In this document: one piece after another, positions 1 to 64,000 of the stretch
How positions within the stretch are numbered: position 1 is the stretch's first letter
Layout of the letters: each line of letters starts with the position of its first letter
Source of the DNA: Acidobacteriota bacterium
GTDB lineage: Bacteria; Acidobacteriota; Blastocatellia; Chloracidobacteriales; Chloracidobacteriaceae
Length of the DNA: 64,000 bases
Direction: 5' to 3'
Assembly (NCBI GenBank): GCA_016208495.1
Contig: JACQXX010000076.1
Location: forward strand, 4,139-68,138
Notes under the pieces: model-generated
The model's input: only the letters and a program-made list of their open reading frames with translations
What the model was told of the DNA's origin: nothing
The model's database searches: none
Program-made: the position numbers and the translations under genes

Positions 1-47
1 ACCACTAACCACTAATCACTAATCACTAACCACTAATCACCAACCAC
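1..47. repeat. Heptamer tandem array, unit CACTAAY
   Basis: Seven tandem 7-base units of the form ACCACTA / ATCACTA run from the window edge. The TAG stop and the last four codons of the S41 protease on the minus strand lie inside this array. The same unit recurs at 60757-60776 and 61021-61056. The array may continue to the left of the window. Confidence 0.9.
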
Positions 48-2429
48 TGTGAGGAGTTCAAGGGCTTTATCGAGCTGTTCGTCACGGCCTTCGCGGATCC
101 CCTTGATGGTTGGCTCAAGCCGAATTGTGGGATGGATTCCAACGCCGTGGTGTGGAGACCCGTCGTGTTTAACCACTTTCATTCCGGTCCAGCTTATTCG
201 GTAATCGCCAGGGAGTTTAAAGGGATTCACATTGCCGTTGGTGCCTGCCGTCGGCGTTCCAATGATTTCACCAAGTTTGTAGGCTTCGACAATTCCCAGG
301 CAGGATTCAGCGTAACTGATGGCACGTCCGTCAGTTAAGAATACTTTCTTGGCGGAAACATATGGTGCGAGCGGTGGGAGATTCCAGCGGCCTGCCTGAT
401 CAAAGCTGGTCATGTTTTGGTGGTCAGGTGTGGATACCAGCGGGACCATCCACCGGGCGGATTCGATTGGTTTTTCAACCAGATGTTGAAGCACCAGCGG
501 TGAAAAAGTCGGATACCCGCGAAAGTCAAAGATCACACCTTTGGCCTGGGTCAGTTGTGGAAGGGCTTTCTGAAAATCAGTGTCGGTGATTCGTCCAACA
601 TCAATGTAGAAAATCCCTGGCTTGATCTCATTGAGCCCTGGAGGCCGGGTTTCCTGGATTCTTTGATCTGGTACGTTGAAGGTGAGTGTCAGGGAACTTG
701 TCGAACCATCTGCCCGGCGGAAGGCAAGTTGCACTGACGTATTGATCTTGCCCGTCAGGAGATTCCGCAAGGCAATAAACCGTTTCCACTGCGGTGTTGC
801 GCCAGAGATACATTGTTCCTGGTCCAGGAGGACGTGCGGTGCTGGTTTTCCATTCACTGATTCAACAATATCGCCACGTCTGACTTTGTCAGCTATCTCG
901 GCACCAACTTCGGTCACCACCAGTTGATTTTCAACCCAGCCCCAAAGCAATGGAAGGGTTCCGTCTGACAATCCTCCCATTCGAACGCTGCCATGGCCAT
1001 CCTGAAGTCGTGCCACCATCCGTCGCAATGTCATCAAAAATGCCTGACGGTCCTGATCGGTCGCGGCGGCCTTCAGCATTTCAGGCAAAACGGCCAGCCA
1101 GTCCGTTTGAACGACATCAAAATAGGGGTAAAAGTGTTGGAAGATGTTCCAGGCCAGGGCCACGTCAGCCAGTCGCGTTGCCCGGTCATCACCGGTAAAT
1201 CGTTCCAGTGAAACTGGTTGTGAAACAGCGGGTGCTTTCAATGGAAGCGTTTTTTTCCCGATTGCAAAGACACTGATTGGGATCGAAACCGAAATACCGT
1301 TTCCCAAATCAGCCACAAATGGTTGAGCCGGGGCCGCCACCTCTTTGGGGAGTTCTCCTTTTACAATCGGGTGATAGGCCCGGAGGCTGTCATACACGCC
1401 GTTGGACTCTCCTCCTTTTGTGACCCGGCAGCCACGGTGATACCAGGTGACAACGTGCTCAGGTACTGTTCCAGAGGGAGGGAATTTCAATTCAGCCGGC
1501 AATGGTGGTTTTTTGCCGGTCTGATAGATTTGAACGGTTGGGGCAATCGGTGAAAACAGATCGGTGAGTTGACGAATCAGCGCTTTGGAATCTTTGGCTG
1601 ATTCAATCTTGCGAATTCCCTGAACTGCAAAATCGTCCCAATCAATCTGAGCTGCCTGGTCGGCTGGATGAAAATAGCGAACATACCCAAGCACGCGACT
1701 GAAGGTCGTGACATTGCGTATCCCCTGTTCCGTCAATGGTCGAGCTGGCTCTTTATGCAAAGTGAGGACGCCCAGCTCCGTGATTGAAACATCATCAAGC
1801 CAGACGGAAGTTCGATCAAAAACAATGACACCAAAATTGAGAACTTCGGCATCGTCATCAATATCGGCGATGATTTCAAAATAATTCCAGTCCTGAGCCA
1901 GAATCGGACGGTCCTGCATGTTGTCAAAAAAGCCTGGAAGTTTCGTGGTTCGATCAACCCGAAGCCAGAGTTGCGCCCGTCCATAGGCATCTTCCGACCT
2001 GACCCTGACCGCAGCGCGGAATTTAATCCGTTTCCCGCGAAAGGGAAGCGCCTCCACGGCCTGCATCAGATTTCCAAAAATATTTTCTTTGGGTTGGGTG
2101 GTTGGGTCAAACTTGAGTAAAGCACTGTATTTGCCGGTTTTTCGCTGTGTTTCATCCCGGTGGACCTGATACCCGAATCCAACCGTTGGCGACCCCCAAC
2201 CGGTTGGAACTGAGGATTTTGAGTCAGCTTCAAAATCCAGATTGGTTGGTGTGGGTTGAGCCGCCTCCAGTTTGACAAAGCTTTTTGGTGGAGTCTGAGC
2301 CAAAACCTTCGCCGGATAGATTTCCCAAAGGAGCGAGTGAATCAAAAGAATACCCATTACAATTCCATTGATCCTGGCCATCGTTGAGGCACGAGTTGTC
2401 TGAAAGCAAGGCACAACATTGGTCGTCAT
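33..2429 (-). CDS. Secreted S41-family peptidase (tail-specific protease-like)
   Basis: A 798-residue exported serine protease. A hydrophobic signal segment (about residues 17-45) is followed by a carbohydrate-binding-like beta domain (about 60-220), a long linker region, a PDZ-like stretch containing GDIVESVNGK, and a C-terminal S41 catalytic domain. The catalytic Ser lies in GRAISYAESC, with a nearby GTPTAG turn. The start at 2429 is chosen because AGGGA stands about 10 bases upstream. The reading frame is open to 2657, but that extension runs through a dispersed repeat (2529-2650). ATG at 2381, at the start of the signal segment, is an alternative. The C-terminal residues VVGD and the stop are encoded by the heptamer array at the window edge. 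Family knowledge: S41 enzymes degrade or process periplasmic proteins; the substrate here is unknown. Confidence 0.88.
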   Translation of the reverse strand: MTTNVVPCFQTTRASTMARINGIVMGILLIHSLLWEIYPAKVLAQTPPKSFVKLEAAQPTPTNLDFEADSKSSVPTGWGSPTVGFGYQVHRDETQRKTGKYSALLKFDPTTQPKENIFGNLMQAVEALPFRGKRIKFRAAVRVRSEDAYGRAQLWLRVDRTTKLPGFFDNMQDRPILAQDWNYFEIIADIDDDAEVLNFGVIVFDRTSVWLDDVSITELGVLTLHKEPARPLTEQGIRNVTTFSRVLGYVRYFHPADQAAQIDWDDFAVQGIRKIESAKDSKALIRQLTDLFSPIAPTVQIYQTGKKPPLPAELKFPPSGTVPEHVVTWYHRGCRVTKGGESNGVYDSLRAYHPIVKGELPKEVAAPAQPFVADLGNGISVSIPISVFAIGKKTLPLKAPAVSQPVSLERFTGDDRATRLADVALAWNIFQHFYPYFDVVQTDWLAVLPEMLKAAATDQDRQAFLMTLRRMVARLQDGHGSVRMGGLSDGTLPLLWGWVENQLVVTEVGAEIADKVRRGDIVESVNGKPAPHVLLDQEQCISGATPQWKRFIALRNLLTGKINTSVQLAFRRADGSTSSLTLTFNVPDQRIQETRPPGLNEIKPGIFYIDVGRITDTDFQKALPQLTQAKGVIFDFRGYPTFSPLVLQHLVEKPIESARWMVPLVSTPDHQNMTSFDQAGRWNLPPLAPYVSAKKVFLTDGRAISYAESCLGIVEAYKLGEIIGTPTAGTNGNVNPFKLPGDYRISWTGMKVVKHDGSPHHGVGIHPTIRLEPTIKGIREGRDEQLDKALELLTVVGD

Positions 2430-2528
2430 TGTTTGTAATTCCCTGAAATAAGAGGGGATGAGGGTGTTTGGCCGAACCATGATACTCTGACTGAACTTGA
2501 AATCAGAGGTCAAGCCCATTTCAATTTC

Positions 2529-2650
2529 GATTTTCAGAAAAAGGTTCAGGTTCAGAGTAACGCCTTCAGGCGTGAGAAGTGCCGGGTGGGACACAAGAAA
2601 AATCTCTCGTCTGAAGACGATACTCTGAACCTTTTTCTGAAATGCTATAG
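2529..2650. repeat. Dispersed hairpin element, family R4, copy 1
   Basis: About 120 bp that matches 19400-19529. It holds two small hairpins, GCCTTCAGGC and TCGTCTGAAGACGA, and inverted ends (TTTCAGAAAAAGGTTCAG on the left, CTGAACCTTTTTCTGAAA on the right). It lies between the start of the S41 gene and the end of the NHL gene. The left outer end has decayed compared with the second copy. Confidence 0.8.
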
Positions 2651-2684
2651 AAGACATTGGGCTATGGGCCCCAGCCCGATGTCT

Positions 2685-5600
2685 TCAGCCCGACTTCTTC
2701 GTGAACTGGAGAACAAATGTGTTGGACCTGGCGCCATTGATCGTGACGATGATCTGATTGGCGCCGACCTGCAGGTTGAGTTTCTTTGGGTTTCCTTTCA
2801 GCGTCAGTTGAGTATCGGTCTGACTTTTTATTTTTTTGCTGACGTTGCTTCCATTGATGGTCACCATCGCGCCGCTGGTACCAAACCCCGACCCGGTCAG
2901 TGTCAGCATGGGTTTTTCATACCGGGCATCAATAATGGTTACTTGTGGTTGAGGAATCGCAATTCCTTTGATGGCACGAATCGCATCATTGCCCGTGTCG
3001 GTAAAAAACACCACTCCGGATCGGTCAACCGTGATTCCAAATGGATTCCTGATGGCAGCGATCACCGCAGGCCCACCATCGCCGGAATATCCATCACTCC
3101 CAGTCCCGGCAGCGGTGGTGATGATTCCAGTCTTCGAATCTACACGGCGGACACGATGGGCTTCCCGTTCGGTCAGAAACAGATTGTCTTCGGCATCCAA
3201 AGCCAGGCCAAACGGATTTCCAAGGACGGCCTGGGTGGCTGGACCGCCGTCTCCACCTTCTGCTTCTGGTCCACCCGCGACGGTGGTGATGATTTGAGTT
3301 GTTGCATCAACCCGCCGAATACAGTTATTGAGCGTATCGGCGATAAACAGATTTCCAGCCCGGTCAAGCGCCACGGCGGCTGGCTCAAACAAACTGGCAT
3401 TGATGGCCAGTCCGTTGTCACCTGAAAAGCCTGCCTCCCCGTTTCCAGCTACGGTCGAGATGATGCCGGTGCGACCATTGACTTTACGGATGCGCTGGTT
3501 AAATGTGTCAGCAATAAACAGATTGCCGTTTGCATCCTCCACCACACCCGTTAGACGGTAGAGGCTCGCGCTGATGGCTGAACCGCCATCGCCGCTGAAT
3601 TGAAACTGCCCGTCACCGGCAATGGTTTTGATGATTCCAGCTTCGATGCGATGAACACGCTGATTGCCGTTGTCAGCAATCAAAACCCGATTGAGCGTGT
3701 CCACCGCCACACCCATTGGGCTTAATCCAACGCTGATTGCGGGCTGGTTATCCTGCTCAAAGAAGTCTGAGCCGTTTCCAGCCACGGTTGAAATGTGCCC
3801 CGTTTGGAGGTCAAGGCGACGAATTCGATAATTGCCGTCATCAGCCACAAAGAGATTTGCCTGGGTATCAACCGCAACTCCGCCGCCAAAGAGGAAATTG
3901 ATTCCGGCGCCGATAGCCGGTCCGCCGTCACCATAAAATCCCGCATTGCCACTTCCAGCCACGGTTGTAATGATGCCACCACTTTCAACCCGACGAATTC
4001 GATGATTGTACTGATCGGAAATGTACACATTTCCAGTGCCGTCAACCGCTACATTGTTGGGCAAAAAGAGGTTGGCTTCGGTGGCCGGTCCATTGTCTCC
4101 GAAAAAGCCAGCAATTCCATTGCCGATCACAGTTGAAATGATATGGGTGCTGGCACTGACCCGGCGGATGACGTGATGGTTGGAATCAGCAATCAGGAGG
4201 TTGTTTTGAGTGTCAACCGCAACATCGGTTGGGAAATCCAGACCAGCTTCGGTGGCAGGTCCTCCATCATCAAAATCAAATTGGCCATCACCGGCAAACG
4301 TGGTGATGATTTTGGAAGCCGCATCAACCCGGCGAACCCGGTTATTAAACGAATCAGCGATGAAAATATTGCCTGGTGAATCAACCGCCACGCCGGTTGG
4401 ATAATACAGGCTCGCATTGATGGCGGGTCCTGAATCGCCGTGAAAAGCGGCTTCTCCATTTCCTGCCATCGTGGTGATGATGCCTGTGATTGCATCCACC
4501 CGCCGGATTCGACAGTTGATTGAATCCACCAGGAAAAGATGATTCAGCGCATCCACCGCCATTCCCATGGGTGCCGCCAGACTGGCTTCAAGAGCTGGTC
4601 CATCGTCACCGGTAAAATCCTGCGCTCCAGTTCCGGCAATGGTGGTGATGATTTGCGTTTGGGCATCAATGCGCCGGATCCGATGATTTTCGGTATCCGC
4701 AACCAGCAGATTCCCCTGGCGGTCCACCAGAATCGCGCGCGGGGTGTTGAGACTGGCACTGATGGCTGGAATGCCATCGCCGTTAAACCCGCGTGACCCA
4801 TTGCCAGCCACCGTGGTGATGCCGCCCGCCGGATCAACCTTGCGAATCCGATGGTTGCGGCTATCGGCGATATACAGATTTCCAAACCCATCGGAAGCGA
4901 CAAATCCTGGGTAGTTTAAACTGGCAGTGAGGGCATGGCCTCCATCGCCGACAAATCTGACTCCTCCGGCAACAGTTGTTATTTCTCCTGGTTTGAGCTC
5001 ATCCAGCGGTTTGGGAAGAAACCGAAATGATCGCTGGGCAATTCCGCCTCTGGTCTGGATTGAAAGGGTGCGCAACCCAGGGGCTGTTTGGCCTGGAACC
5101 ACCGGAATTCGCACCTGAGTGGCACTTTCCACGACCGCATCGCTGACCAGGCGATCCCCAACGATCACACGGCTTTCCGGGGCAAAATTCCGCCCGGTGA
5201 CAATAACTTCCGAGCCTCCTTCCAGTTGATCTGAATCACGACTCAGGCTGAGAATTTCCGGTGTGCCGACGGACACCACTTTGACGGCTTCTGCTTCGGT
5301 CGGAGAACTGGCATCCAGGACAAAGCTTTCTGTTCCACGCACTTCCACGCTGGTCGCTCTTGAAAAACTTCCTGGTTGAGCCAGATTGATCAGGTCAGGA
5401 AATTCACTGGTGGGTTGAGTGATAATTTGAACCCCGGTTTGATCCACAACATAAATATTGCCGACTTCGTCAAAGCTCACTGATTGGGGCGATTGAAACA
5501 TCAGATTTGCCGGCGGCTGACGCCGGATCATTCTCCGAATGGTCGTTACTTTTCCATCTCGGGTGACCAGCCGCACAACCCGGTTTCCTTCATCCGCCAC

Positions 5601-6581
5601 GGCCAGGAGCCGGCCATCAGGACTCAGTGAAAGACCGGCTGGCCGAAAGAAGCGAGCCTCCTTTCCGCTTCCGTCAATTAGACCGCTCTGGCCTGGAGCC
5701 CCCGCGAGCAAGCGGACTTCCTGTCGGGTCAGATCCGCATAAAACAGAGCATGGTTTTCGGTGTCAGCCAGAAACAGATTGCCGCCGGTATCAAGCGCAA
5801 CACCCCGTGGCCCACGAAAAACCGCATCTCGAAACGGCGTACTGTCAAGGGTCATTGTTCCTGGGACCCCTGTTCCAAGCAACCGTGTTACCTGATCCTG
5901 GAAATCAATGTGTCGAATGGCATGGTTGGCGGTATCCGCGACATACACTCCGCCCTGGACGCCATTGTCCACGGCCACTGAAGTTGGTCCGTGAAACCGG
6001 GCCATCAATCCTGGGCCATCACTATTTCCTGGCATTCCTGGTTGGCCGGCCAGGATTTGGGCGGATCCTGCCAGGCCGTTTTTTCGGTAGATCACATTTC
6101 CGAGTGGATCACTCAAATAAATTCGGCCACCTGAATCCACTTTGGTATCGCCGGGGACTTGAACACCGCTTGCCTTCCTGACTCGCACCACAGCGACAAA
6201 AACCGAGACCACATCTGTCCCTTTGCGAGCCGTAATCGTGGCAAAACCCTGTTGCACGCCGCGAACCACGCCGGTGACTTCATCTACGGCAGCAATCTCG
6301 GGACTTCCGGATTCCCAGGTCACCCCAGTTGAAATCGGTTGGCCAAGTTCATCAAGTGCGGTCAGAGGAAGCAGACTTGTTTCATTGACAACCGGGTTTT
6401 TCTCTTGAATCTGAAGCTTCCCGGTTTGTTGACGAAGACGTTGATGGTGAAGGAAAGAGAGAGAGAGATTCAATTCGGAAGAGTGAACTGAAAAAAATGG
6501 AAAGTCCTGGATTGCTGTGAGGCAACAGACAATCAGAACAGCCAGAACGGAAGTGATATTGAAGCAAACACGGTACTTCAT
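2685..6581 (-). CDS. Exported NHL-repeat protein with Ig-like and IPT/TIG domains
   Basis: A 1298-residue exported beta-propeller protein. ATG at 6581 has GGAG 8 bases upstream and begins a signal peptide (about 1-25). An earlier in-frame start at 6905 would translate a GGGTTCC repeat array and is rejected. Domain order: a Big_2-like Ig domain (about 60-132), a first set of NHL blades (about 140-430), an IPT/TIG domain (about 440-515), then twelve blocks of the form ITTVAGNG...GDGGPA, each followed by an NHL blade with ADxxNHRIRRV (about 540-1200), and a C-terminal IPT/TIG domain. Twelve blocks suggest two six-bladed propellers. The stop codon and last residues (KKSG) overlap a 14-base TTCAGCCC-type repeat. 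Likely a surface or secreted binding protein; the ligand is unknown. Confidence 0.9.
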   Translation of the reverse strand: MKYRVCFNITSVLAVLIVCCLTAIQDFPFFSVHSSELNLSLSFLHHQRLRQQTGKLQIQEKNPVVNETSLLPLTALDELGQPISTGVTWESGSPEIAAVDEVTGVVRGVQQGFATITARKGTDVVSVFVAVVRVRKASGVQVPGDTKVDSGGRIYLSDPLGNVIYRKNGLAGSAQILAGQPGMPGNSDGPGLMARFHGPTSVAVDNGVQGGVYVADTANHAIRHIDFQDQVTRLLGTGVPGTMTLDSTPFRDAVFRGPRGVALDTGGNLFLADTENHALFYADLTRQEVRLLAGAPGQSGLIDGSGKEARFFRPAGLSLSPDGRLLAVADEGNRVVRLVTRDGKVTTIRRMIRRQPPANLMFQSPQSVSFDEVGNIYVVDQTGVQIITQPTSEFPDLINLAQPGSFSRATSVEVRGTESFVLDASSPTEAEAVKVVSVGTPEILSLSRDSDQLEGGSEVIVTGRNFAPESRVIVGDRLVSDAVVESATQVRIPVVPGQTAPGLRTLSIQTRGGIAQRSFRFLPKPLDELKPGEITTVAGGVRFVGDGGHALTASLNYPGFVASDGFGNLYIADSRNHRIRKVDPAGGITTVAGNGSRGFNGDGIPAISASLNTPRAILVDRQGNLLVADTENHRIRRIDAQTQIITTIAGTGAQDFTGDDGPALEASLAAPMGMAVDALNHLFLVDSINCRIRRVDAITGIITTMAGNGEAAFHGDSGPAINASLYYPTGVAVDSPGNIFIADSFNNRVRRVDAASKIITTFAGDGQFDFDDGGPATEAGLDFPTDVAVDTQNNLLIADSNHHVIRRVSASTHIISTVIGNGIAGFFGDNGPATEANLFLPNNVAVDGTGNVYISDQYNHRIRRVESGGIITTVAGSGNAGFYGDGGPAIGAGINFLFGGGVAVDTQANLFVADDGNYRIRRLDLQTGHISTVAGNGSDFFEQDNQPAISVGLSPMGVAVDTLNRVLIADNGNQRVHRIEAGIIKTIAGDGQFQFSGDGGSAISASLYRLTGVVEDANGNLFIADTFNQRIRKVNGRTGIISTVAGNGEAGFSGDNGLAINASLFEPAAVALDRAGNLFIADTLNNCIRRVDATTQIITTVAGGPEAEGGDGGPATQAVLGNPFGLALDAEDNLFLTEREAHRVRRVDSKTGIITTAAGTGSDGYSGDGGPAVIAAIRNPFGITVDRSGVVFFTDTGNDAIRAIKGIAIPQPQVTIIDARYEKPMLTLTGSGFGTSGAMVTINGSNVSKKIKSQTDTQLTLKGNPKKLNLQVGANQIIVTINGARSNTFVLQFTKKSG

Positions 6582-7244
6582 AAGGATTACTCCATTTCTC
6601 AACCAAATCACTTTGCGAACTGGAAACAACCAGAAAGAGAGCACCCCTGGCTGGTTCCATTGTTTGCGTCCAGTTGAAAGTGATTCAGACTCGCACAGGC
6701 TGTATTGATGTCTCCTTGTCCCTGTTTGCCTGCCGGTCTCCTGGTTGCAAAAGCAGACATCCTGGCACATATGGGGCAGGGGGACGTGAGGTTCAAAGAT
6801 CAAAGAGGGTTCCGGGTTCCGGGTTCCGGGTTCCGGGTTCCGGGTTCCGGGTTCCGGGTTCCGGGTTCGAAAACACCCATTACGTGTGGGAGGTGTACTG
6901 TTCAATCGTTGGGTGAATTTCCCACCTTCGAGATTTTCAACAAGGGTTGATGTAATTCAAAGCACATTGTATGCCGAACAAGGGTCCCCTGGCACCCATT
7001 CCCCTACTTTCCTTTCCTCTGAATCGAATACATTTTCTGATATTGCCAAATAATTTCTTCTGTAAATTTTTTCTCTTGAGGTCACTCAGGTTTTTCCTCT
7101 TTTTTTGGCAATCCTTTCTAAAATATCCTAACTTTAGTGCCTTCGACAGGTGTGCCCCGTCAAACCTGGTGGAATCGCACATTCTTCAAAAAACCGCGTC
7201 ACGTCACCAAACCACAACTCCCATTTCAAAGAGGGGGAAATCCC
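6582..7244. other. Intergenic region between divergent genes
   Basis: 663 bp between the NHL gene (minus) and the truncated CHAT-type gene (plus). It contains the GGGTTCC array at 6807-6868. From about 6869 to 7230 the DNA is AT-rich with several T runs and no convincing ORF. Divergent promoters are expected here, but I see no clear -35/-10 pair. Confidence 0.6.
6807..6868 (+). repeat. Heptamer array GGGTTCC, about 9 units
   Basis: Nearly perfect tandem GGGTTCC, 62 bp, G-rich on the plus strand. Consecutive GGG runs spaced by four bases fit the G-quadruplex pattern. It lies about 225 bp upstream of the start of the NHL gene on the opposite strand. A sister array is at 10158-10219. Confidence 0.95.
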
Positions 7245-7769
7245 ATGCCGCTACTTCTGACTGAACACATACCCTCGCTGTGTCTTTCCTGGGTATTGGT
7301 TGGCTGTATGCTGTTCAACAGTTGGACAGCAAAGCCGGAAAGCCAATCCACAGTCCCAGGTCCAACATCCAAAGCTCAGGACGTCCGCCTTCCCGCCGAA
7401 CCCCAAACCTTGAACCCTGGAGAAAAACACACCTACCCGCTGACGCTCAACACCAATGACTACCTGAAACTGGTGGTGGAGCAACACGGGATTGATGTGG
7501 TGGTACGTTTGATTGGGCCGGATGGAAAATTGATTCAAGAAGTGGATTCCCCTAACGGCACCCAAGGTCCAGAACCGTTGTCTTCCATTATCGAGCAAAC
7601 CGGTAGCTACACACTTGAAGTAGAATCGTTGGAAAAGACCGCGCCACCGGGAAAATACGAGTTGAGGCTGGAAGCGGTGAAGCCAGCCGCCGGCGGCGGC
7701 TGGCCGGGTGGGGTAAGGAGGATTGGAGATGACCCGCAGCCGGTGGTGGCGCGTCCAAAGCGACGCTGA
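7245..7769 (+). CDS. Truncated CHAT/TPR-type protein (N-terminal domain only)
   Basis: A 174-residue protein beginning with a hydrophobic segment (about 8-27). ATG at 7245 follows a strong Shine-Dalgarno sequence (GAGGGGGAAA). Residues about 50-150 match, from memory, the N-terminal beta domain found before TPR and CHAT domains in many acidobacterial proteins (DYLKLVVEQHGIDVVVRL, DSPNGTQGPEPLS, GSYTLEVESLEK, PGKYELRLE). Those proteins usually continue for several hundred residues. Here homology stops just after YELRLEAVKP, and the last roughly 23 codons and the stop are supplied by a dispersed repeat element (7699-7855). The simplest reading is a gene cut short by repeat insertion. It may still be translated and exported. 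Confidence 0.7.
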   Translation: MPLLLTEHIPSLCLSWVLVGCMLFNSWTAKPESQSTVPGPTSKAQDVRLPAEPQTLNPGEKHTYPLTLNTNDYLKLVVEQHGIDVVVRLIGPDGKLIQEVDSPNGTQGPEPLSSIIEQTGSYTLEVESLEKTAPPGKYELRLEAVKPAAGGGWPGGVRRIGDDPQPVVARPKRR

Positions 7770-7855
7770 CCACCGGCTCACCGTACTCCATCCCAACGGG
7801 GATGAAAACCAAAAAACACTTCAACCCTTCACTGGCATTACTGACTACTGACTGA
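7699..7855 (+). repeat. Dispersed hairpin element, family R2, copy 1
   Basis: Matches the reverse complement of part of 60757-61056. Shared blocks are GGCCGGGTGGGG, CCGGTGGTGGCGC, CCAAAGCGACGCTGACCACC, TCCCAACGGGGATGA and ACTTCAACCCTT, ending in a CTACTGA heptamer tail. GCCGGTGGT and ACCACCGGC pair to form a hairpin. The left part lies inside the reading frame of the truncated gene. Confidence 0.85.
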
Positions 7856-7965
7856 TTTGGAGAAAGTCAGAAACTCGCTGAGTCCGCTGCTTCCGCCAAC
7901 CATTTTGTGTTGCACGGCACCTTCCATCAGATCAAACTCCAAAAGAAAACGTGAGGTTGGAACCA

Positions 7966-8556
7966 ATGGACACAAAATGGAAACCCTATTTTTTTCTCAC
8001 CATCACCACAGTGTTGATAGTTGGCTCAGTTTTGGTCATTTATAAATATCTAAGTATTGTTCCAACCCTTCCACCAGTCACATTACATAACACAACCATT
8101 ACCAATTCGATGGTGGTTGAAAAAATTCAAAAGGTAGCCAAGGTGGTTTCCAGTGAAGTGACAGTCCGTGATGTTGTGACCTATGAAAATACCTGGTATG
8201 GCTCAACCAAACGCACGCTGGTGGTTGTAACCGGGAAAATAATGGGCGGAATCAATTTAGATGCTGGCTATGACGTGCGGATTGATGAAAAGGCAAAACG
8301 GATTTCGATCACGCTCCCAAAAGCGACAATTCTGGCGGTTGAAATCGGAGAGATGAAAACCTATGACGAGCAAGGTGGGTTATGGAACCCAATCACCGCC
8401 GCAGATCGGGATGCAATTTTTAAACAGGCTCGAAACCAGTTTGAGCAATCCGGGCAAACATTAAAAATCACTGAAAAGGCTCAAACAGGTGCCAAAGAGT
8501 TGTTCGAAGCGATGTTTTCAAATCAAGGGTACGGCGTGGATGTTTCGTTTCGATGA
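7966..8556 (+). CDS. DUF4230 domain protein, membrane anchored
   Basis: A 196-residue protein. ATG at 7966 has GAGG about 9 bases upstream. An in-frame GTG at 7951 is a weaker alternative. One N-terminal transmembrane segment (about 8-30, FFLTITTVLIVGSVLVIYKY) is followed by a DUF4230-like domain, recognised by the LVVVTGKIMGGINLDAGYDV core and the RISITLPKATILAVEIG strand. The function of the family is not established. It lies alone on the plus strand between a dispersed repeat and the ureohydrolase gene. Confidence 0.78.
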   Translation: MDTKWKPYFFLTITTVLIVGSVLVIYKYLSIVPTLPPVTLHNTTITNSMVVEKIQKVAKVVSSEVTVRDVVTYENTWYGSTKRTLVVVTGKIMGGINLDAGYDVRIDEKAKRISITLPKATILAVEIGEMKTYDEQGGLWNPITAADRDAIFKQARNQFEQSGQTLKITEKAQTGAKELFEAMFSNQGYGVDVSFR

Positions 8557-8602
8557 TATTGTGTTGAAGACAACATAAGTGAGCTTATCAGACTCAAGAA
8601 CA

Positions 8603-9439
8603 ATGCATACTCAATCTCTTATCGCCCTGCTTGGTATTTGCTCAGATGAAAATTCTTCGTTCCGGCGCGGTGCCGCCCAGGCGCCGCCGTTGATCCGTGA
8701 GGCTCTCTTGACTGACGCTTCAAACATGTGGACTGAAACCGGAGTCAATCTGGGTGAACTTCAGGAAAAAAACCTCCTCATTGATGTCGGTGACATCGCT
8801 CCCACGCCCGGAGATGACTTTTTCGATCAGATCCAAACCACCATCCACCACCTTTTGGCCAAAGAGAGTTCCCCGATTTCCCTTGGAGGCGATCACGCGA
8901 TCACGTTTCCGATCCTTCAGGGGTTTGCCCAGCATTTTTCTGAACTCACCATCCTCCACATTGACGCCCATCCAGACCTTTATGACGAACTGGGTGGCAA
9001 CCGCCTTTCCCATGCCTGTCCATTTGCTCGAATTATGGAGGCTGGTCTGGCTAAACGGCTGATTCAGGTTGGAATCCGCACGCTCAATCAACATCAGCGC
9101 GAACAGGCAGCCCGCTTTGGGGTTGAAATCCACGAAATGAAGGACTGGCATCTGGGCCTGAAGTTGCACTTTGACACGCCAGTGTATGTTTCGATTGATT
9201 TGGATGGTCTCGATCCGGCCTTTGCCCCAGGCGTTTCGCATCGCGAACCCGGAGGACTTTCGACCCGCGAGGTCATTCACCTGATTCATTCTATCCCAAC
9301 CCGGATCATCGGTGCCGATGTGGTTGAATACAACCCGCTGTGCGACTTTCAAGGAATGACTGCAACCGTCGCGGCGAAACTGGTCAAGGAACTGGCTGGA
9401 AAGATTTTTTTGGAGCGAAGTAGCGAAGTAGCGAAGTAG
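8603..9439 (+). CDS. Ureohydrolase (agmatinase / formimidoylglutamase / arginase family)
   Basis: A 278-residue binuclear manganese hydrolase. Metal ligands are visible in SLGGDHAITFP, HIDAHPDLYD and SIDLDGLDPAFAPG. These correspond to the GGDH, DAHxD and DxDxxDP motifs of the arginase/agmatinase family. The length fits agmatinase or formimidoylglutamase; the substrate cannot be fixed from sequence, and no hut or spe neighbours are present. ATG at 8603 gives the N-terminus MHTQSLIALLGI expected in the family; an in-frame GTG at 8579 is also possible. The last residues (SSEVAK) and the stop codon are encoded by an AGCGAAGT tandem repeat. Confidence 0.88.
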   Translation: MHTQSLIALLGICSDENSSFRRGAAQAPPLIREALLTDASNMWTETGVNLGELQEKNLLIDVGDIAPTPGDDFFDQIQTTIHHLLAKESSPISLGGDHAITFPILQGFAQHFSELTILHIDAHPDLYDELGGNRLSHACPFARIMEAGLAKRLIQVGIRTLNQHQREQAARFGVEIHEMKDWHLGLKLHFDTPVYVSIDLDGLDPAFAPGVSHREPGGLSTREVIHLIHSIPTRIIGADVVEYNPLCDFQGMTATVAAKLVKELAGKIFLERSSEVAK

Positions 9440-9446
9440 CGAAGTG
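9414..9446 (+). repeat. Octamer array AGCGAAGT, 4 units
   Basis: Four tandem 8-base units cover the last codons and the TAG stop of the ureohydrolase gene. The complementary unit (CTTCGCTA) recurs in the array at 9499-9583. Confidence 0.9.
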
Positions 9447-9498
9447 CTTCAGCATTGATTCCCAGTCCTGGTCTGTCAACCCTAAAATTCTTTGTCTT

Positions 9499-9583
9499 TC
9501 ACTACTTCGCTACTTCGCTATTTCACTATTTCACTCTGTTTTCTATTTCGCTATTTCACTCTGTTTTCTATTTCGCTACTTTG
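9499..9583. repeat. Octamer-type array TTCGCTAC/TTTCACTA
   Basis: About 85 bp of imperfect 8-base units. Within it a roughly 25-base block (CTGTTTTCTATTTCGCTATT) occurs twice. The right end reads on the minus strand as the last codons and stop (KVAK) of the oxygenase gene, so both convergent genes end inside this repeat type. Confidence 0.85.
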
Positions 9584-10149
9584 CGAAACATGACATCAGT
9601 GCGGAGCACATACTTTCGGCCCATCCCAACAGGCGCACCTTCGTGCCGCAGATAGTGATAAAAGCACAGCACCATTCCTTCTTTGGGCAGAATAGAAATA
9701 TCCGGGTGCGGAAATTTGAGATCAAAGCGGGTTTCTCCGCCGACAAAATCCTCATTGAGGTACACCATCAACGTGAGCAGGCTTTCTTCTCCGTTTGGCC
9801 GACGATAACAGCCATCATAATGCGGAGCGAAAAACTGATTTTCGTCATACCGGTAAAATCGAAACCGCTTGTTAAGACCAACCGGGACACAGCCTTCAAG
9901 CTCGACTGGAATAAATGGCTTGACGCGTTCCCACAGGGTTTCGGCCAGGTCAGTATCATCAATCATCACCCGAGTATTGTTTCGAATTGACGGGCGCCGG
10001 ACAAATCCGGTCGCGGTGGTAATCGGAGCATCATCAAAGCCGACACGTTCCGCTTGCTGAATAAAATCCTGGCATTCAGCCGAAGTACAAAAATGATCAA
10101 TCGTCAGTATCTGATCTGGGATGAGAATCTTACATTTTGGTGAAGACAT
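9568..10149 (-). CDS. 2-oxoglutarate/Fe(II) oxygenase, prolyl 4-hydroxylase-like
   Basis: A 193-residue double-stranded beta-helix oxygenase. The iron triad is H110 and D112 (FAPHYDG) and H169 (YLRHEGAP). R178 or K179 is placed to bind 2-oxoglutarate. The upstream motif RNNTRVMIDD (59-68) also fits the prolyl 4-hydroxylase alpha-like family. The substrate is unknown. The start codon lies only 8 bases from a GGGTTCC array (10158-10219), so the 5' leader is CCCGGAACCC repeat DNA with no good Shine-Dalgarno sequence. The C-terminus VAK is encoded by the octamer array. Confidence 0.88.
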   Translation of the reverse strand: MSSPKCKILIPDQILTIDHFCTSAECQDFIQQAERVGFDDAPITTATGFVRRPSIRNNTRVMIDDTDLAETLWERVKPFIPVELEGCVPVGLNKRFRFYRYDENQFFAPHYDGCYRRPNGEESLLTLMVYLNEDFVGGETRFDLKFPHPDISILPKEGMVLCFYHYLRHEGAPVGMGRKYVLRTDVMFRKVAK

Positions 10150-10157
10150 ACTCTTTA

Positions 10158-10219
10158 GGGTTCCGGGTTCCGGGTTCCGGGTTCCGGGTTCCGGGTTCCG
10201 GGTTCCGGGTTCCGGGTTT
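10158..10219 (+). repeat. Heptamer array GGGTTCC, about 9 units
   Basis: A 62-bp array almost identical to 6807-6868, preceded by TTTAGGGTTC. It forms the immediate upstream leader of the oxygenase gene transcribed in the opposite direction, so that gene's leader RNA would be C-rich. It has quadruplex potential on the plus strand. Confidence 0.95.
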
Positions 10220-10270
10220 TCGAATTCATCTAAATTTTTGAACTGGCTCAGTTGTTCACTCTTTTGCCAT

Positions 10271-10384
10271 TTCGCTTCTTCTGACTACTCGCTACTCGCT
10301 TTGGTTCGCTACTTCGCTACTTCGCTATTTCGCTATTTCGCTTCTTCTGACTACTCGCTACTCGCTACTCGCTACTCGCTTTTA
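10271..10384. repeat. Mixed array of TACTCGC heptamers and TTCGCTAC octamers
   Basis: About 110 bp. GACTACTCGCTACTCGC blocks (7-base period) alternate with TTCGCTACTTCGC blocks (8-base period). CTTCTTCTGACTACTCGCTA occurs twice. The right end supplies the stop codon and the last residues (ASSE) of the small membrane protein on the minus strand. Confidence 0.85.
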
Positions 10385-10817
10385 GTTCGCCCCAAACGTG
10401 GTTTCTGACTTCAAGAGAAATCAGGTTGAATATCAAATACCCAACCACCCAAACTTCAACACAACTGATCACCCCCAGTATGGTAAATCCAGGGGCTGAA
10501 AATACAGTTCCTTTTGCTATCGAAGCCAGCAACATGGCGACATTATTCAAGATAGCGAGGGCTGGCAAAAGTGAAAAAGCCAGAATGGCGATATATCCCA
10601 ATTTACTTCGGTTGATGAGCGAAAGCCCATTGGAGAAAAACACAAAAAACAACAGCCCCGCATAAAAAAGGGCCTTGAGCAAGGTGATTTGGCCAACAAA
10701 AAAAGCCATCGAGAAGCGCCCAGCTTCAAGCAATCCCAATAAGATGGCATAGTTGACGCTGGTCTTCAGTTTGGCAGGCAGTGAGTCAAGAAGTTTTTCA
10801 AATTCGCTCTGTTCCAT
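10365..10817 (-). CDS. Small integral membrane protein, unknown function
   Basis: A 150-residue protein with about four transmembrane segments (roughly 22-44, 46-66, 74-98 and 108-132). I do not recognise the family. The N-terminal MEQSEFEKLLDSLPAKLK looks amphipathic and cytoplasmic. It starts 12 bp after the stop of the ATP-grasp gene on the same strand, so the two are probably co-transcribed. The final codons AGC GAG TAG come from the tandem repeat. Confidence 0.65.
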   Translation of the reverse strand: MEQSEFEKLLDSLPAKLKTSVNYAILLGLLEAGRFSMAFFVGQITLLKALFYAGLLFFVFFSNGLSLINRSKLGYIAILAFSLLPALAILNNVAMLLASIAKGTVFSAPGFTILGVISCVEVWVVGYLIFNLISLEVRNHVWGELKASSE

Positions 10818-10829
10818 GGGTCTTTCAGT

Positions 10830-11699
10830 TCAGTCAACGGGAAATGGTTCATCACATTGGAGTTGGCGCTCAAATGCCACGATGTTTTGCCATAAAGCTA
10901 TCGAGTGAACACCCGCATATCCGCTTTCCTGGCCATCGTTGCATTCGATGACGATCCAGTTTCCGTCAACCGTTTGGGCCACGTCAACTACGACAAAAGG
11001 AATTTCAACTTTTGAGACTGCCAGTTGGGCAACTCGGAGCGCCTCAAATTGCTCAACTTTGGTCCAGGTATACTTTGAGACCGCTGCCCAATAGGGTCCG
11101 GCACCAACACACTTGCCTTGCCACCAAAAAGTTCGAAACTCAAACGAAGGCGGGATTTTCTCTCCGGTTTGACCTGGGACTGAACGCAGTTTGACCAGTT
11201 CACGGCACACCAGCGGCTGCCAGTGCAGGATTGGATTGGTTCGGTACGCCTCCAGCATGCGTTCAAACTGTTCAGGTGAGTGAATAATTGACAAATCAGC
11301 CCGGTGACGGCTGGTCTGGCGACTTCCTTTCACAAACACTGGCCAGTCAAAATGGTGTTCAACTTCCTGGGGTGTTGGAAGTGTTGTGAAAACCACACTT
11401 CGGGGCGTCAAATCACTGATTTTTGGATACCATTCGACCAGTTCGCTGGCGAGTAAATATTGGGCTGGCGAATGAATGAGCTGGATGCCCTCTGCAAGCA
11501 ACTGGTCATGGAGCTGGGCATAATTGGTGGTAACGCCAAATCTGCCGATGGCGGTAATGGGATGCGGTCGCTCCCAGGGCCGGCGACAGGCAAAAAACTG
11601 GTCAAAGGGAAAGTCATACACTTTCAATCCCGTCTCGCCGACGACCAGCCAGAGAGTTTCTTCGAGTTCAATGAGTTCAAATTGATTGAGAAGGTTCAT
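10830..11699 (-). CDS. ATP-grasp domain protein (DUF4343-like)
   Basis: A 289-residue protein. The region WPVFVKGSRQTSRHRADLSI (about 127-146) looks like the nucleotide-binding lysine strand of ATP-grasp proteins, and VVDVAQTVDGNWIVIECNDG (about 243-262) like the metal-binding strand with the D/E-x-N pattern. This fits small ATP-grasp ligases of the DUF4343 type, which join an amine to a carboxylate; the substrate is unknown. I use ATG at 11699; an ATG three codons upstream is equally possible and neither has a clear ribosome-binding site. It is followed by the small membrane protein gene, probably in one operon. Confidence 0.72.
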   Translation of the reverse strand: MNLLNQFELIELEETLWLVVGETGLKVYDFPFDQFFACRRPWERPHPITAIGRFGVTTNYAQLHDQLLAEGIQLIHSPAQYLLASELVEWYPKISDLTPRSVVFTTLPTPQEVEHHFDWPVFVKGSRQTSRHRADLSIIHSPEQFERMLEAYRTNPILHWQPLVCRELVKLRSVPGQTGEKIPPSFEFRTFWWQGKCVGAGPYWAAVSKYTWTKVEQFEALRVAQLAVSKVEIPFVVVDVAQTVDGNWIVIECNDGQESGYAGVHSIALWQNIVAFERQLQCDEPFPVD

Positions 11700-11855
11700 T
11701 TGATACAATTCAGTCGTCAGTTGTCAGTCGTTCCCTACGATTCAAATCACCAGATAGCGACTTCAAACGGAAAAGGGGTCACTTCGATGAAGTGACCCCA
11801 GGTTTGATGTGTATTCAATCCTCAAAGCGGTGACAAGTCACCGCACTCCAAAGTG

Positions 11856-14144
11856 TTAGCGGATTTTGCTCGGGCTTCGGAAATATCCAATTCCTGAGCC
11901 AAGTCCACCATATGGCGGTTCAACCAGTTGGTAAGAAAGCGGATCAAGCGGCGTCAAGCTCCCTTGAATCCGGTTATTGGCTGTGTCTGCGACAATCAAA
12001 GCGCTGTCGGTGTCGGCGCCTCCGAGCACCGTTCCCTTGGCAACAACCACCCCTTCGGGCAATCGAACCTTGCCAAAGGTTGAGCCTACGCCAAGCAATA
12101 ATGTCGCTGCGGGACCTGGGACGGTGACGACGTTGATGAAGGCAATCACCCGATTGTTACCGGTATCGGCGACATAGAGGCTGCCTTCGTCATCCACTGC
12201 AACGCCTTCTGGTGACCGCACCTGGCCTGGATTGAGACCCGACCCGGTACTGGCAAACAAGCTTGGAGTTGGTGTCGTGTCAGCCGTGGCAAACAATTGA
12301 ATCCGATTGTTGCCGGTATCTGCGACATACAGATTTCTATCGGCATCAACCGCGACCCCGCGAGGACTACTGACTTTCCCAAGCGTTGAACCTGATGTGG
12401 CAATGACAACCCCAGTGCCGGGTTCACCTCCGGTAAAACGCAGGATTCGATTATTTCCCGTGTCGGCCACATAGAGGTTATCGCTCAAATCCAGAGCTAA
12501 TCCTTGCGGTGCCCGGACCTGATTGGCACTTGAACCAATGGTGGCAAAGTTTTGCCACGTGCCGCCGCTGTCGGTGGTGTACTGGATTCGGTTGTTTCCA
12601 GTATCCGCCACATAGATTCGCGATCCGTCAGCATTGGCCGTGACGGCCTCCGGTCGCCTGAATTGCCCGTTGCTTGATCCGGCAGTCCCAGATGTGCCCG
12701 GAACCAGATGCCACGGGCCAACCAGATTCGGTAAGAACCGACCGCCGCCGCCTGTTGGCTCAAACACCTGCACCCGGTCATTGAGGGTATCAGCCACATA
12801 GACACGTTCTTGTTCGACCCCCTGGACGGTGACGGTAAAGCTACAGGTGGCCATATTCCCGGAGGCATCAGTGGCGGTTACGTTCACCGTGGTCGTCCCA
12901 ATGGCAAAGACCGATCCCGAAGGCGGAACTGCGTCAATCGTTACCCCTGGACAGTTATCCGAGGCATCAGGTGAAAAGTCCACTGGTGTTCCCGCCCCTG
13001 AACTGGCGGGCACCACAATATCGGCGGGACAGGTGACTGTCGGTGGCTCAGTGTCATTGACAATCACATCAAAGGTACACATGGCCGATCCGCCCATTTC
13101 CGAAACAGTCACCGTGGTTGTCCCAACTGAGAAAAATGACCCGGACGGCGGGCTGGCAACAATCGTCCCGCAGGTTCCAGTGGTTGTAATTGTCGGAAAA
13201 GTCACCACCGCGCCGCACTGGCCAGCGGTGTTTGACGTCATGATGTCGGATGGGCAGGTGATCATACACCCGCCGCCACCACCGCAAGCGCCTGGCTGGG
13301 TCGTGCCGGTGCTTGTCACGCTCAGTGTATAGGGACCGCTTGGTCCGGGAGGTGTCCCACCCGTCGAGTACCCATCCACCACGATATACAGCGTTGTTCC
13401 AGCGGCGATATTGCCCACCGTCACGCTTTCAGCCACGCCGCCGACGCCCGTGTCGTCAACACACAATCCATCGGACAGGAGGCTCGAAACCGTGTTGCAA
13501 TACACGATCAAAGACAAATCCTGCGCCCCGGTCGGGTCCATGGTGATGGTCAAGGTGTCGGGGTTGCCGCTCGGAAACGACATGCTGTAGACCACGTCCG
13601 GTGCCGTTCCCGTTCCGGTATAGACCGCGCCTCGCGGCAGCGACCCGCCTGGTCCGGCCCCGGTGGCAATCGTGGCACACCCGGCAGTGAGGGTTGGGCT
13701 ACTGGTATCCGCCGGCAGGTTATAATCATCGGTTGCCCCAACCGTCGTGCCAGTGTCGTTATAGGGTATTGTGGTAATACAGGTCGCGGTCGCCTGGGTG
13801 TCACCACCCGCCATCGGGACAAACTTGCCTTTCGGCGCAAATCCATCCGGCAACGGTTTGACCAGCGCTTTCTCCCGTTTTGGTCGGTCGGTTGATGGAT
13901 CTTGCGGCGGGACTCCCGACGCGCTTGTGAAGAAATTATACAATCGGGCGGCAGTGGGCTTGTCCCACAGCATGGCGTGGTACTTGCGCACCAGCGCCGC
14001 TGCCTGACGTGGCTCACCGCCGATCAGGTACAGCACGCACACCACCAGGGTCGTGGCGGCCAGGAGGCGGCGTTGCCAGGGGTTTAAAATGATTGGCGCT
14101 CGCTCGACTTTCTTTTTGGTTGCGCCTGGAGGTTTTCGGTACAT
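11856..14144 (-). CDS. Exported HYR/NHL protein, paralog 1
   Basis: A 762-residue protein. The start has AAGGAG 6 bases upstream. A basic head is followed by one hydrophobic segment (27-43). Regions: a conserved linker with EPRQAAALVRKYHAMLW (44-60), a beta domain (about 105-280), two HYR domains with paired cysteines (about 293-363 and 365-441), then NHL blades with repeated YVADTGNNRI (447-758). HYR and NHL domains are usually binding or adhesion modules, so a cell-surface role is likely. The paralog at 16960-19182 is nearly identical over the N-terminal 280 residues and more divergent in the propeller. Confidence 0.88.
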   Translation of the reverse strand: MYRKPPGATKKKVERAPIILNPWQRRLLAATTLVVCVLYLIGGEPRQAAALVRKYHAMLWDKPTAARLYNFFTSASGVPPQDPSTDRPKREKALVKPLPDGFAPKGKFVPMAGGDTQATATCITTIPYNDTGTTVGATDDYNLPADTSSPTLTAGCATIATGAGPGGSLPRGAVYTGTGTAPDVVYSMSFPSGNPDTLTITMDPTGAQDLSLIVYCNTVSSLLSDGLCVDDTGVGGVAESVTVGNIAAGTTLYIVVDGYSTGGTPPGPSGPYTLSVTSTGTTQPGACGGGGGCMITCPSDIMTSNTAGQCGAVVTFPTITTTGTCGTIVASPPSGSFFSVGTTTVTVSEMGGSAMCTFDVIVNDTEPPTVTCPADIVVPASSGAGTPVDFSPDASDNCPGVTIDAVPPSGSVFAIGTTTVNVTATDASGNMATCSFTVTVQGVEQERVYVADTLNDRVQVFEPTGGGGRFLPNLVGPWHLVPGTSGTAGSSNGQFRRPEAVTANADGSRIYVADTGNNRIQYTTDSGGTWQNFATIGSSANQVRAPQGLALDLSDNLYVADTGNNRILRFTGGEPGTGVVIATSGSTLGKVSSPRGVAVDADRNLYVADTGNNRIQLFATADTTPTPSLFASTGSGLNPGQVRSPEGVAVDDEGSLYVADTGNNRVIAFINVVTVPGPAATLLLGVGSTFGKVRLPEGVVVAKGTVLGGADTDSALIVADTANNRIQGSLTPLDPLSYQLVEPPYGGLGSGIGYFRSPSKIR

Positions 14145-14270
14145 AGAGGCTCCTTATGAGGTGAAAAGCAATCGGCCTGATTGCCTGGAGTTTTGGAGTT
14201 TTTATGTGTTGTCTAATTTTTTGTTGAATCCAGATTTTGCTTAGAACCTGGTCAAAAAGTGAGACTATGA

Positions 14271-15509
14271 TCAAAGTCCAAGACAGCGAAAATCAGTTGA
14301 CGGGAAATATTGTGCAAAGCGAGCAACCCGCTCACGTTGCTGGGCGGTCAGGACCGTTTTCCCGCGTCCGCTGACGCCCTTGTTAAAACGGTTGCTTTCA
14401 CCGTCGGCTTCGGTCAGGGCAATAATGCGCCGGATATCAGAGCGGGCGGCGGTCATTCCATAAAAAGCCAGCAGGCGTTCGATGGTACCCGGTTTATCAG
14501 CGATGAGTTCTTCATAGGTCAGCCAGTGCATGGTCAGGCGATTTTCGGCTTCAGCCCGTTTCCAGGATGCCACAAACTGGAAATACCAGGGAATGGCCGT
14601 GTCAATGATCAACTCGACTTGTCGGTCTTCCGGCATCGCCCGGAATTCATCCCGGTCAAAGTAGGTGCTGAAGGTAAAGCCGGTGCGGTAGAAATCCAGC
14701 AAGCTGACGACTGAGTCATACACATTGCGGGTCAGCACCACCGGGCGAATCCCAAATGCCTGCATTAACTGGATGTTGGCCTCTGAAGCCCGGGCATGCT
14801 GCTGGGTGACAGTGTTTTCGGTCGCAAATCGGGTCAAAACCGGCAGGTCCAGTTCGTGCTCGTTTTGCAGCGACGCATACACCGCGAACATATCCTTGAA
14901 GCTTGTCAATTTGACCAGCGTGTTTTTCAGGAAGGTCGAACCGCTCTTCATCGTGCAGGTGATAAATATATGACAGCCGAGTTGATCAGGTTTCACCGCC
15001 GTCGTGTAATCCACCAGCCGCGCCGGCTTTTTCAGATAGGCCAGCGACATTGTCAGGTCAACATAATAGGAAGGACAGGGTTCAATCGAAATCGCCTTTC
15101 GAAAACACGCCAGGGCCGCTTCGTGCTGGCGCGAACGATAAAATGAAAGCCCCAGGTTATGGTAGACGCGGGCAAACGTATCGCGGAATTTGGCATCCTG
15201 CGCCATTGTCCCTGTGAGCTTGAGCGCCAGAGCTTCACGCAGATAGGGGTTAAGCGGGGTCACATCCGGCTGTTTGAGAATATCTTCAATCCGCCGCCGG
15301 TAAGCCGTCATCAGGTTGTGGGTAATCACATCATGGGCTGGAGAGGTAGGAGCGGCCAGGGGCAATGCTCTTTTAAAGAGCGTCACCGCCATTTCATAGT
15401 TGCCTTTCTTGAGTCCGTCCAGTGCCATTTCGGTCAACTGCTGCATTTGTTGAGCAGTCCGCTGGTCCTGGGGAGCAACTTTCACCTGGATGGTTTGTGG
15501 TTTGTTCAT
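14271..15509 (-). CDS. TPR protein with C-terminal sulfotransferase domain
   Basis: A 412-residue protein. The N-terminal half (about 20-165) is TPR-like, with a clear repeat in ARVYHNLGLSFYRSRQHEAA. The C-terminal half is a sulfotransferase fold: TMKSGSTFLKNTL (about 186-198) is the 5'-phosphosulfate loop that binds PAPS, and RNVYDSVVSLLDFYR is the 3'-phosphate-binding strand and helix. A late NRFNKGVSGRGK segment fits the cofactor-closing loop. AGGAG lies 8 bases upstream of the start. Such fusions are seen in bacteria that modify surface glycans or proteins; the acceptor is unknown. It sits between the two HYR/NHL paralogs on the same strand, which may be its targets, but that is inference. 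Confidence 0.82.
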   Translation of the reverse strand: MNKPQTIQVKVAPQDQRTAQQMQQLTEMALDGLKKGNYEMAVTLFKRALPLAAPTSPAHDVITHNLMTAYRRRIEDILKQPDVTPLNPYLREALALKLTGTMAQDAKFRDTFARVYHNLGLSFYRSRQHEAALACFRKAISIEPCPSYYVDLTMSLAYLKKPARLVDYTTAVKPDQLGCHIFITCTMKSGSTFLKNTLVKLTSFKDMFAVYASLQNEHELDLPVLTRFATENTVTQQHARASEANIQLMQAFGIRPVVLTRNVYDSVVSLLDFYRTGFTFSTYFDRDEFRAMPEDRQVELIIDTAIPWYFQFVASWKRAEAENRLTMHWLTYEELIADKPGTIERLLAFYGMTAARSDIRRIIALTEADGESNRFNKGVSGRGKTVLTAQQRERVARFAQYFPSTDFRCLGL

Positions 15510-15782
15510 GCCTGAAACTCCTGAGCCTCACGAAAACATCACACTGAAACCTTCACCTCGGTTGCAGGTTACTCCTTCACATGTTGAAGAACGCTGGCAA
15601 CCGGGATTCAGTAAACTCCAAAAGTTGTCATTAGAATAAGATGAATTCTACCTGACAATTCTGATGTAACTCGTTATAAGGAAAACTTTTACCCTGGTAA
15701 GTAAGGTGATTTTAATTGATAGGTGAAAAGACTTCCGCAAGCCTAAGCAACCCGGTGAAACCTGTCAATAAATTTCAATTCA

Positions 15783-15882
15783 TTACACCAATTTGCAATG
15801 AAACCCTGGCATGAGCAAACAGCCAGGTAGTTCAATCAAATAAACTTAATAAACTACTGACTACTGACTACTGACTGGTATT
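15783..15882 (+). repeat. Dispersed element R5, copy 1, with CTACTGA tail
   Basis: The core TTCAATCAAATAAACTTAAT followed by tandem CTACTGA heptamers matches 16257-16358, 30840-30910 and the reverse complement of 35381-35468. The ends resemble TACACCA and TGGTAT, partly inverted. Confidence 0.7.
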
Positions 15883-15920
15883 ATAGAAATCAACCTGTAA
15901 ATTGACTTATTCTCAGGATC

Positions 15921-15953
15921 TGTTAAGTTTGATTGTTGTAATCAAACTTAACA
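15921..15953. promoter_or_regulatory. Perfect palindrome, probable VapB(C) operator
   Basis: Two 14-bp arms (TGTTAAGTTTGATT and its exact complement) separated by GTTGT, ending 18 bp before the vapB start. TTGACT at 15902-15907 and TAAGTT at 15924-15929, spaced 16 bp, could be -35 and -10 boxes, so the palindrome would cover the promoter. Ribbon-helix-helix antitoxins usually bind such sites to autoregulate. No T run follows, so it is not an intrinsic terminator. Confidence 0.6.
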
Positions 15954-15971
15954 AAGGTTGTTAACATAGAT

Positions 15972-16256
15972 ATGAGCACTCTTGGAGGAAAGAGAACCCA
16001 CATCGTCATTCCTGAAGAACTGGCCTTGCAAATAGATGAAGTGGTTGGCAAACGGGGCAGAACCCGATTTATTAGTGAAGCCGTGCAACAGCAGCTTACC
16101 CGGTTACGGCAGTTGCAGGCGTTGCGGGAGGCATCTGGCGCGTGGAAAGACGCTGACCACCCGGAACTTGCCGAAGGATCAGCGGCCTGGGTACGTTCGA
16201 TGCGCGATGCCGACGAGCGCCAGTTTCAGGAACTCATGCAGACGCAGGACAACTAA
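15972..16256 (+). CDS. vapB: Ribbon-helix-helix antitoxin, VapB type
   Basis: A 94-residue protein. Residues 6-50 (KRTHIVIPEELALQIDEVVG...RFISEAVQQQL) have the strand-helix-helix pattern of RHH DNA-binding domains. The C-terminal half (GAWKDADHPEL...WVRSMRDADERQF) is polar and should bind and neutralise the toxin. It precedes a PIN-domain toxin gene on the same strand. Unlike most TA pairs, which overlap or nearly touch, the two are separated by 108 bp that is almost entirely an R5 repeat. The palindrome just upstream suggests autoregulation. No strong ribosome-binding site is visible. Confidence 0.8.
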   Translation: MSTLGGKRTHIVIPEELALQIDEVVGKRGRTRFISEAVQQQLTRLRQLQALREASGAWKDADHPELAEGSAAWVRSMRDADERQFQELMQTQDN

Positions 16257-16358
16257 TACCATTTTGGAATGAAGCCGTCGTATCAGAGAACAGTTAAATT
16301 ATTTGATCAAATAGAGTTAGTGGACTACTGACTACAATCTACTGACTACAAACTGGTA
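16257..16358 (+). repeat. Dispersed element R5, copy 2, between vapB and vapC
   Basis: It begins at the vapB stop codon with ATACCATTTTGGAATG and ends with AAACTGGTAT 6 bases before vapC, so its ends are inverted (ATACCA/TGGTAT). It includes CAAATAGAGTTAGTG and a degenerate CTACTGA tail. It fills the space between antitoxin and toxin genes. Confidence 0.75.
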
Positions 16359-16364
16359 TAACCG

Positions 16365-16760
16365 ATGACCACCTATCTTTTGGACACCTCCATCCTGATT
16401 GATGTGCTCAACCAGAAGCATAACCGGGGACAGATGCTGGAAACCCTGCTGTTGAAAGGCGACACGCTCGCTTGTTGCTCGGTCACGGTGACGGAAATCT
16501 ACGCTGGAATGCGCGCGCACGAGCGCACCCACACCGACCAACTTTTGACCAGCCTGACATATTATGAAGTCACCCGGAGCATTGCCAGGGACGCCGGATT
16601 GCTGAAACGGGATTATGGCAAGCAAGGGGTCACGCTTTCTCTGCCGGACGTAACGATTGCGGCGGTTGCCATCGCGCACGGTTTGTCACTTATCACCGAT
16701 AACGTCAGGCATTTCCCCATGCCCAGCCTCATGCTCTATCCCCTTCCCTCAACGCTGTGA
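16365..16760 (+). CDS. vapC: PIN-domain ribonuclease toxin VapC
   Basis: A 131-residue PIN-domain protein. The four acidic metal ligands are visible: D7 (LLDTS), E44 (VTEIYAG), D95 (LPDVTIAA) and D112 (ITDNVRHF). VapC toxins cut tRNA or rRNA and are neutralised by the antitoxin encoded upstream. All catalytic residues are intact, so it should be active. Repeat R5 supplies its 5' leader, and there is no visible Shine-Dalgarno sequence. Confidence 0.88.
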   Translation: MTTYLLDTSILIDVLNQKHNRGQMLETLLLKGDTLACCSVTVTEIYAGMRAHERTHTDQLLTSLTYYEVTRSIARDAGLLKRDYGKQGVTLSLPDVTIAAVAIAHGLSLITDNVRHFPMPSLMLYPLPSTL

Positions 16761-16805
16761 AAACAAAAGCGCTCCCTTCCGGAGATGGTCTGACCACAAA
16801 CCTAT

Positions 16806-16842
16806 AAAAAAGGCACGGCAACCGGTTGCTGTGCCTTTTTCT
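16806..16842. terminator. Bidirectional intrinsic terminator
   Basis: AAAAAGGCACGGCAACC and its near-perfect complement GGTTGCTGTGCCTTTTT form a 17-bp stem with one G-U pair, flanked by A and T runs. It serves vapC on the plus strand and the HYR/NHL gene ending at 16960 on the minus strand. Confidence 0.9.
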
Positions 16843-16959
16843 TAACCTGCGAATTTTCAGACAAAGAAACCAGGCCGGGAGCACTGGCATCTTGCCGGCA
16901 ACTGATTGCGGATGAACCGCTTGGTGCCGGCAGGAGACTGGCGCTCCCAGGAAATCACA

Positions 16960-19182
16960 TTAACGGATTTTGCTTGGGCTTCGGAACTGGCCGATTCCGG
17001 TGCCAAGGTTATTTGGATTTCCGACCAGGAACCACTGGCTGCCGGCGGCAAACCGACCGATGATTCGATTATTGTTGGTATCCCCAATGATCACCATTGG
17101 TTGACCGGCAAATGGTCCAGCCGTGAACAACGTGACGGTCACGCCTTCAGCATAGTTCACCTGCCCGAGCAGGGTCCCGGTCAGCGCAATGGAGGTGGCA
17201 CTGTTTACATTTCCATTGGCAAATCGGAGGACACGCGAATTGCCGGTATCGGCAATGTACATATCTCCGTCAGCCTCAAACCCAATTCCCTGCGGATTCC
17301 GAACCTTATTTAAAGCCGTCCCGGTTTGGACAAAAACCGAGCCGGTGTCGCGCAAGGTCGCCGTGTTGGCATTCAGGATTCGGACAATTCGGCTATTGAG
17401 GTCATCTGGGATGAAGAGTCGGAACAGGTTGTCAATCGCCAATCCCATCGGTCTGCCCACCTGCCCGCTGGCCGTTCCATTTGAGGCCAGCACAACCCCG
17501 GTGCTGGGATTTCCTCCATTAAAGCGAAGCACTCGACCATTTCCAGTGTCGGAAACATAAAGGTTGCCATCTCGATCCAGCGTGAGTCCCTGTGGAGCAC
17601 GCACCTGATTGAGTCCACTGCCCAGTGTGGCGAAGTTTTGCCACGTCCCTCCACTGTCGGTTGTAAATTGGATTCGGTTGTTCCCGGTATCCGCCACATA
17701 GATTCGCGTCCCATCCCGGCTGGCGGTAATCGCTTCTGGTAGACGGAACTGCCCGTTTCCTGTCCCGAGCGTTCCAGGCGTTCCAGGGACAAGTTGCCAG
17801 TTTATCCCATCAAAGAATTGAACCCGGTGATTGACGGTATCCGCCACATAGAGCCGGTCCGGCTCCGTCTCGACCACGGTGACGGTAAAGGAACAGGTAT
17901 CTGTCAACCCGGCTGAATCCATCGCGGTCACATTCACAGTGGTTGTTCCAAGCGGAAAGAGCGATCCGGAAGGTGGACTGGCCATGATGGAAGAAACCGA
18001 ACAATTGTCGGATGCGGTTGGAGAAAAATTGACGACGGCCCCAGCCCCGGACGTGGTCGCCACCGAAATATTCCCAGGACAGTTCAGCACCGGGGACTCA
18101 TCATCCGTGACAATGACATTAAAGCTACAGGCGCCGCCGCCTTCGGTTGAGGAAGCAGTCACCATGGTTGTTCCAACCGAAAAGAAACTTCCTGAAACCG
18201 GTGAGGTTGTTACCGTACCACAACTCCCACTTGTGGTTGGGTTTCCAAACGTCACCACGGCACCGCACTCACCAGGGTCATTCGAAACCGTGATATCAGT
18301 TGGGCAGGTTAAGGTACAGCCGCCACCGCAGGTTGGCTGGGTGGCGCCGGTGCTCGTTATGCTCAACGTGTAGGGACCGCTTGGTCCGGGAGGTGTCCCA
18401 CCCGTCGAGTAGCCGTCCACCACGATATAGAGTGTTGTTCCGGCGGTGATATTGCTCACCGTCACGCTTTCAGCCACGCCGCCGACGCCCGTGTCGTCAA
18501 CACACAGCGCATCGGACAGGAGGCTCGAAACCGTGTTGCAATACACGATCAACGCCAAATCCTGGGCCCCGGTCGGGTCCATCGTAATCGTCAAGGTGTC
18601 GGGGTTGCCGCTCGGAAACGACATGCTGTAGACCACATCCGGCGCCGTTCCCGTTCCGGTATATACCGCACCACCTGGCAGTGACCCAGCAGGCCCAGCG
18701 CCCATGCGGGTCGCACAGGTGGCTGAGGTGGTTGGATTGGTGACATCCGCCGGCAGGTTATAATCATCGGTTGCCCCAGCCGTGGTGCCGGTGTCGTTAT
18801 AGGGGAGCGATCCGATACAGGTCGCGGTCGCCTGATTGTCACCTCCGACCATCGGAACAAACTTGCCTTTCGGAACAAATCCATCCGGCAACGGTTTGAC
18901 CGGCGCTTTCTCCCGTTTCGGTCGGTCGGTTGATGGATCCTGCGGCGGGACACCCGACACACTCGTGAAGAAATTGTAGAGTCGGACGGCGGTCGGTTTT
19001 TCCCACAGCATGGCGTGGTACTTGCGTACCAGCGCGGCAGCCTGGCGTGGTTCACCGCCGATCAGGTATAGCACGCACACCACCAGGGTCGTGGCGGCCA
19101 GGAGGCGGCGTTGCCAGGGGTTTAAAATGATTGGCGCTCGCTCGACTTTCTTTTTGGTTGCGCCTGGAGATTTTCGGTGCAT
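16960..19182 (-). CDS. Exported HYR/NHL protein, paralog 2
   Basis: A 740-residue protein, paralog of the one at 11856-14144. The start at 19182 is chosen by analogy with the paralog (MHRKSPGATKKK against MYRKPPGATKKK) and because AAGGAG lies 8 bases upstream. Same plan: basic head, one hydrophobic segment (27-43), beta domain, two HYR domains (about 288-438) and NHL blades (about 440-735). The first roughly 840 bp are close to identical to the paralog, while the HYR/NHL half differs. This pattern suggests a recent duplication or gene conversion of the anchoring half with a freely evolving binding half. Confidence 0.87.
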   Translation of the reverse strand: MHRKSPGATKKKVERAPIILNPWQRRLLAATTLVVCVLYLIGGEPRQAAALVRKYHAMLWEKPTAVRLYNFFTSVSGVPPQDPSTDRPKREKAPVKPLPDGFVPKGKFVPMVGGDNQATATCIGSLPYNDTGTTAGATDDYNLPADVTNPTTSATCATRMGAGPAGSLPGGAVYTGTGTAPDVVYSMSFPSGNPDTLTITMDPTGAQDLALIVYCNTVSSLLSDALCVDDTGVGGVAESVTVSNITAGTTLYIVVDGYSTGGTPPGPSGPYTLSITSTGATQPTCGGGCTLTCPTDITVSNDPGECGAVVTFGNPTTSGSCGTVTTSPVSGSFFSVGTTMVTASSTEGGGACSFNVIVTDDESPVLNCPGNISVATTSGAGAVVNFSPTASDNCSVSSIMASPPSGSLFPLGTTTVNVTAMDSAGLTDTCSFTVTVVETEPDRLYVADTVNHRVQFFDGINWQLVPGTPGTLGTGNGQFRLPEAITASRDGTRIYVADTGNNRIQFTTDSGGTWQNFATLGSGLNQVRAPQGLTLDRDGNLYVSDTGNGRVLRFNGGNPSTGVVLASNGTASGQVGRPMGLAIDNLFRLFIPDDLNSRIVRILNANTATLRDTGSVFVQTGTALNKVRNPQGIGFEADGDMYIADTGNSRVLRFANGNVNSATSIALTGTLLGQVNYAEGVTVTLFTAGPFAGQPMVIIGDTNNNRIIGRFAAGSQWFLVGNPNNLGTGIGQFRSPSKIR

Positions 19183-19742
19183 AGTCAAGCTCCTTGTGAA
19201 AAGTGGCAATTGGTGAGATTCAATCGTTTCGGCCTGTTACTCCTGGCAGAATCTTTAGCAAATCAAGGATTTACAAATCTTCAATGTCCGGGGTAATCCG
19301 TTTTTTTATTGAGAATCAGTATTGGAAAAACTATACCGTGCAAAATTTGGATTTTTGACCAGGCAAGTTACGGGGAGAGGGTTACTTAACCAGCCTGAGC
19401 TATAGCTTTTCAGATAAATATTTCTGTTCCGAAGTAACGCCTTCAGGCGTGAGGTTTGCCGAGTGGGACCAACGATGAAAGCCGCTCGTCTAAAGACGAT
19501 ACTCTGAACCTTTTTCTGAAATGCTATAGACGTCTTTATTTTGGAAGTTGATAGCCAAAAGAAGCCCGAACAAGTTTAGAGTGATTAGAAAGTAGGGCTT
19601 CCTGAGTTCAAATCGGTAAGCTGGAATTTTGCAGGAGGTATCAGGAATAATCGTGAGACAGGACAAGGATATGGTGATTTGGGGGCAACTGTCAATCATC
19701 AAACCCAATCAATCCTCAACCTGGAGAAGTTCAGGCAACAAC
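19183..19742. other. Intergenic region with repeat R4
   Basis: 560 bp between two minus-strand genes. Apart from the R4 element (19400-19529) it holds AT-rich DNA without a plausible ORF. No clear promoter or terminator was found. Confidence 0.5.
19400..19529. repeat. Dispersed hairpin element, family R4, copy 2
   Basis: A 130-bp element with 15-bp terminal inverted repeats, CTATAGCTTTTCAGA on the left and TCTGAAATGCTATAG on the right (one mismatch). The interior holds GCCTTCAGGC and TCGTCTAAAGACGA hairpins shared with 2529-2650. The palindromic ends suggest a small non-autonomous mobile element. Confidence 0.82.
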
Positions 19743-22040
19743 CTACTCAGGTTGGGAAATGGCTGCTGGATCGAGAATGGAAAATGCCTGTTCACGCGAA
19801 GCGGTGGCTTTGCCGTTTTGAGCAAGCGCATTGAGTTGAAGGACATATTCTCCAGGTCCTAATCCATCAAGTTCAATCTGGGCAGCAAACGAGAGCTTAC
19901 CAGTGGCATCCGGTTGTTTTTTCAACGGATGTGGCGGAGTGGTCACCACCTGTTTTCCATCTTGCAGGATAGCAACCTGGATTGAAACGGCGGCCTCGGA
20001 GAGGCTTTTTGGTTGAGGGACGTTAAATAACTGGGAAACAAATCCGAGTCTGGAATTGACCTGAACACCGCGCACCGCCTGATTCACTACTTTGTATCCC
20101 GGTGGAAGGATTGGAGTTCCATCACCGACCAGAGCGCTCATATTGAGTAAGGCCGTTGGATCAAAACCTCCTTGTTCCTTACAAATCAACACCAGACTGC
20201 TAAACCCCATTTTGACTTTCTTTAAGTTTGGGATTTCGAGCCATTCGGCAGCGGTTCCAATGTGGCCTGAAATCGGATCACGCAATGCCACTCGAACACA
20301 ATATATCCCCGGATCGAGTTTGACCATTTGAGTATAGTTCAAGCCATCTCGTTTTGCCTGTTTGAGTTGTGGTTTTGTATATCCGACGTTGATGACATTT
20401 TCTTTGAGCATCACTTCTTTACCGTCAATGGTGTTGATCGCAAACAGGCCAGTCAGGGTGTTTTGTTGAAGGTCTTTTTTCTCTTCAAAAGTAATGGAAT
20501 TCACATCAATAGCAATTGTAATACCGGTGTTTGGCTGGTCTTTTTCTTCACTGGCCATAAACGTCCCGGCCAGGCTGAGCTTTACATCGGTTGTTGGAAC
20601 AAACGAATTGAGCGCGTCAATAAGCTGGACTGTTACTTTCTGCTGGTCGGTCAATTGTTTCTCTTTTTTCGGTTTTTTCTCTTTCTTCTCTTTTTTCTTT
20701 TCTTTGTCAGGGTTTCCAGCCGCTGTCAGTTCTGGATTTTTTCCCTGGAGCACAAAGCTGCTGCGAGTCCGGATGAACAACCCAGGCCGATCTTTGACCC
20801 GCACGGCGATTTTCAAATCCCTGGTTTCGCTGGTTCGTTCGGGGTAATAGGCCAGCACGTAATACACGTCGTTATCAGCCGCAATTCGCTTCAAAGCTCC
20901 CGTCAAATCATTGGAGTTATACACCGCAAAGCCACCGGTTTCCTGGGCAATCGCCTTCATCGCGTCAATGCTGGCGATTAATCCCTGGGAATCGTAGCGA
21001 AATGACAGGTTTTTTTGGTCCGCACTCATTGGCGGGGTTGGTCCGGCCCCCAAACCCGGATTGGTCAACCCAGCACTGCTGATTGAATACACCGCCACGC
21101 CGCTCCGGTTCGCCAGATCAATCAACTTGTTCATTTCCGCAAAGTTGTTTCGCAACTGGGTATCAAGCTGAAAGCCGTCAGTCGCGAAAATAACCGCCTT
21201 GCGTCCGGGTATGTGTTTCAAGCGGTTGATGGTGCCGCGAAGCGTGCCAAACGTCTGGCTGACTTCAAGCGAAATCTGACTCACAATCTGAGTTGCCCGT
21301 GCTTGAACCAATCCTTCCAGACTCGCTTGAAGCGTCGGCTCCCCTGGAAAACTCTGGCGGTAGGTTTCAACTGCCAGATCTATCGCCTGTCGGTCACCTT
21401 CGACAATCCGAAATGCCTGGGTTTCGGTGACTTGAAATTGATCAAGTGACGAGGCTGACTGACGTGTCCGCGAACTCAATCGCTCCACCGCCATCGTCAT
21501 CACGCGCTGGTCGGTTGTGAGCTGCTGGAGCACCCCCAGATTGCCGCTCGTACAGACCACCGCCAGCCGGTCTCGACTGGTAAGATATTGATCCAGAAAG
21601 CTTTTTAATGACTTGCGAAGTGCGGTGATGTTACTTGGACTGATGTGCAGATCATCCACGACCATCACAAAGGTCCGGCTGCCAGCTTCGGTCGCGGACC
21701 CACTTTTGGGCTTTGGCACAGCTTTTGGGTTGGCGTCTGAAGGACCAAATTTCCCAGTCACTTTCGACCAGAATGCAATATCCTGAACCTTGCTGTTTTC
21801 AAGGAGTTCGAAATCCTCTTTGCGTAAATCGCGCACCGGATTGCCATTTTTATCGGTCACCACCGCGTCAACCTGGAGCAATTCCGTACCAATTGAAAGC
21901 GCCGGCTCTTCCTGAGAATTTGTTTGTTCTGAAGGGGGTACAGGGTTTGATTCCTGTGCTTTGCACACCAGGCCCGCCACAAACACCAGCAATATTCCCC
22001 AAATGACGACACGCTTTTGAGCAATGACACACCACACCAT
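19743..22040 (-). CDS. VWFA-related acidobacterial domain protein
   Basis: A 765-residue exported protein. The signal peptide is at about 1-28. A beta strand region with DAVVTDKNGNPVRDLRKEDFELLE (about 53-76) precedes a von Willebrand A-like domain (about 120-400) whose first strand reads FVMVVDDLHISPSN. This layout matches the VWFA-related domain described from Acidobacteria. A lysine/glutamate-rich linker (about 433-455) leads to a C-terminal region of beta domains (about 460-765). AGGG lies 5 bases before the start. VWFA domains bind metal and protein partners; the partner is unknown. Confidence 0.85.
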   Translation of the reverse strand: MVWCVIAQKRVVIWGILLVFVAGLVCKAQESNPVPPSEQTNSQEEPALSIGTELLQVDAVVTDKNGNPVRDLRKEDFELLENSKVQDIAFWSKVTGKFGPSDANPKAVPKPKSGSATEAGSRTFVMVVDDLHISPSNITALRKSLKSFLDQYLTSRDRLAVVCTSGNLGVLQQLTTDQRVMTMAVERLSSRTRQSASSLDQFQVTETQAFRIVEGDRQAIDLAVETYRQSFPGEPTLQASLEGLVQARATQIVSQISLEVSQTFGTLRGTINRLKHIPGRKAVIFATDGFQLDTQLRNNFAEMNKLIDLANRSGVAVYSISSAGLTNPGLGAGPTPPMSADQKNLSFRYDSQGLIASIDAMKAIAQETGGFAVYNSNDLTGALKRIAADNDVYYVLAYYPERTSETRDLKIAVRVKDRPGLFIRTRSSFVLQGKNPELTAAGNPDKEKKKEKKEKKPKKEKQLTDQQKVTVQLIDALNSFVPTTDVKLSLAGTFMASEEKDQPNTGITIAIDVNSITFEEKKDLQQNTLTGLFAINTIDGKEVMLKENVINVGYTKPQLKQAKRDGLNYTQMVKLDPGIYCVRVALRDPISGHIGTAAEWLEIPNLKKVKMGFSSLVLICKEQGGFDPTALLNMSALVGDGTPILPPGYKVVNQAVRGVQVNSRLGFVSQLFNVPQPKSLSEAAVSIQVAILQDGKQVVTTPPHPLKKQPDATGKLSFAAQIELDGLGPGEYVLQLNALAQNGKATASREQAFSILDPAAISQPE

Positions 22041-22116
22041 ACATTCCCTGCCCTTCCTAAAAAATCAGAAGTGAGAGATTGAGTTGTGACCTCGGATTTT
22101 GTGTCGGCCTGGTATT

Positions 22117-22145
22117 GAATGAAGAATTGAGAATTGAGAATGAAG
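22117..22145. repeat. Heptamer array GAATGAA/GAATTGA
   Basis: Four 7-base units just upstream of the VWFA gene. The same units recur at 53937-53955, 54400-54432, 55473-55502 and 55560-55603. Confidence 0.85.
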
Positions 22146-22266
22146 GTTCTATTAAATTCAATGAACCAGGGTATTTAAGCTGGTTCAGAATAGATTCGAA
22201 TTTGTGATTTGAAGATTTTAAACTCTGAACAGAAGATTTGGCCAGTCAGAATGGAGGTATTTCTGA

Positions 22267-23136
22267 CTATTCATCAAGAAAGCGCACTGGTTCACTGTTG
22301 ATATTAGCCAGTTTATTGGGTTCTCCAGAGTGTCTCATGATCCCTGATTGATCTAAAAAGTAACAATCAAATCCTCCACATAAAATGCCAGTGCGAATGC
22401 TCGGTGCCACCTGGATTTCATATCTGGCCGGAGCAGAATCTGTGGCCGGAAACATTTGAAACGAGACAATTCGATGCCCTTGATAGCCAACGGTTCCAAT
22501 TCTTGATTCCAGTTCTGTCAATCCGTTGGGGAAATGTGGTGACGTTACAAGCTGTTCAACCCGTGAGGCATAGTGTCCATGAGTTTTACAATAGGCATCC
22601 TGGGCACTTCTTATCTTCTTTACAACTCGCTCTGCAATATGAGTATTCTGAAACTGGTTTCCCCCGCAGTTCCCTGGTAATGCTATCGCTCCTAAAATCA
22701 AAAATATAAGACCTGTGATGGTTAACTCTACCGGAGAGACACGGTGAGCCTGAAAGTTCCCTCGTAAACTGGCGATTAAAGATAGAAAACCAATCGTCGC
22801 CGGAAGAACAGTAAGGGTATACCCCATGCAGATTCGAGCCACGGTGAGCCAGTCAGGGTCAATTGGAAGCTTCACCAGATAGAAATCAAGCCTGGTAACC
22901 GCGCTCAGAATGCCCGCAATCAACAGGACAATGCAGAAGTTCATTCCCATCTGTACCTTGTATAACCACTTCCAGCGTTCAACGATGTTCCTTGAATTGA
23001 ATTGGGGGCTCGTTGAATGTGGGAAATATGGGTTGAATTCCCGGCATTGCTGGCAGTGAGATGAATTTGGGCTCAGCACATCCGACTGATGGCAAATCTC
23101 GCACCTGATGGGGAGCGACTCGGCTTTTATTTTCAT
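22267..23136 (-). CDS. Zinc-ribbon membrane protein with pilin-like C-terminal domain, paralog A
   Basis: A 289-residue protein. The N-terminus has two CxxC pairs (RCEICHQSD and HCQQCREF, residues 12-37), which predict a zinc ribbon. Three to four transmembrane segments follow (about 58-165). The C-terminal domain (about 175-289) resembles the globular part of type IV pilin-like proteins: a helix with IRSAQDAYCKTHGHYA, then strands ending in YFLDQSGIMRHSGEP. There is no prepilin peptidase site. Its start overlaps the stop of the next gene by 4 bp, so the two are translationally coupled. The function is unknown; it may link cytoplasmic metal sensing to an exported domain, but that is inference. 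Confidence 0.75.
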   Translation of the reverse strand: MKIKAESLPIRCEICHQSDVLSPNSSHCQQCREFNPYFPHSTSPQFNSRNIVERWKWLYKVQMGMNFCIVLLIAGILSAVTRLDFYLVKLPIDPDWLTVARICMGYTLTVLPATIGFLSLIASLRGNFQAHRVSPVELTITGLIFLILGAIALPGNCGGNQFQNTHIAERVVKKIRSAQDAYCKTHGHYASRVEQLVTSPHFPNGLTELESRIGTVGYQGHRIVSFQMFPATDSAPARYEIQVAPSIRTGILCGGFDCYFLDQSGIMRHSGEPNKLANINSEPVRFLDE

Positions 23137-24002
23137 TGACTTATCTCTCGTGGGTTCTGGGCGGTGGCTGGCTTTTTTGGGTCTCCAGATTCGCGAATCA
23201 CTCCGCTCTGGTCCAGGTAGTATTGATGATTTCCGCCCCGAAACATCCCGGTTCGAATTTGCGGAGCCACCTTGAGTTCATACCGGGCAGGGCTCCAGGA
23301 TGTGGCTGGAAATGCTTGAAATGATTTGAGTTGATACCCGGCAAACCCAATCGTTTCAAGCGCCGCTTCACGTTCGGTTAAGGCTTTCTCAGGCTGGATG
23401 TGTGAAGTCAACCAGGCCAAAGTTGGAGCGTACTGCCCTTTTCCGGGCCCGTTTCGATAGGCTTCCTGGGCACGATGAATGTTCGTCAATGCCCGAATGA
23501 TTGCCTCCCGGTTTACCGAACGCCGGGCTGAGATTGGCCCAGGGAGCATGGTAAAAAAGATGACAGCCACCACACAACCGACAACAAACCATCCGACTTC
23601 TCTTTCTTTGAGAGATGTTGTGTCAGCCCGAATAAAAATCATTATTTTCACAAACCCGATTGAGAGTAACGTCAGGAATGCCACCAAAAACAATCGTTGC
23701 TGAAAAACTCCAATCCAGTCCAAATCAAATGACAGCGGTGGAAGCAGGTCACCAATCAACGGCAACCCAAAAAACATTCCAAAAACGGATAGATAAAAAC
23801 TGATTTTCAACCCGGAGAGCACCTTTCGAAGTCGCTTTAATCCTGGAGTTTCGGGGGCTGGTTCTGGGGCTGGCTCAGGTGACACTACAATCCGGTAGTT
23901 TATGGTGCGACATCGTTGGCAATGATTTGAAACCGGGTCGAATTCATCTGACTGATGGCAAATTTCACATCTGGTTGGGAGTGATTGAGACTTGATTTTC
24001 AT
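23133..24002 (-). CDS. Zinc-ribbon membrane protein with pilin-like C-terminal domain, paralog B
   Basis: A 289-residue paralog of the downstream gene. It shares RCEICHQSD...HCQRCR at 12-35, hydrophobic segments (about 60-155) and a C-terminal pilin-like domain (about 165-285) with IHRAQEAYRNGPGKGQYAP and YYLDQSGVIRESGDP. GAGG lies 7 bases before the start. A broken third member lies immediately upstream (24045-24215), and a shorter relative with the same zinc ribbon is at 29276-29926. Tandem duplication is likely. Confidence 0.75.
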   Translation of the reverse strand: MKIKSQSLPTRCEICHQSDEFDPVSNHCQRCRTINYRIVVSPEPAPEPAPETPGLKRLRKVLSGLKISFYLSVFGMFFGLPLIGDLLPPLSFDLDWIGVFQQRLFLVAFLTLLSIGFVKIMIFIRADTTSLKEREVGWFVVGCVVAVIFFTMLPGPISARRSVNREAIIRALTNIHRAQEAYRNGPGKGQYAPTLAWLTSHIQPEKALTEREAALETIGFAGYQLKSFQAFPATSWSPARYELKVAPQIRTGMFRGGNHQYYLDQSGVIRESGDPKKPATAQNPREISQ

Positions 24003-24044
24003 CGGCGCACCTCGCCAATTGTATGTGCTCAGGCTGAAACTACA

Positions 24045-24215
24045 TCATTCGACCGGTTCGCTCTGGGCGGTAGCCGGCTGGTGCGGGGATTCTGATCTTC
24101 GGATAACACCGGTTTGATCAATGAATAACCTGAAGCTCCCACTTTTTAACATACCCGATGGGGTTTTGGGAATGACTTCGATTTCATATTCTGGCGGAGT
24201 CCTACATTTACAGGG
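24045..24215 (-). pseudogene. 3' remnant of a third zinc-ribbon/pilin-like paralog
   Basis: On the minus strand, in frame, the sequence reads CRTPPEYEIEVIPKTPSGML, then a stretch with LFIDQTGVIRRSESP, and ends ATAQSEPVE-stop. It aligns with the C-termini of the two neighbours (YELKVAPQIRTGMF..., YYLDQSGVIRESGDP). The upstream part is missing and is replaced by dispersed repeat R3 (24229-24286) and a 14-base repeat array. No start codon or N-terminal domain remains. Confidence 0.8.
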
Positions 24216-24228
24216 AATAAACCCTGGT

Positions 24229-24286
24229 CTGGCCGTGACCGTGGGCTTCGCACCACGGCTATTACACAGCGACCCTGCGGGCCTAA
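24229..24286. repeat. Dispersed element R3, copy 1
   Basis: Matches 51244-51302 closely: CTGGCC, then CCGTGGGCTTCGCACCACGG (a hairpin), CTATT, ACA and a CCTGCGG segment. It sits at the break point of the pilin-like pseudogene. Confidence 0.8.
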
Positions 24287-24300
24287 TGGTCCATAGCCCA

Positions 24301-24350
24301 TTTTCTTCAGCCCGTTTTCTTCAGCCCGATGTCTTCAGCCCCGGTTTTCT
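24301..24350. repeat. 14-base array TTTTCTTCAGCCCG
   Basis: Three and a half units of 14 bases (twice 7), adjoining the stop codon of the anion permease gene. The same unit type is found at 2664-2700 and 63917-64000. Confidence 0.8.
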
Positions 24351-25768
24351 CACCCGAGCCCAATCAACGGCCAGTAAAACAGGCTCACCAGCACCATCAC
24401 GATTGATTCGACCACGGCAATGACGGCACCAAATTTGACAATGTCACGCGCTTCAAAATACCCGTAGGAATAGCCGATGATGACAATTGTTGATTGATAG
24501 ACAAACACTTTGCAGGCACCGGCAAAGGTCCAGATGAGTCCAATGGCCACCGGGTTTAACTGATTCGCCTGGGCAAATTTCAGGAGCGGCGTCATGGACG
24601 TGCTCAACATCGAAATTTCGCTTCCTAGAAATAGATGGTAGCCAAAGGCCGTCCAATAAGTCGTCAACACCGCACCAATTTTGGTTGTCACCAGCGGCGA
24701 CATCCATCCAAACATTACCGAGGTCATGGCGTCGGTGGCGCCGGTTTGGACCAGAACAATTCCCATGCTGGCGGCTGTACCCACAAAAAACGCCGGTAAA
24801 TAATTTACTTTCTTCAAATCATCTGATTGTAACAATCCAAAAAATGGTATGGCCGCCAGTAAACTTACTGCAATTCCGATTTTTGCAGGAGAAATATGAT
24901 GCCAGAAATCAGTAATCCACAAACTCAAGGCAATCGTGGCAAAAACGGCGGCCCAGATTTTTGGCCTGGACCAGCCTTCAATTTTTTTGAGTTCTTCCCG
25001 TAAATAAACCGCGCTTTCAACCAGACTTTCTTTCTCAGGAGGAAAGAGCCAGAGCGTCAGCCGATAACACACCCACAGCGAAATCAATGAAACCGGTAAA
25101 AAAGCCAGAAACCAGTAGCTCCAAAATACCTTCACGCCGGTTTGGGCTTCGATCATGTCACGAGCCATAATGGATGACGCCCCGGCAATCACCATTTTGT
25201 TAAATAAACTGGCACCATAGGTCAGCACGACAAAGATGCCGCGTCCGACGTTGCTTCCGGGCTTGAATCCCGTGGCCTCCATAATGCCGAGTGCAATGGC
25301 TGCTTTGATCACAACACAGGCTGGTCCGGAAGGAACCATAAACGTCAGCACAATTGAAAGCACGGTAAAGCCGAAAATCAGTCGGGAGTAGGTGTTCCCA
25401 TACTGCAACATCACCCAGTAGGCCAGATGCCGGGTCAGCCCGGATTGTGTCAACGCCGTCCCAAAAAGCACCGCGCTGTAACAAAACCAGGGTGTGGACG
25501 TCGCAAACCCGCCAAATGCTTTTGAGAATTCGACAACGTCGCACACCCAGAACAAAAAGCATCCGATGAGCCCGACCAGCGTATGCGAAAAAATTTCAGT
25601 TCCCCAGGCCGCAATCATCAAACTGGCAATCGTCAGCGCTTTTCGACCTTCGGGTGAAAGTGAAAGCGGCGAAAACCAGACCATCAGCGGAAAAACAATC
25701 ACCACGATCACCTTCCAGATTGGAAAGGTATCGTGGGTGTTTGGTGTGATTTCTTTGGGTTGTGACAT
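24350..25768 (-). CDS. Divalent anion:sodium symporter family permease (DASS/SLC13-like)
   Basis: A 472-residue inner-membrane transporter with about 11-12 hydrophobic segments. It resembles the Na/sulfate-dicarboxylate symporter family: a first half with GTALTQSGLTRHLAYW and MVPSGPACVVIKAAIALGI, and a second half with a related GTAASMGIVLVQTGATDAM segment, followed by SEISMLSTSMTPLLKFA. Substrates in the family include dicarboxylates, citrate and sulfate; which applies cannot be told. The start is ATG at 25768, since the earlier frame (to 25858) has a non-hydrophobic, poorly conserved head. No strong ribosome-binding site is visible. Confidence 0.82.
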   Translation of the reverse strand: MSQPKEITPNTHDTFPIWKVIVVIVFPLMVWFSPLSLSPEGRKALTIASLMIAAWGTEIFSHTLVGLIGCFLFWVCDVVEFSKAFGGFATSTPWFCYSAVLFGTALTQSGLTRHLAYWVMLQYGNTYSRLIFGFTVLSIVLTFMVPSGPACVVIKAAIALGIMEATGFKPGSNVGRGIFVVLTYGASLFNKMVIAGASSIMARDMIEAQTGVKVFWSYWFLAFLPVSLISLWVCYRLTLWLFPPEKESLVESAVYLREELKKIEGWSRPKIWAAVFATIALSLWITDFWHHISPAKIGIAVSLLAAIPFFGLLQSDDLKKVNYLPAFFVGTAASMGIVLVQTGATDAMTSVMFGWMSPLVTTKIGAVLTTYWTAFGYHLFLGSEISMLSTSMTPLLKFAQANQLNPVAIGLIWTFAGACKVFVYQSTIVIIGYSYGYFEARDIVKFGAVIAVVESIVMVLVSLFYWPLIGLG

Positions 25769-25891
25769 TGGACGAGAACCATTGAGGGTTCGGGGTTGCA
25801 GGGTTTTCGCCGCGTAGCGGTGGTTGAATTGAGGCAGATCGTTTACGGCCTGCAACAAGGTGACAGGTAACAGGGTGACATGGGATTTTTT

Positions 25892-25920
25892 TCATCCCTC
25901 ATCCCTCATCCTTCATCCCT
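25892..25920. repeat. Heptamer array TCATCCC/TCATCCT
   Basis: Four 7-base units preceded by GGGATTTTTTTCATCCC, a possible small hairpin. The same block, with its T-rich left flank, occurs at 40371-40404 and 57790-57829. Confidence 0.85.
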
Positions 25921-25944
25921 TGGTTTCGGCCCGGAACCCTGTTT

Positions 25945-28900
25945 TCAAAACACGAGCTTTAGCGCAAACTGCAATTCACGTGAGTTTCCCGAAGTGCTAA
26001 AGATTTTCCCGGCACTCGAAGAAGGTTGAAATGAGGCGGGAATATCGTCATCCGCTGGAATGAAGGTGTACAGGGCTTCGCCTTCCTCGGAATTGGAAGG
26101 GATGTCGAAATTGGTTCGATTCAACAAGTTAAAGAATTCGGCTCGGAATTGAAGCCGCACCCGGCGATCAGTGAAAAATTCTTTGGTCAGTGCCAGATCA
26201 AGGCTCTTGTAATTCGGTCCAGTCAAAATATTTCGGCCCGCGTTGCCTCGAACTCCCGGTTGAGGCGGCGTGAAGGCCGTCAGATTAAACCACTGCGTCG
26301 AGGTCTGACCTTTTGACGGCGTAAAGCTCACTCCTGGAACGACATCCGGACGCGAGACATTGGCATCGGTTCCATCCTGATCCTGGTCGCCAATCAACAC
26401 TGGCGAATACGGAACACCCGACTGGAGCGAAATAATAGCTGAAACCTGCCACCCATTGAGCAAATTGGAAAGCAGGGGGTTGGTGGTTGCGATCTTCGGC
26501 AGTTGATAAATCAAATTGGTGGTAAAGCTATGTCGGACATCGAAATCCGAAAGTCCACGGTCAAGTTTTCGATTGTATGGATCAAACGCCCGCGATTGAC
26601 CATTGGAAAATTCCAGCCGCCCGGCAACACCCGACCGCTCATCAATGGATTTGCCGTAGGTGTATGCCAGTTGAAAGTCTAACCCATAGCGCAACCGTTG
26701 CTGGGCATTCACACTTACGGCATGATAATGCGAGTTAAAGCCCTGGAAAATCCGGCGGACTTCCCCAAACTTCGGATTTCGCCGTTTGCTCCCCTCCGGG
26801 AAAAATTCGCGTCCATCCGGCAACCGTTGTGGAAAGGCCGTATTGACATCTCCTTGACCAAACAAATTGACCCCTCGTGACCCCAGATAGGCGACCTGGA
26901 CCACCATCCCCTTGAAGTCCTGCTGGATATTGAGGTTGTACTGCATCACATAGCTGGGTCGGAGATCATGTTGAATGGCCTCCGTTGCCAGGTCAGCACC
27001 TTTAAACGCCCCAGGATTGACCGGCAACATCGGCACCGAGGAAATCACACCCCGGTTCACAAATGGTAATGTTCGGAAGATGGCATTGCGGTACGTTTGA
27101 AACAACGGCTGGTCGTAAAACATCCCAAACCCGCTGCGAACAATGGTTTTTCCCCGTCCGGTCACATCCCAGGCCAGCCCTACCCGTGGGGCAAAGTTGT
27201 TTCGGGTCAGGGTGAAATAATCGCCGCCAACCGTCACTTCCGGATCTGAAATATCGCGCAAATTAGCAATTTTGCCGTTGACTTCTTTGGGCGTGGTAAC
27301 CGTTTCATACCGCAAACCCAGATTCAGCGTCAACCGGTCAGTCAACCGCACATTGTCTTGAAGGTAAAATCCGACCAGCGTTTGGCGCAGCCCCCGAATA
27401 AAGTCGGAATCTGCCGAAGCTCCCTGAATTTCCCGCACCTTAAAGGCGAGCAAATCCGCCAGCGACCGAAATCGTAGCTGCCCTCGCGTCCGGCTTTCAG
27501 ACTGGCCGTTGTATTGCAGTCGTGACACATTTCCGCCAACTTTGAGTGTGTGACGACCAAACGTCATGATCAAATTGTCGGTAAACTGAAAATGGTTCAA
27601 CCGAAAGATTTTCGGATTGGTCCGGTCAGTCCCGATATCGGTCAATCCGGAAACGTTGATCTCACCAAGTCCCTGTCCAGCAATCAATTGCAGCGTTCGG
27701 TCAGTCTCGGGTACAAGTTCGGACGGGGACGTGCGCACAAATCCAAACCGGGCTTCATTGAGAATCGTGGGAGAAAAAACGTGTTTTTCTTCCAGCGTGA
27801 GGTAGTGCTTGCGGTTATCGGAAAGATTTGGAAATTCGGGAAAATTGCGTGGGAGCAACTGCTGGGAATCTTCAATCGTGTACGTTCCAAACAACGAATC
27901 CCGGTCCGACAGGTTGATATCAAACCGGCTGGTCAGGAAATTCGCATCCGAAAACCGATTGGTGGTGCCGATAAATTCAGCCGTTCCACGACTGAGTTGA
28001 GTGCCATTGGCCTGCGGGTATAAATCCAGAATCGGCACCGCTCGTGGGTCAATCGAAATCGGATTTGCTCCGGGCAGAATTCCCATCCGGGCGCTGGCAT
28101 CAGGCACAATCGCAATCCGGGTAATGCCTTTTCGTTCGCGAAGGGCTTCGAAATTGGCAAAGAAAAAAGCTTTATTTTTGACAATCGGCCCCCCGACCGC
28201 TGCGCCAAACTGGTTGCGGCGAAACGCCGGTTTTTCTTTATCGAAGAAATTGCGGGCGTCAAAAATGTCGTTGCGGAGAAATTCAAACACCGAGCCGTGA
28301 AAGTCATTGCTTCCGGATTTGGTCACTGCGAGGAATACACCGCCCGCCGCCCGGCTGTATTCCGCGCCATAATTGTTGACCAGGACGCGAAATTCTTTCA
28401 CGGCTTCGACCCCGATGAGCAGGCCCTGAGCACTTCCGGGGGTGTTGTTGAGTGCATCGTTGATGACCGTGCCATCGAGGGTAAACACATTTTGGGTTGG
28501 ACGAGCACCAGAAACTGAAAACCGTGCCCCCTGACCCGTGCTGCCTGACTGCACGCTCGCCCGACTGTTGACCACTCCGGGTTGCAGCAAAATCAGTTGG
28601 GTCAAATCACGACCATTGAGCGGAAGGGCCGGCACCTGACGATCAGTGACCAGACCGCTGATGGTTGAAGTGGAAACTTCGATCAGCGATGGCTCACCGG
28701 TGATCGTGACGACTTCCTGAACCGGTATCACCTTTAAAATCAAGTGAATACTTTTTTCTTCCGCCACCGAGGTAACCAGTTCATCGAGCCGGGCTTCGGT
28801 AAACCCGGATTTCTCAGCCTGAACCGAATACCTTCCGGGAGGCAATCCAAAGATCGAAAACGATCCATCATCCGCACTGACTGTCTTGCGGGTTAGACCA

Positions 28901-29061
28901 GTTTCCAGGTTTTTCACAGTTAAAGCGGTTTGGGACACCGGGTGATGTGACTCATCCCGAACCGTGCCGGTAATGGCCGAACTGGTGACCTGGGCCGTGG
29001 CTGGCACAATACAAAACCACAGGCAAAGGCAGGCACTGAGCAGAAATTTGATGTGTGTCAT
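25945..29061 (-). CDS. TonB-dependent outer-membrane receptor, Oar-like, with carboxypeptidase-regulatory domain
   Basis: A 1038-residue outer-membrane protein. The signal peptide is 1-23. A carboxypeptidase-regulatory-like beta sandwich (about 27-115: ITGTVRDESHHPVSQTALTV, GSFSIFGLPPGRYSV) precedes the plug domain (about 120-245, with LPLNGRDLTQLILLQPGV) and a 22-strand-type barrel ending in FALKLVF with a terminal aromatic residue. This is the layout of the large Acidobacteria receptor family thought to import glycans or peptides. No partner genes for a specific substrate adjoin it. GGAG lies about 11 bases before the start. Confidence 0.9.
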   Translation of the reverse strand: MTHIKFLLSACLCLWFCIVPATAQVTSSAITGTVRDESHHPVSQTALTVKNLETGLTRKTVSADDGSFSIFGLPPGRYSVQAEKSGFTEARLDELVTSVAEEKSIHLILKVIPVQEVVTITGEPSLIEVSTSTISGLVTDRQVPALPLNGRDLTQLILLQPGVVNSRASVQSGSTGQGARFSVSGARPTQNVFTLDGTVINDALNNTPGSAQGLLIGVEAVKEFRVLVNNYGAEYSRAAGGVFLAVTKSGSNDFHGSVFEFLRNDIFDARNFFDKEKPAFRRNQFGAAVGGPIVKNKAFFFANFEALRERKGITRIAIVPDASARMGILPGANPISIDPRAVPILDLYPQANGTQLSRGTAEFIGTTNRFSDANFLTSRFDINLSDRDSLFGTYTIEDSQQLLPRNFPEFPNLSDNRKHYLTLEEKHVFSPTILNEARFGFVRTSPSELVPETDRTLQLIAGQGLGEINVSGLTDIGTDRTNPKIFRLNHFQFTDNLIMTFGRHTLKVGGNVSRLQYNGQSESRTRGQLRFRSLADLLAFKVREIQGASADSDFIRGLRQTLVGFYLQDNVRLTDRLTLNLGLRYETVTTPKEVNGKIANLRDISDPEVTVGGDYFTLTRNNFAPRVGLAWDVTGRGKTIVRSGFGMFYDQPLFQTYRNAIFRTLPFVNRGVISSVPMLPVNPGAFKGADLATEAIQHDLRPSYVMQYNLNIQQDFKGMVVQVAYLGSRGVNLFGQGDVNTAFPQRLPDGREFFPEGSKRRNPKFGEVRRIFQGFNSHYHAVSVNAQQRLRYGLDFQLAYTYGKSIDERSGVAGRLEFSNGQSRAFDPYNRKLDRGLSDFDVRHSFTTNLIYQLPKIATTNPLLSNLLNGWQVSAIISLQSGVPYSPVLIGDQDQDGTDANVSRPDVVPGVSFTPSKGQTSTQWFNLTAFTPPQPGVRGNAGRNILTGPNYKSLDLALTKEFFTDRRVRLQFRAEFFNLLNRTNFDIPSNSEEGEALYTFIPADDDIPASFQPSSSAGKIFSTSGNSRELQFALKLVF

Positions 29062-29275
29062 AGAGAGAATAGCTCCTGACTGGCATCAGGAGGGGCATCG
29101 AGAGAATTTTTGAGGTGTTGGCTGCGCAATCTAGTGGAAAGAAGCTGGAAATGCCAGACAGAAATTGAGTTTTCAGAAGAAGAAACCACGGAATACACAG
29201 AACACACAGAAAATAAATCCAAATATAGATCAGGAAAATATTGACTGAGAAACGATAGCTTTGAAAACACGCCAA

Positions 29276-29926
29276 TCAGGAAGCTGGTCGCGGGTAACCT
29301 GGATTCACCGGCCAGTGGCAGACACTTGAGCAGACCAGTTTTTGATTCTCATCAAAATAGAATCGCATGACGATAATCCAGTGATGGAGGTAATTGCGGC
29401 CTGTAATCGGCGTCCAGGCGGTGATTTTCTGCTTGATATTTGTCTCAATCATTAGACAGTGGGACTCTTTGAGGTCCTGGCTTCGATTTTCGGTACAAAA
29501 AACATCGTCGGCAGTAATTGGCTTGAGTGGATCGTGCTGGAGGGTTCGAGTTTCTAAAAAATTCAGCACTTGAGAAACGTCCGATGTCCCTGGTGTCAGA
29601 TTTTTATTGATCTGTTCAGTTAGTAAATCAACCGTCAGGGGGCGAGCCGGGTCAATTTCCTTGACGATTGGAGGTGGCTGTTTTTCAAACGACCGAATCC
29701 AGGATAGCCACAGGGTAATTGCACCAGCGCCCAGTGACACAATCACCGTCACCGCCAATCCAACCCCGGCAACTATTTTCCACACTACCACCTGTGAAGC
29801 TGGTCGGTGGCGCTCAACCACGCCCTGACATCGCGTGCAGTGAATCGCAACCGGATCAAATTGATCTGATTGGTGGCAAATTTCGCACCGTGTCGGCTGT
29901 TTTTCGGCTTTGAGAAGAAATGCCAT
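29276..29926 (-). CDS. Zinc-ribbon single-pass membrane protein
   Basis: A 216-residue protein. The N-terminal double CxxC (RCEICHQSDQFDP...HCTRC, about 13-34) is nearly the same as in the proteins at 22267-24002. One transmembrane segment (about 46-72) follows. The C-terminal domain (about 80-216) is unrelated to the pilin-like domain and I do not recognise it; its NYLHHWIIVMRFYFDENQKL strand pair looks extracytoplasmic. GAGG lies 7 bases before the start. It begins 9 bp after the stop of the ADP-ribosylglycohydrolase gene, so both are likely one transcript. Confidence 0.7.
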   Translation of the reverse strand: MAFLLKAEKQPTRCEICHQSDQFDPVAIHCTRCQGVVERHRPASQVVVWKIVAGVGLAVTVIVSLGAGAITLWLSWIRSFEKQPPPIVKEIDPARPLTVDLLTEQINKNLTPGTSDVSQVLNFLETRTLQHDPLKPITADDVFCTENRSQDLKESHCLMIETNIKQKITAWTPITGRNYLHHWIIVMRFYFDENQKLVCSSVCHWPVNPGYPRPAS

Positions 29927-29935
29927 ACCGCGACC

Positions 29936-30715
29936 TCAATACTTCACCTCGAACCGTTCATTAAAAGCATCCACCACTTCCAGCAACTCAGCCGGGAGTT
30001 TTCTCCGAACAAACTCAATGATTTCAGAGGGAATGTGCCGGTAATAGGCTTGGGCGATACTGCCGGCAATACAGGCCATCGTATCACTGTCCCCGCCCAG
30101 CGAAATTGCATTGCGAATGGCACTTTCGAAATTGTCTGACTCCAGAAAGGCAACGATAGATTGCGGCACCGACCCCTGACAGGTCACATCGAAAAAATAA
30201 GCTGGCCGAATTTCATCCAGTTTTTGATCCAGATCATATTGAAAACAGGTTGCGATGACCTGCTTGATAGCAGCTTTTTCAACGCCGGTTCGGGCCAGAA
30301 AAATGCAGGCGGCCACGGCTTGCGCGCCTTTAATACCTTCAGGATGATTATGGGTCACCCGGGCGGTTTCCCGGGCCTCGAAGACCACATCTTCAAGTGA
30401 ATCAAAGGCATAGCCGACTCCGCTGACCCGCATGGCTGACCCATTGCCGCAACTGTTATACGGCGCATAGGAATCATCCTGCGCCCAGTGGTCAAACCGG
30501 TCGCCATACCCGGCAAAGGGATAGCGGCGGGCAAAGGTCTTCAATGCTTTGCCATACTCCCGGTTTCCAAGCAACGCCGACGCGACCGCCACGGTGAGCA
30601 CCGTGTCATCCGTAAATCGGCTGTATGGGTTTAACCACTCGAAATCCTTTGTTTTCACCGGGTTGATTTCATAGAGTGAGCCGATCATATCTCCGCAGAT
30701 GGCGCCAAAAACCAT
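29936..30715 (-). CDS. ADP-ribosylglycohydrolase family protein (DraG/ARH-like)
   Basis: A 259-residue protein. Metal-binding motifs of the family are clear: FTDDTVLT (34-41) near the N-terminus and SLGGDSDTMACIAGSI in the C-terminal third. NGSAMRV and HNHPEGIKGAQA also match the fold. These enzymes remove ADP-ribose from proteins or nucleic acids, or hydrolyse related nucleotides. AAAGGAGG sits 5 bases upstream of the start. No ADP-ribosyltransferase is encoded nearby, so the substrate is open. The downstream zinc-ribbon gene is only 9 bp away. Confidence 0.87.
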   Translation of the reverse strand: MVFGAICGDMIGSLYEINPVKTKDFEWLNPYSRFTDDTVLTVAVASALLGNREYGKALKTFARRYPFAGYGDRFDHWAQDDSYAPYNSCGNGSAMRVSGVGYAFDSLEDVVFEARETARVTHNHPEGIKGAQAVAACIFLARTGVEKAAIKQVIATCFQYDLDQKLDEIRPAYFFDVTCQGSVPQSIVAFLESDNFESAIRNAISLGGDSDTMACIAGSIAQAYYRHIPSEIIEFVRRKLPAELLEVVDAFNERFEVKY

Positions 30716-30839
30716 GTAGCCTCCTTTGACAGAAAGGACATAAAAGACGAAAAGGACATAAAGTTGAAAATTCCAGAATCCATAGCCATCAACCTGAAAT
30801 ACCTCTATCGTTTGGGAGCAAAAACCCTCGATTCATTGA

Positions 30840-30910
30840 CAGTCAAATAATTTAAATAAATAGAGTTAGTGAACTACTGACTACTGACTACTGACTACTG
30901 ACTACTGACT
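30840..30910 (+). repeat. Dispersed element R5, copy 3, with CTACTGA array
   Basis: CAGTCAAATAATTTAAATAA then ATAGAGTTAGTGAA and about five perfect CTACTGA heptamers. It ends 4 bp before the start codon of the histidine kinase gene, leaving no room for a Shine-Dalgarno sequence. Confidence 0.85.
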
Positions 30911-30914
30911 CATT

Positions 30915-32498
30915 ATGTCAAAAAAACCTAAAAAACCTTCAGATTTTGATTCAATCAGCCCGCTGGCTTTTATGGTCGAATCCTCGGATGATGCCATCAT
31001 CGGCAAAAGCCTGGATGGAACAATTCAAACCTGGAATTCCGGTGCGGAACGAATTTATGGCTACACGGCGCGGGAAGCAATTGGCCAGTCCATTTCCTTT
31101 CTCACCAGTCGGGATCGCCCAAATGAAATTCCCCGGATTCTGGATCAAATCCGCTGTGGAGAACGTGTCGCCCATTACGAAACGGTTCGGGTCAGAAAAG
31201 ATGGTCAGCCGATTGATGTCTCATTGACCATTTCACCGATCAAAAATGCGACGGGCGAAATTATCGGCGCGTCAACCATTGCCCGTGACATCAGTGTGCA
31301 AAAACAGGCCGAGCAAAAGCTCAAAACACGAGCCCAGCAACAGGCAGTTGTCGCCGAACTCGGGCAGAAGGCATTAAGCAATACTCCGGCAACCGAATTA
31401 ATGGAGACTGCCGTGAACCTCGTCACTCAGATTTCAGGGTTTGGGTTTTGCGGTGTGGTGGAATACAACCTGAATGAAGATACTACTTTTTTCAAGTTTG
31501 GAGGAGGTTGGGAGGACAAACAATTTCGAGACATGAGGTGGCCTGTTGGAAATACCAATTTCTGGAACAAAGTGGTACAAGAAAAACAACCCATTTCTTT
31601 TGAAAGAATTCCAGGGGATGCTTCCCCGACCGCCCCAGGTCAACCTCAGGCTCTGGGAGAATTCAAAAGTTTGTGTACCTTGATTCCAGGAAGTTCGCAT
31701 CCATTTCAGATTTTGGTTGTTTTTTCTCCCAGCCAGACCCGTTTTGGCCCTGAAGACAGTTACTTTTTGCAAGCCGTGGCCAATATTCTGGCAACCGCGT
31801 TTGAACGCAAACGAGCGGAAGAAAACCGCTCTCGATTGCTCGAACGCATGATGTCATCTCAGGAACAGGAACGACGCTGGATTGCCCGCGAACTTCACGA
31901 CGAAACCGGCCAATCGCTGACCTCGCTGCTGGTTGGATTGCGAATGATTATGGATGCTTCCAGTTTAAAAGCCGCACGCGAGCAGGCTGACCGGTTACGA
32001 AAAATCACGATTCAAACGCTTGATAACATTGGCCGTCTGGCGCGGGGGCTTCACCCAAGCATTTTGGATGATTTGGGGTTGGTCATTGCCGTCAATCGCT
32101 ATGCGGCGGAATATCAGACGAGTTATGGCATTGAAACCGAAACGTTGAGTGAAGGCATGGACCAGCCCGAACTCCCCGCCTCAATCAAAATCACGCTGTA
32201 TCGGATTTTTCAAGAAGCGCTGACCAACGTGGCCAAACACGCCCAGGCTACAAAAGTCACAATCAGTGTGAAACGCCAGCCCAACACAATTACCTTGCAG
32301 GTCAAAGATGATGGAATCGGGTTTGACCTGGAATCAGCGCTTCGGAGTTCATCTCATTCGCTTCATTTAGGGCTATTGAGCATGCGCGAACGAGCCAACC
32401 TGCTTGGCGGCCATCTTCAAATTGTGACGGCACCCAGTTGCGGCACCACGCTGACAGCCGTGATTCCCCTCACCGAAGCCATTTTGGCCCGCCAGTGA
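30915..32498 (+). CDS. PAS-GAF sensor histidine kinase (NarX/DegS type, HisKA_3)
   Basis: A 527-residue soluble kinase. Domains: PAS (about 13-130, with GYTAREAIGQS and IARDISVQKQAE), GAF (about 150-297), HisKA_3 dimerisation helix with phospho-acceptor H328 in ARELHDETGQ, and HATPase (about 415-520, with NVAKHAQAT and DDGIGFD). No transmembrane segment is seen, so it senses a cytoplasmic signal, perhaps through PAS/GAF ligands or redox state. No regulator gene adjoins it; the nearest NarL-type regulator is 8.8 kb downstream, beyond the hydrogenase-4-like operon. The start codon directly follows a heptamer array. Confidence 0.9.
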   Translation: MSKKPKKPSDFDSISPLAFMVESSDDAIIGKSLDGTIQTWNSGAERIYGYTAREAIGQSISFLTSRDRPNEIPRILDQIRCGERVAHYETVRVRKDGQPIDVSLTISPIKNATGEIIGASTIARDISVQKQAEQKLKTRAQQQAVVAELGQKALSNTPATELMETAVNLVTQISGFGFCGVVEYNLNEDTTFFKFGGGWEDKQFRDMRWPVGNTNFWNKVVQEKQPISFERIPGDASPTAPGQPQALGEFKSLCTLIPGSSHPFQILVVFSPSQTRFGPEDSYFLQAVANILATAFERKRAEENRSRLLERMMSSQEQERRWIARELHDETGQSLTSLLVGLRMIMDASSLKAAREQADRLRKITIQTLDNIGRLARGLHPSILDDLGLVIAVNRYAAEYQTSYGIETETLSEGMDQPELPASIKITLYRIFQEALTNVAKHAQATKVTISVKRQPNTITLQVKDDGIGFDLESALRSSSHSLHLGLLSMRERANLLGGHLQIVTAPSCGTTLTAVIPLTEAILARQ

Positions 32499-32540
32499 TT
32501 GGGTTCAGGGTTTTTGAAATCGAAAAGGACGAAAAAGACA

Positions 32541-32568
32541 AACCCCAAACCCCAAACCCCGAACCCCG
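32541..32568. repeat. Heptamer array AACCCCA/AACCCCG
   Basis: Four 7-base units between the kinase and the EIIA gene, a member of the GGGTTCN family read on the minus strand. A single GGGTTCAGGG unit is also present just after the kinase stop. Confidence 0.8.
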
Positions 32569-32729
32569 ATGTCCTTGTCAGGATAACCCTTACAAAACCC
32601 CCATTTTTCACGATTTTCCCTGCTAGACGGAGCGTGACTTTCGGCGCACTGTATCTTCAAACGCCCCTTTGTGACTGGCTTCACCGGCCAGGAGCAGATC
32701 GAGAGCTTTCAACGGTTTGAAATACAGGT

Positions 32730-33404
32730 ATGCAATTGACGGTGGCCGAAGCAGCCCACTTGCTTCAAGTATCAGAAGAAACCATTTACAAATGGATCCG
32801 GGTGGAAAACCTGCCCGCCCTTTTGTTCAATGGTCAATTCTATTTCAACCAGGTGCGACTGGTTGAGTGGGCGCATGGCAACCACATTGCAGTGGCCGTT
32901 GAAAGCTCTCCCGATTTGCCCTCGCTTGAATCGGCTTTCCAGCCTGACAATCTCCTGGCCAATATTGCGGGAGCCACGATTCCCGAAGTTCTGCAGCAGA
33001 CAGTTGAGCGGTTGCCAATCTCAAATCCAGCAGATCGAGAGTTTCTCTATCAAATGCTCTTGACCCGCAAACAATTTGGCATTACCGCCTTTGGAAACGG
33101 AATTGGGATTCCTCGCGCCCGGAGCCCGATTGTACTCCCAAACCTCAAACCTTCAATTGTATTGAGTTATCTTCGGACACCGTTTCAGTTTACTGCCTCT
33201 GACCACATTCCGCTGCACGCGCTTTTTTTGTTTATTTCTCCGACATTCCGCATCCACCTGCACTGGCTCTCCCGATTGGGAAGAATCCTGATGGACGCGC
33301 AATTTTCCGAACTGGTCAGGAAACAGGCTGATTTTCAATCAGTTCGGCGCCGATTACAGACGGTTGAGTCGTCACTGAAATCTGACGAAAGGACCATTCA
33401 ATGA
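32730..33404 (+). CDS. HTH-EIIA(PtsN-like) fusion, phospho-acceptor His replaced
   Basis: A 224-residue protein. Residues 1-50 are an excisionase/MerR-like helix-turn-helix (LTVAEAAHLLQVSEETIYKW). Residues about 75-210 match the type-2 EIIA (PtsN) domain, including the conserved HLHWLSRLGRIL helix. The active-site segment, GNGIAIPHG in PtsN, reads GNGIGIPRA here, so R129 replaces the phospho-accepting His. The domain therefore cannot be a standard phosphotransfer protein and is probably regulatory. Its stop overlaps the start of the HyfB-like gene by 4 bp (ATGA), making it the first gene of the membrane-complex operon. Confidence 0.8.
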   Translation: MQLTVAEAAHLLQVSEETIYKWIRVENLPALLFNGQFYFNQVRLVEWAHGNHIAVAVESSPDLPSLESAFQPDNLLANIAGATIPEVLQQTVERLPISNPADREFLYQMLLTRKQFGITAFGNGIGIPRARSPIVLPNLKPSIVLSYLRTPFQFTASDHIPLHALFLFISPTFRIHLHWLSRLGRILMDAQFSELVRKQADFQSVRRRLQTVESSLKSDERTIQ

Positions 33405-35374
33405 GTTTGGGGTTGATCCTCACCGCCATCATTCTGTGGAGTGTCAGTGGAGTCCCCGGTTGTTTCTTTCAAAGGACTTCACCGGCTGGCCAGCGATTGT
33501 CAGTTGGGTTGTCCTTGCTCGGTTCGATGGTGGGACTGGTTGGGGCGGCAATTGCGTTTCAACCCCACGGTGCCACCTGTAACTCCCTATCCTGGAATCT
33601 TCCAATCGGCTCTGTTTCGGTGTCGGTGGATGCGCTTTCAGCCGCGTTTTTGATTCCGATTTTCTTGATTTCAAGCATCGGTGCGGTTTATGGATTGGCC
33701 TACTGGAAACAATCAGAACATCCGACAAATGGGCGAAAACTCCGTCTGTTCTATGGTTTGATGACAGCGAGCATGGCCCTGCTGGTGATTGCCCACGATG
33801 GAATTTTCTTTCTGATGGCCTGGGAAGGAATGGCGCTTTCAGCCTTCTTTCTGGTCACGACCGAAGATGAAAAACCAGAAGTTCAAACCGCTGGTTGGAT
33901 CTATTTTGTCGCCACGCATCTAAGTACATTGCTCTTGATTGGCTTTTTTGCCCTCCTGGGAAGCGTTCGCGGGTCATTTGCCCTTGATCCAATTCTTCCA
34001 GGTTCGATTTCTCCGACGGTTGCCAATGTGCTGTTTGGTCTGGCACTGGCCGGATTTGGAATTAAAGCCGGGTTGTTTCCGCTCCACATCTGGCTGCCAT
34101 CAGCCCATGCCAACGCCCCAAGCCATGTTTCGGCTTTTCTTTCGGGTGTGCTCATCAAAATGGGTGTGTACGGCATCATTCGCGTGGCCTGGCTGTTTCC
34201 CCAACCACCGCTCTGGTGGGGGTCACTGGTGCTCATACTGGGCGTGATTTCCGGAATTCTAGGCGTTGCCTTTGCGCTGGGTCAGCATGACCTCAAGCGG
34301 TTGCTGGCTTACCATAGCATTGAAAACATCGGCATCATTTTTATTGGATTTGGACTGGCACTGGTCGGACGAGCAATGAACCAACCTGACTGGACAACGC
34401 TTGGGCTGGCCGGAGCGATTTTACACGTCTGGAATCATGGCCTGTTTAAGGCGCTGCTGTTCCTGGCTGCCGGGTCGGTCATTCACGCGACGCATACCCG
34501 AGAAATTGACCATTTGGGTGGTTTGGCAAACCAGATGCCGAAAACAGCCCTGTGTTTTCTGGTTGGCGCAGTGGCAATCTGTGGCCTGCCGCCGCTCAAC
34601 GGTTTTGTCAGCGAACTGTTGATTTACCTGGGGTTATTCAAAGTTCTGATCAGCCCAAATTCAGCAACCTGGGGGGTCGCAACCGTGGCCATTCCGGCTC
34701 TGGCTCTGATTGGTGCGCTGGCTGTTGCTTGTTTTGTCAAAGTGTATGGCGTGGTCTTCCTTGGTGAATCGCGAAGCCCAGAGTGCCAGTCTGCTCACGA
34801 ATCAAGCCCACTGATTCTCAATCCAATGAGTGTTCTGGTGGGCCTATGCTTTCTGATTGGAATGATTCCGTTTCTGGTTGCGCCACTCTTACAAACGGTC
34901 ATACAAAGCTGGTCGGCCCCAGCCACCTCAACCACGCTGTCACAACTGGCACCGCTCGAATGGTTGAGTGGGGCCGGGATCTTTCTGGCGGCTGGTTTTC
35001 TGCTTGGCGGCTGGTTTTTGGTGCGACGTATCCCTCGTTCGATTGGAACCCCAATTGGCACCTGGGATTGCGGATATACGGCGCCGTCATCAACGATGCA
35101 ATACACGGCCTCATCTTTTGCGCAAATTCTGGTGTTACTTTTGAGCTGGGCGCTTTTTCCCAAGGTTCCACGGCTTGAGATTACCGATGCTTTTCCCAGG
35201 CCGGTTACTTTTCATAGCCGGGTGCCGGACACCGTGCTTGATCGGGGATTGCTCCCAGCTTTTCAACAGCTTGCTCAGGCGGCTGTCCGACTGCAGGCGC
35301 TGCAGGATGGACACACCCAAACTTACATTTTTTATATTTTCATCGTGTTGCTGATACTCCTCATTTTGAAATGA
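33401..35374 (+). CDS. Proton-translocating membrane subunit, HyfB/NuoL-like
   Basis: A 657-residue polytopic protein with about 16 hydrophobic segments, of the Mrp/NuoL/HyfB antiporter-like family. The hallmark helices are present: MAWEGMALSAFFLV with the conserved Glu in the fifth helix, GIKAGLFPLHIWLPSAHANAP with the key Lys, and HDLKRLLAYHSIENIG. LHVWNHGLFKALLFLAAGS is also conserved. In complex I and hydrogenase-4 these residues form the proton channel. It is translationally coupled to the EIIA gene. The C-terminal portion (about 560-650) with GTWDCGY resembles HyfB more than NuoL. Confidence 0.9.
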   Translation: MSLGLILTAIILWSVSGVPGCFFQRTSPAGQRLSVGLSLLGSMVGLVGAAIAFQPHGATCNSLSWNLPIGSVSVSVDALSAAFLIPIFLISSIGAVYGLAYWKQSEHPTNGRKLRLFYGLMTASMALLVIAHDGIFFLMAWEGMALSAFFLVTTEDEKPEVQTAGWIYFVATHLSTLLLIGFFALLGSVRGSFALDPILPGSISPTVANVLFGLALAGFGIKAGLFPLHIWLPSAHANAPSHVSAFLSGVLIKMGVYGIIRVAWLFPQPPLWWGSLVLILGVISGILGVAFALGQHDLKRLLAYHSIENIGIIFIGFGLALVGRAMNQPDWTTLGLAGAILHVWNHGLFKALLFLAAGSVIHATHTREIDHLGGLANQMPKTALCFLVGAVAICGLPPLNGFVSELLIYLGLFKVLISPNSATWGVATVAIPALALIGALAVACFVKVYGVVFLGESRSPECQSAHESSPLILNPMSVLVGLCFLIGMIPFLVAPLLQTVIQSWSAPATSTTLSQLAPLEWLSGAGIFLAAGFLLGGWFLVRRIPRSIGTPIGTWDCGYTAPSSTMQYTASSFAQILVLLLSWALFPKVPRLEITDAFPRPVTFHSRVPDTVLDRGLLPAFQQLAQAAVRLQALQDGHTQTYIFYIFIVLLILLILK

Positions 35375-35380
35375 ATCGAT

Positions 35381-35468
35381 GTCAGTCAGTAGTCAGTAGT
35401 TCATTAAGTTTATTTGATTGAATTACTTGACTGTTTTGTAATGCGGGGATCCCATTCCAAAATGGTAT
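35381..35468 (-). repeat. Dispersed element R5, copy 4 (minus orientation)
   Basis: On the minus strand: ATACCATTTTGGAATGGGAT, then a TTCAATCAAATAAACTTAAT core and a short CTACTGA tail. It lies between the HyfB- and HyfC-like genes, interrupting an otherwise tightly packed operon. Confidence 0.75.
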
Positions 35469-35477
35469 CAGTCCACG

Positions 35478-35528
35478 AAGTAGAGGAAGGCTCGTAGCCC
35501 AGGGTGAGTCTTCGAACCCTGGGAATCC
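35478..35528. repeat. Short hairpin repeat (GTAGCCCAGGGTGAG...CGAACCCTGGG)
   Basis: CCCAGGGT and ACCCTGGG pair around GAGTCTTCGA. A similar CCCAGGG...CCCTGGGCTA hairpin occurs at 60938-60962. Similar intergenic hairpins are known in other bacteria. The GTTCGAA-like loop is not part of a tRNA. Confidence 0.6.
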
Positions 35529-35536
35529 TTAAACCT

Positions 35537-36457
35537 ATGCGACCGATACTCTTGCAAGCCTTTCTACATGTGATTCTGGTTTTGACCGTGCCGCCGCTGC
35601 TGTTGGGCATTATCAATAAAACCAAAGCGTTTTTTGGTGGGCGAGCCGGTCAACCGTTGCTTCAAGCGTACTATGATTTGATCAAGCTCCTTCAAAAGGA
35701 AATGGTCTTGAGTCGGACCACAACCTGGGTTTTTCTGGCAGGGCCAGTCATCGGACTGGTCACCGTACTGGGTGCTTCACTGGTTATTCCGTTGGGTCAC
35801 CATTCGGCCCCCGTTTCCTTTGACGGTGACATGGTGTTACTGGCGTACCTGCTTGGAATGGGACGCTTTTTCACGGCTTCGGCAGCGCTTGATACAGGTT
35901 CTGCCTTTGAAGGAATGGGAGCGGCGCGTGAAGTTTCATTTGCCTGCCTGGCTGAGCCAGCCCTGTTTTTGGGGTTGATGGCGATGGCAAAACTGACCCA
36001 TTCCATCAACTTAACCACCATGTTTGGTGGTTCATATGCTGGAAACTGGGGATTGGCGGCGGCCCCACTGGTGCTGGTCACGGCAAGCTGGTTTCTGGTG
36101 CTGCTGGCGGAAAATTCCCGGATTCCCTTTGACGACCCCAACACACACCTGGAACTGACCATGATTCACGAAGTCATGGTGCTTGATCATAGCGGACCGG
36201 CATTGGGGCTGATTTTGTATGGCGCCGCCATCAAGCTTTTCCTCTTTGCCGCGCTGGTCCTCAACCTGGCCGTTCCCATCAGGCCGGCGCATCCGGTAGC
36301 CGCCTGGGGCTTGTTTTTGGTGTCGCTGTGGTTGCTGGCGGTTTTGATTGGCGTGATTGAATCAATTATGGCTCGACTCCGACTGGTCAATATTCCCAAA
36401 CTGCTGGTTTCAGCCTGCCTGCTGTCGGCGTTTGGCGTCATCTTGTTGGTCCGATGA
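35537..36457 (+). CDS. Membrane subunit, HyfC/HycD/NuoH-like
   Basis: A 306-residue protein with eight or so transmembrane segments. It matches the NuoH/HyfC family: GRAGQPLLQAYYDLIKLLQKE near the N-terminus, the cytoplasmic GSAFEGMGAAREVSFA loop, and ENSRIPFDDPNTHLELTMIHE, the acidic loop thought to lie near the quinone or electron-transfer interface. It connects the soluble arm to the antiporter-like subunits. ATG at 35537 gives the usual start; a GTG at 35504 would add 11 residues encoded by a hairpin repeat. It overlaps the next gene by 4 bp. Confidence 0.9.
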   Translation: MRPILLQAFLHVILVLTVPPLLLGIINKTKAFFGGRAGQPLLQAYYDLIKLLQKEMVLSRTTTWVFLAGPVIGLVTVLGASLVIPLGHHSAPVSFDGDMVLLAYLLGMGRFFTASAALDTGSAFEGMGAAREVSFACLAEPALFLGLMAMAKLTHSINLTTMFGGSYAGNWGLAAAPLVLVTASWFLVLLAENSRIPFDDPNTHLELTMIHEVMVLDHSGPALGLILYGAAIKLFLFAALVLNLAVPIRPAHPVAAWGLFLVSLWLLAVLIGVIESIMARLRLVNIPKLLVSACLLSAFGVILLVR

Positions 36458-37107
36458 TGATTACAACTGATTTTATCCTCAATTCCTTGCTCGTTCTGGT
36501 GGTACTGCTCAACTTTCCAATGCTGGGGTCCAGTCGAATGCAGGCCGTGATTCGGACGGTTGCGCTCCAGGGTTTTCTTCTGGGATTGATGCCACTGTTT
36601 GGACAAAACCAGATTCGGTGGGAACTGCTTGTCATTTGTTTGCTCACCATGGCTATCAAGGGTGCCTTTATTCCGTGGTTACTCATTCGGGCGCTTCGGG
36701 AAGTTCGCATTCAACGCGAAGTCTCTCCCGTGCTTGGGTTTACACCGTCAATCTTGCTTGGAGGTCTGGGCACCGGACTGGCGGTGTTGTTTGCCAATAC
36801 CCTGCCGTTAGCACCCAATCAGGCCAACACGTTGATTTTGCCGGCATCATTTTCGACGGTTTTGACTGGTTTTTTGATCCTGACAACACGGCAAAAAGCT
36901 ATTACTCAGGTGGTTGGGTATCTCACGCTTGAAAACGGGATTTTTATTTTTGGGTTACTTCTGCTCGATGCCGTGCCATTTCTGGTCGAAACCGGTGTGT
37001 TGCTGGACCTTTCAGTTGGCGTCTTTGTGATGGGTATTATTTTGAGGTACATCCAGCGGACCTTTTCTTCTCTGGAAGCCGCACCGCTGACAACCGTGCA
37101 GGAGTGA
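36454..37107 (+). CDS. Membrane subunit, HyfE-like
   Basis: A 217-residue protein with six to seven transmembrane segments, fitting the HyfE family (a fusion of NuoK-like helices with extra helices). Segments such as LEVREVRIQREVSPVLG-like loops and ITQVVGYLTLENGIFIFGLLL, with a buried Glu, are typical. Starts inside the stop of the HyfC-like gene (ATGATG), so it is translationally coupled. The stop is followed within 11 bases by a GGGTTCN heptamer array. Confidence 0.85.
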   Translation: MMITTDFILNSLLVLVVLLNFPMLGSSRMQAVIRTVALQGFLLGLMPLFGQNQIRWELLVICLLTMAIKGAFIPWLLIRALREVRIQREVSPVLGFTPSILLGGLGTGLAVLFANTLPLAPNQANTLILPASFSTVLTGFLILTTRQKAITQVVGYLTLENGIFIFGLLLLDAVPFLVETGVLLDLSVGVFVMGIILRYIQRTFSSLEAAPLTTVQE

Positions 37108-37116
37108 GGAAATTTA

Positions 37117-37150
37117 GGGTTCAGGGTTCGGGGTTCGGGGTTCGGGGTTC
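37117..37150 (+). repeat. Heptamer array GGGTTCA/GGGTTCG
   Basis: About five units, preceded by TTTAGGGTTC and G-rich on the plus strand. Together with the inverted array at 37220-37304 it frames a 70-bp spacer, so the two could pair as a long stem in RNA or single-stranded DNA. Confidence 0.9.
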
Positions 37151-37219
37151 AACGACGGAAAGGACATAAAGGACATAAAAGCTATGGGATGCGGGTGTGT
37201 TGAATCATTGCCCTTTCGA

Positions 37220-37304
37220 AAACCCCGAACCCCGAACCCCGAACCCCGAACCCCGAACCCCGAACCCCGAACCCCGAACCCCGAACCCCGAACCCTGAAC
37301 CCTA
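37220..37304 (-). repeat. Heptamer array CCCCGAA, about 12 units
   Basis: Perfect CCCCGAA units ending CCCTGAACCCTAA. The reading frame from ATG 37184 stays open through the array, as seven-residue RTPNPEP repeats, into the HyfF-like gene. The array is the reverse orientation of 37117-37150. Confidence 0.95.
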
Positions 37305-37315
37305 ATGGTATTATC

Positions 37316-38752
37316 GTGTTACTTATCCTTCTTTTTACAATTCCACTGGTCGCCGCCGGCATTGCCTATGTCATCCGGTCAAACTGGGCCCGGCCAATGA
37401 TATTACCCGTAGTCGCACTGGCCCATCTGGTGATGGTGGTTCTCGCTTTAGATCAAGAGACGATTCAGATTGAAACTGGCTGGTTGCAGTTGGACCCGCT
37501 CGGAAAAATTGTCCTGCTCTCGATCAGCATCCTGTTTTTTTGTTGCTCGCTTTATGCGCCGGGCTACCTTCGACTCCGACAGGACCGACCCAATCAGGTA
37601 TTTTGCGCCTGTCTGCTTATTCTCTTGGGAATGATGTCGCTGGTGGCGTTTACTCATCATCTGGGGTTGATGTGGGTGGCCATCGAAGCCACATCGTTGG
37701 CCAGTGCGCCGTTGCTGTTTTTTAATCGAACCCCGCACTCGCTCGAAGCCGCCTGGAAATATCTTCTGATTTGTTCGGTTGGGATTGCCCTGGCGCTGCT
37801 CGGGTCTTTTTTTCTGGCCTACTCATCACTCTACAGCGGATTGGAATCAACGCTGTTGTTCGACGATCTGGTAAAGTCCGCGCCTCAGCTTTCAAAGCCC
37901 TGGTTGCAGGCGGCGTTTATCACGCTCCTGGTCGGGTATGGCACCAAAATGGGCCTGGCGCCGATGCACACCTGGAAACCGGATGCCTACGGTGAAGCTC
38001 CAGGAATTGTTGGGGCGTTGCTGGCTGGCGGCGTCACCAGTTGCGCGTTTATTGCCATTTTCCGGGTCACGACAATTTTGAATGCCGCTCAGGAATCACG
38101 CTTTTCCAGCAAGATTTTGATTGGAATCGGCCTTCTTTCAATGGCGGTTGCCGCCGTGTTTATGGTGCGCCAGAAGGACTATAAACGAATGCTGGCCTAT
38201 TCGAGCATCGAACATATGGGCATTTTGGTGCTGGGAATCGGACTCGGGGGGCCGGGAATATTCGGCGCCCTCCTTCATCTCTTAAATAACGCGTTTGCGA
38301 AAGGGGTTCTTTTTTTGTCTTCCGGAAATATCCACCGGGCCTATGGCAGCAAATCAACCGATCAGGTCCGTGGCGCACTCGTCAGGCTTCCGGTTTCAGG
38401 GGCATTATTTCTTGGCGGATTTATTGCCATCACTGGTTCCCCGCCGTTTGGGCCCTTTATGAGTGAATTCATTATTGTCCGACAAGCCTTTCAGACCGGG
38501 CGATTTGGCGTGGTCGGACTGATGTTGGTGCTCTTGCTCGTCATTTTTATCGGGATGGGAAACACGGTTTTGGCGATAGTTCAAGGCACACCGGGACCGG
38601 CTGGCGTACCTGGAAATTTTCACGATACCCCGCAAACGGTATTTCCAATTATCTTATTGTTTCTGCTTGTGTTAGGGCTTGGGGTATTTCTTCCATCACC
38701 ACTGGCCAATTTACTGAACGAAGCAGCGTTCTATCTGGAGGGCCACCCATGA
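37316..38752 (+). CDS. Proton-translocating membrane subunit, HyfF/NuoN-like
   Basis: A 478-residue polytopic protein, related to NuoN/HyfF. Conserved helices: LGLMWVAIEATSLASAPLLFF with Glu, GYGTKMGLAPMHTWKPDAYGEAP with the lysine, KDYKRMLAYSSIEHMGILVLG, and LLNNAFAKGVLFLSSGN. The start is uncertain. GTG 37316 is the first in-frame start after the heptamer array and gives an N-terminal transmembrane helix directly. ATG 37184, preceded by AAGGACATAAA, is in frame and would add about 44 residues, mostly RTPNPEP repeats. A change of one 7-base unit would shift this upstream start out of frame. The stop overlaps the next start by 4 bp. Confidence 0.88.
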   Translation: MLLILLFTIPLVAAGIAYVIRSNWARPMILPVVALAHLVMVVLALDQETIQIETGWLQLDPLGKIVLLSISILFFCCSLYAPGYLRLRQDRPNQVFCACLLILLGMMSLVAFTHHLGLMWVAIEATSLASAPLLFFNRTPHSLEAAWKYLLICSVGIALALLGSFFLAYSSLYSGLESTLLFDDLVKSAPQLSKPWLQAAFITLLVGYGTKMGLAPMHTWKPDAYGEAPGIVGALLAGGVTSCAFIAIFRVTTILNAAQESRFSSKILIGIGLLSMAVAAVFMVRQKDYKRMLAYSSIEHMGILVLGIGLGGPGIFGALLHLLNNAFAKGVLFLSSGNIHRAYGSKSTDQVRGALVRLPVSGALFLGGFIAITGSPPFGPFMSEFIIVRQAFQTGRFGVVGLMLVLLLVIFIGMGNTVLAIVQGTPGPAGVPGNFHDTPQTVFPIILLFLLVLGLGVFLPSPLANLLNEAAFYLEGHP

Positions 38753-40266
38753 GCGTGTTCACCTCCATGACAAACGGTCAGGCGACCGATTATCTCAACA
38801 TTCCCACTCTGGATTTTGAAACATTTCGAGCCGAGTTGCTCGCGGGGGTTCAGCAAGGGCACCGGGTCGCTTCGTTTTTTGGGAAGGCTGCCGAAGAATC
38901 CCCTGGCGTGGAACTGGTTCTGGTTCTGGCTGATGATCAGCATAACCGCTTATTTATCGGGAAGACTTCCATTTCAGGCAGCCAGTTTCCATCAATGACG
39001 CCCGATTGCCCCCAGGTTCACCTGTTTGAACGAGAAATTGCCGAACAGTTCAATCTCCAGCCGATTGGGCATCCGTGGCTAAAACCAGTTCGCTTTGCGT
39101 CGCCTCTTCAATTCAGCGAGCTGGAAACAAGGCCCGTTGAACGCCCAACCATTGGACAAATGGATTTTTATCGAGTTTTTGGAGACGAAATCCACGAAGT
39201 CGCCGTTGGTCCAGTCCACGCTGGTGTCATTGAACCTGGGCATTTTCGGTTTCAATGTCATGGCGAAAAAGTGTTTCACCTGGAAATTTCGCTTGGCTAT
39301 CAACACCGGGGGATTGAACCGGCGCTCATTGGTGGGCCACATCCATTAACCCCGCGCCAAATCGAAGCTATCGCAGGCGATACCACGCTTGGTCATGGGT
39401 GGGCCTATTGTCAGAATCTCGAAGCCCTGGCCCAAACCAGGGTCACGGCTCGCGAACAGGTAATTCGGGCGATTGGACTGGAGCTTGAACGACTGGCCAA
39501 CCACACCGGCGATCTTGGCGCTTTGGCCGGAGATGTCGGATATCTGCCTACCCAATCATTTTGTGGGCGGATTCGGGGTGATTTCCTCAATATGACGGCA
39601 GTCCTTTGTGGCAACCGGTTTGGGAGAAACCTGCTGCGTCCGGGAGGAGTCCGCTTTGATCTTGATTCCAACCAGACCAAAGACCTCATTAAGCGACTTG
39701 AAATGGCTGAAACCGACCTGGTTTCGGCAGTTGAGTTACTTTGGGATACCCCATCAGTTTTAGCCCGATTTGAAAATACAGGTGTGGTCACTCGTGACCA
39801 GGGCCTTCAGTTTGGGTTCGTCGGTCCAACGACACGCGCCTGTGGTGTCGAGCACGATGTTCGGACTGATCATCCGACCGGGGTTTATCAGTTTGTCAAT
39901 CTGCCGGTGGCCATGACGCATTATGGAGATGTGAATTCACGGGCGTACGTGCGGTGGCTGGAAATCCGTCGGTCCTTACGTTTTATCCGGGAACGACTCA
40001 CTGCCATGCCCGAACCGCGCCCCGTCAGTACCACCGGCCCACTGGCGCCAAACAGCCTGGCCGTGTCGCTCATCGAAGGCTGGCGCGGAGAAGTGTGCCA
40101 CGTTGCCCTGACCGATGCAGCAGGTCGTTTCTCGCGCTACAAAATTACGGATCCGTCCTTTCACAACTGGACAGCACTGGCACTGGCGCTCCGCAATCAG
40201 CAGATTTCAGATTTTCCGTTGTGCAATAAAAGTTTCAACCTGTCCTATTGCGGGCATGATTTATAG
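38749..40266 (+). CDS. NuoC-NuoD (HyfG-like) fusion lacking Ni-Fe cysteine pairs
   Basis: A 505-residue soluble subunit. Residues about 20-115 match the NuoC 30-kDa domain (HLFEREIAEQF, GHPWLKPVRF). Residues about 130-505 match the [NiFe]-hydrogenase large subunit/NuoD fold (HFRFQCHGEKVFHLEISLGYQHRGIE). In true group 4 hydrogenases the first metal motif is RxCGxC; here that region is EAIAGDTTLGHG (206-217), with no cysteine. The second motif, DPCxxC, is replaced by ISDFPLCNKSFNLSYCGHDL, with C492 and C501 not spaced as CxxC. A Ni-Fe site is therefore unlikely. This matches the so-called energy-converting-hydrogenase-related (Ehr) complexes. Confidence 0.88.
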   Translation: MSVFTSMTNGQATDYLNIPTLDFETFRAELLAGVQQGHRVASFFGKAAEESPGVELVLVLADDQHNRLFIGKTSISGSQFPSMTPDCPQVHLFEREIAEQFNLQPIGHPWLKPVRFASPLQFSELETRPVERPTIGQMDFYRVFGDEIHEVAVGPVHAGVIEPGHFRFQCHGEKVFHLEISLGYQHRGIEPALIGGPHPLTPRQIEAIAGDTTLGHGWAYCQNLEALAQTRVTAREQVIRAIGLELERLANHTGDLGALAGDVGYLPTQSFCGRIRGDFLNMTAVLCGNRFGRNLLRPGGVRFDLDSNQTKDLIKRLEMAETDLVSAVELLWDTPSVLARFENTGVVTRDQGLQFGFVGPTTRACGVEHDVRTDHPTGVYQFVNLPVAMTHYGDVNSRAYVRWLEIRRSLRFIRERLTAMPEPRPVSTTGPLAPNSLAVSLIEGWRGEVCHVALTDAAGRFSRYKITDPSFHNWTALALALRNQQISDFPLCNKSFNLSYCGHDL

Positions 40267-40317
40267 GGATTTGGAGTTGAAAAAACCGTGATTTCGAGGT
40301 GATTTACACCGCCCTTG

Positions 40318-40440
40318 CCCTGAACCCTGAACCCTGAACCAGATGACAAGGAGACAAGGAGACAAGGGAATTTTTTTCATCCCTCATCCTTCATCCCTCA
40401 CCCCTTGAAAGAACCCTGAACCCTGAACCCCGAACCCTGA
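40318..40440. repeat. Compound array: CCCTGAA, GGAGACAA, TCATCCC and CCCTGAA units
   Basis: Within the 179-bp gap between the NuoCD and NuoB genes four short arrays follow each other: CCCTGAA (40318-40340), the octamer GGAGACAA (about 40347-40368), TCATCCC/TCATCCT (40378-40404) and CCCTGAA again (40412-40440). The last reaches to 5 bases before the start codon. Confidence 0.88.
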
Positions 40441-40445
40441 ATGCC

Positions 40446-41210
40446 ATGATCAAAGCACTTCTCGCTCGATTTCAACAAAAACACCGCACAATGTCCTTCC
40501 CTGATGGCCCACCGCCGGCCTTACCGGAACGCTTTCGGGGGCGTCCGATCCTGGATACCGCCAAATGCCCTGATGGCTGCCGAAAGTGTGCCGATGCGTG
40601 CCCGACAGCCGCCATTACCATTGCGGACAAAGCCCAAATTGACCTGGGAAGATGCCTTTTTTGCACCGATTGTCAGGATGCCTGCCCTCATCAGGTTGTG
40701 ACGTATCTTCAAGACTATCGGCTTGCGACTCGTTCACGTGAGGCTCTGGTCGTCGCTCAGGATGAAGAACTGGTGCTGGCTGAGGCGCTCGATACCAAAC
40801 TCCGGCGGTTGTTTGGACGCTCGTTGAAGCTCCGGCAGGTCAGTGCGGGTGGATGCAATGCCTGTGAAGCTGATGTGAATGTACTTGGAACTGTCGGCTG
40901 GGACATCGGGCGGTTTGGGATTCAGATGGTCGCTTCGCCGCGCCATGCCGACGGCTTGTTGATTACCGGATGCGTGACCGAGAATATGAAACTGGCGTTG
41001 GAAAAGACCTACGCGGCGGTGGCAGCCCCAAAACTGGTGATTGCGGTTGGTGCCTGCGCCATTTCCGGCGGACCGTTTCTCGACTTACCAGCCCAACACA
41101 ATGGGGCAGCATCAGTCGTTCCGGTTGATTTGTACATTCCAGGATGCCCGCCACATCCGTTGACCATTCTGGATGGATTATTGCGCTTGCTGGGAAGACT
41201 GGAAGAATAG
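40446..41210 (+). CDS. Ferredoxin-NuoB fusion electron-transfer subunit
   Basis: A 254-residue protein. The N-terminal part carries two [4Fe-4S] ferredoxin motifs: C41, C45, C48, C52 (CPDGCRKCADAC, one residue longer than usual) and C70, C73, C76, C80. The C-terminal part is a NuoB/HycG-like domain with C137 and C140 (GGCNACEAD), C204 (GACAISGG) and C234 (PGCPPHP) for the proximal cluster. In hydrogenase-4 these are separate subunits (HyfH and HyfI), so this is a compact fusion. It would pass electrons from a cytoplasmic donor such as ferredoxin towards the large subunit. There is no Shine-Dalgarno sequence, as the leader is a heptamer array. Its TAG stop is the first triplet of the following array. 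Confidence 0.9.
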   Translation: MIKALLARFQQKHRTMSFPDGPPPALPERFRGRPILDTAKCPDGCRKCADACPTAAITIADKAQIDLGRCLFCTDCQDACPHQVVTYLQDYRLATRSREALVVAQDEELVLAEALDTKLRRLFGRSLKLRQVSAGGCNACEADVNVLGTVGWDIGRFGIQMVASPRHADGLLITGCVTENMKLALEKTYAAVAAPKLVIAVGACAISGGPFLDLPAQHNGAASVVPVDLYIPGCPPHPLTILDGLLRLLGRLEE

Positions 41211-41312
41211 GGTTCAGGGTTCGGGGTTCAGGGTTTGAAAGACAAAACTGGAAGAGAACCCTGAACCCTGAACCCCGAACCCTGAACCCTGAACCCTGAA
41301 CCCCGAACCCTG
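41210..41312. repeat. Inverted pair of GGGTTCN arrays
   Basis: GGGTTCAGGGTTCGGGG units (41210-41238) face CCCTGAA/CCCCGAA units (41257-41312). The two halves are complementary and could form a long imperfect hairpin after the last gene of the complex operon, perhaps acting like a terminator. The first unit begins at the TAG stop codon. Confidence 0.9.
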
Positions 41313-41339
41313 TCATTCAAAAAAGCTGGGAGCCACCAA

Positions 41340-42014
41340 ATGTCCAGGATTCATGTTTTGATTGTTGACGATCATGCCATTCTGAGAGCCGGCCTCCGGA
41401 TGCTCATCAGCGCCCAACCGGATATGGATGTGGTTGACGAAGCTGGAAATGGCCAGGAAGCAATGCAAAAAACCCAGGCCCTGAAACCGGATGTCGTGTT
41501 GCTTGACATCACCATGCCGGGAATCAACGGGCTCAAGGCGATTGAGGAAATCCTCCAGATTTGTCCGAAAACCAAAGTGCTGGTATTGACCATGCACGAA
41601 GACCCGGCCTACCTGAAATCAGCGCTGGCGGCAGGGAGTTTGGGGTATGTCGTCAAACGGGCGGCTGATTCAGAGTTGCTGGCCGCCATCCGCACGGTAT
41701 ATCGCGGGAAGGTGTTTATTGATCGCACGCTGGGTGATGATTTGATCCAGGATTTACTTGGGAAAAAAAACACGGACACCGACAAAAATACCGATGCCTT
41801 TCACCATCTTCTGAGCCAACGCGAACGCGAAGTCCTTCAACTTCTCGCCCAGGGGTACACCAATCAGCAGGTGGCAGCGTCACTGAGCGTCAGTATCAAA
41901 ACGGCGGAAACCTATCGGGCACGGGTGTTTCAAAAACTCGGATTTCGAGACCGGGTGGATCTGGTCCGTTATGCGGTGGAAATCGGTATTTTAACTCCTG
42001 ACAAATTGAGTTGA
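41340..42014 (+). CDS. NarL/FixJ family response regulator
   Basis: A 224-residue regulator. The receiver domain is 1-122, with acidic pocket D10/D11, phospho-acceptor D56 (VVLLDITMPG), the conserved switch Thr (LVLTMHED) and Lys (GYVVKRA). A LuxR-type helix-turn-helix (about 155-215) reads LSQREREVLQLLAQGYTNQQVA and SIKTAETYRARVFQKL. GGGAG sits 7 bases before the start. The domain type is the normal partner of HisKA_3 kinases such as that at 30915-32498, with the membrane-complex operon in between, so control of that operon is plausible but inferred. Confidence 0.92.
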   Translation: MSRIHVLIVDDHAILRAGLRMLISAQPDMDVVDEAGNGQEAMQKTQALKPDVVLLDITMPGINGLKAIEEILQICPKTKVLVLTMHEDPAYLKSALAAGSLGYVVKRAADSELLAAIRTVYRGKVFIDRTLGDDLIQDLLGKKNTDTDKNTDAFHHLLSQREREVLQLLAQGYTNQQVAASLSVSIKTAETYRARVFQKLGFRDRVDLVRYAVEIGILTPDKLS

Positions 42015-42269
42015 CACGTCCCACCCAGGTCGCTCTGCTGAACTGACCATCCTCTGGTCACCTCTCAAAGTATTGGCCATAACACAAGCAATCAGGTATT
42101 GTTTTGACTTCAGGTCAATGAATTTCTCGGTGTCAGTCATCCTCAACCCGGTATTTTTCTGTTTGTAACCCGGTGGTTTAGCCATTGGAGGCATGTGAAA
42201 AACAGCCTCAATTGCTTTTGAGCCGACTGGTGTCATTTGACAAGCACCGCCGTTTGCCTGGAGGGTCAG

Positions 42270-45200
42270 ATGTACAAATTGCGATTTGTTCATGTGATAT
42301 GTCTTTTTGTAGGAATGTTATTTACCTGGATACCAGTGTTTGCACGTCAGGAAACGAAGAAGCCCGATCCGACACCGCAGGAATTAACTTCCCAGGCACT
42401 GGCCCTGGATGCTCAGGGGAAAAAGCTGGAAGCCTTTGCCCTTTTTTTCAATTTCCCTGGCGGTGAGAGTTATGCCGCAAAGATGGCAACAACCGACCCG
42501 AAAACCTACCTGGCGGAACTCGATAGGCTTGAAGCAACTTCAAAAAACCCTCGTAACCCGCGATTCTGGCTGGTTCGGGGGGATTTGTTGATGGCTTTGG
42601 GAAAAAATAAGGAAGCACTGGCAGCCTTCCGCAAGTTTGTGGCGGCAATTGGGAAAACACCCGATCAGACCTGGGACAAGGGATGGGTGCCCTCATTTTA
42701 TTACCCTTTAAGTCCAACCATACTCGAATTACAGAACGGAGTGTTCCAGTTGCCTTTGACACGTGGTGGGATGGGAAGTCACGCTGATAACTGGCTGATC
42801 CAACGCTTCCTGACACTCGGCGCCTGGGATGATGCCGCCAAAGAATTCGAACGGATGTGGAAAGTTCATCAACTGGCGGCACAGGGGAAACAATTGTTCG
42901 GACCTGGGCTGCGGTTTGCGCTCGAATATGCTTTTTTTCTGACCAAATCCAATCAACCCCAAAAGAGTTGGGACCTTTTGCTCAATGTCTTTTTACAGCT
43001 TGATTTGGAACAAAATCCAGGATGGAGAGCCCGTTTCCAGAGCTTTCAGAACCAAACGAATCAGGCAACTCCGCTGCCCGTTGACAATGAAACCCTTCAA
43101 AACCTGGCCAGTGCTCACAGTGGATACTCACAAAGTGAATTTATCCGCCTGGCGTATGGATACTTTCAGTTGAATAACCAGACCGATGTTCTGAAGCAGG
43201 CGCTTGAGCGGCAAATCCGCCAGGGCCGGAACCAGGCCCGATGGGTGCTGGCGCGGATTTTGCAGCTTGAAGGAAACGAAGACCAGGCGCTGGCAACTGA
43301 ACTGGAATATGTGCGTCAGGCCGGTTTTACGCCATTTACGGTCACCTATCGCTCAGGGCTGATTTATGAACGATATAACCGCCTGCGAGAAGCCACCGCC
43401 CTGTTGGAACAAACACTTCAGGCTGGGAACGTACCGATTTCAATCCCGGATCCGGATGACGTTGATCGTCTCGCAACGAAGGCATACAGCGAACCGGGCA
43501 TGCCCACCTTTTTCACAGATTCTCTGCGTGAAAAAGTCTTTAACCGGCTGGTGGTTGATTATTTTATACTCGGCGAGACCGAAAAAGCTCTGGCCGCCGA
43601 ATCACGATTACGCGGTCTTCAATCACCATTTGGATTGCCACGCTCAACTGCCCCTCGCAAAGAACAAACCAGTTCAAGTCCACCCACGACGTTCCCCTCT
43701 CAAAAATTCGAATTGGACCCCATCCCTGATGACCCGGTAGTCCTGATTCAAGCACTTGCGGCCTTGGCCAAACAAAAGAAAATGTATGAGGGAGAGTTCA
43801 AACGCTGGAAAGCCGTGATTGCCAGTCGAAACAAAGACCTGGTTCGCCCATTTTTGAATGCCCTGTTTGAGGCTGACCCAAAAAACCCGGTTTTTCTATT
43901 TGCTTTGCTCAAACCGGAAGGCGACTTAATCACGCCAGGGAGTCTTGTCTACTGGTTCAATCACCTCAAGATGAATGGCTCTGATGGTCAACCTCCGTTT
44001 TATTTTGACCACCTGGAGCCGACCCCGGCACTTCTCACCAACCTTGAACAACTCTCGACTCAATGGATTCGGCCAAATGATTCGGTGACTCGACAGAAGT
44101 TCTACCGAAACAGTGCGCTGGCTTATGCCTTGATGCGACTGTATGAAAAAACAGGTCAGGTTGAAAAAATGCTTCCCCTGGCTCTGAAGCTGGCTCAAGC
44201 CTGGAGTCAGGCTGATCTGACTCCCTTCTCATTCAACCGAATAGAGCTATTTCAGGGAAATACCGCCCTGACCATTGCCATTCAGCATTTGAACCGTGTG
44301 GAAGACCAAAAAACACTGCTCCAGGCGCTTGAATCATCTCCCTGGGAAGTTGCCACCACACAATTAAAACGGGTGATAGCTGGTCAAAAACTGGTCTCCG
44401 ATCCGAAACCAAATCCGCCCTGGGCCAATACACCTCAAGGAATTCAGGTGTTCGGAGGCCATGAAAATGTACTGAGTTTGTGCCGTGATCAGAAGCAAGT
44501 CTATGTTGGTTACCCCTGGGGCGTGGCCGTCTATAATTTTTCAGGACAGTTACTCACTCAGGTGGCACTGGAATGTGCCGCGTCCCACCTGACGGTGATT
44601 CAGGATACCTTGTGGGTCGGAACCGAGCTGGGGGTGAGGCGAGTTGATTTGAAAACCTATGCGGTCAGTGGATTTCCGTGTGATCAGGAACTGTCGGAAA
44701 AGGAAAAGCGAGAGGCATATCAAACCACAGAGCTTTACAACAACCGGATTGTTCCCATTCCCAGCCGTCGAGAAAAAATAAACGCCGTGACCAGCCTGGC
44801 CCGGCAAGGTCACATTCTCTGGATCAGCACCCAAACCTCGCTTCGCAAATATGACACGCTCACCAGTGAATTGCGGGTCTATCCGTTCAAAGACCTGACT
44901 GATACGTCCAGCTATGAAAAGGTGAAATGGCTGATTGATAGAGGCTATATCTGGGTTCAAATCGGTCAAACCAGTGACAGAGATGAAAATCAAGTACTGA
45001 GCTTGAGATATGATCCAGCCACTGACAGTTGGACCAAACCTCAGTCTCCCCTCGCACAGGCAGTCCAACTGGTGGGATTGATCAACGGTAACGTCTGGGC
45101 CACTCTTTTTCAAAAGGAGAAAACTCAGATTCAAGGAAAGTTATGTCTGATTGACTCACAAACCTTGAACATCACTCCCGTTGAAATTGAAACCAGCCTT

Positions 45201-47612
45201 TCCAGACCGCAATCCTCCCTTGATGGCAGGGTCAGTTTTTATGGTCACTGGCAGGGGAAATTTGTTTTTGAGACACAAGGCGAGCTGCTCCTGGTTGATC
45301 CAACCACCAGAAAAGCCTCATTTCTGCGAAATTCAGCTTTGAATTCTGACGCTGAACGACAAGCCTTGCGGGCCCGTCAACACCAGGTGCTCACGGAAAT
45401 GGAGTCTGATTTGCCTCTATCCCTGCGAACTGGTCGCATTTACCGGTTACCGGATGGCGGTATCGCTGGAATAGGGTGGTTCAGACCTGAATCAAAGAAA
45501 ATGATCCCTCTGGACTATAACCCAACTTTTTGCCTTCGTTTGCCAGATAACTCCGCATTTGTGGGGTGCGTCACCTTTGGGGGGGACAACTATGCCCATC
45601 CAGATTATGAGTTCAGATCACGATACCAATACCAACCTCAATTTTTTGGTCAATCAGGAGGTCTCGGGATGCTCTCTGCTGAGGGTGATTTCCGTTTGCT
45701 TACGAAATCTCAGCACTGGGGGACGATTTGGGGCGATTATGTGAATTTTGTCGTGCCGGACAGCAACCATAATCGGATTTGGGTCGGAACTAATTTTGGA
45801 ATCACCATTTTGAACCAAAATTTTCAGGTGCTTGGCAACCTCACGACCCGTGATGGACTGGCCTCCAATCTGGTGATGGCTGGCGCCATGGGGCAGCAAC
45901 TGGCTGTGGTCAACAAAATCTCGAGCGATTCTGACATTCTCACCTTGATTGATCCAAAAACCAACCTGCTGACATCGTTAAGCTCCTTTGATGGGCTGCC
46001 GCCGTTACCAATCAAATCAGTGGACATCGAAGGTCAAAAACTCAAAGTTGAGTACTGGCCCAAATCCATCAATGACTTGAGAATCACGGCGTCGCCAGGG
46101 TTTTATGATTTCCAAACTCATCGCATTGAACGGTCGCTGGTGACCGATGGCACCGAGCTAAAGCCAGGTCCAGGGAATAATGAAGAAGGCATGCCCTATC
46201 TTGGCGGGCGAATTCAGTGGAAAAAGGTCATTGACGGAAAGACATTTGTTCTCGGCACGCGAGGACTGATGATTTTGCCCAATGCCGTGCTTCCGAAGAT
46301 GACGACTTCGGAATGGCCGGTGAAATTCTCAAACCCGGCGCCAACTGAGCCCAAAAAACAGGCGACGTCTCCGCAGGCTTCGGCACAACAACCCATTGAG
46401 AACATTTTGGTTTCTCGACCAGTTCCTGCCCAGATGACGCCGTCACCGGGGCTTTCCACATACTTTCAGGCTGACCACCACTCACCGTTTCAACCGGTTT
46501 CGCTCTTTGCATCACCTCGTTTGGTTGAAAAGCGAATACCTGTTGATCAAGCGGCTCAGGTGAAACACCCGTGCGGTTCCGCCATCACTCCCGACTCAAT
46601 TCAGCAACTTATCAATCGCCCGTTTGTTCGAGAAAACAATGATACTGAGCTTTGTTTTTACACGCTCGGGACTGCGGTTTCAGAGAATCCTGACCTCTTA
46701 AAACTGCTGCTCAATTCGCAACCTCAATCTGAAGGATACTTTCAGGCTTACCGGAACCTCCTGAAACGAATCTTTTCCTACGCCAATAAACGTGTTGTCT
46801 CCACCATTCATCAGGCGCTGGCCTCTCCAAATATGCTCGTGAGACGTAACGCCGCCTATGCCTGTGCGGGACTCAAGGACCCGGCTTCGATTCCGCTGTT
46901 GATTCAGGCCCTCAAAACCGAATCAGGTCTGGTCCGGGCCGGTGTAGTCTGGGCATTGGGGGAACTCAAAGCCCACGAAGCCGTGCCGGCGTTGATGAAA
47001 ATTTACTTTGAAGGATTCACTGTCGGGCGGCGTTTCAGTCTTGGATTTCGAACAGATGAGTTGAACCGCGATCTGGAACGCCAGTACCAGAAATTGAAGG
47101 TGAGTACGGTACCGGTAACCCCACCTTTTGTTGACTATAGCTCAAACTGGTCCACGTCCTGGTTATTAGATTTCCGTACTTTGGATCAGGCGCTCATCGC
47201 GATTGGTCCCCAGCACACCCAACCCTATATCCGACTCCGGATCTATGAAGATCCTCTTTATGGCAGCGCACAGGCTCTGATGCAGTATCTGGCAGATTGC
47301 CCGCCGGCTGAGGTCGAACACAACAAAGGGATTTGCCGACACTTTGCGGAACAGAGGTCACTTTCAGCCGCCGTGAACCTGATCATTTGGGGGGACCAAA
47401 CCATCGAGCCAGTTATTTTGGACTGGTTGAAAGATATCTCCTCTCGATCTTCTCCAACTAATTCCCGTTCAGGAGCAGCATTATCTGAACTCACTCGGGT
47501 AAAGGACAAATCACAACTCAGATTTGCCCGCCCGATTTTGCTTCAATTGGCCAACGATCCATCATTTGATTCGGAGCTTCGCAAAAAAGCTCAAAGACTG
47601 GCTCAGGAATAG
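42270..47612 (+). CDS. Giant exported protein: TPR-like region, beta-propeller, HEAT repeats
   Basis: A 1780-residue protein. ATG 42270 follows GGAGGG (5-base spacing) and starts a signal peptide (1-24). Residues about 25-700 are alpha-helical, TPR-like (with AQALDAQGKKLEAFALFF-type starts). Residues about 725-1335 form a beta-propeller of the two-component-regulator type (LWVGTELGVRRVDL, LWISTQTSLRKYD, IWVGTNFGITILN). A Pro/Gln-rich linker leads to HEAT repeats (about 1430-1660; NMLVRRNAAYACAGLKDPAS, LVRAGVVWALGELKAHEAVP). The neighbour at 48057-51017 has the same ends without the propeller. It probably acts in the periplasm or on the surface as a scaffold; no enzyme motif was seen. Confidence 0.82.
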   Translation: MYKLRFVHVICLFVGMLFTWIPVFARQETKKPDPTPQELTSQALALDAQGKKLEAFALFFNFPGGESYAAKMATTDPKTYLAELDRLEATSKNPRNPRFWLVRGDLLMALGKNKEALAAFRKFVAAIGKTPDQTWDKGWVPSFYYPLSPTILELQNGVFQLPLTRGGMGSHADNWLIQRFLTLGAWDDAAKEFERMWKVHQLAAQGKQLFGPGLRFALEYAFFLTKSNQPQKSWDLLLNVFLQLDLEQNPGWRARFQSFQNQTNQATPLPVDNETLQNLASAHSGYSQSEFIRLAYGYFQLNNQTDVLKQALERQIRQGRNQARWVLARILQLEGNEDQALATELEYVRQAGFTPFTVTYRSGLIYERYNRLREATALLEQTLQAGNVPISIPDPDDVDRLATKAYSEPGMPTFFTDSLREKVFNRLVVDYFILGETEKALAAESRLRGLQSPFGLPRSTAPRKEQTSSSPPTTFPSQKFELDPIPDDPVVLIQALAALAKQKKMYEGEFKRWKAVIASRNKDLVRPFLNALFEADPKNPVFLFALLKPEGDLITPGSLVYWFNHLKMNGSDGQPPFYFDHLEPTPALLTNLEQLSTQWIRPNDSVTRQKFYRNSALAYALMRLYEKTGQVEKMLPLALKLAQAWSQADLTPFSFNRIELFQGNTALTIAIQHLNRVEDQKTLLQALESSPWEVATTQLKRVIAGQKLVSDPKPNPPWANTPQGIQVFGGHENVLSLCRDQKQVYVGYPWGVAVYNFSGQLLTQVALECAASHLTVIQDTLWVGTELGVRRVDLKTYAVSGFPCDQELSEKEKREAYQTTELYNNRIVPIPSRREKINAVTSLARQGHILWISTQTSLRKYDTLTSELRVYPFKDLTDTSSYEKVKWLIDRGYIWVQIGQTSDRDENQVLSLRYDPATDSWTKPQSPLAQAVQLVGLINGNVWATLFQKEKTQIQGKLCLIDSQTLNITPVEIETSLSRPQSSLDGRVSFYGHWQGKFVFETQGELLLVDPTTRKASFLRNSALNSDAERQALRARQHQVLTEMESDLPLSLRTGRIYRLPDGGIAGIGWFRPESKKMIPLDYNPTFCLRLPDNSAFVGCVTFGGDNYAHPDYEFRSRYQYQPQFFGQSGGLGMLSAEGDFRLLTKSQHWGTIWGDYVNFVVPDSNHNRIWVGTNFGITILNQNFQVLGNLTTRDGLASNLVMAGAMGQQLAVVNKISSDSDILTLIDPKTNLLTSLSSFDGLPPLPIKSVDIEGQKLKVEYWPKSINDLRITASPGFYDFQTHRIERSLVTDGTELKPGPGNNEEGMPYLGGRIQWKKVIDGKTFVLGTRGLMILPNAVLPKMTTSEWPVKFSNPAPTEPKKQATSPQASAQQPIENILVSRPVPAQMTPSPGLSTYFQADHHSPFQPVSLFASPRLVEKRIPVDQAAQVKHPCGSAITPDSIQQLINRPFVRENNDTELCFYTLGTAVSENPDLLKLLLNSQPQSEGYFQAYRNLLKRIFSYANKRVVSTIHQALASPNMLVRRNAAYACAGLKDPASIPLLIQALKTESGLVRAGVVWALGELKAHEAVPALMKIYFEGFTVGRRFSLGFRTDELNRDLERQYQKLKVSTVPVTPPFVDYSSNWSTSWLLDFRTLDQALIAIGPQHTQPYIRLRIYEDPLYGSAQALMQYLADCPPAEVEHNKGICRHFAEQRSLSAAVNLIIWGDQTIEPVILDWLKDISSRSSPTNSRSGAALSELTRVKDKSQLRFARPILLQLANDPSFDSELRKKAQRLAQE

Positions 47613-47623
47613 AATTACCTGAG

Positions 47624-47993
47624 TACAACTCCCCATAAAAGAGGGATGAAATTCGACCACTCTCTGGGAGAAACATTGGTTTTCGCCCGGATGGGCGCTG
47701 GAAAATAGCCGGTGGCAAGTGTCGCTTTGGACATGCGGCCACCGGACAGAGTCACCATCAAGGATTCGCGCCCGGATGGGCGCTGGGCCACACAGGTGAG
47801 CGAGAAACCGAAAATCCAACGGGAACCGAGACCCGAACCAGCTTCCAGCGCCCATCCGGGCGCAAACCACTGCGGACCGACGCTCCGGTGGTGTGCCCAA
47901 AGCGGCAAACCACCGGCTATTGTCCGGCGCCCATCCGGGCGAAAGCCAATTCGGAGGAACCGAATTTCCACCCTTTATTTATGGGGACTTGTA
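47624..47993. mobile_element. MITE-like element, copy 1 (370 bp)
   Basis: The terminal inverted repeat is TACAAGTCCCCATAAA (left copy TACAACTCCCCATAAA). On both sides the flank is CTGAG (47619-47623 and 47994-47998), consistent with a 5-bp target duplication. Inside, four copies of CGCCCGGATGGGCGC or its complement and several CCACCGG/CCGGTGG arms make it largely palindromic. No transposase ORF is present. Copy 2 in inverted orientation is at 54003-54373, highly similar over the whole length. It separates the two giant paralogs. Confidence 0.85.
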
Positions 47994-48056
47994 CTGAGTA
48001 CTGAAGCGACGAGAATCATTCTTTGAGAAATTCACACCATGTGACCGGAGGGAACG

Positions 48057-51017
48057 ATGAGGAAATCCAGATTTCTGCAGATATTGTGTGGCATTGTTTG
48101 GATACTGCTTGGATATGGGTCGGTGCTGGCTGGTCAGCCAAATTCTCAGCACTGGCAGTCCCCAGAGGACAAGATTGCCCAGGCCAAAAAGCTGGAAGAA
48201 GCTGGTCTCAAACAGCAAGCCTTTGCCCTCTATATAAAAATTCCCAATGCGGAACACCTCGCTCTTCGCATCGCCCAAACTGACCCCAAAGGCTATCTTG
48301 AACTTCTCAGGTCAATTGAATCCGAACCAGGATCGCGGCCCGACCCACGACTCTGGCTGATACAGGGTGAATTACTCTTCAAACTTGGCTCATCGAAGGA
48401 AGCCTTAACCTGTTACAAAACGTTTACCGCGTCACTCGATCAAACCGTCCTCCAAACCTGGGACGAGCGTGAGCTACCACGTCCTTATTATCCGGTTAGC
48501 CCTCAGGTGATTGGGATACATGGAAATCTGTCAGGATCTACCTCCGGTTCACCGGGTCTGGAAAATTCATTTTTCACGTTAAAGCCTTTTCATTATGGAC
48601 CAGGAAGTCAGGCTGACAACTTGCTCTTGCAACGATTTTTATCGCTTGGCGACTGGGATGAAGCTGCCAAAGAATTTGAACGGATTTGGAAAATTCATCA
48701 ATTTGTCGCGCTTGAGGGTCAATTGTTTGGACCGGGCTTACAGTTTGCCCTCGAATACGCCTTCTTTCTGACCAAATATCAACAGCGAAATCGAGGGCTC
48801 GATATTTTGGTGAACGCCTTGCTCAGGGTGAATCTGGACCGCTATCCGGAAACAATTTATTCCCCATACAGTCCGATAGCCAAAAATCCTGAAATCCAGG
48901 CATGGCGCGACAGAATGACAATAAATTCAGATGACCTTCTTTATTTGACGAGGCCAGCCTGGTTTACCCAACCCTTATTTATTCGGCTGGTGTATGGACA
49001 GTTTTCCTTACTGGGTCTCACGGCAACGTTGAAACAGGTCCTTGAAAGCCAGATTCAAGCCGGAAATTTCAAAATGCGGAGGGTGCTGGCTCGAATTGTA
49101 CAACTGGAGGGAAAAGAGGACGAAGCCATTGCACTTGAACTGGAATACCTGCGCCAGGCCGGGTTTAATCCGTTGACAGTCGCCTTTCGCTCGGGGCTGA
49201 TTTATGAACGATATAACCGCCTGCCTGAAGCCATTTCCCAGTTTGAACAATGCCTGAAGCTTCCCAAACAACCGCTTTCGATGCCTGACCCAGAAGAAGA
49301 TAAATGGCAGGAGCAACGGTTCCCAAAGGATAGAAGCGATTATGGATACCGTGAAGGGTTTTATCCCAATGGTATTTTGAAACATTTATTTTTCGCTTAT
49401 TCGACGCTGGGCGAGGTTGAAAACACACTGCGCGTCGGATTGCAGTTGCTCGAAAACAAGGCCATTTTGAGAGATCTGGAGTTTGACCAGATTTGCAACC
49501 TCTTTGTAATTGCTGGAAAACAAACCGAACTGACAACCTGGATTCGAACCCATGCTGAACTGTATGCGGACTATCCGCTTCGAAGGGCGTCCCTGGCGTG
49601 GTTGAGTGATGATCCCAAAACAGTCATTGATGTACTTGTCTCGCTGGCCAAAATTCAGAGGCTTGACGAGTATCAGTTCACACGATGGGAAGCGCTTATT
49701 TCAAGCCAGAAAAAAGAATGGCACCGACCATTTCTGGAAGCCATTGTGGCGGCAGACCCAGACAACGCAAAATTTCGGCGCGCTCTGGATTCAATCAAAT
49801 CCGACACCACGTCAGTTGGGAATCGTGCCACCTCATCAGATAACAAGGTGACACCACAAACAGGAATTCCTGGCCGCCTCTCCACTTCCCAGCCTAGACC
49901 ACCTGGGCAAACCAGTCCCATCAACCGTCCGTCAGCTCAAATTCAGCACAAGACACCGCCCCCTATCGAGCCACAACCCAAGGTAGACAATCCCTGTGGT
50001 CAACCAATCACCTCAGCTTTTGTTCAGCAATTGATTGGCAATCCCAATCAGGAAAAGCGAGAAGATTGTTTTAAAGCCCTTGGGGAAGCAGTTTCCAAGA
50101 ATCCACAATTGTTACAACTCCTGCTTAACTCTCAACCTCCAGACTGTTGTAGCCGGTTTGAGTCCTATGATGAATTTCTGAAACGAATTTTTATCCGTAC
50201 CGACAAAAGCATCGTTCCCACTATTCATCAGGCGCTGGCCTCTCCGAATATGCTCGTGAGACGCAACGCCGCCTATGCCTGTGCGGGACTCAAGGACCCG
50301 GCTTCGATTCCGCTGTTGATTCAGGCGCTCCAAACCGAGTCGAGCCTGGTCAGGGCCGGCGTTATTTGGGCGCTGGGCGAACTCAAGGCCAAAGCAGCCA
50401 TTCCAACCCTAATGAAAATGTACCGTGAAGGTGCGGGCATTGAATCCTGGATGAAGTTCGGATTTCGGACTGATGAGCTGAATCGGGGACTCGAGCGACA
50501 GTACCAAAAATTAAATACCAACACCCCACTCCTGGCTCACCCACAGGCGGATTATTACGACCACGATGCCTGCCGCTTGCGCTGGTTACTTCGTCCCGAG
50601 GATTTTGATCGGGCGTTTCTGGCCATTGGTTTAGAAACAGTTCAACCCTATGTTCGATTCCAACTCCAACAAGAGAGTGCGTTTGCAATGGACCTTAGAA
50701 TTAACCATCTGGAGAAGTGTCCGCCATCGGAAGTTGAACAAACAAAAGGAATATTGCGCTGTATCGCTGCGAAAGACTCGGTTGAAGCCGCCGTGGGGCT
50801 CCTGCTGCTCGGAGATAAAACGATTGAGCCGGTCATTGTACAGTGGTTGCAACAAATCAAGCGATATCCTGTTCATCGACTTGTGGCATTACTCCATTTT
50901 CGTGTCCGAGATCGGTCCAAACTGGCGTTTGCCCGCCCGATTTTGGCCCAATATGTGGCAAACCCGTCCCTTTCTCCAGAAACCCGAGGGTATGCCCAAA
51001 TGATCCTTGAAGAATAA
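48057..51017 (+). CDS. Exported TPR-like/HEAT-repeat protein, paralog without propeller
   Basis: A 986-residue paralog of the preceding gene. GGAGGG stands 6 bases before ATG. The signal peptide is 1-26. Residues about 27-600 are TPR-like helices with blocks shared with the paralog (WDEAAKEFERIWKIHQFVAL, FRSGLIYERYNRLPEAI). A Pro/Gln/Ser-rich linker (about 615-660) takes the place of the propeller, followed by HEAT repeats (about 720-790 clearest). A stretch of about 100 bp coding for the first HEAT repeat is almost identical to the paralog while flanking DNA has diverged. The function is unknown. Confidence 0.82.
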   Translation: MRKSRFLQILCGIVWILLGYGSVLAGQPNSQHWQSPEDKIAQAKKLEEAGLKQQAFALYIKIPNAEHLALRIAQTDPKGYLELLRSIESEPGSRPDPRLWLIQGELLFKLGSSKEALTCYKTFTASLDQTVLQTWDERELPRPYYPVSPQVIGIHGNLSGSTSGSPGLENSFFTLKPFHYGPGSQADNLLLQRFLSLGDWDEAAKEFERIWKIHQFVALEGQLFGPGLQFALEYAFFLTKYQQRNRGLDILVNALLRVNLDRYPETIYSPYSPIAKNPEIQAWRDRMTINSDDLLYLTRPAWFTQPLFIRLVYGQFSLLGLTATLKQVLESQIQAGNFKMRRVLARIVQLEGKEDEAIALELEYLRQAGFNPLTVAFRSGLIYERYNRLPEAISQFEQCLKLPKQPLSMPDPEEDKWQEQRFPKDRSDYGYREGFYPNGILKHLFFAYSTLGEVENTLRVGLQLLENKAILRDLEFDQICNLFVIAGKQTELTTWIRTHAELYADYPLRRASLAWLSDDPKTVIDVLVSLAKIQRLDEYQFTRWEALISSQKKEWHRPFLEAIVAADPDNAKFRRALDSIKSDTTSVGNRATSSDNKVTPQTGIPGRLSTSQPRPPGQTSPINRPSAQIQHKTPPPIEPQPKVDNPCGQPITSAFVQQLIGNPNQEKREDCFKALGEAVSKNPQLLQLLLNSQPPDCCSRFESYDEFLKRIFIRTDKSIVPTIHQALASPNMLVRRNAAYACAGLKDPASIPLLIQALQTESSLVRAGVIWALGELKAKAAIPTLMKMYREGAGIESWMKFGFRTDELNRGLERQYQKLNTNTPLLAHPQADYYDHDACRLRWLLRPEDFDRAFLAIGLETVQPYVRFQLQQESAFAMDLRINHLEKCPPSEVEQTKGILRCIAAKDSVEAAVGLLLLGDKTIEPVIVQWLQQIKRYPVHRLVALLHFRVRDRSKLAFARPILAQYVANPSLSPETRGYAQMILEE

Positions 51018-51469
51018 TTCATCAGGTGTTCCGTTCTGACATCCGGTTTTCCCAGGAACGGGCACCGGGATTGCCGATTCATTGCCTGAATTGAAAATAA
51101 CCAACCTCCAGTTCTTTCCAGTTTTTCTTTGTTTTGCAATCACATAGGCCAGACAGAACCACTGGCGCAGTAATTCTTTGTTTGATTCTTAGGCCCAAAC
51201 ACTCGCTCATTCTACAACGCCCTTGCAGGGCTTGAACTTCCTCCTGGCCGGGCCCGTGGGCTTCGCACCACGGCTATTTTACAACGCTCCTGCGGAGCTA
51301 AACCACTGATTTTGCTTATAATTACCCAGACTAAGAATTGCTGCACCGGCGAATGGTATCCGCCGCATTTTTTTGCTTCGTCTGGTGACTGATTGAAGCT
51401 GGCACAAGGGTTGCACTCCTTCAAAAGATTCACCGTCTCACTTTTCCCGGACTTTTAAGGAGGCCCGCT
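51018..51469. other. Intergenic region containing repeat R3
   Basis: 452 bp before the ADOP permease gene. The R3 element lies at 51210-51302. TATAAT at 51317-51322 might be a -10 box, but no good -35 box is seen at the right distance. No ORF was accepted here. Confidence 0.5.
51210..51302. repeat. Dispersed element R3, copy 2
   Basis: A central CCGTGGGCTTCGCACCACGG hairpin is flanked on both sides by related small hairpins, ACAACGCCCTTGCAGGGCTT and ACAACGCTCCTGCGGAGCTA. The central and right parts match 24229-24286. Confidence 0.8.
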
Positions 51470-53935
51470 ATGACCCTGACCCATCTGGCCAAGGATTTAC
51501 AGTTCAGTTTGCGATTACTTTGGAAAAACCCTGGTTTCACGCTGGTGGCCGTGCTGTCGCTGGCACTTGGTATCGGCCTGAACGCCACCGTCTTTACCTG
51601 GTGCAAAGCAGCGATTTTAGATCCACTTCCGGGCGTACCTGACGCGCGCAGCCTGATCCTGGGATTTGGTGCGACCCAAAGCGGCAATGCATTTTCGATT
51701 TGCTATCCAGATTATGTTGATTTGCGCGACCAGAACACGTCGTTTGAGGGACTCGCCGTTTTTCGCAACTTAACCGTCAATCTCAGCCAGGACGGCAAAA
51801 CTGACCGGACGTGGGCCTGTCTGGTCAGCGGGAATTACCTCGATGTATTGCACATCAAACCGCTGTTGGGTCGGTCATTTTCACCCGAAGAAGATCGCAC
51901 GCCTTCTACTCATCCGGTCGTCGTGATGAGCTATAACCTGTGGCAATCTCGCTTTCAGGGTAACCCGAACGTGATTGGTTCTACGATGACCATCAACGGC
52001 AAAACCTTCACTGTGATTGGGGTCACTCCGAAAGGATTTGTCGGAGGAATCGTTGCCATTTCACAAGATTTGTGGATTCCCATGATGATGCAGGAATCCA
52101 TCCGACCTGGAAAAGACCTCTTGACCAGTCGGGGCAATCGCTGGTTGCAAATGATTGGCCGGTTAAAACCTGGGGTTTCGCTGGCACAAGCTCAGGCCAA
52201 TCTCAAATCAATTTCGGCCCACATTGCTGAAACGAACCCAACCACCAACGCCAACTGGACCGTTGCCCTGTATCCACTCACTCAATCACCGGAAGGAGCT
52301 TCGAAAATTCTGGGCCCGGTGTTGTTGTTGCTGATGGGTATTGTCAGCGTGGTACTGCTGGTAGCCTGCGCCAATGTCGCGAATTTGTTTATGATCAAGG
52401 CTACCAATCGGCGCAAGGAAATCAGCATCCGGATTGCGCTGGGCGCCAGTCGGTGGCGGATTATCAGTCAATTGATGGTTGAAAGCCTGGCGTTGTCAGT
52501 CATTTCCGGAGTTGTGGGCCTGTTGATTGCCGTCTGGACCGCAAAATCATTTTTGGCAATGCTCCCGACCCAACGGCTTCCGATTCATTTGGATTGTTCG
52601 ATTGACCAGCGAGTTTTGTTATTTACCTTTGGCATCACCCTGGCCACGGGGTTTCTGTTTGGGTTGCTCCCTGCCCTGCAGGCCACCCGACTCAATCAAG
52701 CCACCACGCTCAAGGATGAAGGGTCATCCGTCACCTTAAATCTCAAACAGTCGAAATTGCGGAGCAGTCTGGTTTCCCTGCAGGTGGCTCTCTCTCTGGT
52801 GGCGTTGATTACCGCCGGGCTCTTTGTGCGCAGCGTCTATAACTCGATCAACACCAGCCCTGGGTTTTCCGTTGATCAAGTATTCGTTGCAAGCCTGGAT
52901 GTCTTTCCCAATGGATATGATCAAAAGCGTGGAAAAGCCTTCTTTACCGAGCTGTTACGTCAGGTGCGAACCCTGCCGGGTGTTCAAGCCGCCAGTTTGT
53001 CCCGTTCGGTTCCACTCGGATCGATGGGTCGCAGTTCGACTTCAATCACGGTTGATGGCTATACGCCGCGCCCCGAAGAGGATATGGATACCGAATATAA
53101 TATCGTTGAGACTGATTTTTTCCGGTCGCTGGAAATTCAATTTACCCTGGGCTCCGATTTTCACCTGCTGGCCCCACCTCAAACCGATCAACCCGACCCC
53201 AACCGGATTGAACAGGCCATCGTCAATGAAACTTTTGTCAGACGCTACCTGGGCGAAGGAAATCCACTGGGTCGCAAAATTGAAGTCAATAACCAGAACC
53301 ACCAGATTATCGGCGTGGTCAAGGATATCAAGCTGCGGTCAATGAACGAGCCTCCCCGGCCCTATATGTATTTGCATGCACCAGACAACTATCGATCCGA
53401 TTTTGTTCTACTGGTCAAAACTGAGGGCAACCCGTTGAAAGCCGCTCCAGGCGTCAAAAATATCGTCGCAGGAATTGATCCGAACATTCCGATCTTTGAT
53501 GCCAAATCATTGGCTGAACACACCCAGCTTTCCCTGTTTCCACAACGATTTGCGATGATTTTCCTGAGTATTTTCGGCTTTCTGGCGCTTGGGCTGGCGG
53601 CAATGGGGCTCTATGGAATGATGGCCTATTCGGTCACACAACGGACGCGAGAAATCGGCATTCGAATGGCGCTTGGGGCCGACAAACAGGATGTGTACCA
53701 GTTGATTTTGGGCCGTGGGTTGATCCTGCTCCTGATTGGGATGGGGCTTGGGGTGGTTGGAACGATTGCCGTGGCCCGGCTTGCCTCAAGCCTGTTATTT
53801 GGCGTCACCGCCACCGACCCCGTCACTTATTTGGGCGTATCGCTCCTGCTTTTCGGCATCTCGTTTATGGCGTGCTTTTTCCCAGCCTACCGGGCGACAC
53901 GCATCAACCCCGTGATTGCGCTCCGGTACGAGTGA
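51470..53935 (+). CDS. ADOP-type ABC transporter permease (MacB/FtsX-like, duplicated, orphan)
   Basis: An 821-residue inner-membrane protein. AAGGAGG is 7 bases before ATG. It has two MacB-like periplasmic domains (about 50-255 and 455-655) and two FtsX permease domains (about 285-410 and 690-815), with ANVANLFMIKATNRRKEISIRIALGASRWRII in the first and TQRTREIGIRMALGADKQDV in the second. This is the layout of the acidobacterial duplicated orphan permeases, which occur without their own ATPase gene, as here. The transported or extruded compound is unknown. The stop codon merges with a GAATGAA/GAATTGA heptamer array. Confidence 0.9.
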   Translation: MTLTHLAKDLQFSLRLLWKNPGFTLVAVLSLALGIGLNATVFTWCKAAILDPLPGVPDARSLILGFGATQSGNAFSICYPDYVDLRDQNTSFEGLAVFRNLTVNLSQDGKTDRTWACLVSGNYLDVLHIKPLLGRSFSPEEDRTPSTHPVVVMSYNLWQSRFQGNPNVIGSTMTINGKTFTVIGVTPKGFVGGIVAISQDLWIPMMMQESIRPGKDLLTSRGNRWLQMIGRLKPGVSLAQAQANLKSISAHIAETNPTTNANWTVALYPLTQSPEGASKILGPVLLLLMGIVSVVLLVACANVANLFMIKATNRRKEISIRIALGASRWRIISQLMVESLALSVISGVVGLLIAVWTAKSFLAMLPTQRLPIHLDCSIDQRVLLFTFGITLATGFLFGLLPALQATRLNQATTLKDEGSSVTLNLKQSKLRSSLVSLQVALSLVALITAGLFVRSVYNSINTSPGFSVDQVFVASLDVFPNGYDQKRGKAFFTELLRQVRTLPGVQAASLSRSVPLGSMGRSSTSITVDGYTPRPEEDMDTEYNIVETDFFRSLEIQFTLGSDFHLLAPPQTDQPDPNRIEQAIVNETFVRRYLGEGNPLGRKIEVNNQNHQIIGVVKDIKLRSMNEPPRPYMYLHAPDNYRSDFVLLVKTEGNPLKAAPGVKNIVAGIDPNIPIFDAKSLAEHTQLSLFPQRFAMIFLSIFGFLALGLAAMGLYGMMAYSVTQRTREIGIRMALGADKQDVYQLILGRGLILLLIGMGLGVVGTIAVARLASSLLFGVTATDPVTYLGVSLLLFGISFMACFFPAYRATRINPVIALRYE

Positions 53936-53936
53936 A

Positions 53937-53955
53937 GAATTGAGAATGAAGAAAC
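53937..53955. repeat. Heptamer array GAAGAAT/TGAGAAT
   Basis: Short array of two to three 7-base units starting at the permease stop codon. Confidence 0.6.
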
Positions 53956-54002
53956 TCGATTGATGAAATGCTTTTGGTCCTTGGAAAGTATTGATTCCTA
54001 AG

Positions 54003-54373
54003 TACAAGTCCTCATAAATGGAGGATGGAACTTCGGTGATTCCGAATTGGCTTTCGCCCGGATGGGCGCCGGACAATAGCCGGTGGTTTGCCGCTTTGGG
54101 CACACCACCGGAGCGTCGGTCCGCAGTGGTCCGCGCCCGGATGAGCGCTGGAAGCTGGTTCGGGTCCCGGTTTTCGTCGAAGTTTCGGCTTTTGGCTCAC
54201 GACTCCTGTTCCAGCGCCCATCCGGGCGCGACCCCGTGATGGCGATTCTTTCCGGTGGCCGCGTGTCCAAAGCGACACTTGCCACCGGCTATTTTCCAGC
54301 GCCCATCCGGGCGAAAACCAAATTTTCTCCCAGTGAGTGGTGGAATTTCATCCCTCTTTTATGGGGACTTGTA
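54003..54373. mobile_element. MITE-like element, copy 2 (371 bp, inverted relative to copy 1)
   Basis: Ends TACAAGTCCTCATAAA and TTTATGGGGACTTGTA. The flank on both sides is CTAAG (53998-54002 and 54374-54378), again a 5-bp direct repeat of the form CTNAG. The interior is the reverse complement of copy 1 with scattered changes and the same four CGCCCGGATGGGCGC-type motifs. No ORF. Confidence 0.85.
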
Positions 54374-54399
54374 CTAAGCCCAAGTCGCCGGATACCTTG

Positions 54400-54432
54400 T
54401 TCATTCTCAATTCTTTATTCTTCATTCTTCAG
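54400..54432. repeat. Heptamer array TTCATTC/TTTATTC
   Basis: Four to five units between the MITE and psuG. TGGTATGCT at 54458-54466, just after the array, resembles an extended -10 promoter for psuG. Confidence 0.75.
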
Positions 54433-54558
54433 GGTCTGTCTCCTCGCGGAAAAAATGTGGTATGCTGGCGCTTCACATCAGTTTGGAAGCTTCCCAGCTC
54501 AGGTCTCTCGCCCTGACAAACTACTCTCAATTCTCAAATTTCCCTCCGCGAGGTGTCT

Positions 54559-55473
54559 ATGCCAGGTAAAAACGCTCCTCTTCATATCGCCCCCCACATT
54601 GCTGAAGCCATCGAATCTGGGAAACCTGTGGTTGCACTTGAAAGCACCGTCGTTGCGCACGGTCTTCCATTTCCCCAAAATCTCGAAGTGGCTCATCAAA
54701 TTGAACAAGAAGTCAAAAATATGGGAGCAATTCCAGCCACCATTGGGGTTGTCGGCGGTGTCCCCACCATTGGGCTGGACGAAGAGGCGCTGGCAATGCT
54801 GGCACGTGGCGAACAGGTATTAAAACTCTCGCGGCGTGACATTGCCTTTGCCGTGGCAATGGGGCGTCACGGAGCAACCACCGTCGCGGGAACGGCAGCA
54901 CTGGCCGAAATAGCTGGGATTCAGGTTTTTTCAACTGGCGGCATTGGTGGCGTTCATCTGGGCGCCAGAGAAACCTGGGACATCAGCGGTGACATCCTGG
55001 AACTTTCCCGGACCAAAGTTCTGGTTATTTGTTCGGGCGCTAAAGCCATCCTGGACCTGCCGGCAACCCTTGAAAGCCTTGAAACGAATGGAATTCCTGT
55101 GGTTGGGTACCAAAGCCACGAGTTTCCCGCTTTTTACACCTCAAAAAGCGATTTATTTCTCAATGCCCAGGTCAACACGCCAGCCGATGCCGCGAAATTT
55201 TGGAAAATGCACTGTGCTTTTGGCGGCGGCGGTGGCGCCGTGCTGGCCGTTCCTCCACCCGTAGACAGCGCGCTCGATCCATCAGCCTTAAACGAAGCGA
55301 TTGGAACAGCATTGATTCAAGCCGAACAAAAAGGCGTTCGTGGTCAGGCTGTGACTCCGTTTTTGCTGCGAATGGTCTGTGAACTCACCGGCGGCGCAAG
55401 TAAGAAGGTCAATATTGCCTTGTTGCTGCAAAACGCCCGAATTGCAGCACTCATAGCCAAAGAACTGGCGTGA
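54559..55473 (+). CDS. psuG: Pseudouridine-5'-phosphate glycosidase
   Basis: A 304-residue enzyme that splits or forms pseudouridine 5'-phosphate from uracil and ribose 5-phosphate. Strong family markers: ALESTVVAHGLPFPQN, GVVGGVPTIGL, GRHGATTVAGTAALAEIAGI, FSTGGIGGVHLGA and SGAKAILDLPATLESLE, which holds the catalytic Lys. The length is normal for PsuG. ATG 54559 is chosen with GAGG just upstream; a GTG two codons earlier is possible. No pseudouridine kinase gene adjoins it. The stop codon leads directly into a GAATGAA heptamer array. Confidence 0.93.
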   Translation: MPGKNAPLHIAPHIAEAIESGKPVVALESTVVAHGLPFPQNLEVAHQIEQEVKNMGAIPATIGVVGGVPTIGLDEEALAMLARGEQVLKLSRRDIAFAVAMGRHGATTVAGTAALAEIAGIQVFSTGGIGGVHLGARETWDISGDILELSRTKVLVICSGAKAILDLPATLESLETNGIPVVGYQSHEFPAFYTSKSDLFLNAQVNTPADAAKFWKMHCAFGGGGGAVLAVPPPVDSALDPSALNEAIGTALIQAEQKGVRGQAVTPFLLRMVCELTGGASKKVNIALLLQNARIAALIAKELA

Positions 55474-55603
55474 ATGAAGAATGAAGAATTGAGAATGAAG
55501 ACTGTATGAGTGTTTGGTACTTGGTGCTTTGGAACCAATATCTTCGAAGCACCAGGCACTGTTTTCATTCTTCATTCTTCATTCTTCATTCTTTATTCTT
55601 CAT
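55473..55603. repeat. Two heptamer arrays, GAATGAA and TTCATTC, inverted
   Basis: GAATGAA/GAATTGA units (55473-55502) and TTCATTC units (55560-55603) are complementary and flank a spacer of about 57 bp between two convergent genes. They could form a stem and act in termination on both strands. Confidence 0.85.
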
Positions 55604-55607
55604 CGGC

Positions 55608-57215
55608 TTACATCCGGAAGACACCGTAGCGCGGGGCGCCCTCGCTAATAAAATCGCGGTTATACGCCATGGAAATTCCGGCGGCCAGATGGATACGGGT
55701 TTCGCGCGGGTCAATAATGCCGTCGTCCCACAGTCGGGCAGTTGCAAAATAGGCGGACGATTCTTCATCAAACCGCTTCACAATAGCCTGCCGTTTGACT
55801 TCGAGTTTTTCACGGTCAGGCTCAATCCCTTTGGCTTTGAGTGCTGCTGCCTGAACGCTGACCAGGACTCCGGCTGCCTGTTCACCACCCATCACCGCAA
55901 TTCGGCTGTTTGGCCAGGTGAACAGTAGCGTTGGATCAAATCCACGTCCGCACATTCCGTAATTCCCTGCCCCATACGAACCTCCAATAATGACTGAAAA
56001 TTGTGGGACGGTTGAGTTGGCCACGGCATTCACCATCTTTGAGCCGTGTTTGATGATGCCCTCACGCTCCACTTTGGAACCAACCATAAAGCCAGGGACA
56101 TTTTGAAGGTAAATCAATGGTGTCCGCGACTGGTTGCAAAGCTGGATAAATTGGGTGGCTTTCATGGCGCTTTCTGAAAACAGGACACCGTTATTGCCAA
56201 TGATTCCAACCTGATAGCCGTCAATATGGGCATAACCGGTGACAACAGTTGGGGCAAAATCCTTTTTGAATTCCCAAAAGCGCGAACCATCCACAATCCG
56301 GGCGATGACTTCGCGGATTGGAAACGGTCGCCGTAAGTCAACCGGGATGATTCCAAAAAGTTCCTCTGGGTCATACATGGGTTCTTCAGGAGATTGTCGG
56401 CCAGAAGGTGTGATTTTCCGCCAGTTCAGATGTCCAACTATTTCGCGTCCAATTCGGATGGCGTCAGCGTCATCCACCGCCGTGTAATCGCTGACACCTG
56501 AAACCCGTCCGTGCATATCGGCGCCGCCAAGCGTTTCATCGTCAACATCCTCGCCCGTGGCCATTTTCACCAGCGGCGGGCCCGCCAGAAACACCTTGGC
56601 CTGTCTTCGAACCATCACGGTAAAATCTGACAGTCCAGGGACATAGGCACCACCGGCGGTGCAACTGCCAAATACCAGTGAAATCTGGGGAATCCCCTGA
56701 GCAGACATCCGTGCCTGATTGGCAAATCCACGTCCACCGTTATCGGCAAAGAGTTCAGCCTGATAGAGCAAATTGGCGCCGGCGGATTCCACGAGATAAA
56801 TCGTCGGCAATCGGTTTTCCAGGGCAATTTGTTGACATCGCAGGCTTTTTTCAACACTCATCGGGTAAAAAGCCCCACCTTTGACGGTCGCATCATTGGC
56901 CATCAACATGCACTCGACGCCGTTGATAACGCCAATGCCATCAATATGCGACGCACAGGGCGATTCGTTGTCATACATGCCCAAGGCTGCCAGCGGAGCA
57001 AGCTCAATAAACCGGGTGCCAGGGTCAATCAAGAGTTCGATGCGCTGGCGAGGCAACAGTTTTTTGCGAGCCTGGAACTTGCGGGCGGCTTCTTCGCCCC
57101 CTCCCTGGCGGACAAGATCAAGCCGATCCCGTAAGTCCTCGGCCAGTCTGAGGTTATGTTCGTAATTGCGTTGAAAGTCTTCGCCGTCGGGATTGATGTG
57201 TGTGTGAAGTATCAT
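55608..57215 (-). CDS. Acyl-CoA carboxylase carboxyltransferase beta subunit (methylcrotonyl-CoA carboxylase-like)
   Basis: A 535-residue carboxyltransferase. It transfers CO2 from carboxybiotin to an acyl-CoA. Conserved segments: HIDGIGVINGVECMLMANDATVKGG-type N-terminal core, YLVESAGANLLYQAE, VFGSCTAGGAYVPGLSD, and GGSYGAGNYGMCGRGFDP. The GNYGMCGR motif and the C-terminal GVFRM favour a methylcrotonyl-CoA (leucine degradation) or related carboxylase over propionyl-CoA carboxylase. The biotin-carrying alpha subunit is not in the window. It is convergent with psuG, with a heptamer array between them. Confidence 0.85.
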   Translation of the reverse strand: MILHTHINPDGEDFQRNYEHNLRLAEDLRDRLDLVRQGGGEEAARKFQARKKLLPRQRIELLIDPGTRFIELAPLAALGMYDNESPCASHIDGIGVINGVECMLMANDATVKGGAFYPMSVEKSLRCQQIALENRLPTIYLVESAGANLLYQAELFADNGGRGFANQARMSAQGIPQISLVFGSCTAGGAYVPGLSDFTVMVRRQAKVFLAGPPLVKMATGEDVDDETLGGADMHGRVSGVSDYTAVDDADAIRIGREIVGHLNWRKITPSGRQSPEEPMYDPEELFGIIPVDLRRPFPIREVIARIVDGSRFWEFKKDFAPTVVTGYAHIDGYQVGIIGNNGVLFSESAMKATQFIQLCNQSRTPLIYLQNVPGFMVGSKVEREGIIKHGSKMVNAVANSTVPQFSVIIGGSYGAGNYGMCGRGFDPTLLFTWPNSRIAVMGGEQAAGVLVSVQAAALKAKGIEPDREKLEVKRQAIVKRFDEESSAYFATARLWDDGIIDPRETRIHLAAGISMAYNRDFISEGAPRYGVFRM

Positions 57216-57474
57216 TGAAAGAATCCGATTTTGAATTTTGAGTGATGAGTGATGAAACTGTGGTTGAAAGATGAATTATGAATTATGAACGCCGGGGATT
57301 GAAACGATTATTTTGTATCTCTCGCACTATCTCACTGAATATAAACGTGTTATCTATTTTTTCCATTCTTCTCCCACCCGCTGACGCAGGTGGTACTGAC
57401 TTCTTCATTCTCATTTGGCTTGCGTTCACAGGTGTTTGGCTTTAGTTTGGGGGTTCATTTTGCTCTTTGGATTT

Positions 57475-57603
57475 AACTGTCAGGTGCCTGAACACTTGGA
57501 AAAGCAATTCCGGAGAATAGGGAAGCCGGGTGAAACTCCCGCACGGTCGCGCCACTGTGATGTCCAACCTCTGGACAGAGTCAGGAGACCTGCCTGTACA
57601 GTT
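57475..57603 (+). promoter_or_regulatory. Cobalamin riboswitch 1
   Basis: The AACTGT...ACAGTT ends close the P1 stem. Conserved blocks are AATAGGGAAGCCGGGTGAAA, CGCGCCACTGTGA and AGTCAGGAGACCTGCC, which define the B12-sensing core. A terminator (57672-57722) follows, then the small Cys-rich gene. The CCTCTGGACAGAG segment inside the aptamer is similar to the terminator arms and might compete with them. Confidence 0.93.
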
Positions 57604-57671
57604 TTGTGCTCTGGTTCTTCGCGTCAAAGGACCGCACGTCATCAACTTGAGTTTGCCATTTTTCCTTACAA

Positions 57672-57722
57672 GAAAAACCTCTGTTCGACGTGTGGCCTTT
57701 GCCCGTTGGACAGAGGTTTTTT
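57672..57722 (+). terminator. Riboswitch-linked intrinsic terminator
   Basis: AAAACCTCTGTTC pairs with GGACAGAGGTTTT around a loop of about 23 bases and is followed by TTTTTT. It lies between riboswitch 1 and the small Cys-rich gene, as expected for transcriptional control by B12. Confidence 0.88.
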
Positions 57723-57789
57723 CATTAGGGCTTGGAGCTAAGGGCTGAGAAAACCAGGGCTGAGGGCTGAAGACGTCGGACTGAAAAAT

Positions 57790-57829
57790 TGGTTTTCTTT
57801 CATCCCTCATCCTTCATCCCTCATCCCTT
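57790..57829. repeat. Heptamer array TCATCCC/TCATCCT
   Basis: Four units preceded by TTTTCTTTCATCCC, in the leader between the terminator and the small gene. GGGCTGAGGGCTGAAG units of the TTCAGCCC type lie just before it (57738-57772). Confidence 0.8.
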
Positions 57830-57882
57830 CGATTGCTCCGAGCTTGCGAGTCTTCAGCCCTGGTTTTAAAGGAAGTGTTCTT

Positions 57883-58086
57883 ATGTCTCGTCCTCTGATC
57901 GAAAACGAGGATTTTTATATCGAAAACGGCCTGTACGTGTTTACCGCCGCGTATCTGCTCAAACGTGGATATTGCTGTGGAAATGGTTGTCGGCATTGCC
58001 CTTACAGTACTCCTTGTAATAATGTCACACCTCCAAAAAACACCAGTAGCCCTCAACCAACTCAACCCCAAGTGCGCCAAAGGTAA
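57883..58086 (+). CDS. Small Cys-rich protein (DUF5522-like) under B12 riboswitch control
   Basis: A 67-residue protein. The core ENEDFYIENGLYVFTAAYLL followed by RGYCCGNGCRHCPY (residues 28-41) fits DUF5522, whose CCxxxCxxC cysteines could bind a metal or iron-sulfur cluster. AAAGGAAG lies upstream of ATG 57883. It is preceded by riboswitch 1 plus terminator, so it should be expressed when B12 is low. Its last codons overlap the 5' part of riboswitch 2, which may link its translation to folding of that RNA. The function is unknown; the setting suggests a role in cobalamin or cobalt handling. Confidence 0.78.
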   Translation: MSRPLIENEDFYIENGLYVFTAAYLLKRGYCCGNGCRHCPYSTPCNNVTPPKNTSSPQPTQPQVRQR

Positions 58087-58262
58087 TTTGGGAAGCGCGG
58101 TGAAACTCCGCCACTGCCCTCGCAACTGTGAACCGCAACGAATTCCGCATCCCACAAGCCACTGTCGCCAACTGGGCGATGGGAAGGCGCGGAACAGTAG
58201 GGAACCATCAGTCCTCACCTGTGAACTGATGCTCTGGCGGCAAGTCAGGAGACCGATCTTCG
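58070..58262 (+). promoter_or_regulatory. Cobalamin riboswitch 2
   Basis: Conserved blocks TTTGGGAAGCGCGGTGAAAC, CCGCCACTGCCC...CGCAACTGTGA, AAGCCACTGTCGCC and GGCAAGTCAGGAGACCG. It precedes the TonB receptor gene by about 50 bp. Its 5' end overlaps the stop region of the small Cys-rich gene. No separate terminator is visible, so translation of the receptor gene may be the controlled step. Confidence 0.93.
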
Positions 58263-58312
58263 GCTGTACCTTCACCCTCTTTCGATGGGAAAGAGAAAGG
58301 ATTGTTCCCCCT

Positions 58313-60742
58313 ATGAACCAATCTGTTTCACGACTCCTGCGCGGCACCCTGCTCTGGGCTGTGCTCTGGACGCTTGCCTCGTCTCCAATTTTTGCTGGCG
58401 GACCGGTCGGAATTACTGGTCGGGTCACTGACCCCAGCGGTGCCAGCATTGCCGGCGCCACCGTAACCATTTATGCCCGCAGCAGTGGGCGACGCATCAC
58501 AACGGTGACCAATTCAAACGGAGAATTCCGCTTTGATCGGACCGAAACCGGTGATTTTATTATTGAAATTGCCGCCACCGGATTTTCACAACTTTCCAGG
58601 ACCATTCAGCTTGAGGAAAACCAGCAGGCAACGCTCGATTTTCCACTTTCGGTGGCTGGAACAAACACTACCGTCGTGGTAACCGCCAATGCCACACCTC
58701 AGACCGAAGTCGAAGTATCGAAAACCTTTAGCATCGTTTCAAGCCAGGATATCGAACGCCGCAACGAACTTTCCATTACGGAAAGCATCCGGCAAATGCC
58801 TGGAATTCGGGTTCAGCAGCTTGGTGGGCCAGGAAGCCAGTCCGGCATTTTTATTCGTGGATTGCGCAGCTATGACACCTCCGTGGTCATTGATGGTCTG
58901 CGACTTCGTGATGCAGCCAGTACCCAGGGTGATTCACTGGCTCAAATCCAGGAATTGTTTGTCGTTGATACCGAACGCATTGAAGTCGTTCGCGGCCCTG
59001 AATCGGCGCTCTATGGCACCACGGCCATCGGCGGCGTGGTCAATGTCGTGACGGCTCACGGCGGCGGCCCCGTGCGAGGTCAGGTTCAACTCGAAGGCGG
59101 CAGCCTTGGGTTGTTTCGTGGTCGAGCCCAGGTAGCCGGAGGCGTAGCCTCAGATCGGTTTCTGTATAGTGCCGGGCTGATGCATCTCAATGTGTCAAAT
59201 GGGGTTGAAGGTGATACGCCAAACCGTAACTGGAGCGGGCAGGGTTTTGTCCAGTATGCGTTTCGCCCCAATATCACCCTTTCTGGCCGAATCTTAGGCA
59301 ATACCCTGTTTGCCCAATTGACGGATGGTTCGTTTCAGGCGCCGGGCGCCAGCCTTCCACCAGCCGGGAGCATCCTCAAAGCTGTGGCATTACCGCTCGA
59401 CCAGCAACGGTTGTTTGAAGCTGGAAAACCCTTCACCCTCGGCAATGCCAACTTTATCTCGAACCTCCGTGACCCGGATTTTCGGCGGGATTCGAGTTTT
59501 CTCTCCAGCGCAGCAACCTTTCAACATCAGATCAATGAAAAAATCGGATATCGTGTGAATTACCAACGGGTTGATACCAACCGAAAATTCACTGACGGCC
59601 CAGCCGGGGTGAGATTCGAACCTGATTTTAAGGTGGTCAATCGGTTTGACGGCGTGATTGATACGGTTGGAGTTCAGGGAGACTGGCAAATCAATCGGTT
59701 TTTCACCTTCTCCGCCGGCTATGAGTTTGAACGCGAACAGTACCTGGGCCGCGATTCGGATGAAAACCCGATTGTCAGTGCCCGAACCAATGTTGGGATT
59801 GATATCGAACAACGGAGCAACACGTTCTTTCTCCGCAATCAGTTCCGCGCCCTGGACAACCGGTTTCAGATGTCAGCCGCGTTCCGCTTGCAGGCATTTG
59901 ACCTGTCAAATCCGACATTTCTGGGCGGAAGCTCACCCTACCCGATTTCAAAGTTTCCAGCCCCAGAAACAGCCTATACCGGGGACGGCTCAATTTCTTA
60001 CTTTTTCCATTCGACCAATACCAAACTCCGCTCCCACGTCGGCAGCGGCTACCGGGCGCCTTCACTGTTTGAGCGGTTTGGCTCGTCATACTTCGGAGGA
60101 TTTTTCTCAGGCTTTGGCGACCCGCTACTTCGGCCTGAACGCTCGATTGGTGTTGACGCCGGTATTGATCAAACCTTTGCGAACAATCGAGTTCAGGTCA
60201 GCGCAACCTACTTTTACACCCGACTCCAGGAGATTGTGGATTTTGACTTTAGCGGATTTATCAACCCTGGAACTGACCCATACGGACGGTTTTTTGGGTA
60301 CCTGAATACTGGCGGCGGTTTGTCACGTGGGCTGGAACTGAGTATGAACACCCGTCCGATTGACACACTCAACGTCACCGCGTCTTACACCTATGCCAAT
60401 GCTGACAATCGTCGCCCCACATCGGTGGCTGGCCTGTTACGCACCTTTGTCGTCCCTGAACACACTTTCACTTTGACCGCCAATCAACAGATTGGTCGCC
60501 GGGTGGAGGTCAATTTCGACCTGCTCGCCACCAGCAACCATCTCTTCCCGTTTTCAGGTCGGGCGTTTGAATTCAAAGGCCCGGTTAAGGGCGATCTTGT
60601 GGTGAGTTACACCCACCCGATTGGTGAACAAAGCCTGAAAGTGTATGGCAAGGTGGATAACATGTTTGACCGAACATACTTTGAAAGCGGGTATCGAACG
60701 CCAGGAGCAACCTTTCTCGGCGGCCTGGCCTTCCGCTTTTAG
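58313..60742 (+). CDS. TonB-dependent receptor, probable cobalamin uptake (BtuB-like)
   Basis: An 809-residue outer-membrane receptor. The signal peptide is 1-28. An N-terminal carboxypeptidase-regulatory domain (about 31-115, GITGRVTDPSGASIAGATV) precedes the plug domain (about 125-240: IFIRGLRSYDTSVVIDGLRL, ERIEVVRGPESALYGTTAIGG). The beta barrel ends in FLGGLAFRF with the terminal Phe. Riboswitch 2 lies immediately upstream, and an ABC ATPase and a BtuF-like protein follow, so B12 or a related corrinoid is the likely substrate. ATG 58313 is chosen because the longer frame (from 57965) would translate the riboswitch. Confidence 0.88.
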   Translation: MNQSVSRLLRGTLLWAVLWTLASSPIFAGGPVGITGRVTDPSGASIAGATVTIYARSSGRRITTVTNSNGEFRFDRTETGDFIIEIAATGFSQLSRTIQLEENQQATLDFPLSVAGTNTTVVVTANATPQTEVEVSKTFSIVSSQDIERRNELSITESIRQMPGIRVQQLGGPGSQSGIFIRGLRSYDTSVVIDGLRLRDAASTQGDSLAQIQELFVVDTERIEVVRGPESALYGTTAIGGVVNVVTAHGGGPVRGQVQLEGGSLGLFRGRAQVAGGVASDRFLYSAGLMHLNVSNGVEGDTPNRNWSGQGFVQYAFRPNITLSGRILGNTLFAQLTDGSFQAPGASLPPAGSILKAVALPLDQQRLFEAGKPFTLGNANFISNLRDPDFRRDSSFLSSAATFQHQINEKIGYRVNYQRVDTNRKFTDGPAGVRFEPDFKVVNRFDGVIDTVGVQGDWQINRFFTFSAGYEFEREQYLGRDSDENPIVSARTNVGIDIEQRSNTFFLRNQFRALDNRFQMSAAFRLQAFDLSNPTFLGGSSPYPISKFPAPETAYTGDGSISYFFHSTNTKLRSHVGSGYRAPSLFERFGSSYFGGFFSGFGDPLLRPERSIGVDAGIDQTFANNRVQVSATYFYTRLQEIVDFDFSGFINPGTDPYGRFFGYLNTGGGLSRGLELSMNTRPIDTLNVTASYTYANADNRRPTSVAGLLRTFVVPEHTFTLTANQQIGRRVEVNFDLLATSNHLFPFSGRAFEFKGPVKGDLVVSYTHPIGEQSLKVYGKVDNMFDRTYFESGYRTPGATFLGGLAFRF

Positions 60743-60756
60743 AGTGAGGAATAGTG

Positions 60757-61056
60757 GCTAGTGGCTAGTGGTTAGTAATGTCAGTTAAGAGTTGAAGTAG
60801 TTTTGGTTCTCATCCCCGTTGGGATGAAGTAAGGTGAGCCGGTGGTCAGCGTCGCTTTGGAAGCGCCACCACCGGATGCAGGTCAGTTTCAGATTTTCCC
60901 CACCCGGCTGGCCGGGTGGGGGTAAGAAGGCAACGTTTTCCCAGGGTTAAAACCCTGGGCTAGCGTGCCTACGCGGGAGTTCCTGGGCTCAAATCTGCTC
61001 TTTTTTCAACCCTTAACTGGCATCACTAATCACTAATCACTAACCACTAACCACTC
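60757..61056. repeat. Dispersed hairpin element R2, copy 2, with heptamer-array ends
   Basis: A 300-bp unit. The ends are inverted copies built from CACTANY heptamers plus GCCAGTTAAGGGTTGAA (left end GTGGCTA arrays then TGTCAGTTAAGAGTTGAA). Inside are TCATCCCCGTTGGGATGA, GGTGGTCAGCGTCGCTTTGG, CCCACCCGGCTGGCCGGGTG and CCCAGGGTTAAAACCCTGGG hairpins. The left half matches, inverted, 7699-7855. It separates the receptor gene from the ABC ATPase gene. Confidence 0.85.
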
Positions 61057-61089
61057 AGTGGTTTCTTCATTCTCCATTCGGTTTTCCTT

Positions 61090-61887
61090 ATGACTTCCAC
61101 CGAACTTATCCGGGTTACGAACCTGAATTTTCGCTACGGACAGCGTGAAATATTGAAAAATATTTCATTCACTGTCCGTGAAGGGGAATTTATTGGACTG
61201 ATCGGTCCCAACGGCAGCGGTAAGACAACCTTGCTCAAACTGCTGTTGGGCCTGCTTCCCAGTGCAGAACAATGTGTAACACTTGGTGGAACTCAACTTG
61301 CGGGCATGTCCCGAAAAAAGATTGCCTTGCAGGCTACCCTGGTGCCTCAGGATACCAAAATTGAGTTTGCTTTTAGCGTTCGCGACATTGTGGCGATGGG
61401 GCGCACCCCCTACCTTGGCCGATTTCGCCCCGAAGGCCCGGCGGATCGGGCCGCTATTCATCATGCGATGACCGTGACTGAAACGCTTGATTTTGCTGAA
61501 CGTCCAGTCACGCAACTTTCTGGCGGTGAACGCCAGCGAGTCCACCTGGCCCGAGCCCTGGCGCAGGAAACAACCATCATTCTGCTGGATGAGCCAACGT
61601 CAAACCTGGATCTGGTTCATCAGTTTGAAGTCCTTGAACTGGTCAAAAAATGTGTCGCCAATCACCGTTCGGCAATCGCGGCAATCCACGACCTGTCAAT
61701 GGCAGCCCGATTTTGCAATCGCCTGTTGTTGCTCTTTGATGGAACGGTTGTGGCTGATGGACCGCCCGAGGAGGTCCTGACTGAGTCGAATCTGGCCCGG
61801 TACTTTTCAATCCAGGCCCGAATTAGCACGGATCCGGAAAGTGGCAGCCTGGTTGTCTGGCCGGTTGCGCCATGTCCTCCAGTGTGA
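61090..61887 (+). CDS. ABC transporter ATPase, FecE/BtuD family
   Basis: A 265-residue ATP-binding protein. Walker A GPNGSGKTTLLKLL (about 37-50), Q-loop VPQDTKIEF, signature LSGGERQRVHLARAL, Walker B IILLDEPTSNLD and the switch His in AAIHDLSMAARFC are intact. The FecE/BtuD subfamily serves siderophore, haem and B12 import. In this locus, with a riboswitch-controlled receptor and a BtuF-like protein, B12 uptake is most likely. The permease gene is not in the window. The leader is mostly repeat DNA and lacks a clear ribosome-binding site. Confidence 0.88.
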   Translation: MTSTELIRVTNLNFRYGQREILKNISFTVREGEFIGLIGPNGSGKTTLLKLLLGLLPSAEQCVTLGGTQLAGMSRKKIALQATLVPQDTKIEFAFSVRDIVAMGRTPYLGRFRPEGPADRAAIHHAMTVTETLDFAERPVTQLSGGERQRVHLARALAQETTIILLDEPTSNLDLVHQFEVLELVKKCVANHRSAIAAIHDLSMAARFCNRLLLLFDGTVVADGPPEEVLTESNLARYFSIQARISTDPESGSLVVWPVAPCPPV

Positions 61888-62045
61888 GGACTGGTTGAAC
61901 TTCCTCTGATGGTGGTGATCTTGAGCGGTTTGTACTATCGTGAACGGATTGGCGGCCTGACTGGAGATTGCCAGCGTGCCACAAATCAATTGACTGAGGT
62001 CTCGCTCTATGTGACGGCTGTCGCACTGCGAAATATGTTTTCTGT

Positions 62046-62669
62046 ATGACGAAAGAAACACACCATCTTCGAATGTACCTGATGCGCCACGGCGAAATTG
62101 ATGTGTCGCATCGCCAATATGCCTACGGCTCGCGCGATATCAACTTATCACCCCTCGGCGAAGAGCAATCCCACTGGATGTGTCAGCAACTTTCTGGGGT
62201 CAAACTCACTGCCGTCTATTCAAGTGACTTGAAACGGGCTTCGTTTGCCTCAGATTTGATCGCGCGCCATCACAAATTGGCCCCAATTCACCTGCCTCAA
62301 CTACGCGAAGTGCATATGGGTGAATGGGAAAACCAGCCAATTGCAACTATTTATGAAAAGTATCCGAAACACGTCAAACATCTATTTCAGGAACCAGAGT
62401 CTTTCCAATACCCGCAAGGCGAGCACTTTTTGGCCTTCAAAGACCGCGTCCTGAGCACCCTCAAAATGATTATCGCCACACATCAAAATGGTTCGGTGGC
62501 CGTGGTCGCGCATGGCGGAGTCACCCGGCTGGCAATTGCCCATGTACTTGAAATTCCTCCCCGGCATATGCTGCGCATCGGCCAGGATTTCGGGTGTCTG
62601 AATGTGATTGACTGGTATCAAGATGGACCGATTTTGCGGCTTTTGAATCAGGTAAAGCCGGAAGGATAG
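62046..62669 (+). CDS. Histidine phosphatase family protein (CobC-like)
   Basis: A 207-residue phosphatase of the phosphoglycerate-mutase fold. MYLMRHGEIDV carries the RHG motif with the phospho-His, VYSSDLKRASFAS the next arginine, and VVAHGGVTRLA the second catalytic His. GEWENQPIATIYEKYP also fits alpha-ribazole phosphatase. CobC-type enzymes act late in B12 nucleotide-loop assembly, in line with the locus, but other substrates are possible. The TAG stop is the first triplet of a GGGTTCA heptamer array. Confidence 0.82.
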   Translation: MTKETHHLRMYLMRHGEIDVSHRQYAYGSRDINLSPLGEEQSHWMCQQLSGVKLTAVYSSDLKRASFASDLIARHHKLAPIHLPQLREVHMGEWENQPIATIYEKYPKHVKHLFQEPESFQYPQGEHFLAFKDRVLSTLKMIIATHQNGSVAVVAHGGVTRLAIAHVLEIPPRHMLRIGQDFGCLNVIDWYQDGPILRLLNQVKPEG

Positions 62670-62838
62670 GGTTCAGGGTTCAGGGTTCAGGGTTCAGGGT
62701 TCAGGGTTTTCAAAACCAGGCACCAAACACTTTATCCTCAATACCATTTTGCAATCACATTTTCGATTGAATAGAAGGTTAAACTATTGAAATGCTTGTA
62801 TCTTCCTGAACCCTGAACCCTAAACCCTGAGCCCTAAA
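62667..62838. repeat. Inverted pair of GGGTTCA arrays
   Basis: GGGTTCA units (62667-62708) start at the cobC-like stop codon. CCCTGAA/CCCTAAA units (62802-62838) end 13 bp before the BtuF-like start. The two are complementary and enclose AT-rich DNA with a trace of repeat R5 (ATACCATTTTGCAATCACAT). Confidence 0.9.
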
Positions 62839-62851
62839 TGATATTCCTCCT

Positions 62852-63838
62852 ATGTTCTCAGAATTCAAACGCAATCTTCGATTTGTGATGTTCATGGTCG
62901 GCCTGCTGGCGGTGGGCATCATTGGCGTGGAAATCTTTCGTCGGATGGGGACGACACAACCGTCGGGGCCGGTGGCGGCCCCTTCCTCAGCATCAGGGGC
63001 GGGCGCCGTTTTTCCCCGCGAATTGAAAGATGGAAGCGGATACAGCGTTCGAATTGAGAAAAAGCCGATCCGAATTGTCTCGCAAACTCTGGCAACGGAT
63101 GAGATCTTGCTGGCAATTTGTGACCCAAAGCGCATTGCGGCGCTCAGTTCACTGGCCGAAGACCCGACCTACAGCAATATCACCAGTGAAGCAAAGCAGG
63201 TGGCTGGTCGAACAACTCAAGGGGTTGAGCAGATTTTGGAATTAAGTCCTGATCTGGTGTTTGTCGCCAGTTACAGTCGCACTGAATTTGTGGAACTCCT
63301 GAAAGCCGCGAAGTCCCCAGTTTTCCGGTTTGCCAACTTTGACCGCATTGAAGACATAAAAACCAACATTCGAACCGTTGGATATGCCATTGGCGATGAA
63401 CCGGCGGCAGCGGCTCTGATTGACCAGATGAACCGTGATATCCAAGCCGTCAAAGCTCGAATTCCGCAAACCAAACCACCTTTGAAAGTAATGTCTTACA
63501 GTCTCGGCGGCTTTACTGCTGGAAGCGGAACACTCTTTGATGAAATGCTTCGGACAGTTGGGGTCATCAATTTAACGGCTGAAAAAGGGATCACCGGGAT
63601 TGCCAAAATTAGTCCGGAAAAGCTCACCGAATGGCAGCCAGATGTGATTGTTGTGGGTGCCGATGTTGGGACATTTGACGATGTCAAACGCAAACTGCTG
63701 GCGGAACCGGCGGTGGCATCAACCAAAGCTGGAAAATCAAACCGGATTATCGTGGTTGACAATCGCCACTACCTGGCGGTTTCACATCATCTGGTCAAAG
63801 CCCTCAACACGCTCGTGACTGAACTCTATGGACAATAA
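62852..63838 (+). CDS. BtuF-like ABC substrate-binding protein, membrane anchored
   Basis: A 328-residue protein. An N-terminal transmembrane anchor (about 9-30) precedes a class III periplasmic binding fold: ETLATDEILLAICDPKRIAAL-type start, LAEDPTYSN, VEQILELSPDLVFVASY, then a linker helix and a second lobe with PLKVMSYSLGGFTAGSGT and WQPDVIVVGADVG. This matches the BtuF/FecB family. It would deliver corrinoid from the receptor to the ABC importer. No lipobox is seen, so it is anchored by its N-terminal helix. The gene begins 13 bp after a heptamer array. Confidence 0.87.
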   Translation: MFSEFKRNLRFVMFMVGLLAVGIIGVEIFRRMGTTQPSGPVAAPSSASGAGAVFPRELKDGSGYSVRIEKKPIRIVSQTLATDEILLAICDPKRIAALSSLAEDPTYSNITSEAKQVAGRTTQGVEQILELSPDLVFVASYSRTEFVELLKAAKSPVFRFANFDRIEDIKTNIRTVGYAIGDEPAAAALIDQMNRDIQAVKARIPQTKPPLKVMSYSLGGFTAGSGTLFDEMLRTVGVINLTAEKGITGIAKISPEKLTEWQPDVIVVGADVGTFDDVKRKLLAEPAVASTKAGKSNRIIVVDNRHYLAVSHHLVKALNTLVTELYGQ

Positions 63839-63874
63839 GGAAACTGCGGAAACCCAAAACCCAGACAAAGAAAC

Positions 63875-64000
63875 AAGGGGACACGGAGACACGGAGACAC
63901 AGAGACAAGCCACCGAGTCTTCAGCCCGACTTCTTCAGCCCAACTTCTTCAGCCCAACTTCTTCAGCCCAACTTCTTCAGCCCAACTTCTTCAGCCCTGC
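63875..64000. repeat. Octamer GACACGGA array then 14-base TTCTTCAGCCCAAC array
   Basis: Three GACACGGA-type octamers (63875-63908) are followed by about six tandem 14-base units (63917-64000) running off the window edge. The 14-base unit is the same type as at 2664-2700 and 24301-24350. Confidence 0.9.

Follow-up and report, generated by a model that had tools for sequence, protein, structure and literature searches.

In the published descriptions consulted, bacterial ubiquitin-like systems are single operons. Bil (described in PMC11354881) and Bub (named in PMC13373217) both comprise a ubiquitin-like protein (Ubl), an E1-like protein, an E2-like protein and a JAB protein. The ubiquitin operon of Caldiarchaeum subterraneum, as described in PMC5654768, encodes a ubiquitin-like protein with a C-terminal GG (followed by a tail in some cases), E1, E2, an Rpn11-type JAB protein and a small zinc-binding protein, an E3 needed for substrate modification in vitro. 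RING-type E3s are also found in prokaryotic conflict systems (PMC7159879). Prok-RING_1 proteins, which bind zinc and are encoded with Ubl genes, are regarded as E3s, and the NZF (Npl4 zinc finger), a zinc finger of small size, is described as binding ubiquitin chains. A RING-type E3 ligase has eight zinc ligands, arranged as a cross-brace around two zinc ions, while an NZF has about 30 residues, one zinc and two CxxC pairs, with 10 residues between the pairs.

The family analyzed here differs from each of these. Its constant part is a zinc ribbon of the form C-x2-C-H-Q-x10-C-x2-C (CHQ ribbon), a copy of which is encoded beside a Ubl gene. In contrast to Bil and Bub, the Ubl is single-domain, universal in its order and highly constant, and its neighbour is a ribbon membrane protein. 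The Caldiarchaeum zinc protein is a cross-brace RING, whereas here a membrane-anchored, four-cysteine ribbon has been copied onto dozens of proteins. The ribbon has one zinc site, against the two of a RING, and four cysteines only, against the greater number of ligands of the RING or treble-clef Prok-RING_1 proteins, to whose models it has no Pfam match. It also differs from the NZF in the distance between the pairs, here 12 residues, and in matching no Pfam model; this likeness concerns the way of working only.

The window, i.e. the whole stretch of 64,000 nucleotides that was analyzed, contains three intact genes of this family, all showing the CHQ motif, and one remnant:

23133..24002, minus strand: ribbon protein 1, 289 aa; CHQ zinc ribbon at the N-terminus, then three predicted membrane helices and a pilin-like domain at the C-terminus
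23898..24002, minus strand: CHQ zinc ribbon module of ribbon protein 1, its first 35 codons
23136..23540, minus strand: pilin-like domain of ribbon protein 1, residues ~155-289; long helix and four-strand sheet
22267..23136, minus strand: ribbon protein 2, 289 aa; layout as in ribbon protein 1, with whose gene it has a 4-base overlap
23032..23136, minus strand: CHQ zinc ribbon module of ribbon protein 2
22270..22674, minus strand: pilin-like domain of ribbon protein 2, aligned to the modelled copy (ribbon protein 1)
24045..24215 (about), minus strand: remnant; final ~55 residues of a pilin-like domain, ribbon gone
29276..29926, minus strand: ribbon protein 3, 216 aa; a single membrane helix between the ribbon and an unrelated C-terminal domain
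29816..29920, minus strand: CHQ zinc ribbon module of ribbon protein 3

The original prediction had given the ribbon to all three intact proteins and to the remnant. It is present at the start of each intact protein; the remnant is real and does end in a pilin-like domain, but it keeps that end only, no ribbon being found in any of the three frames read. The expected difference between the ends was also seen: ribbon proteins 1 and 2 share the pilin-like one (37% identity over query residues 1-281), whereas that of ribbon protein 3 is unrelated to it and, like the rest of the three proteins, matches no Pfam family at E<=1.

The presence of a pilin-like domain, which had been proposed from the sequence, was borne out by the predicted structure of ribbon protein 1, where a long N-terminal helix lies on an antiparallel sheet, as in type IV pilins. 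The six best VIA-align rows are all pilins (Z 8.3-7.2, rmsd 2.3-7.8, 87-140 aligned residues), profile matches of the domain to pilins have E-values of 0.006-0.018, and Foldseek alone ranks PilV first, at a non-significant E of 0.18. Prepilin peptidase sites are located at the protein start and consist of a short leader, a Gly-Phe-like cleavage position and a Glu at +5. Such a site, already reported as missing, was not found by eye in either pilin-type window protein. Here, unlike in type IV pilins and minor pilins, the pilin helix starts near residue 130-156, behind the ribbon and two extra membrane helices; judged by this layout, the two proteins are not pilus subunits. Ahead of the first membrane helix, Lys and Arg are enriched (89 members against 22, p 1e-10), which places the ribbon, as predicted from the charges, in the cytosol, on the side where the enzymes of a Ubl system would work; given three helices or one, the pilin domain would be outside.

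Members of the family also occur far from this locus. The original prediction passed both checks set for it, on the fold of the C-terminal domain and on confinement to the locus. A degenerate-DNA motif search, allowing up to 2 mismatches, hit this genome at 46 places and, with the pattern reversed as a control, at 1; the motif's recurrence is not due to chance. With a 35-column profile, 45 matches reached E <= 4.3e-13, and two more followed at 4.6e-4 and 0.0037, the last probably due to chance; the window members scored 7.9e-19, 3.7e-16 and 1.3e-17, all three being also rows of the profile. The family thus numbers about 45 members in this genome and 158 non-redundant ones across the order containing Chloracidobacterium, a count that leaves out one member from this genome whose ribbon is divergent (L086:5898-6299). 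The ribbon is present in all 14 genomes of this order, outside which the search returned no match beyond one weak one. It is fused to very different partners, mostly membrane proteins, and occurs C-terminally as well. The contrast between a constant N-terminus and changing ends, noticed in the window, extends to the whole family, where 154 tails of 30 aa or more fell into 94 blastp clusters, 78 of them single. The suggestion of a docking module for exported domains held in part: docking fits a ribbon on the cytosolic side, but most tails are short segments with 2-3 membrane helices. The order-wide expansion, the recombining DNA cassette and the ribbon copy beside a ubiquitin-like gene in every genome were all missing from that reading.

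The four cysteines and one constant His beside the second of them are all the candidate ligands in the ribbon. The 12 residues between the Cys pairs are found in 158/158 members, and H and Q, nearly also D and R, counted as non-ligand positions, are about as fixed as the cysteines; the search pattern defining the 158 itself demands some of the near-fixed residues, another module alignment being freer of such bias. In the alignment of 93 of the 98 locus modules and the 3 window modules, from which the ribbon model was built, the search pattern accounts in part for the invariance of R11 and D19. The structure model of the ribbon, a fold too small for a firm verdict from such a comparison, matched no PDB chain at Z>=2. 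A Pfam scan was carried out on 108 of the 147 listed members, out of 158: no zinc-ribbon or zinc-finger model matched more than one of the 108 at E<=0.001, and none of these members matched a ubiquitin-system domain. The CHQ-ribbon family has no Pfam model.

Tandem arrays show ribbon DNA that is younger than the stretch following it; the ribbon is thus copied or swapped as a cassette. Within the ribbon, 33% of fourfold sites differ between array neighbours, against 61% between random pairs from the same genome; codon constraint as the cause of the conserved ribbon DNA is not supported by this comparison. In very divergent tails some of the "identical residues" are chance matches, which inflates the tail difference; the ribbon/tail contrast stays in three pairs with a tail identity of 41-57% (5/26 against 52/98, Fisher 0.002), pairs chosen for alignment quality after inspection of the table, two of which share a gene. 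An opposite trend was seen in 2/15 arrays. Cassette-type domain exchange is clearly visible at the DNA level in this family.

All 14 genomes have a ribbon gene whose end lies 15-93 bases ahead of the start of the Ubl gene, on the same strand; an E1-like gene precedes in 13, while in the remaining one the contig ends first. Ubl, E2-like and JAB genes occur once each in every genome. A profile built without the operon copies still recovered 8 operon ribbons from 7 genomes (1e-11 to 1e-16). It matched neither E1 nor E2 nor JAB, and kinship between the ribbon and the C-terminal CxxC pair of the E1 itself was rejected on this ground. The Ubl is very constant, with 50/81 invariant columns and TRGG at the domain end in 11/11 aligned sequences, out of 14. 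Among its best 60 PDB rows, all but T4 RegA are ubiquitin, NEDD8, RUB1 or other ubiquitin-domain chains, most with the GG in register. The active-site Cys of the E2 is kept in an alignment of 15 of the 16 matches, and the PDB matches of this protein, 44 in number and the best at 6.6e-6, are E2 enzymes or UBC-type chains. UQ_con scored under its Pfam cut-off on the E2-like protein (20.1 and 21.1 vs 27). The Rad60-SLD cut-off (23.8) is passed by the Ubl of genome G013 (29.7), not by that of G000 (19.5), and the JAB gene passes the Pfam cut-offs. Among PADLOC models, the E1 matches E1-E2 and BilD; Ubl and ribbon gave no match at E<=0.01. Judged by sequence, the linked genes have the parts of a bacterial Ubl conjugation system (Ubl with GG, E1, E2 with active-site Cys, JAB), which would attach its Ubl covalently. 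A literature search combining Chloracidobacterium or Blastocatellia with ubiquitin found no account of such a system, and the word "ubiquitin" is absent from the first 300,000 characters of PMC7203096.

That all genomes of the order have a ribbon copy next to the Ubl gene suggests that docking involves a particular partner. The explanation tentatively preferred, at somewhat less than even chances, is that the ribbon is the cytosolic docking handle of the order's Ubl system, the family being a membrane-anchored repertoire of E3-like proteins or receptors; gene neighbourhood and distribution are the basis for suggesting this function. The Caldiarchaeum operon, with its small zinc-binding E3, serves as a precedent, as does genome G121, a relative in the same class described at the end of this text. 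The rigid four-cysteine ribbon would bind the E2-like enzyme, the Ubl or the E1, and each member would bring Ubl conjugation or Ubl recognition to the membrane, where the variable membrane or outer part would set the place, or the stimulus responded to, as in eukaryotic E3 ligases and ubiquitin receptors. New members would arise through transfer of the start-of-gene cassette to other genes, by copying or swapping and mostly inside tandem arrays. The fuller proposal, that a zinc-ribbon adaptor of the Ubl cascade was copied by cassette recombination onto ~45 different membrane proteins of a single genome, so that one modifier gained many inputs facing the membrane, is possible and held with more reserve. 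If true, a bacterial order has evolved, in parallel to the E3 families of eukaryotes, its own membrane repertoire of E3-like proteins or ubiquitin receptors; a clade with a universal, very constant Ubl system tied to many tagged membrane proteins would represent a genome-scale bacterial Ubl network, and the question whether bacteria can evolve E3-like diversity would become directly testable. Since the Ubl system and the ribbon have their clade in common, their co-occurrence alone counts as one event. Further points against the preferred explanation are the single zinc site, the lack of PDB matches to the ribbon model, the lack of ubiquitin-system domains among the 108 members scanned, the position of most ribbon genes of this genome away from the Ubl gene, and a related gene set without a ribbon (G024, below).

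The ribbon might instead dock membrane proteins to another shared cytosolic partner, such as a small GTPase or a scaffold, the Ubl-operon protein being one more client. A precedent is the zinc ribbon of Myxococcus GltJ, which binds MglA; a search of the GltJ/MglA literature found no paper on a zinc ribbon. The cytosolic position and constancy of the ribbon would be the same in this case, and the other ~44 ribbon genes of this genome, like most family members, lie away from the Ubl gene. Moreover, in the genus with the fewest copies, the second ribbon gene, for a 204-aa membrane protein, adjoins no Ubl genes but one whose product looks HD-type by eye. That genus, however, keeps only two ribbon copies, and one of them is the copy before the Ubl gene; this, together with the ribbon gene directly preceding Ubl in each of the 14 genomes, makes a different partner less likely.

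Less probable still is a ribbon that only marks substrates, as a recognition signal on members to which Ubl is attached or from which it is removed, with no part as ligase or receptor. The gene link and the expansion of tagged membrane proteins would be the same as for a docking handle, but none of the lysines in the ribbon is invariant (at position 4, the majority of members have K and the others various residues), and the operon copy is a dedicated small protein encoded between E1 and Ubl, an odd site for a mere substrate. Least likely is an ordinary family of expanded paralogs that share no partner, in which the ribbon is kept only because so small a zinc fold can change little, and neighbours stay similar through unequal crossing-over: it would suit the many tandem arrays and a copy number that tracks genome size (Spearman 0.84, n=14), but not positions outside the ligands about as fixed as the cysteines, the unvarying pair spacing, or a ribbon on unrelated tails and sometimes C-terminal.

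Ubl gene sets occur elsewhere in the same class. Genome G024 has the order E1-Ubl-E2-JAB, and no ribbon gene was seen there in the space from E1 to Ubl, so that the ribbon is not required for every such system. In G121, an example of the Prok-RING_1 arrangement, a Prok-RING_1-like gene adjoins the E1, E2, Ubl and JAB genes.

The same four-cysteine CHQ zinc ribbon begins three intact genes of the window, as the original prediction held; a remnant also said to share it retains the pilin end only:

22267-23136, minus strand: ribbon protein, second copy of the window pair
23133-24002, minus strand: ribbon protein of 289 aa, first copy of the pair
24045-24215: remnant with a pilin end
29276-29926, minus strand: ribbon protein

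The genome of origin (8.4 Mb, 177 contigs) was searched with one window ribbon protein, giving 59 matches at E≤1, mostly to the ribbon end of the query only. A ribbon motif search found 46 places, versus 1 for the reversed control. With a profile built from 45 ribbons there were 45 matches at E≤4.3e-13, and two further matches were weak; this profile search, proposed along with the prediction, takes the family beyond the window locus. Six columns never vary among the 45 ribbons: those of the four cysteines, and those of the H and Q that follow the second cysteine. Ribbon genes at three loci (L071, L076, L079) lie about 1 kb or less from a contig end, and it looks as though the arrays broke the assembly.

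Within the class Blastocatellia, 15 of 162 genomes match the ribbon at E≤0.001, namely all 14 of the window's order, Chloracidobacteriales, and G100, a genome outside the order whose divergent ribbon matches weakly (2.4e-5). Seven of 396 sampled genomes of the phylum are positive, all from the same order. Scanning 84,980 species for RC[ED][IV]CHQxD returned 109 stretches, 96 of them relatives, of which 80 were kept, in 79 loci. The record titles read Blastocatellia, Acidobacteria or Chloracidobacterium, plus one Actinomycetota-filed bin, whose scaffolds carry the name 'Acidobacteria'. Copies range from 2 to about 46 per genome of the order, and rise with genome size (Spearman 0.84, n=14).

The architecture was analyzed on 158 non-redundant members from all fetched loci, 45 of them from the genome of origin, after exclusion of one divergent copy of that genome. 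The cysteine pairs are 12 residues apart in all 158. The ribbon is N-terminal in 142 and C-terminal in 11, and 5 members are short or otherwise placed; at least 45 residues precede the first cysteine in 12 members, one of which (L197) is an open-frame-start artefact. By a simple hydropathy rule, 144 members have at least one membrane helix and 14 none. The 154 tails of at least 30 residues fall into 94 clusters, 78 of them single-member (blastp, 1e-4). Recognised partner domains are few: among 108 members scanned with Pfam, ankyrin repeats occur in 9, and every other family in one member each. Sequence comparison shows that pilin-like tails, and also long tails of several helices, occur repeatedly.

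The predicted pilin-like nature of the C-terminal domain was supported both by modelling and by profile matches. An AlphaFold2 model of the 289-aa protein, built from a seven-sequence alignment, has a mean pLDDT of 70.8, mostly above 75 in the pilin helix and sheet region. Type IV pilins or minor pilins fill its six best VIA-align rows, at Z 8.3-7.2 and mostly over model residues ~157-289 (rmsd 7.8 for one of them, 5hz7); unrelated helical rows begin at Z 6.9. With Foldseek alone the top match was the minor pilin PilV, at an E of 0.18 that is not significant, and a profile matched PDB pilins along the pilin helix (E 0.006-0.018). No Pfam pilin model matched at E≤1 in three relatives; in one relative, L163, a clear pilin-type helix follows the ribbon by eye. 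Inspection by eye agreed with the predicted absence of a prepilin processing site.

Among 136 members in which the ribbon is N-terminal and a helix is predicted, Lys/Arg excess lies before the first helix in 89 and after it in 22 (binomial 1e-10), which places the ribbon in the cytosol; with three helices or one, the pilin domain lies outside. One pilin-like member (L144:7738-8439) has no helix by the hydropathy rule. A single protein, L083:2825-5251, carries ankyrin repeats in addition to a ribbon, one helix and the pilin-like domain, a layout that would put the repeats outside the cytosol. The pilin-like domain is also matched, with the ribbon left outside the matching stretch, at five loci of the genome of origin (L011, L012, L013, L022, L035; E 1.9e-17 to 5e-8), in three cases within open frames of 773-888 aa.

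In most of 12 tandem pairs profiled, near-identity of the DNA sets in around the start codon and stops at the last cysteine, with dissimilar sequence on either flank; in the L007/L008 and L059 pairs the likeness reaches further into the tail. Counted at fourfold sites where the residue is identical, differences within 37 within-array pairs amount to 108/328 in the ribbon and 433/663 in the tail; for 400 random pairs of members from the genome of origin the rates are 61% and 71%, respectively. With one neighbour pair for each of 15 arrays, the counts are 54/148 versus 222/341 (Fisher 6e-9), the ribbon differing less in 13 arrays. The ribbon is therefore of more recent date than the tail that follows it, as a result of gene conversion or end-swapping. 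The clearest example is the L070 array (first versus third genes: ribbon 0/11, tail 14/21). The window pair (4/6 and 34/49) is an older duplicate.

Every genome of the order also carries the ribbon at the C-terminus of a one-helix protein of ~100 aa, whose gene sits between an E1-like gene (ThiF family) and a gene for a ubiquitin-like protein (Ubl). It ends 15-93 bases upstream of Ubl in 14/14 genomes and follows E1 in 13, the contig ending there in G008. Eight of these operon ribbons, from 7 genomes, were found at 1e-11 to 1e-16 by a profile built without operon copies. Ubl is present once in each of the 14 genomes (78-100% identity to the query), and was found one further time among the 162 genomes of the class (G024, 29%). 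All 14 have E2-like (65-99% to the G013 query) and JAB peptidase genes, found also in G024 and G121, and in five other genomes, respectively. Ubl, E2 and JAB are consecutive in G010 and G011; E2 and JAB form a separate pair in G000, G008 and G009. The Ubl domain terminates in ...FLNTRGG, which ends the protein in some genomes and precedes a short tail in others; the tailed form resembles the Caldiarchaeum pro-ubiquitin, which is trimmed by its JAB peptidase (PMC5654768).

On the proposed reading, the small operon membrane protein would contact the Ubl machinery through its ribbon, and this segment would have been copied onto many membrane proteins. That it binds either E2, in an E3-like manner, or Ubl, as a receptor would, is given slightly less than an even chance. 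The main weak point is that the link comes from gene order within a single clade, and that most family members lie far from Ubl genes. A different cytosolic partner is conceivable, at perhaps one chance in four; that the ribbon marks substrates seems improbable, and ribbons having no common partner at all a shade more so.

Bacterial Ubl operons such as Bil (PMC11354881) and Bub (PMC13373217), and RING-type E3 components encoded within prokaryotic Ubl operons (PMC7159879), are already described; no report of a Chloracidobacteriales Ubl system was found in the open-licence library searched. The ribbon family is new, and so are its fixed position next to Ubl, its expansion and the way it behaves as a cassette.

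Related arrangements were also seen. In G024, from another family of the class, E1-like, Ubl, E2-like and JAB genes stand in a row with no ribbon gene (L296:168-3216); in G121, one stretch (L312) holds E1, E2, Ubl, JAB and a Prok-RING_1-like gene. The order's E1-like proteins (L073:6675-7946, L135:4644-5915, L137:4241-5431) have their own CxxC...CxxC pair near the C-terminus, which was ruled out as a CHQ-ribbon relative, the profile finding no relation. In G013, an RtcB ligase gene (L137:6938-8398) overlaps the end of the E2-like gene.

Follow-up and report, generated by a model that had tools for sequence, protein, structure and literature searches.

REPINs and MITEs are usually held to be separate kinds of non-autonomous repeats, each with its own transposase. 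REPINs and REPtrons with their RAYT or TnpA-REP proteins (PMC3116915, PMC3733652, PMC8266576) resemble the interior of the repeat described below in the GTAG-type tag in front of a hairpin, in the presence of two inverted hairpins and in the occurrence of these hairpins beside a Y1 gene of the same genome as well. They differ in that RAYTs carry a YIxxNP motif whereas the Y1 proteins here fit subclass 1.2 (YIxNQxxHH), and in that the hairpin pair is here enclosed in arms with target duplications. The GTAG-15 dimers of Anabaena variabilis (PMC3733652) likewise are REP dimers nested in a larger palindrome; the relevant passage mentions no target duplications and states that REP-free palindromes were not encountered, whereas duplications and a few REP-free shells are found here. 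TnpA-Y1 subclass 1.2 was described in 2018 as being without REPs and as occurring mostly in Cyanobacteria and Bacteroidetes (PMC6006769). The outer part of the repeat is comparable to NuwaII of the PHIS superfamily (PIF-Harbinger/IS5 related; PMC4482050), which has the same C|TNA|G target with the same ambiguity between a 3- and a 5-bp duplication and a terminal repeat with a 5' G-start, as reconstructed here; a DDE_Tnp_4 fragment is present in the genome studied. NuwaII is eukaryotic, however, whereas our ends are bacterial and none of our searches found a transposase with these ends.

Here we analyze two repeats in a 64,000-nucleotide stretch (the window) of an Acidobacteriota genome, an 8.4-Mb draft of 177 contigs. 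Comparison of their sequences indicates that each copy is probably a composite, non-autonomous element, in which a REPIN-like core associated with Y1 transposases lies inside a MITE shell of the DDE type.

A first-pass annotation of the window had reported two inverted, highly similar copies without a transposase, and this was borne out: copy 1 (370 bp) lies at 47624–47993 on the forward strand, or at 47623–47994 with the terminal G and C included, and copy 2 (371 bp) at 54003–54373 on the reverse strand, with about 90% identity between them and no transposase ORF inside either. The flanks are as it stated, CTGAG at 47619–47623 (core TNA, TGA) and 47994–47998 for copy 1, and CTAAG at 53998–54002 and 54374–54378 for copy 2. 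Its shared terminal inverted repeats and four palindromic motifs were also recovered, the end TACAAGTCCCCATAAA being perfect once and having one mismatch once per copy, and the motif CGCCCGGATGGGCG occurring four times in each, with one mismatch in one motif of copy 2. The end, with up to three mismatches allowed, has five matches in the window where 0.46 are expected, and the motif has nine where 0.81 are expected; none of 100 shuffles reached either count. A single DNA strand of copy 1 is predicted to form one long hairpin (-123 kcal/mol, z = -15.6), and for RNA z is -14.7. Both copies are intergenic, copy 1 lying between an ORF end at 47612 and an ORF start at 48057, and copy 2 between the ORFs 51470–53935 and 54553–55473; a longer mechanical ORF at 54083–54823, the start of which is overlapped by copy 2, is otherwise unsupported. 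The insertion target of copy 2 is a dispersed repeat, GAAAGTATTGATTCCTAA, at 53984–54001 on the forward strand. Across the genome, many copies are inserted within other dispersed repeats and heptamer arrays.

The TACAAG-type end occurs at about 92 places genome-wide, of which 37 paired copies could be read, and the family comprises about 45 copies. The paired copies measure 65–484 bp, mostly about 286, 357 or 370 bp, and the shorter ones lack blocks between CGCCCGGATGGGCG motifs, so that these motifs appear to mark sites at which the elements were internally deleted or rearranged. Identity between full-length copies reaches at most 97.8% with a median of 85%, so that the family does not stem from a very recent burst. 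Core-free TACAAG shells of 65 and 29 bp also exist; they are few in number and may be deletion products. The designation "MITE-like" is appropriate in so far as the copies are non-coding and multicopy, measure about 100–400 bp and have short conserved terminal inverted repeats and, at many sites, target duplications, but the searches described below found no autonomous partner.

Outside this genome, no true copies were detected in 97 relatives, the matches in two of them (G059 and G077) being single ends with two mismatches, and the exact 19-base end had no match in genome_contigs (one genome per species). A 17-base end pattern gave ten scattered matches in the same collection, below chance expectation and taken as chance, and viral_contigs yielded one end match without a partner end. 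Rfam gave no match on the elements.

The 5-bp flanks are identical in 24 of the 37 paired copies, compared with 12.3 (maximum 21) for shuffled partners, and the inner TNA is identical in 28, compared with 16.7 (maximum 26). As both values lie beyond all 10,000 shuffles, the agreement between flanks is not due to chance. The matched flanks noted in the window are better read as a 3-bp TNA duplicated within C|TNA|G than as the 5-bp CTNAG originally proposed. Where the first or fifth flank base differs between the two sides, the odd base is the outer one in seven of seven cases; 72 of 74 ends have a G adjoining TACAAG, whereas 65 of 74 have a C at the fifth position outwards; and empty paralogous sites, e.g. 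GATTTCTAACCACTAACC, have a C where the filled site has the element-adjoining G. Together these comparisons favour a duplicated TNA, with the terminal G...C belonging to the element. Two copies, with GTTAG/GTTAG and TTAAG/TTAAG flanks, better fit a 5-bp duplication. The first-pass annotation had regarded further copies lacking either the CTNAG duplication or the conserved ends as evidence against its reading, which withstands this check in part: 13 of the 37 copies do have non-identical 5-mers, but the ends are conserved in these.

A C|TNA|G target with a 3-bp duplication is that of IS5 / PIF-Harbinger (PHIS) elements, but we claim no membership of a particular IS family. The autonomous IS with the same ends and duplication, for which a search had been proposed, was found neither in the draft genome itself nor in the 97 relatives nor, by exact search, in genome_contigs. 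Among the 92 ends there were no convergent pairs 0.7–4 kb apart, and no transposase was found beside unpaired TACAAG ends. PF13586 and PF13340 had no matches in the genome, and the PF01609 matches were unrelated, one being truncated where its contig ends and the other belonging to an IS with the ends TAGGGTAAACGCATCTTA. The searches left a single lead that would fit, a C-terminal fragment of DDE_Tnp_4 located at the edge of a contig, with no matching end in its flank or downstream. As this draft assembly is broken at repeats, it may lack an autonomous copy. The assignment to the DDE class, drawn from end structure and duplications only, is putative, as the searches yielded no transposase for these ends.

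The interior had been described as a nested palindrome. It is indeed palindromic, but not arbitrarily so: it constitutes a REPIN-like core, which the first-pass annotation missed and to which we were led by a class-wide search with the element, in which weak matches in two genomes (G034 and G026) covered the hairpin core alone. The order is P1, a (G/A)TAG-tagged CCGGTGG hairpin, P2, a spacer, P2', the second hairpin and P1', the two tagged hairpins thus standing in inverted orientation as in a REPIN. In copy 1, P1 (CGCCCGGATGGGCG, 47684–47697), the hairpin ATAG-CCGGTGG...CCACCGG (47705–47745) and P2 (47769–47782) lie on the forward strand and are separated by a 66-bp spacer (47783–47848) from P2' (47849–47862), the inverted hairpin (47885–47920) and P1' (47928–47941) on the reverse strand. 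Copy 2 has its outer palindromes at 54055–54068 (forward) and 54300–54313 (reverse), tagged hairpins at 54076–54111 (forward) and 54252–54292 (reverse), and inner palindromes at 54134–54147 (forward, the one with a mismatch) and 54215–54228 (reverse).

The hairpin TAGCCGGTGG-N-CCACCGG has 88 and 80 matches on the two strands of the genome (control, 0) and is also present in 15 other genomes of the class, often as inverted pairs; in one of these, G015, a Y1 (IS200-like) transposase gene lies between inverted hairpins. A Y1_Tnp search of the window's genome gave nine genes or fragments. At four loci, modules of the form P1 – tagged hairpin – P2, in which the palindromes are of the CGCCCGGATGGGCG type, border the Y1 gene: C161, C166 and C74 have such a module on each side and C106 has one on a single side; the gene at C166 is interrupted by another small repeat and that at C74 is broken. 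Over 112 bp, the module at C166 shares 89% identity with the core of an element (E 6e-37). The window element, inside its TACAAGTCCCC arms, has the module order of a Y1 locus, with the 66-bp spacer in the place of the transposase gene. The Y1 loci have no TACAAG arms and, as core-free shells also exist, shell and core appear to be separable. In addition, the tag of the TACAAG elements is GTAG in 9 and ATAG in 45 of 55 hairpins, whereas GTAG is kept in 14 of the 21 hairpins of CCGTTGCGG elements and Y1 loci (p 5e-5, a value for related copies that are not independent). Such a loss would be anticipated for a shell that has ceased to depend on the Y1 enzyme.

The Y1 protein passes the IS200/IS605 NCBIfam model (above cut-off), while REP_Tyr_transpos is absent or below cut-off. 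Its tyrosine motif is YIANQEDHH and not the YIxxNP of the RAYT class, for which reason we term the core REPIN-like and not a REPIN. Judged by motif (DHVH, WQ and YIxNQxxHH), these proteins fit TnpA-Y1 subclass 1.2 (DH[IV]H, WQ, Y---Q--HH); the low copy number agrees with the description of that subclass as well (PMC6006769). Their activity in transposition is putative. In 23 of 24 Y1 relatives with a recognised ORF in other genomes, the two gene flanks share an exact inverted repeat of 13–34 bp, longer than those in all 30 shuffles made for each, and 13 of these repeats contain a TAGCC-tagged sequence, e.g. TTAGCCAGTGGTGAAGCCACTGG or GTAGCCAGACGTGAAACGTCTGG. TAGCCGG hairpins stand beside the Y1 gene at seven loci in other genomes. 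Whereas subclass 1.2 has been listed without REPs (PMC6006769), tagged hairpins flank its genes here across an Acidobacteriota class, suggesting that it has tagged-hairpin partners in this phylum; such partners would make its activity testable by a simple cleavage assay.

The same kind of core is also found in other arms. In a 0.85-Mb sample of the window's genome, hairpins are surrounded by three kinds of arms, TACAAGTCCCC and GGGACTGTAAAAAATCAACTTCCCG, both with TNA duplications, and CTCCGTTGCGGAAAGG, where about 10 bp are repeated at both ends in four of five clear pairs, a length that is tentative as two pairs have one mismatch and two lie in simple repeats. The idea that CCGTTGCGG arms are the natural ends of the Y1 element, without duplication, was dropped when longer flanks showed about 10 bp duplicated in four of five pairs. 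Another family of the class has the same architecture in CTGATGTTACGC arms, with 7-bp duplications, e.g. TTACTAA, CTCTTAA and AACATAA. Y1 loci and elements with TACAAG or CCGTTGCGG arms have identical hairpins in common. The GGGACTG cores form one clade in a tree of hairpin halves, while the TACAAG cores do not (p-AU 0.025), this being a quick tree from few columns with many unresolved forks. That cores of one kind recur in four sets of arms, two with TNA duplications, one with about 10 bp and one with 7 bp, suggests that cores and shells are exchangeable modules.

We therefore propose the following scheme, whose steps of movement, capture and exchange are inferred. The shell would be a DDE cut-and-paste MITE with the ends GTACAAGTCCCCATAAA, inserting at C|TNA|G with duplication of TNA; a DDE transposase acting in trans, possibly of the IS5/PIF-Harbinger (DDE_Tnp_4) kind, would cut the TACAAG ends and insert the whole 370-bp unit. 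The core would be a Y1 (IS200-type) element in which the 66-bp spacer has taken the place of the former transposase gene, and presumably this element, or a gene-less derivative, came to lie in the shell. Arms and cores may have been exchanged more than once, and the core would now be a passenger. For the wider proposition, that in Acidobacteriota unrelated MITE shells of the DDE type have on repeated occasions captured hairpin cores of the little-known Y1 subclass 1.2 and so become two-transposase composites, with the window copies as one such capture, we consider the chances to be even.

The annotation's own view amounts to a plain MITE, an internal deletion derivative of one DDE IS in which the palindromes arose unrelated to any other mobile element. 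Ends, duplications and size fit this, as does the absence of the Y1 gene from every copy, but it is strained because the core resembles Y1 loci in this genome both in sequence and in module order and is present in other arms, and we consider it improbable. Equally improbable is that the Y1 transposase alone moves all 370 bp as a REPIN or "TIR" element, with the TACAAG arms as extended Y1 ends: no Y1 locus has these arms, the TACAAG elements have mostly lost the GTAG tag, and TNA is duplicated here, whereas for transposition of the IS200/IS605 type target duplication is not known. Such an origin would draw on the Y1 genes present in this genome and on Y1 genes with long inverted repeats instead of REPs, which are on record (PMC3733652).

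Unlikely, too, is repeated insertion, by which hairpin cores would jump separately into the centres of palindromic MITEs, shell and core travelling apart. It would account for more than one lineage among the TACAAG cores and has a parallel in the GTAG-15 dimers within long palindromes of A. variabilis (PMC3733652), but a single core type is common to most TACAAG copies even though these lie at different targets and have duplications of their own, which argues for spread as a unit, and core-free shells are rare. Finally, the very stable fold and the intergenic position of both window copies would suit hairpins maintained between genes as functional RNA or DNA, such as terminators or mRNA stabilisers, and not mobile DNA. 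This is very improbable, as the copies bear the marks of transposition in their target duplications and in their insertion into other repeats, and Rfam offers no match on the elements, although they may have a function after insertion.

The first-pass annotation had also suggested that the inverted pair could promote inversion of the 6-kb segment between the copies. This finds no support, since the two flanks of each copy still match one another, whereas mixed flanks of the CTGAG/CTTAG type would result if the copies had recombined; the present arrangement is thus not a fixed product of such recombination. Flanks of the kind that recombination between copies would produce, CTAAG/CTTAG, do occur elsewhere in the genome, at two copies (C16:91707 and C130:4735) that lie within inverted copies of a single target repeat.

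The two window copies of the 370-bp element (47624-47993 and 54003-54373) lie among genes for a neighbouring pair of large proteins with TPR and HEAT repeats (42237-47612 and 48057-51017), which correspond to the "giant paralogs" of the first-pass annotation, and a gene for a MacB/FtsX-type permease (51470-53935). Between the second gene of this pair and the permease gene, the Rfam family Acido-Lenti-1 gives a sub-threshold match at 51254-51299 on the forward strand (30.2 bits against a gathering threshold of 37, E 7e-4). At 7736-7780 and 60835-60875 the window carries single hairpins, TGAGCCGGTGGTCAGCG...CCACCACCGG, that belong to the same broad type as those of the element core and have no arms.

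In the flanks of many copies, heptamer arrays of (GTAGTCA)n and (TAGTGGT)n adjoin the insertion sites, e.g. in the sequence regions L005, L028 and L079.

The window's own draft genome (G000) contains a second composite family with the arms GGGACTGTAAAAAATC / GGGAGCGTTAAAAAAC (L241 8346, L243 15806, L256 16609), which has hairpin subtypes of its own and TNA duplications. Another short palindromic repeat, roughly 110 bp long with GTACCTT ends and TTA/TAA at its flanks, lacks the hairpin core (L079 2052, L196 1385, L242 2740 and others in the same genome), and one of its copies interrupts a gene for a Y1 (IS200-type) transposase. A further Y1 gene of this genome (L190, G000:C91:65897-66238) is enclosed by a different long inverted repeat, exact over at least 40 bp (TTTTCCCCGCAGGGGATATTTAAAG...). 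Of a DDE_Tnp_4 transposase, a fragment comprising the C-terminal 66 residues is present at the start of contig C6 (L269 1-202), truncated by the contig edge.
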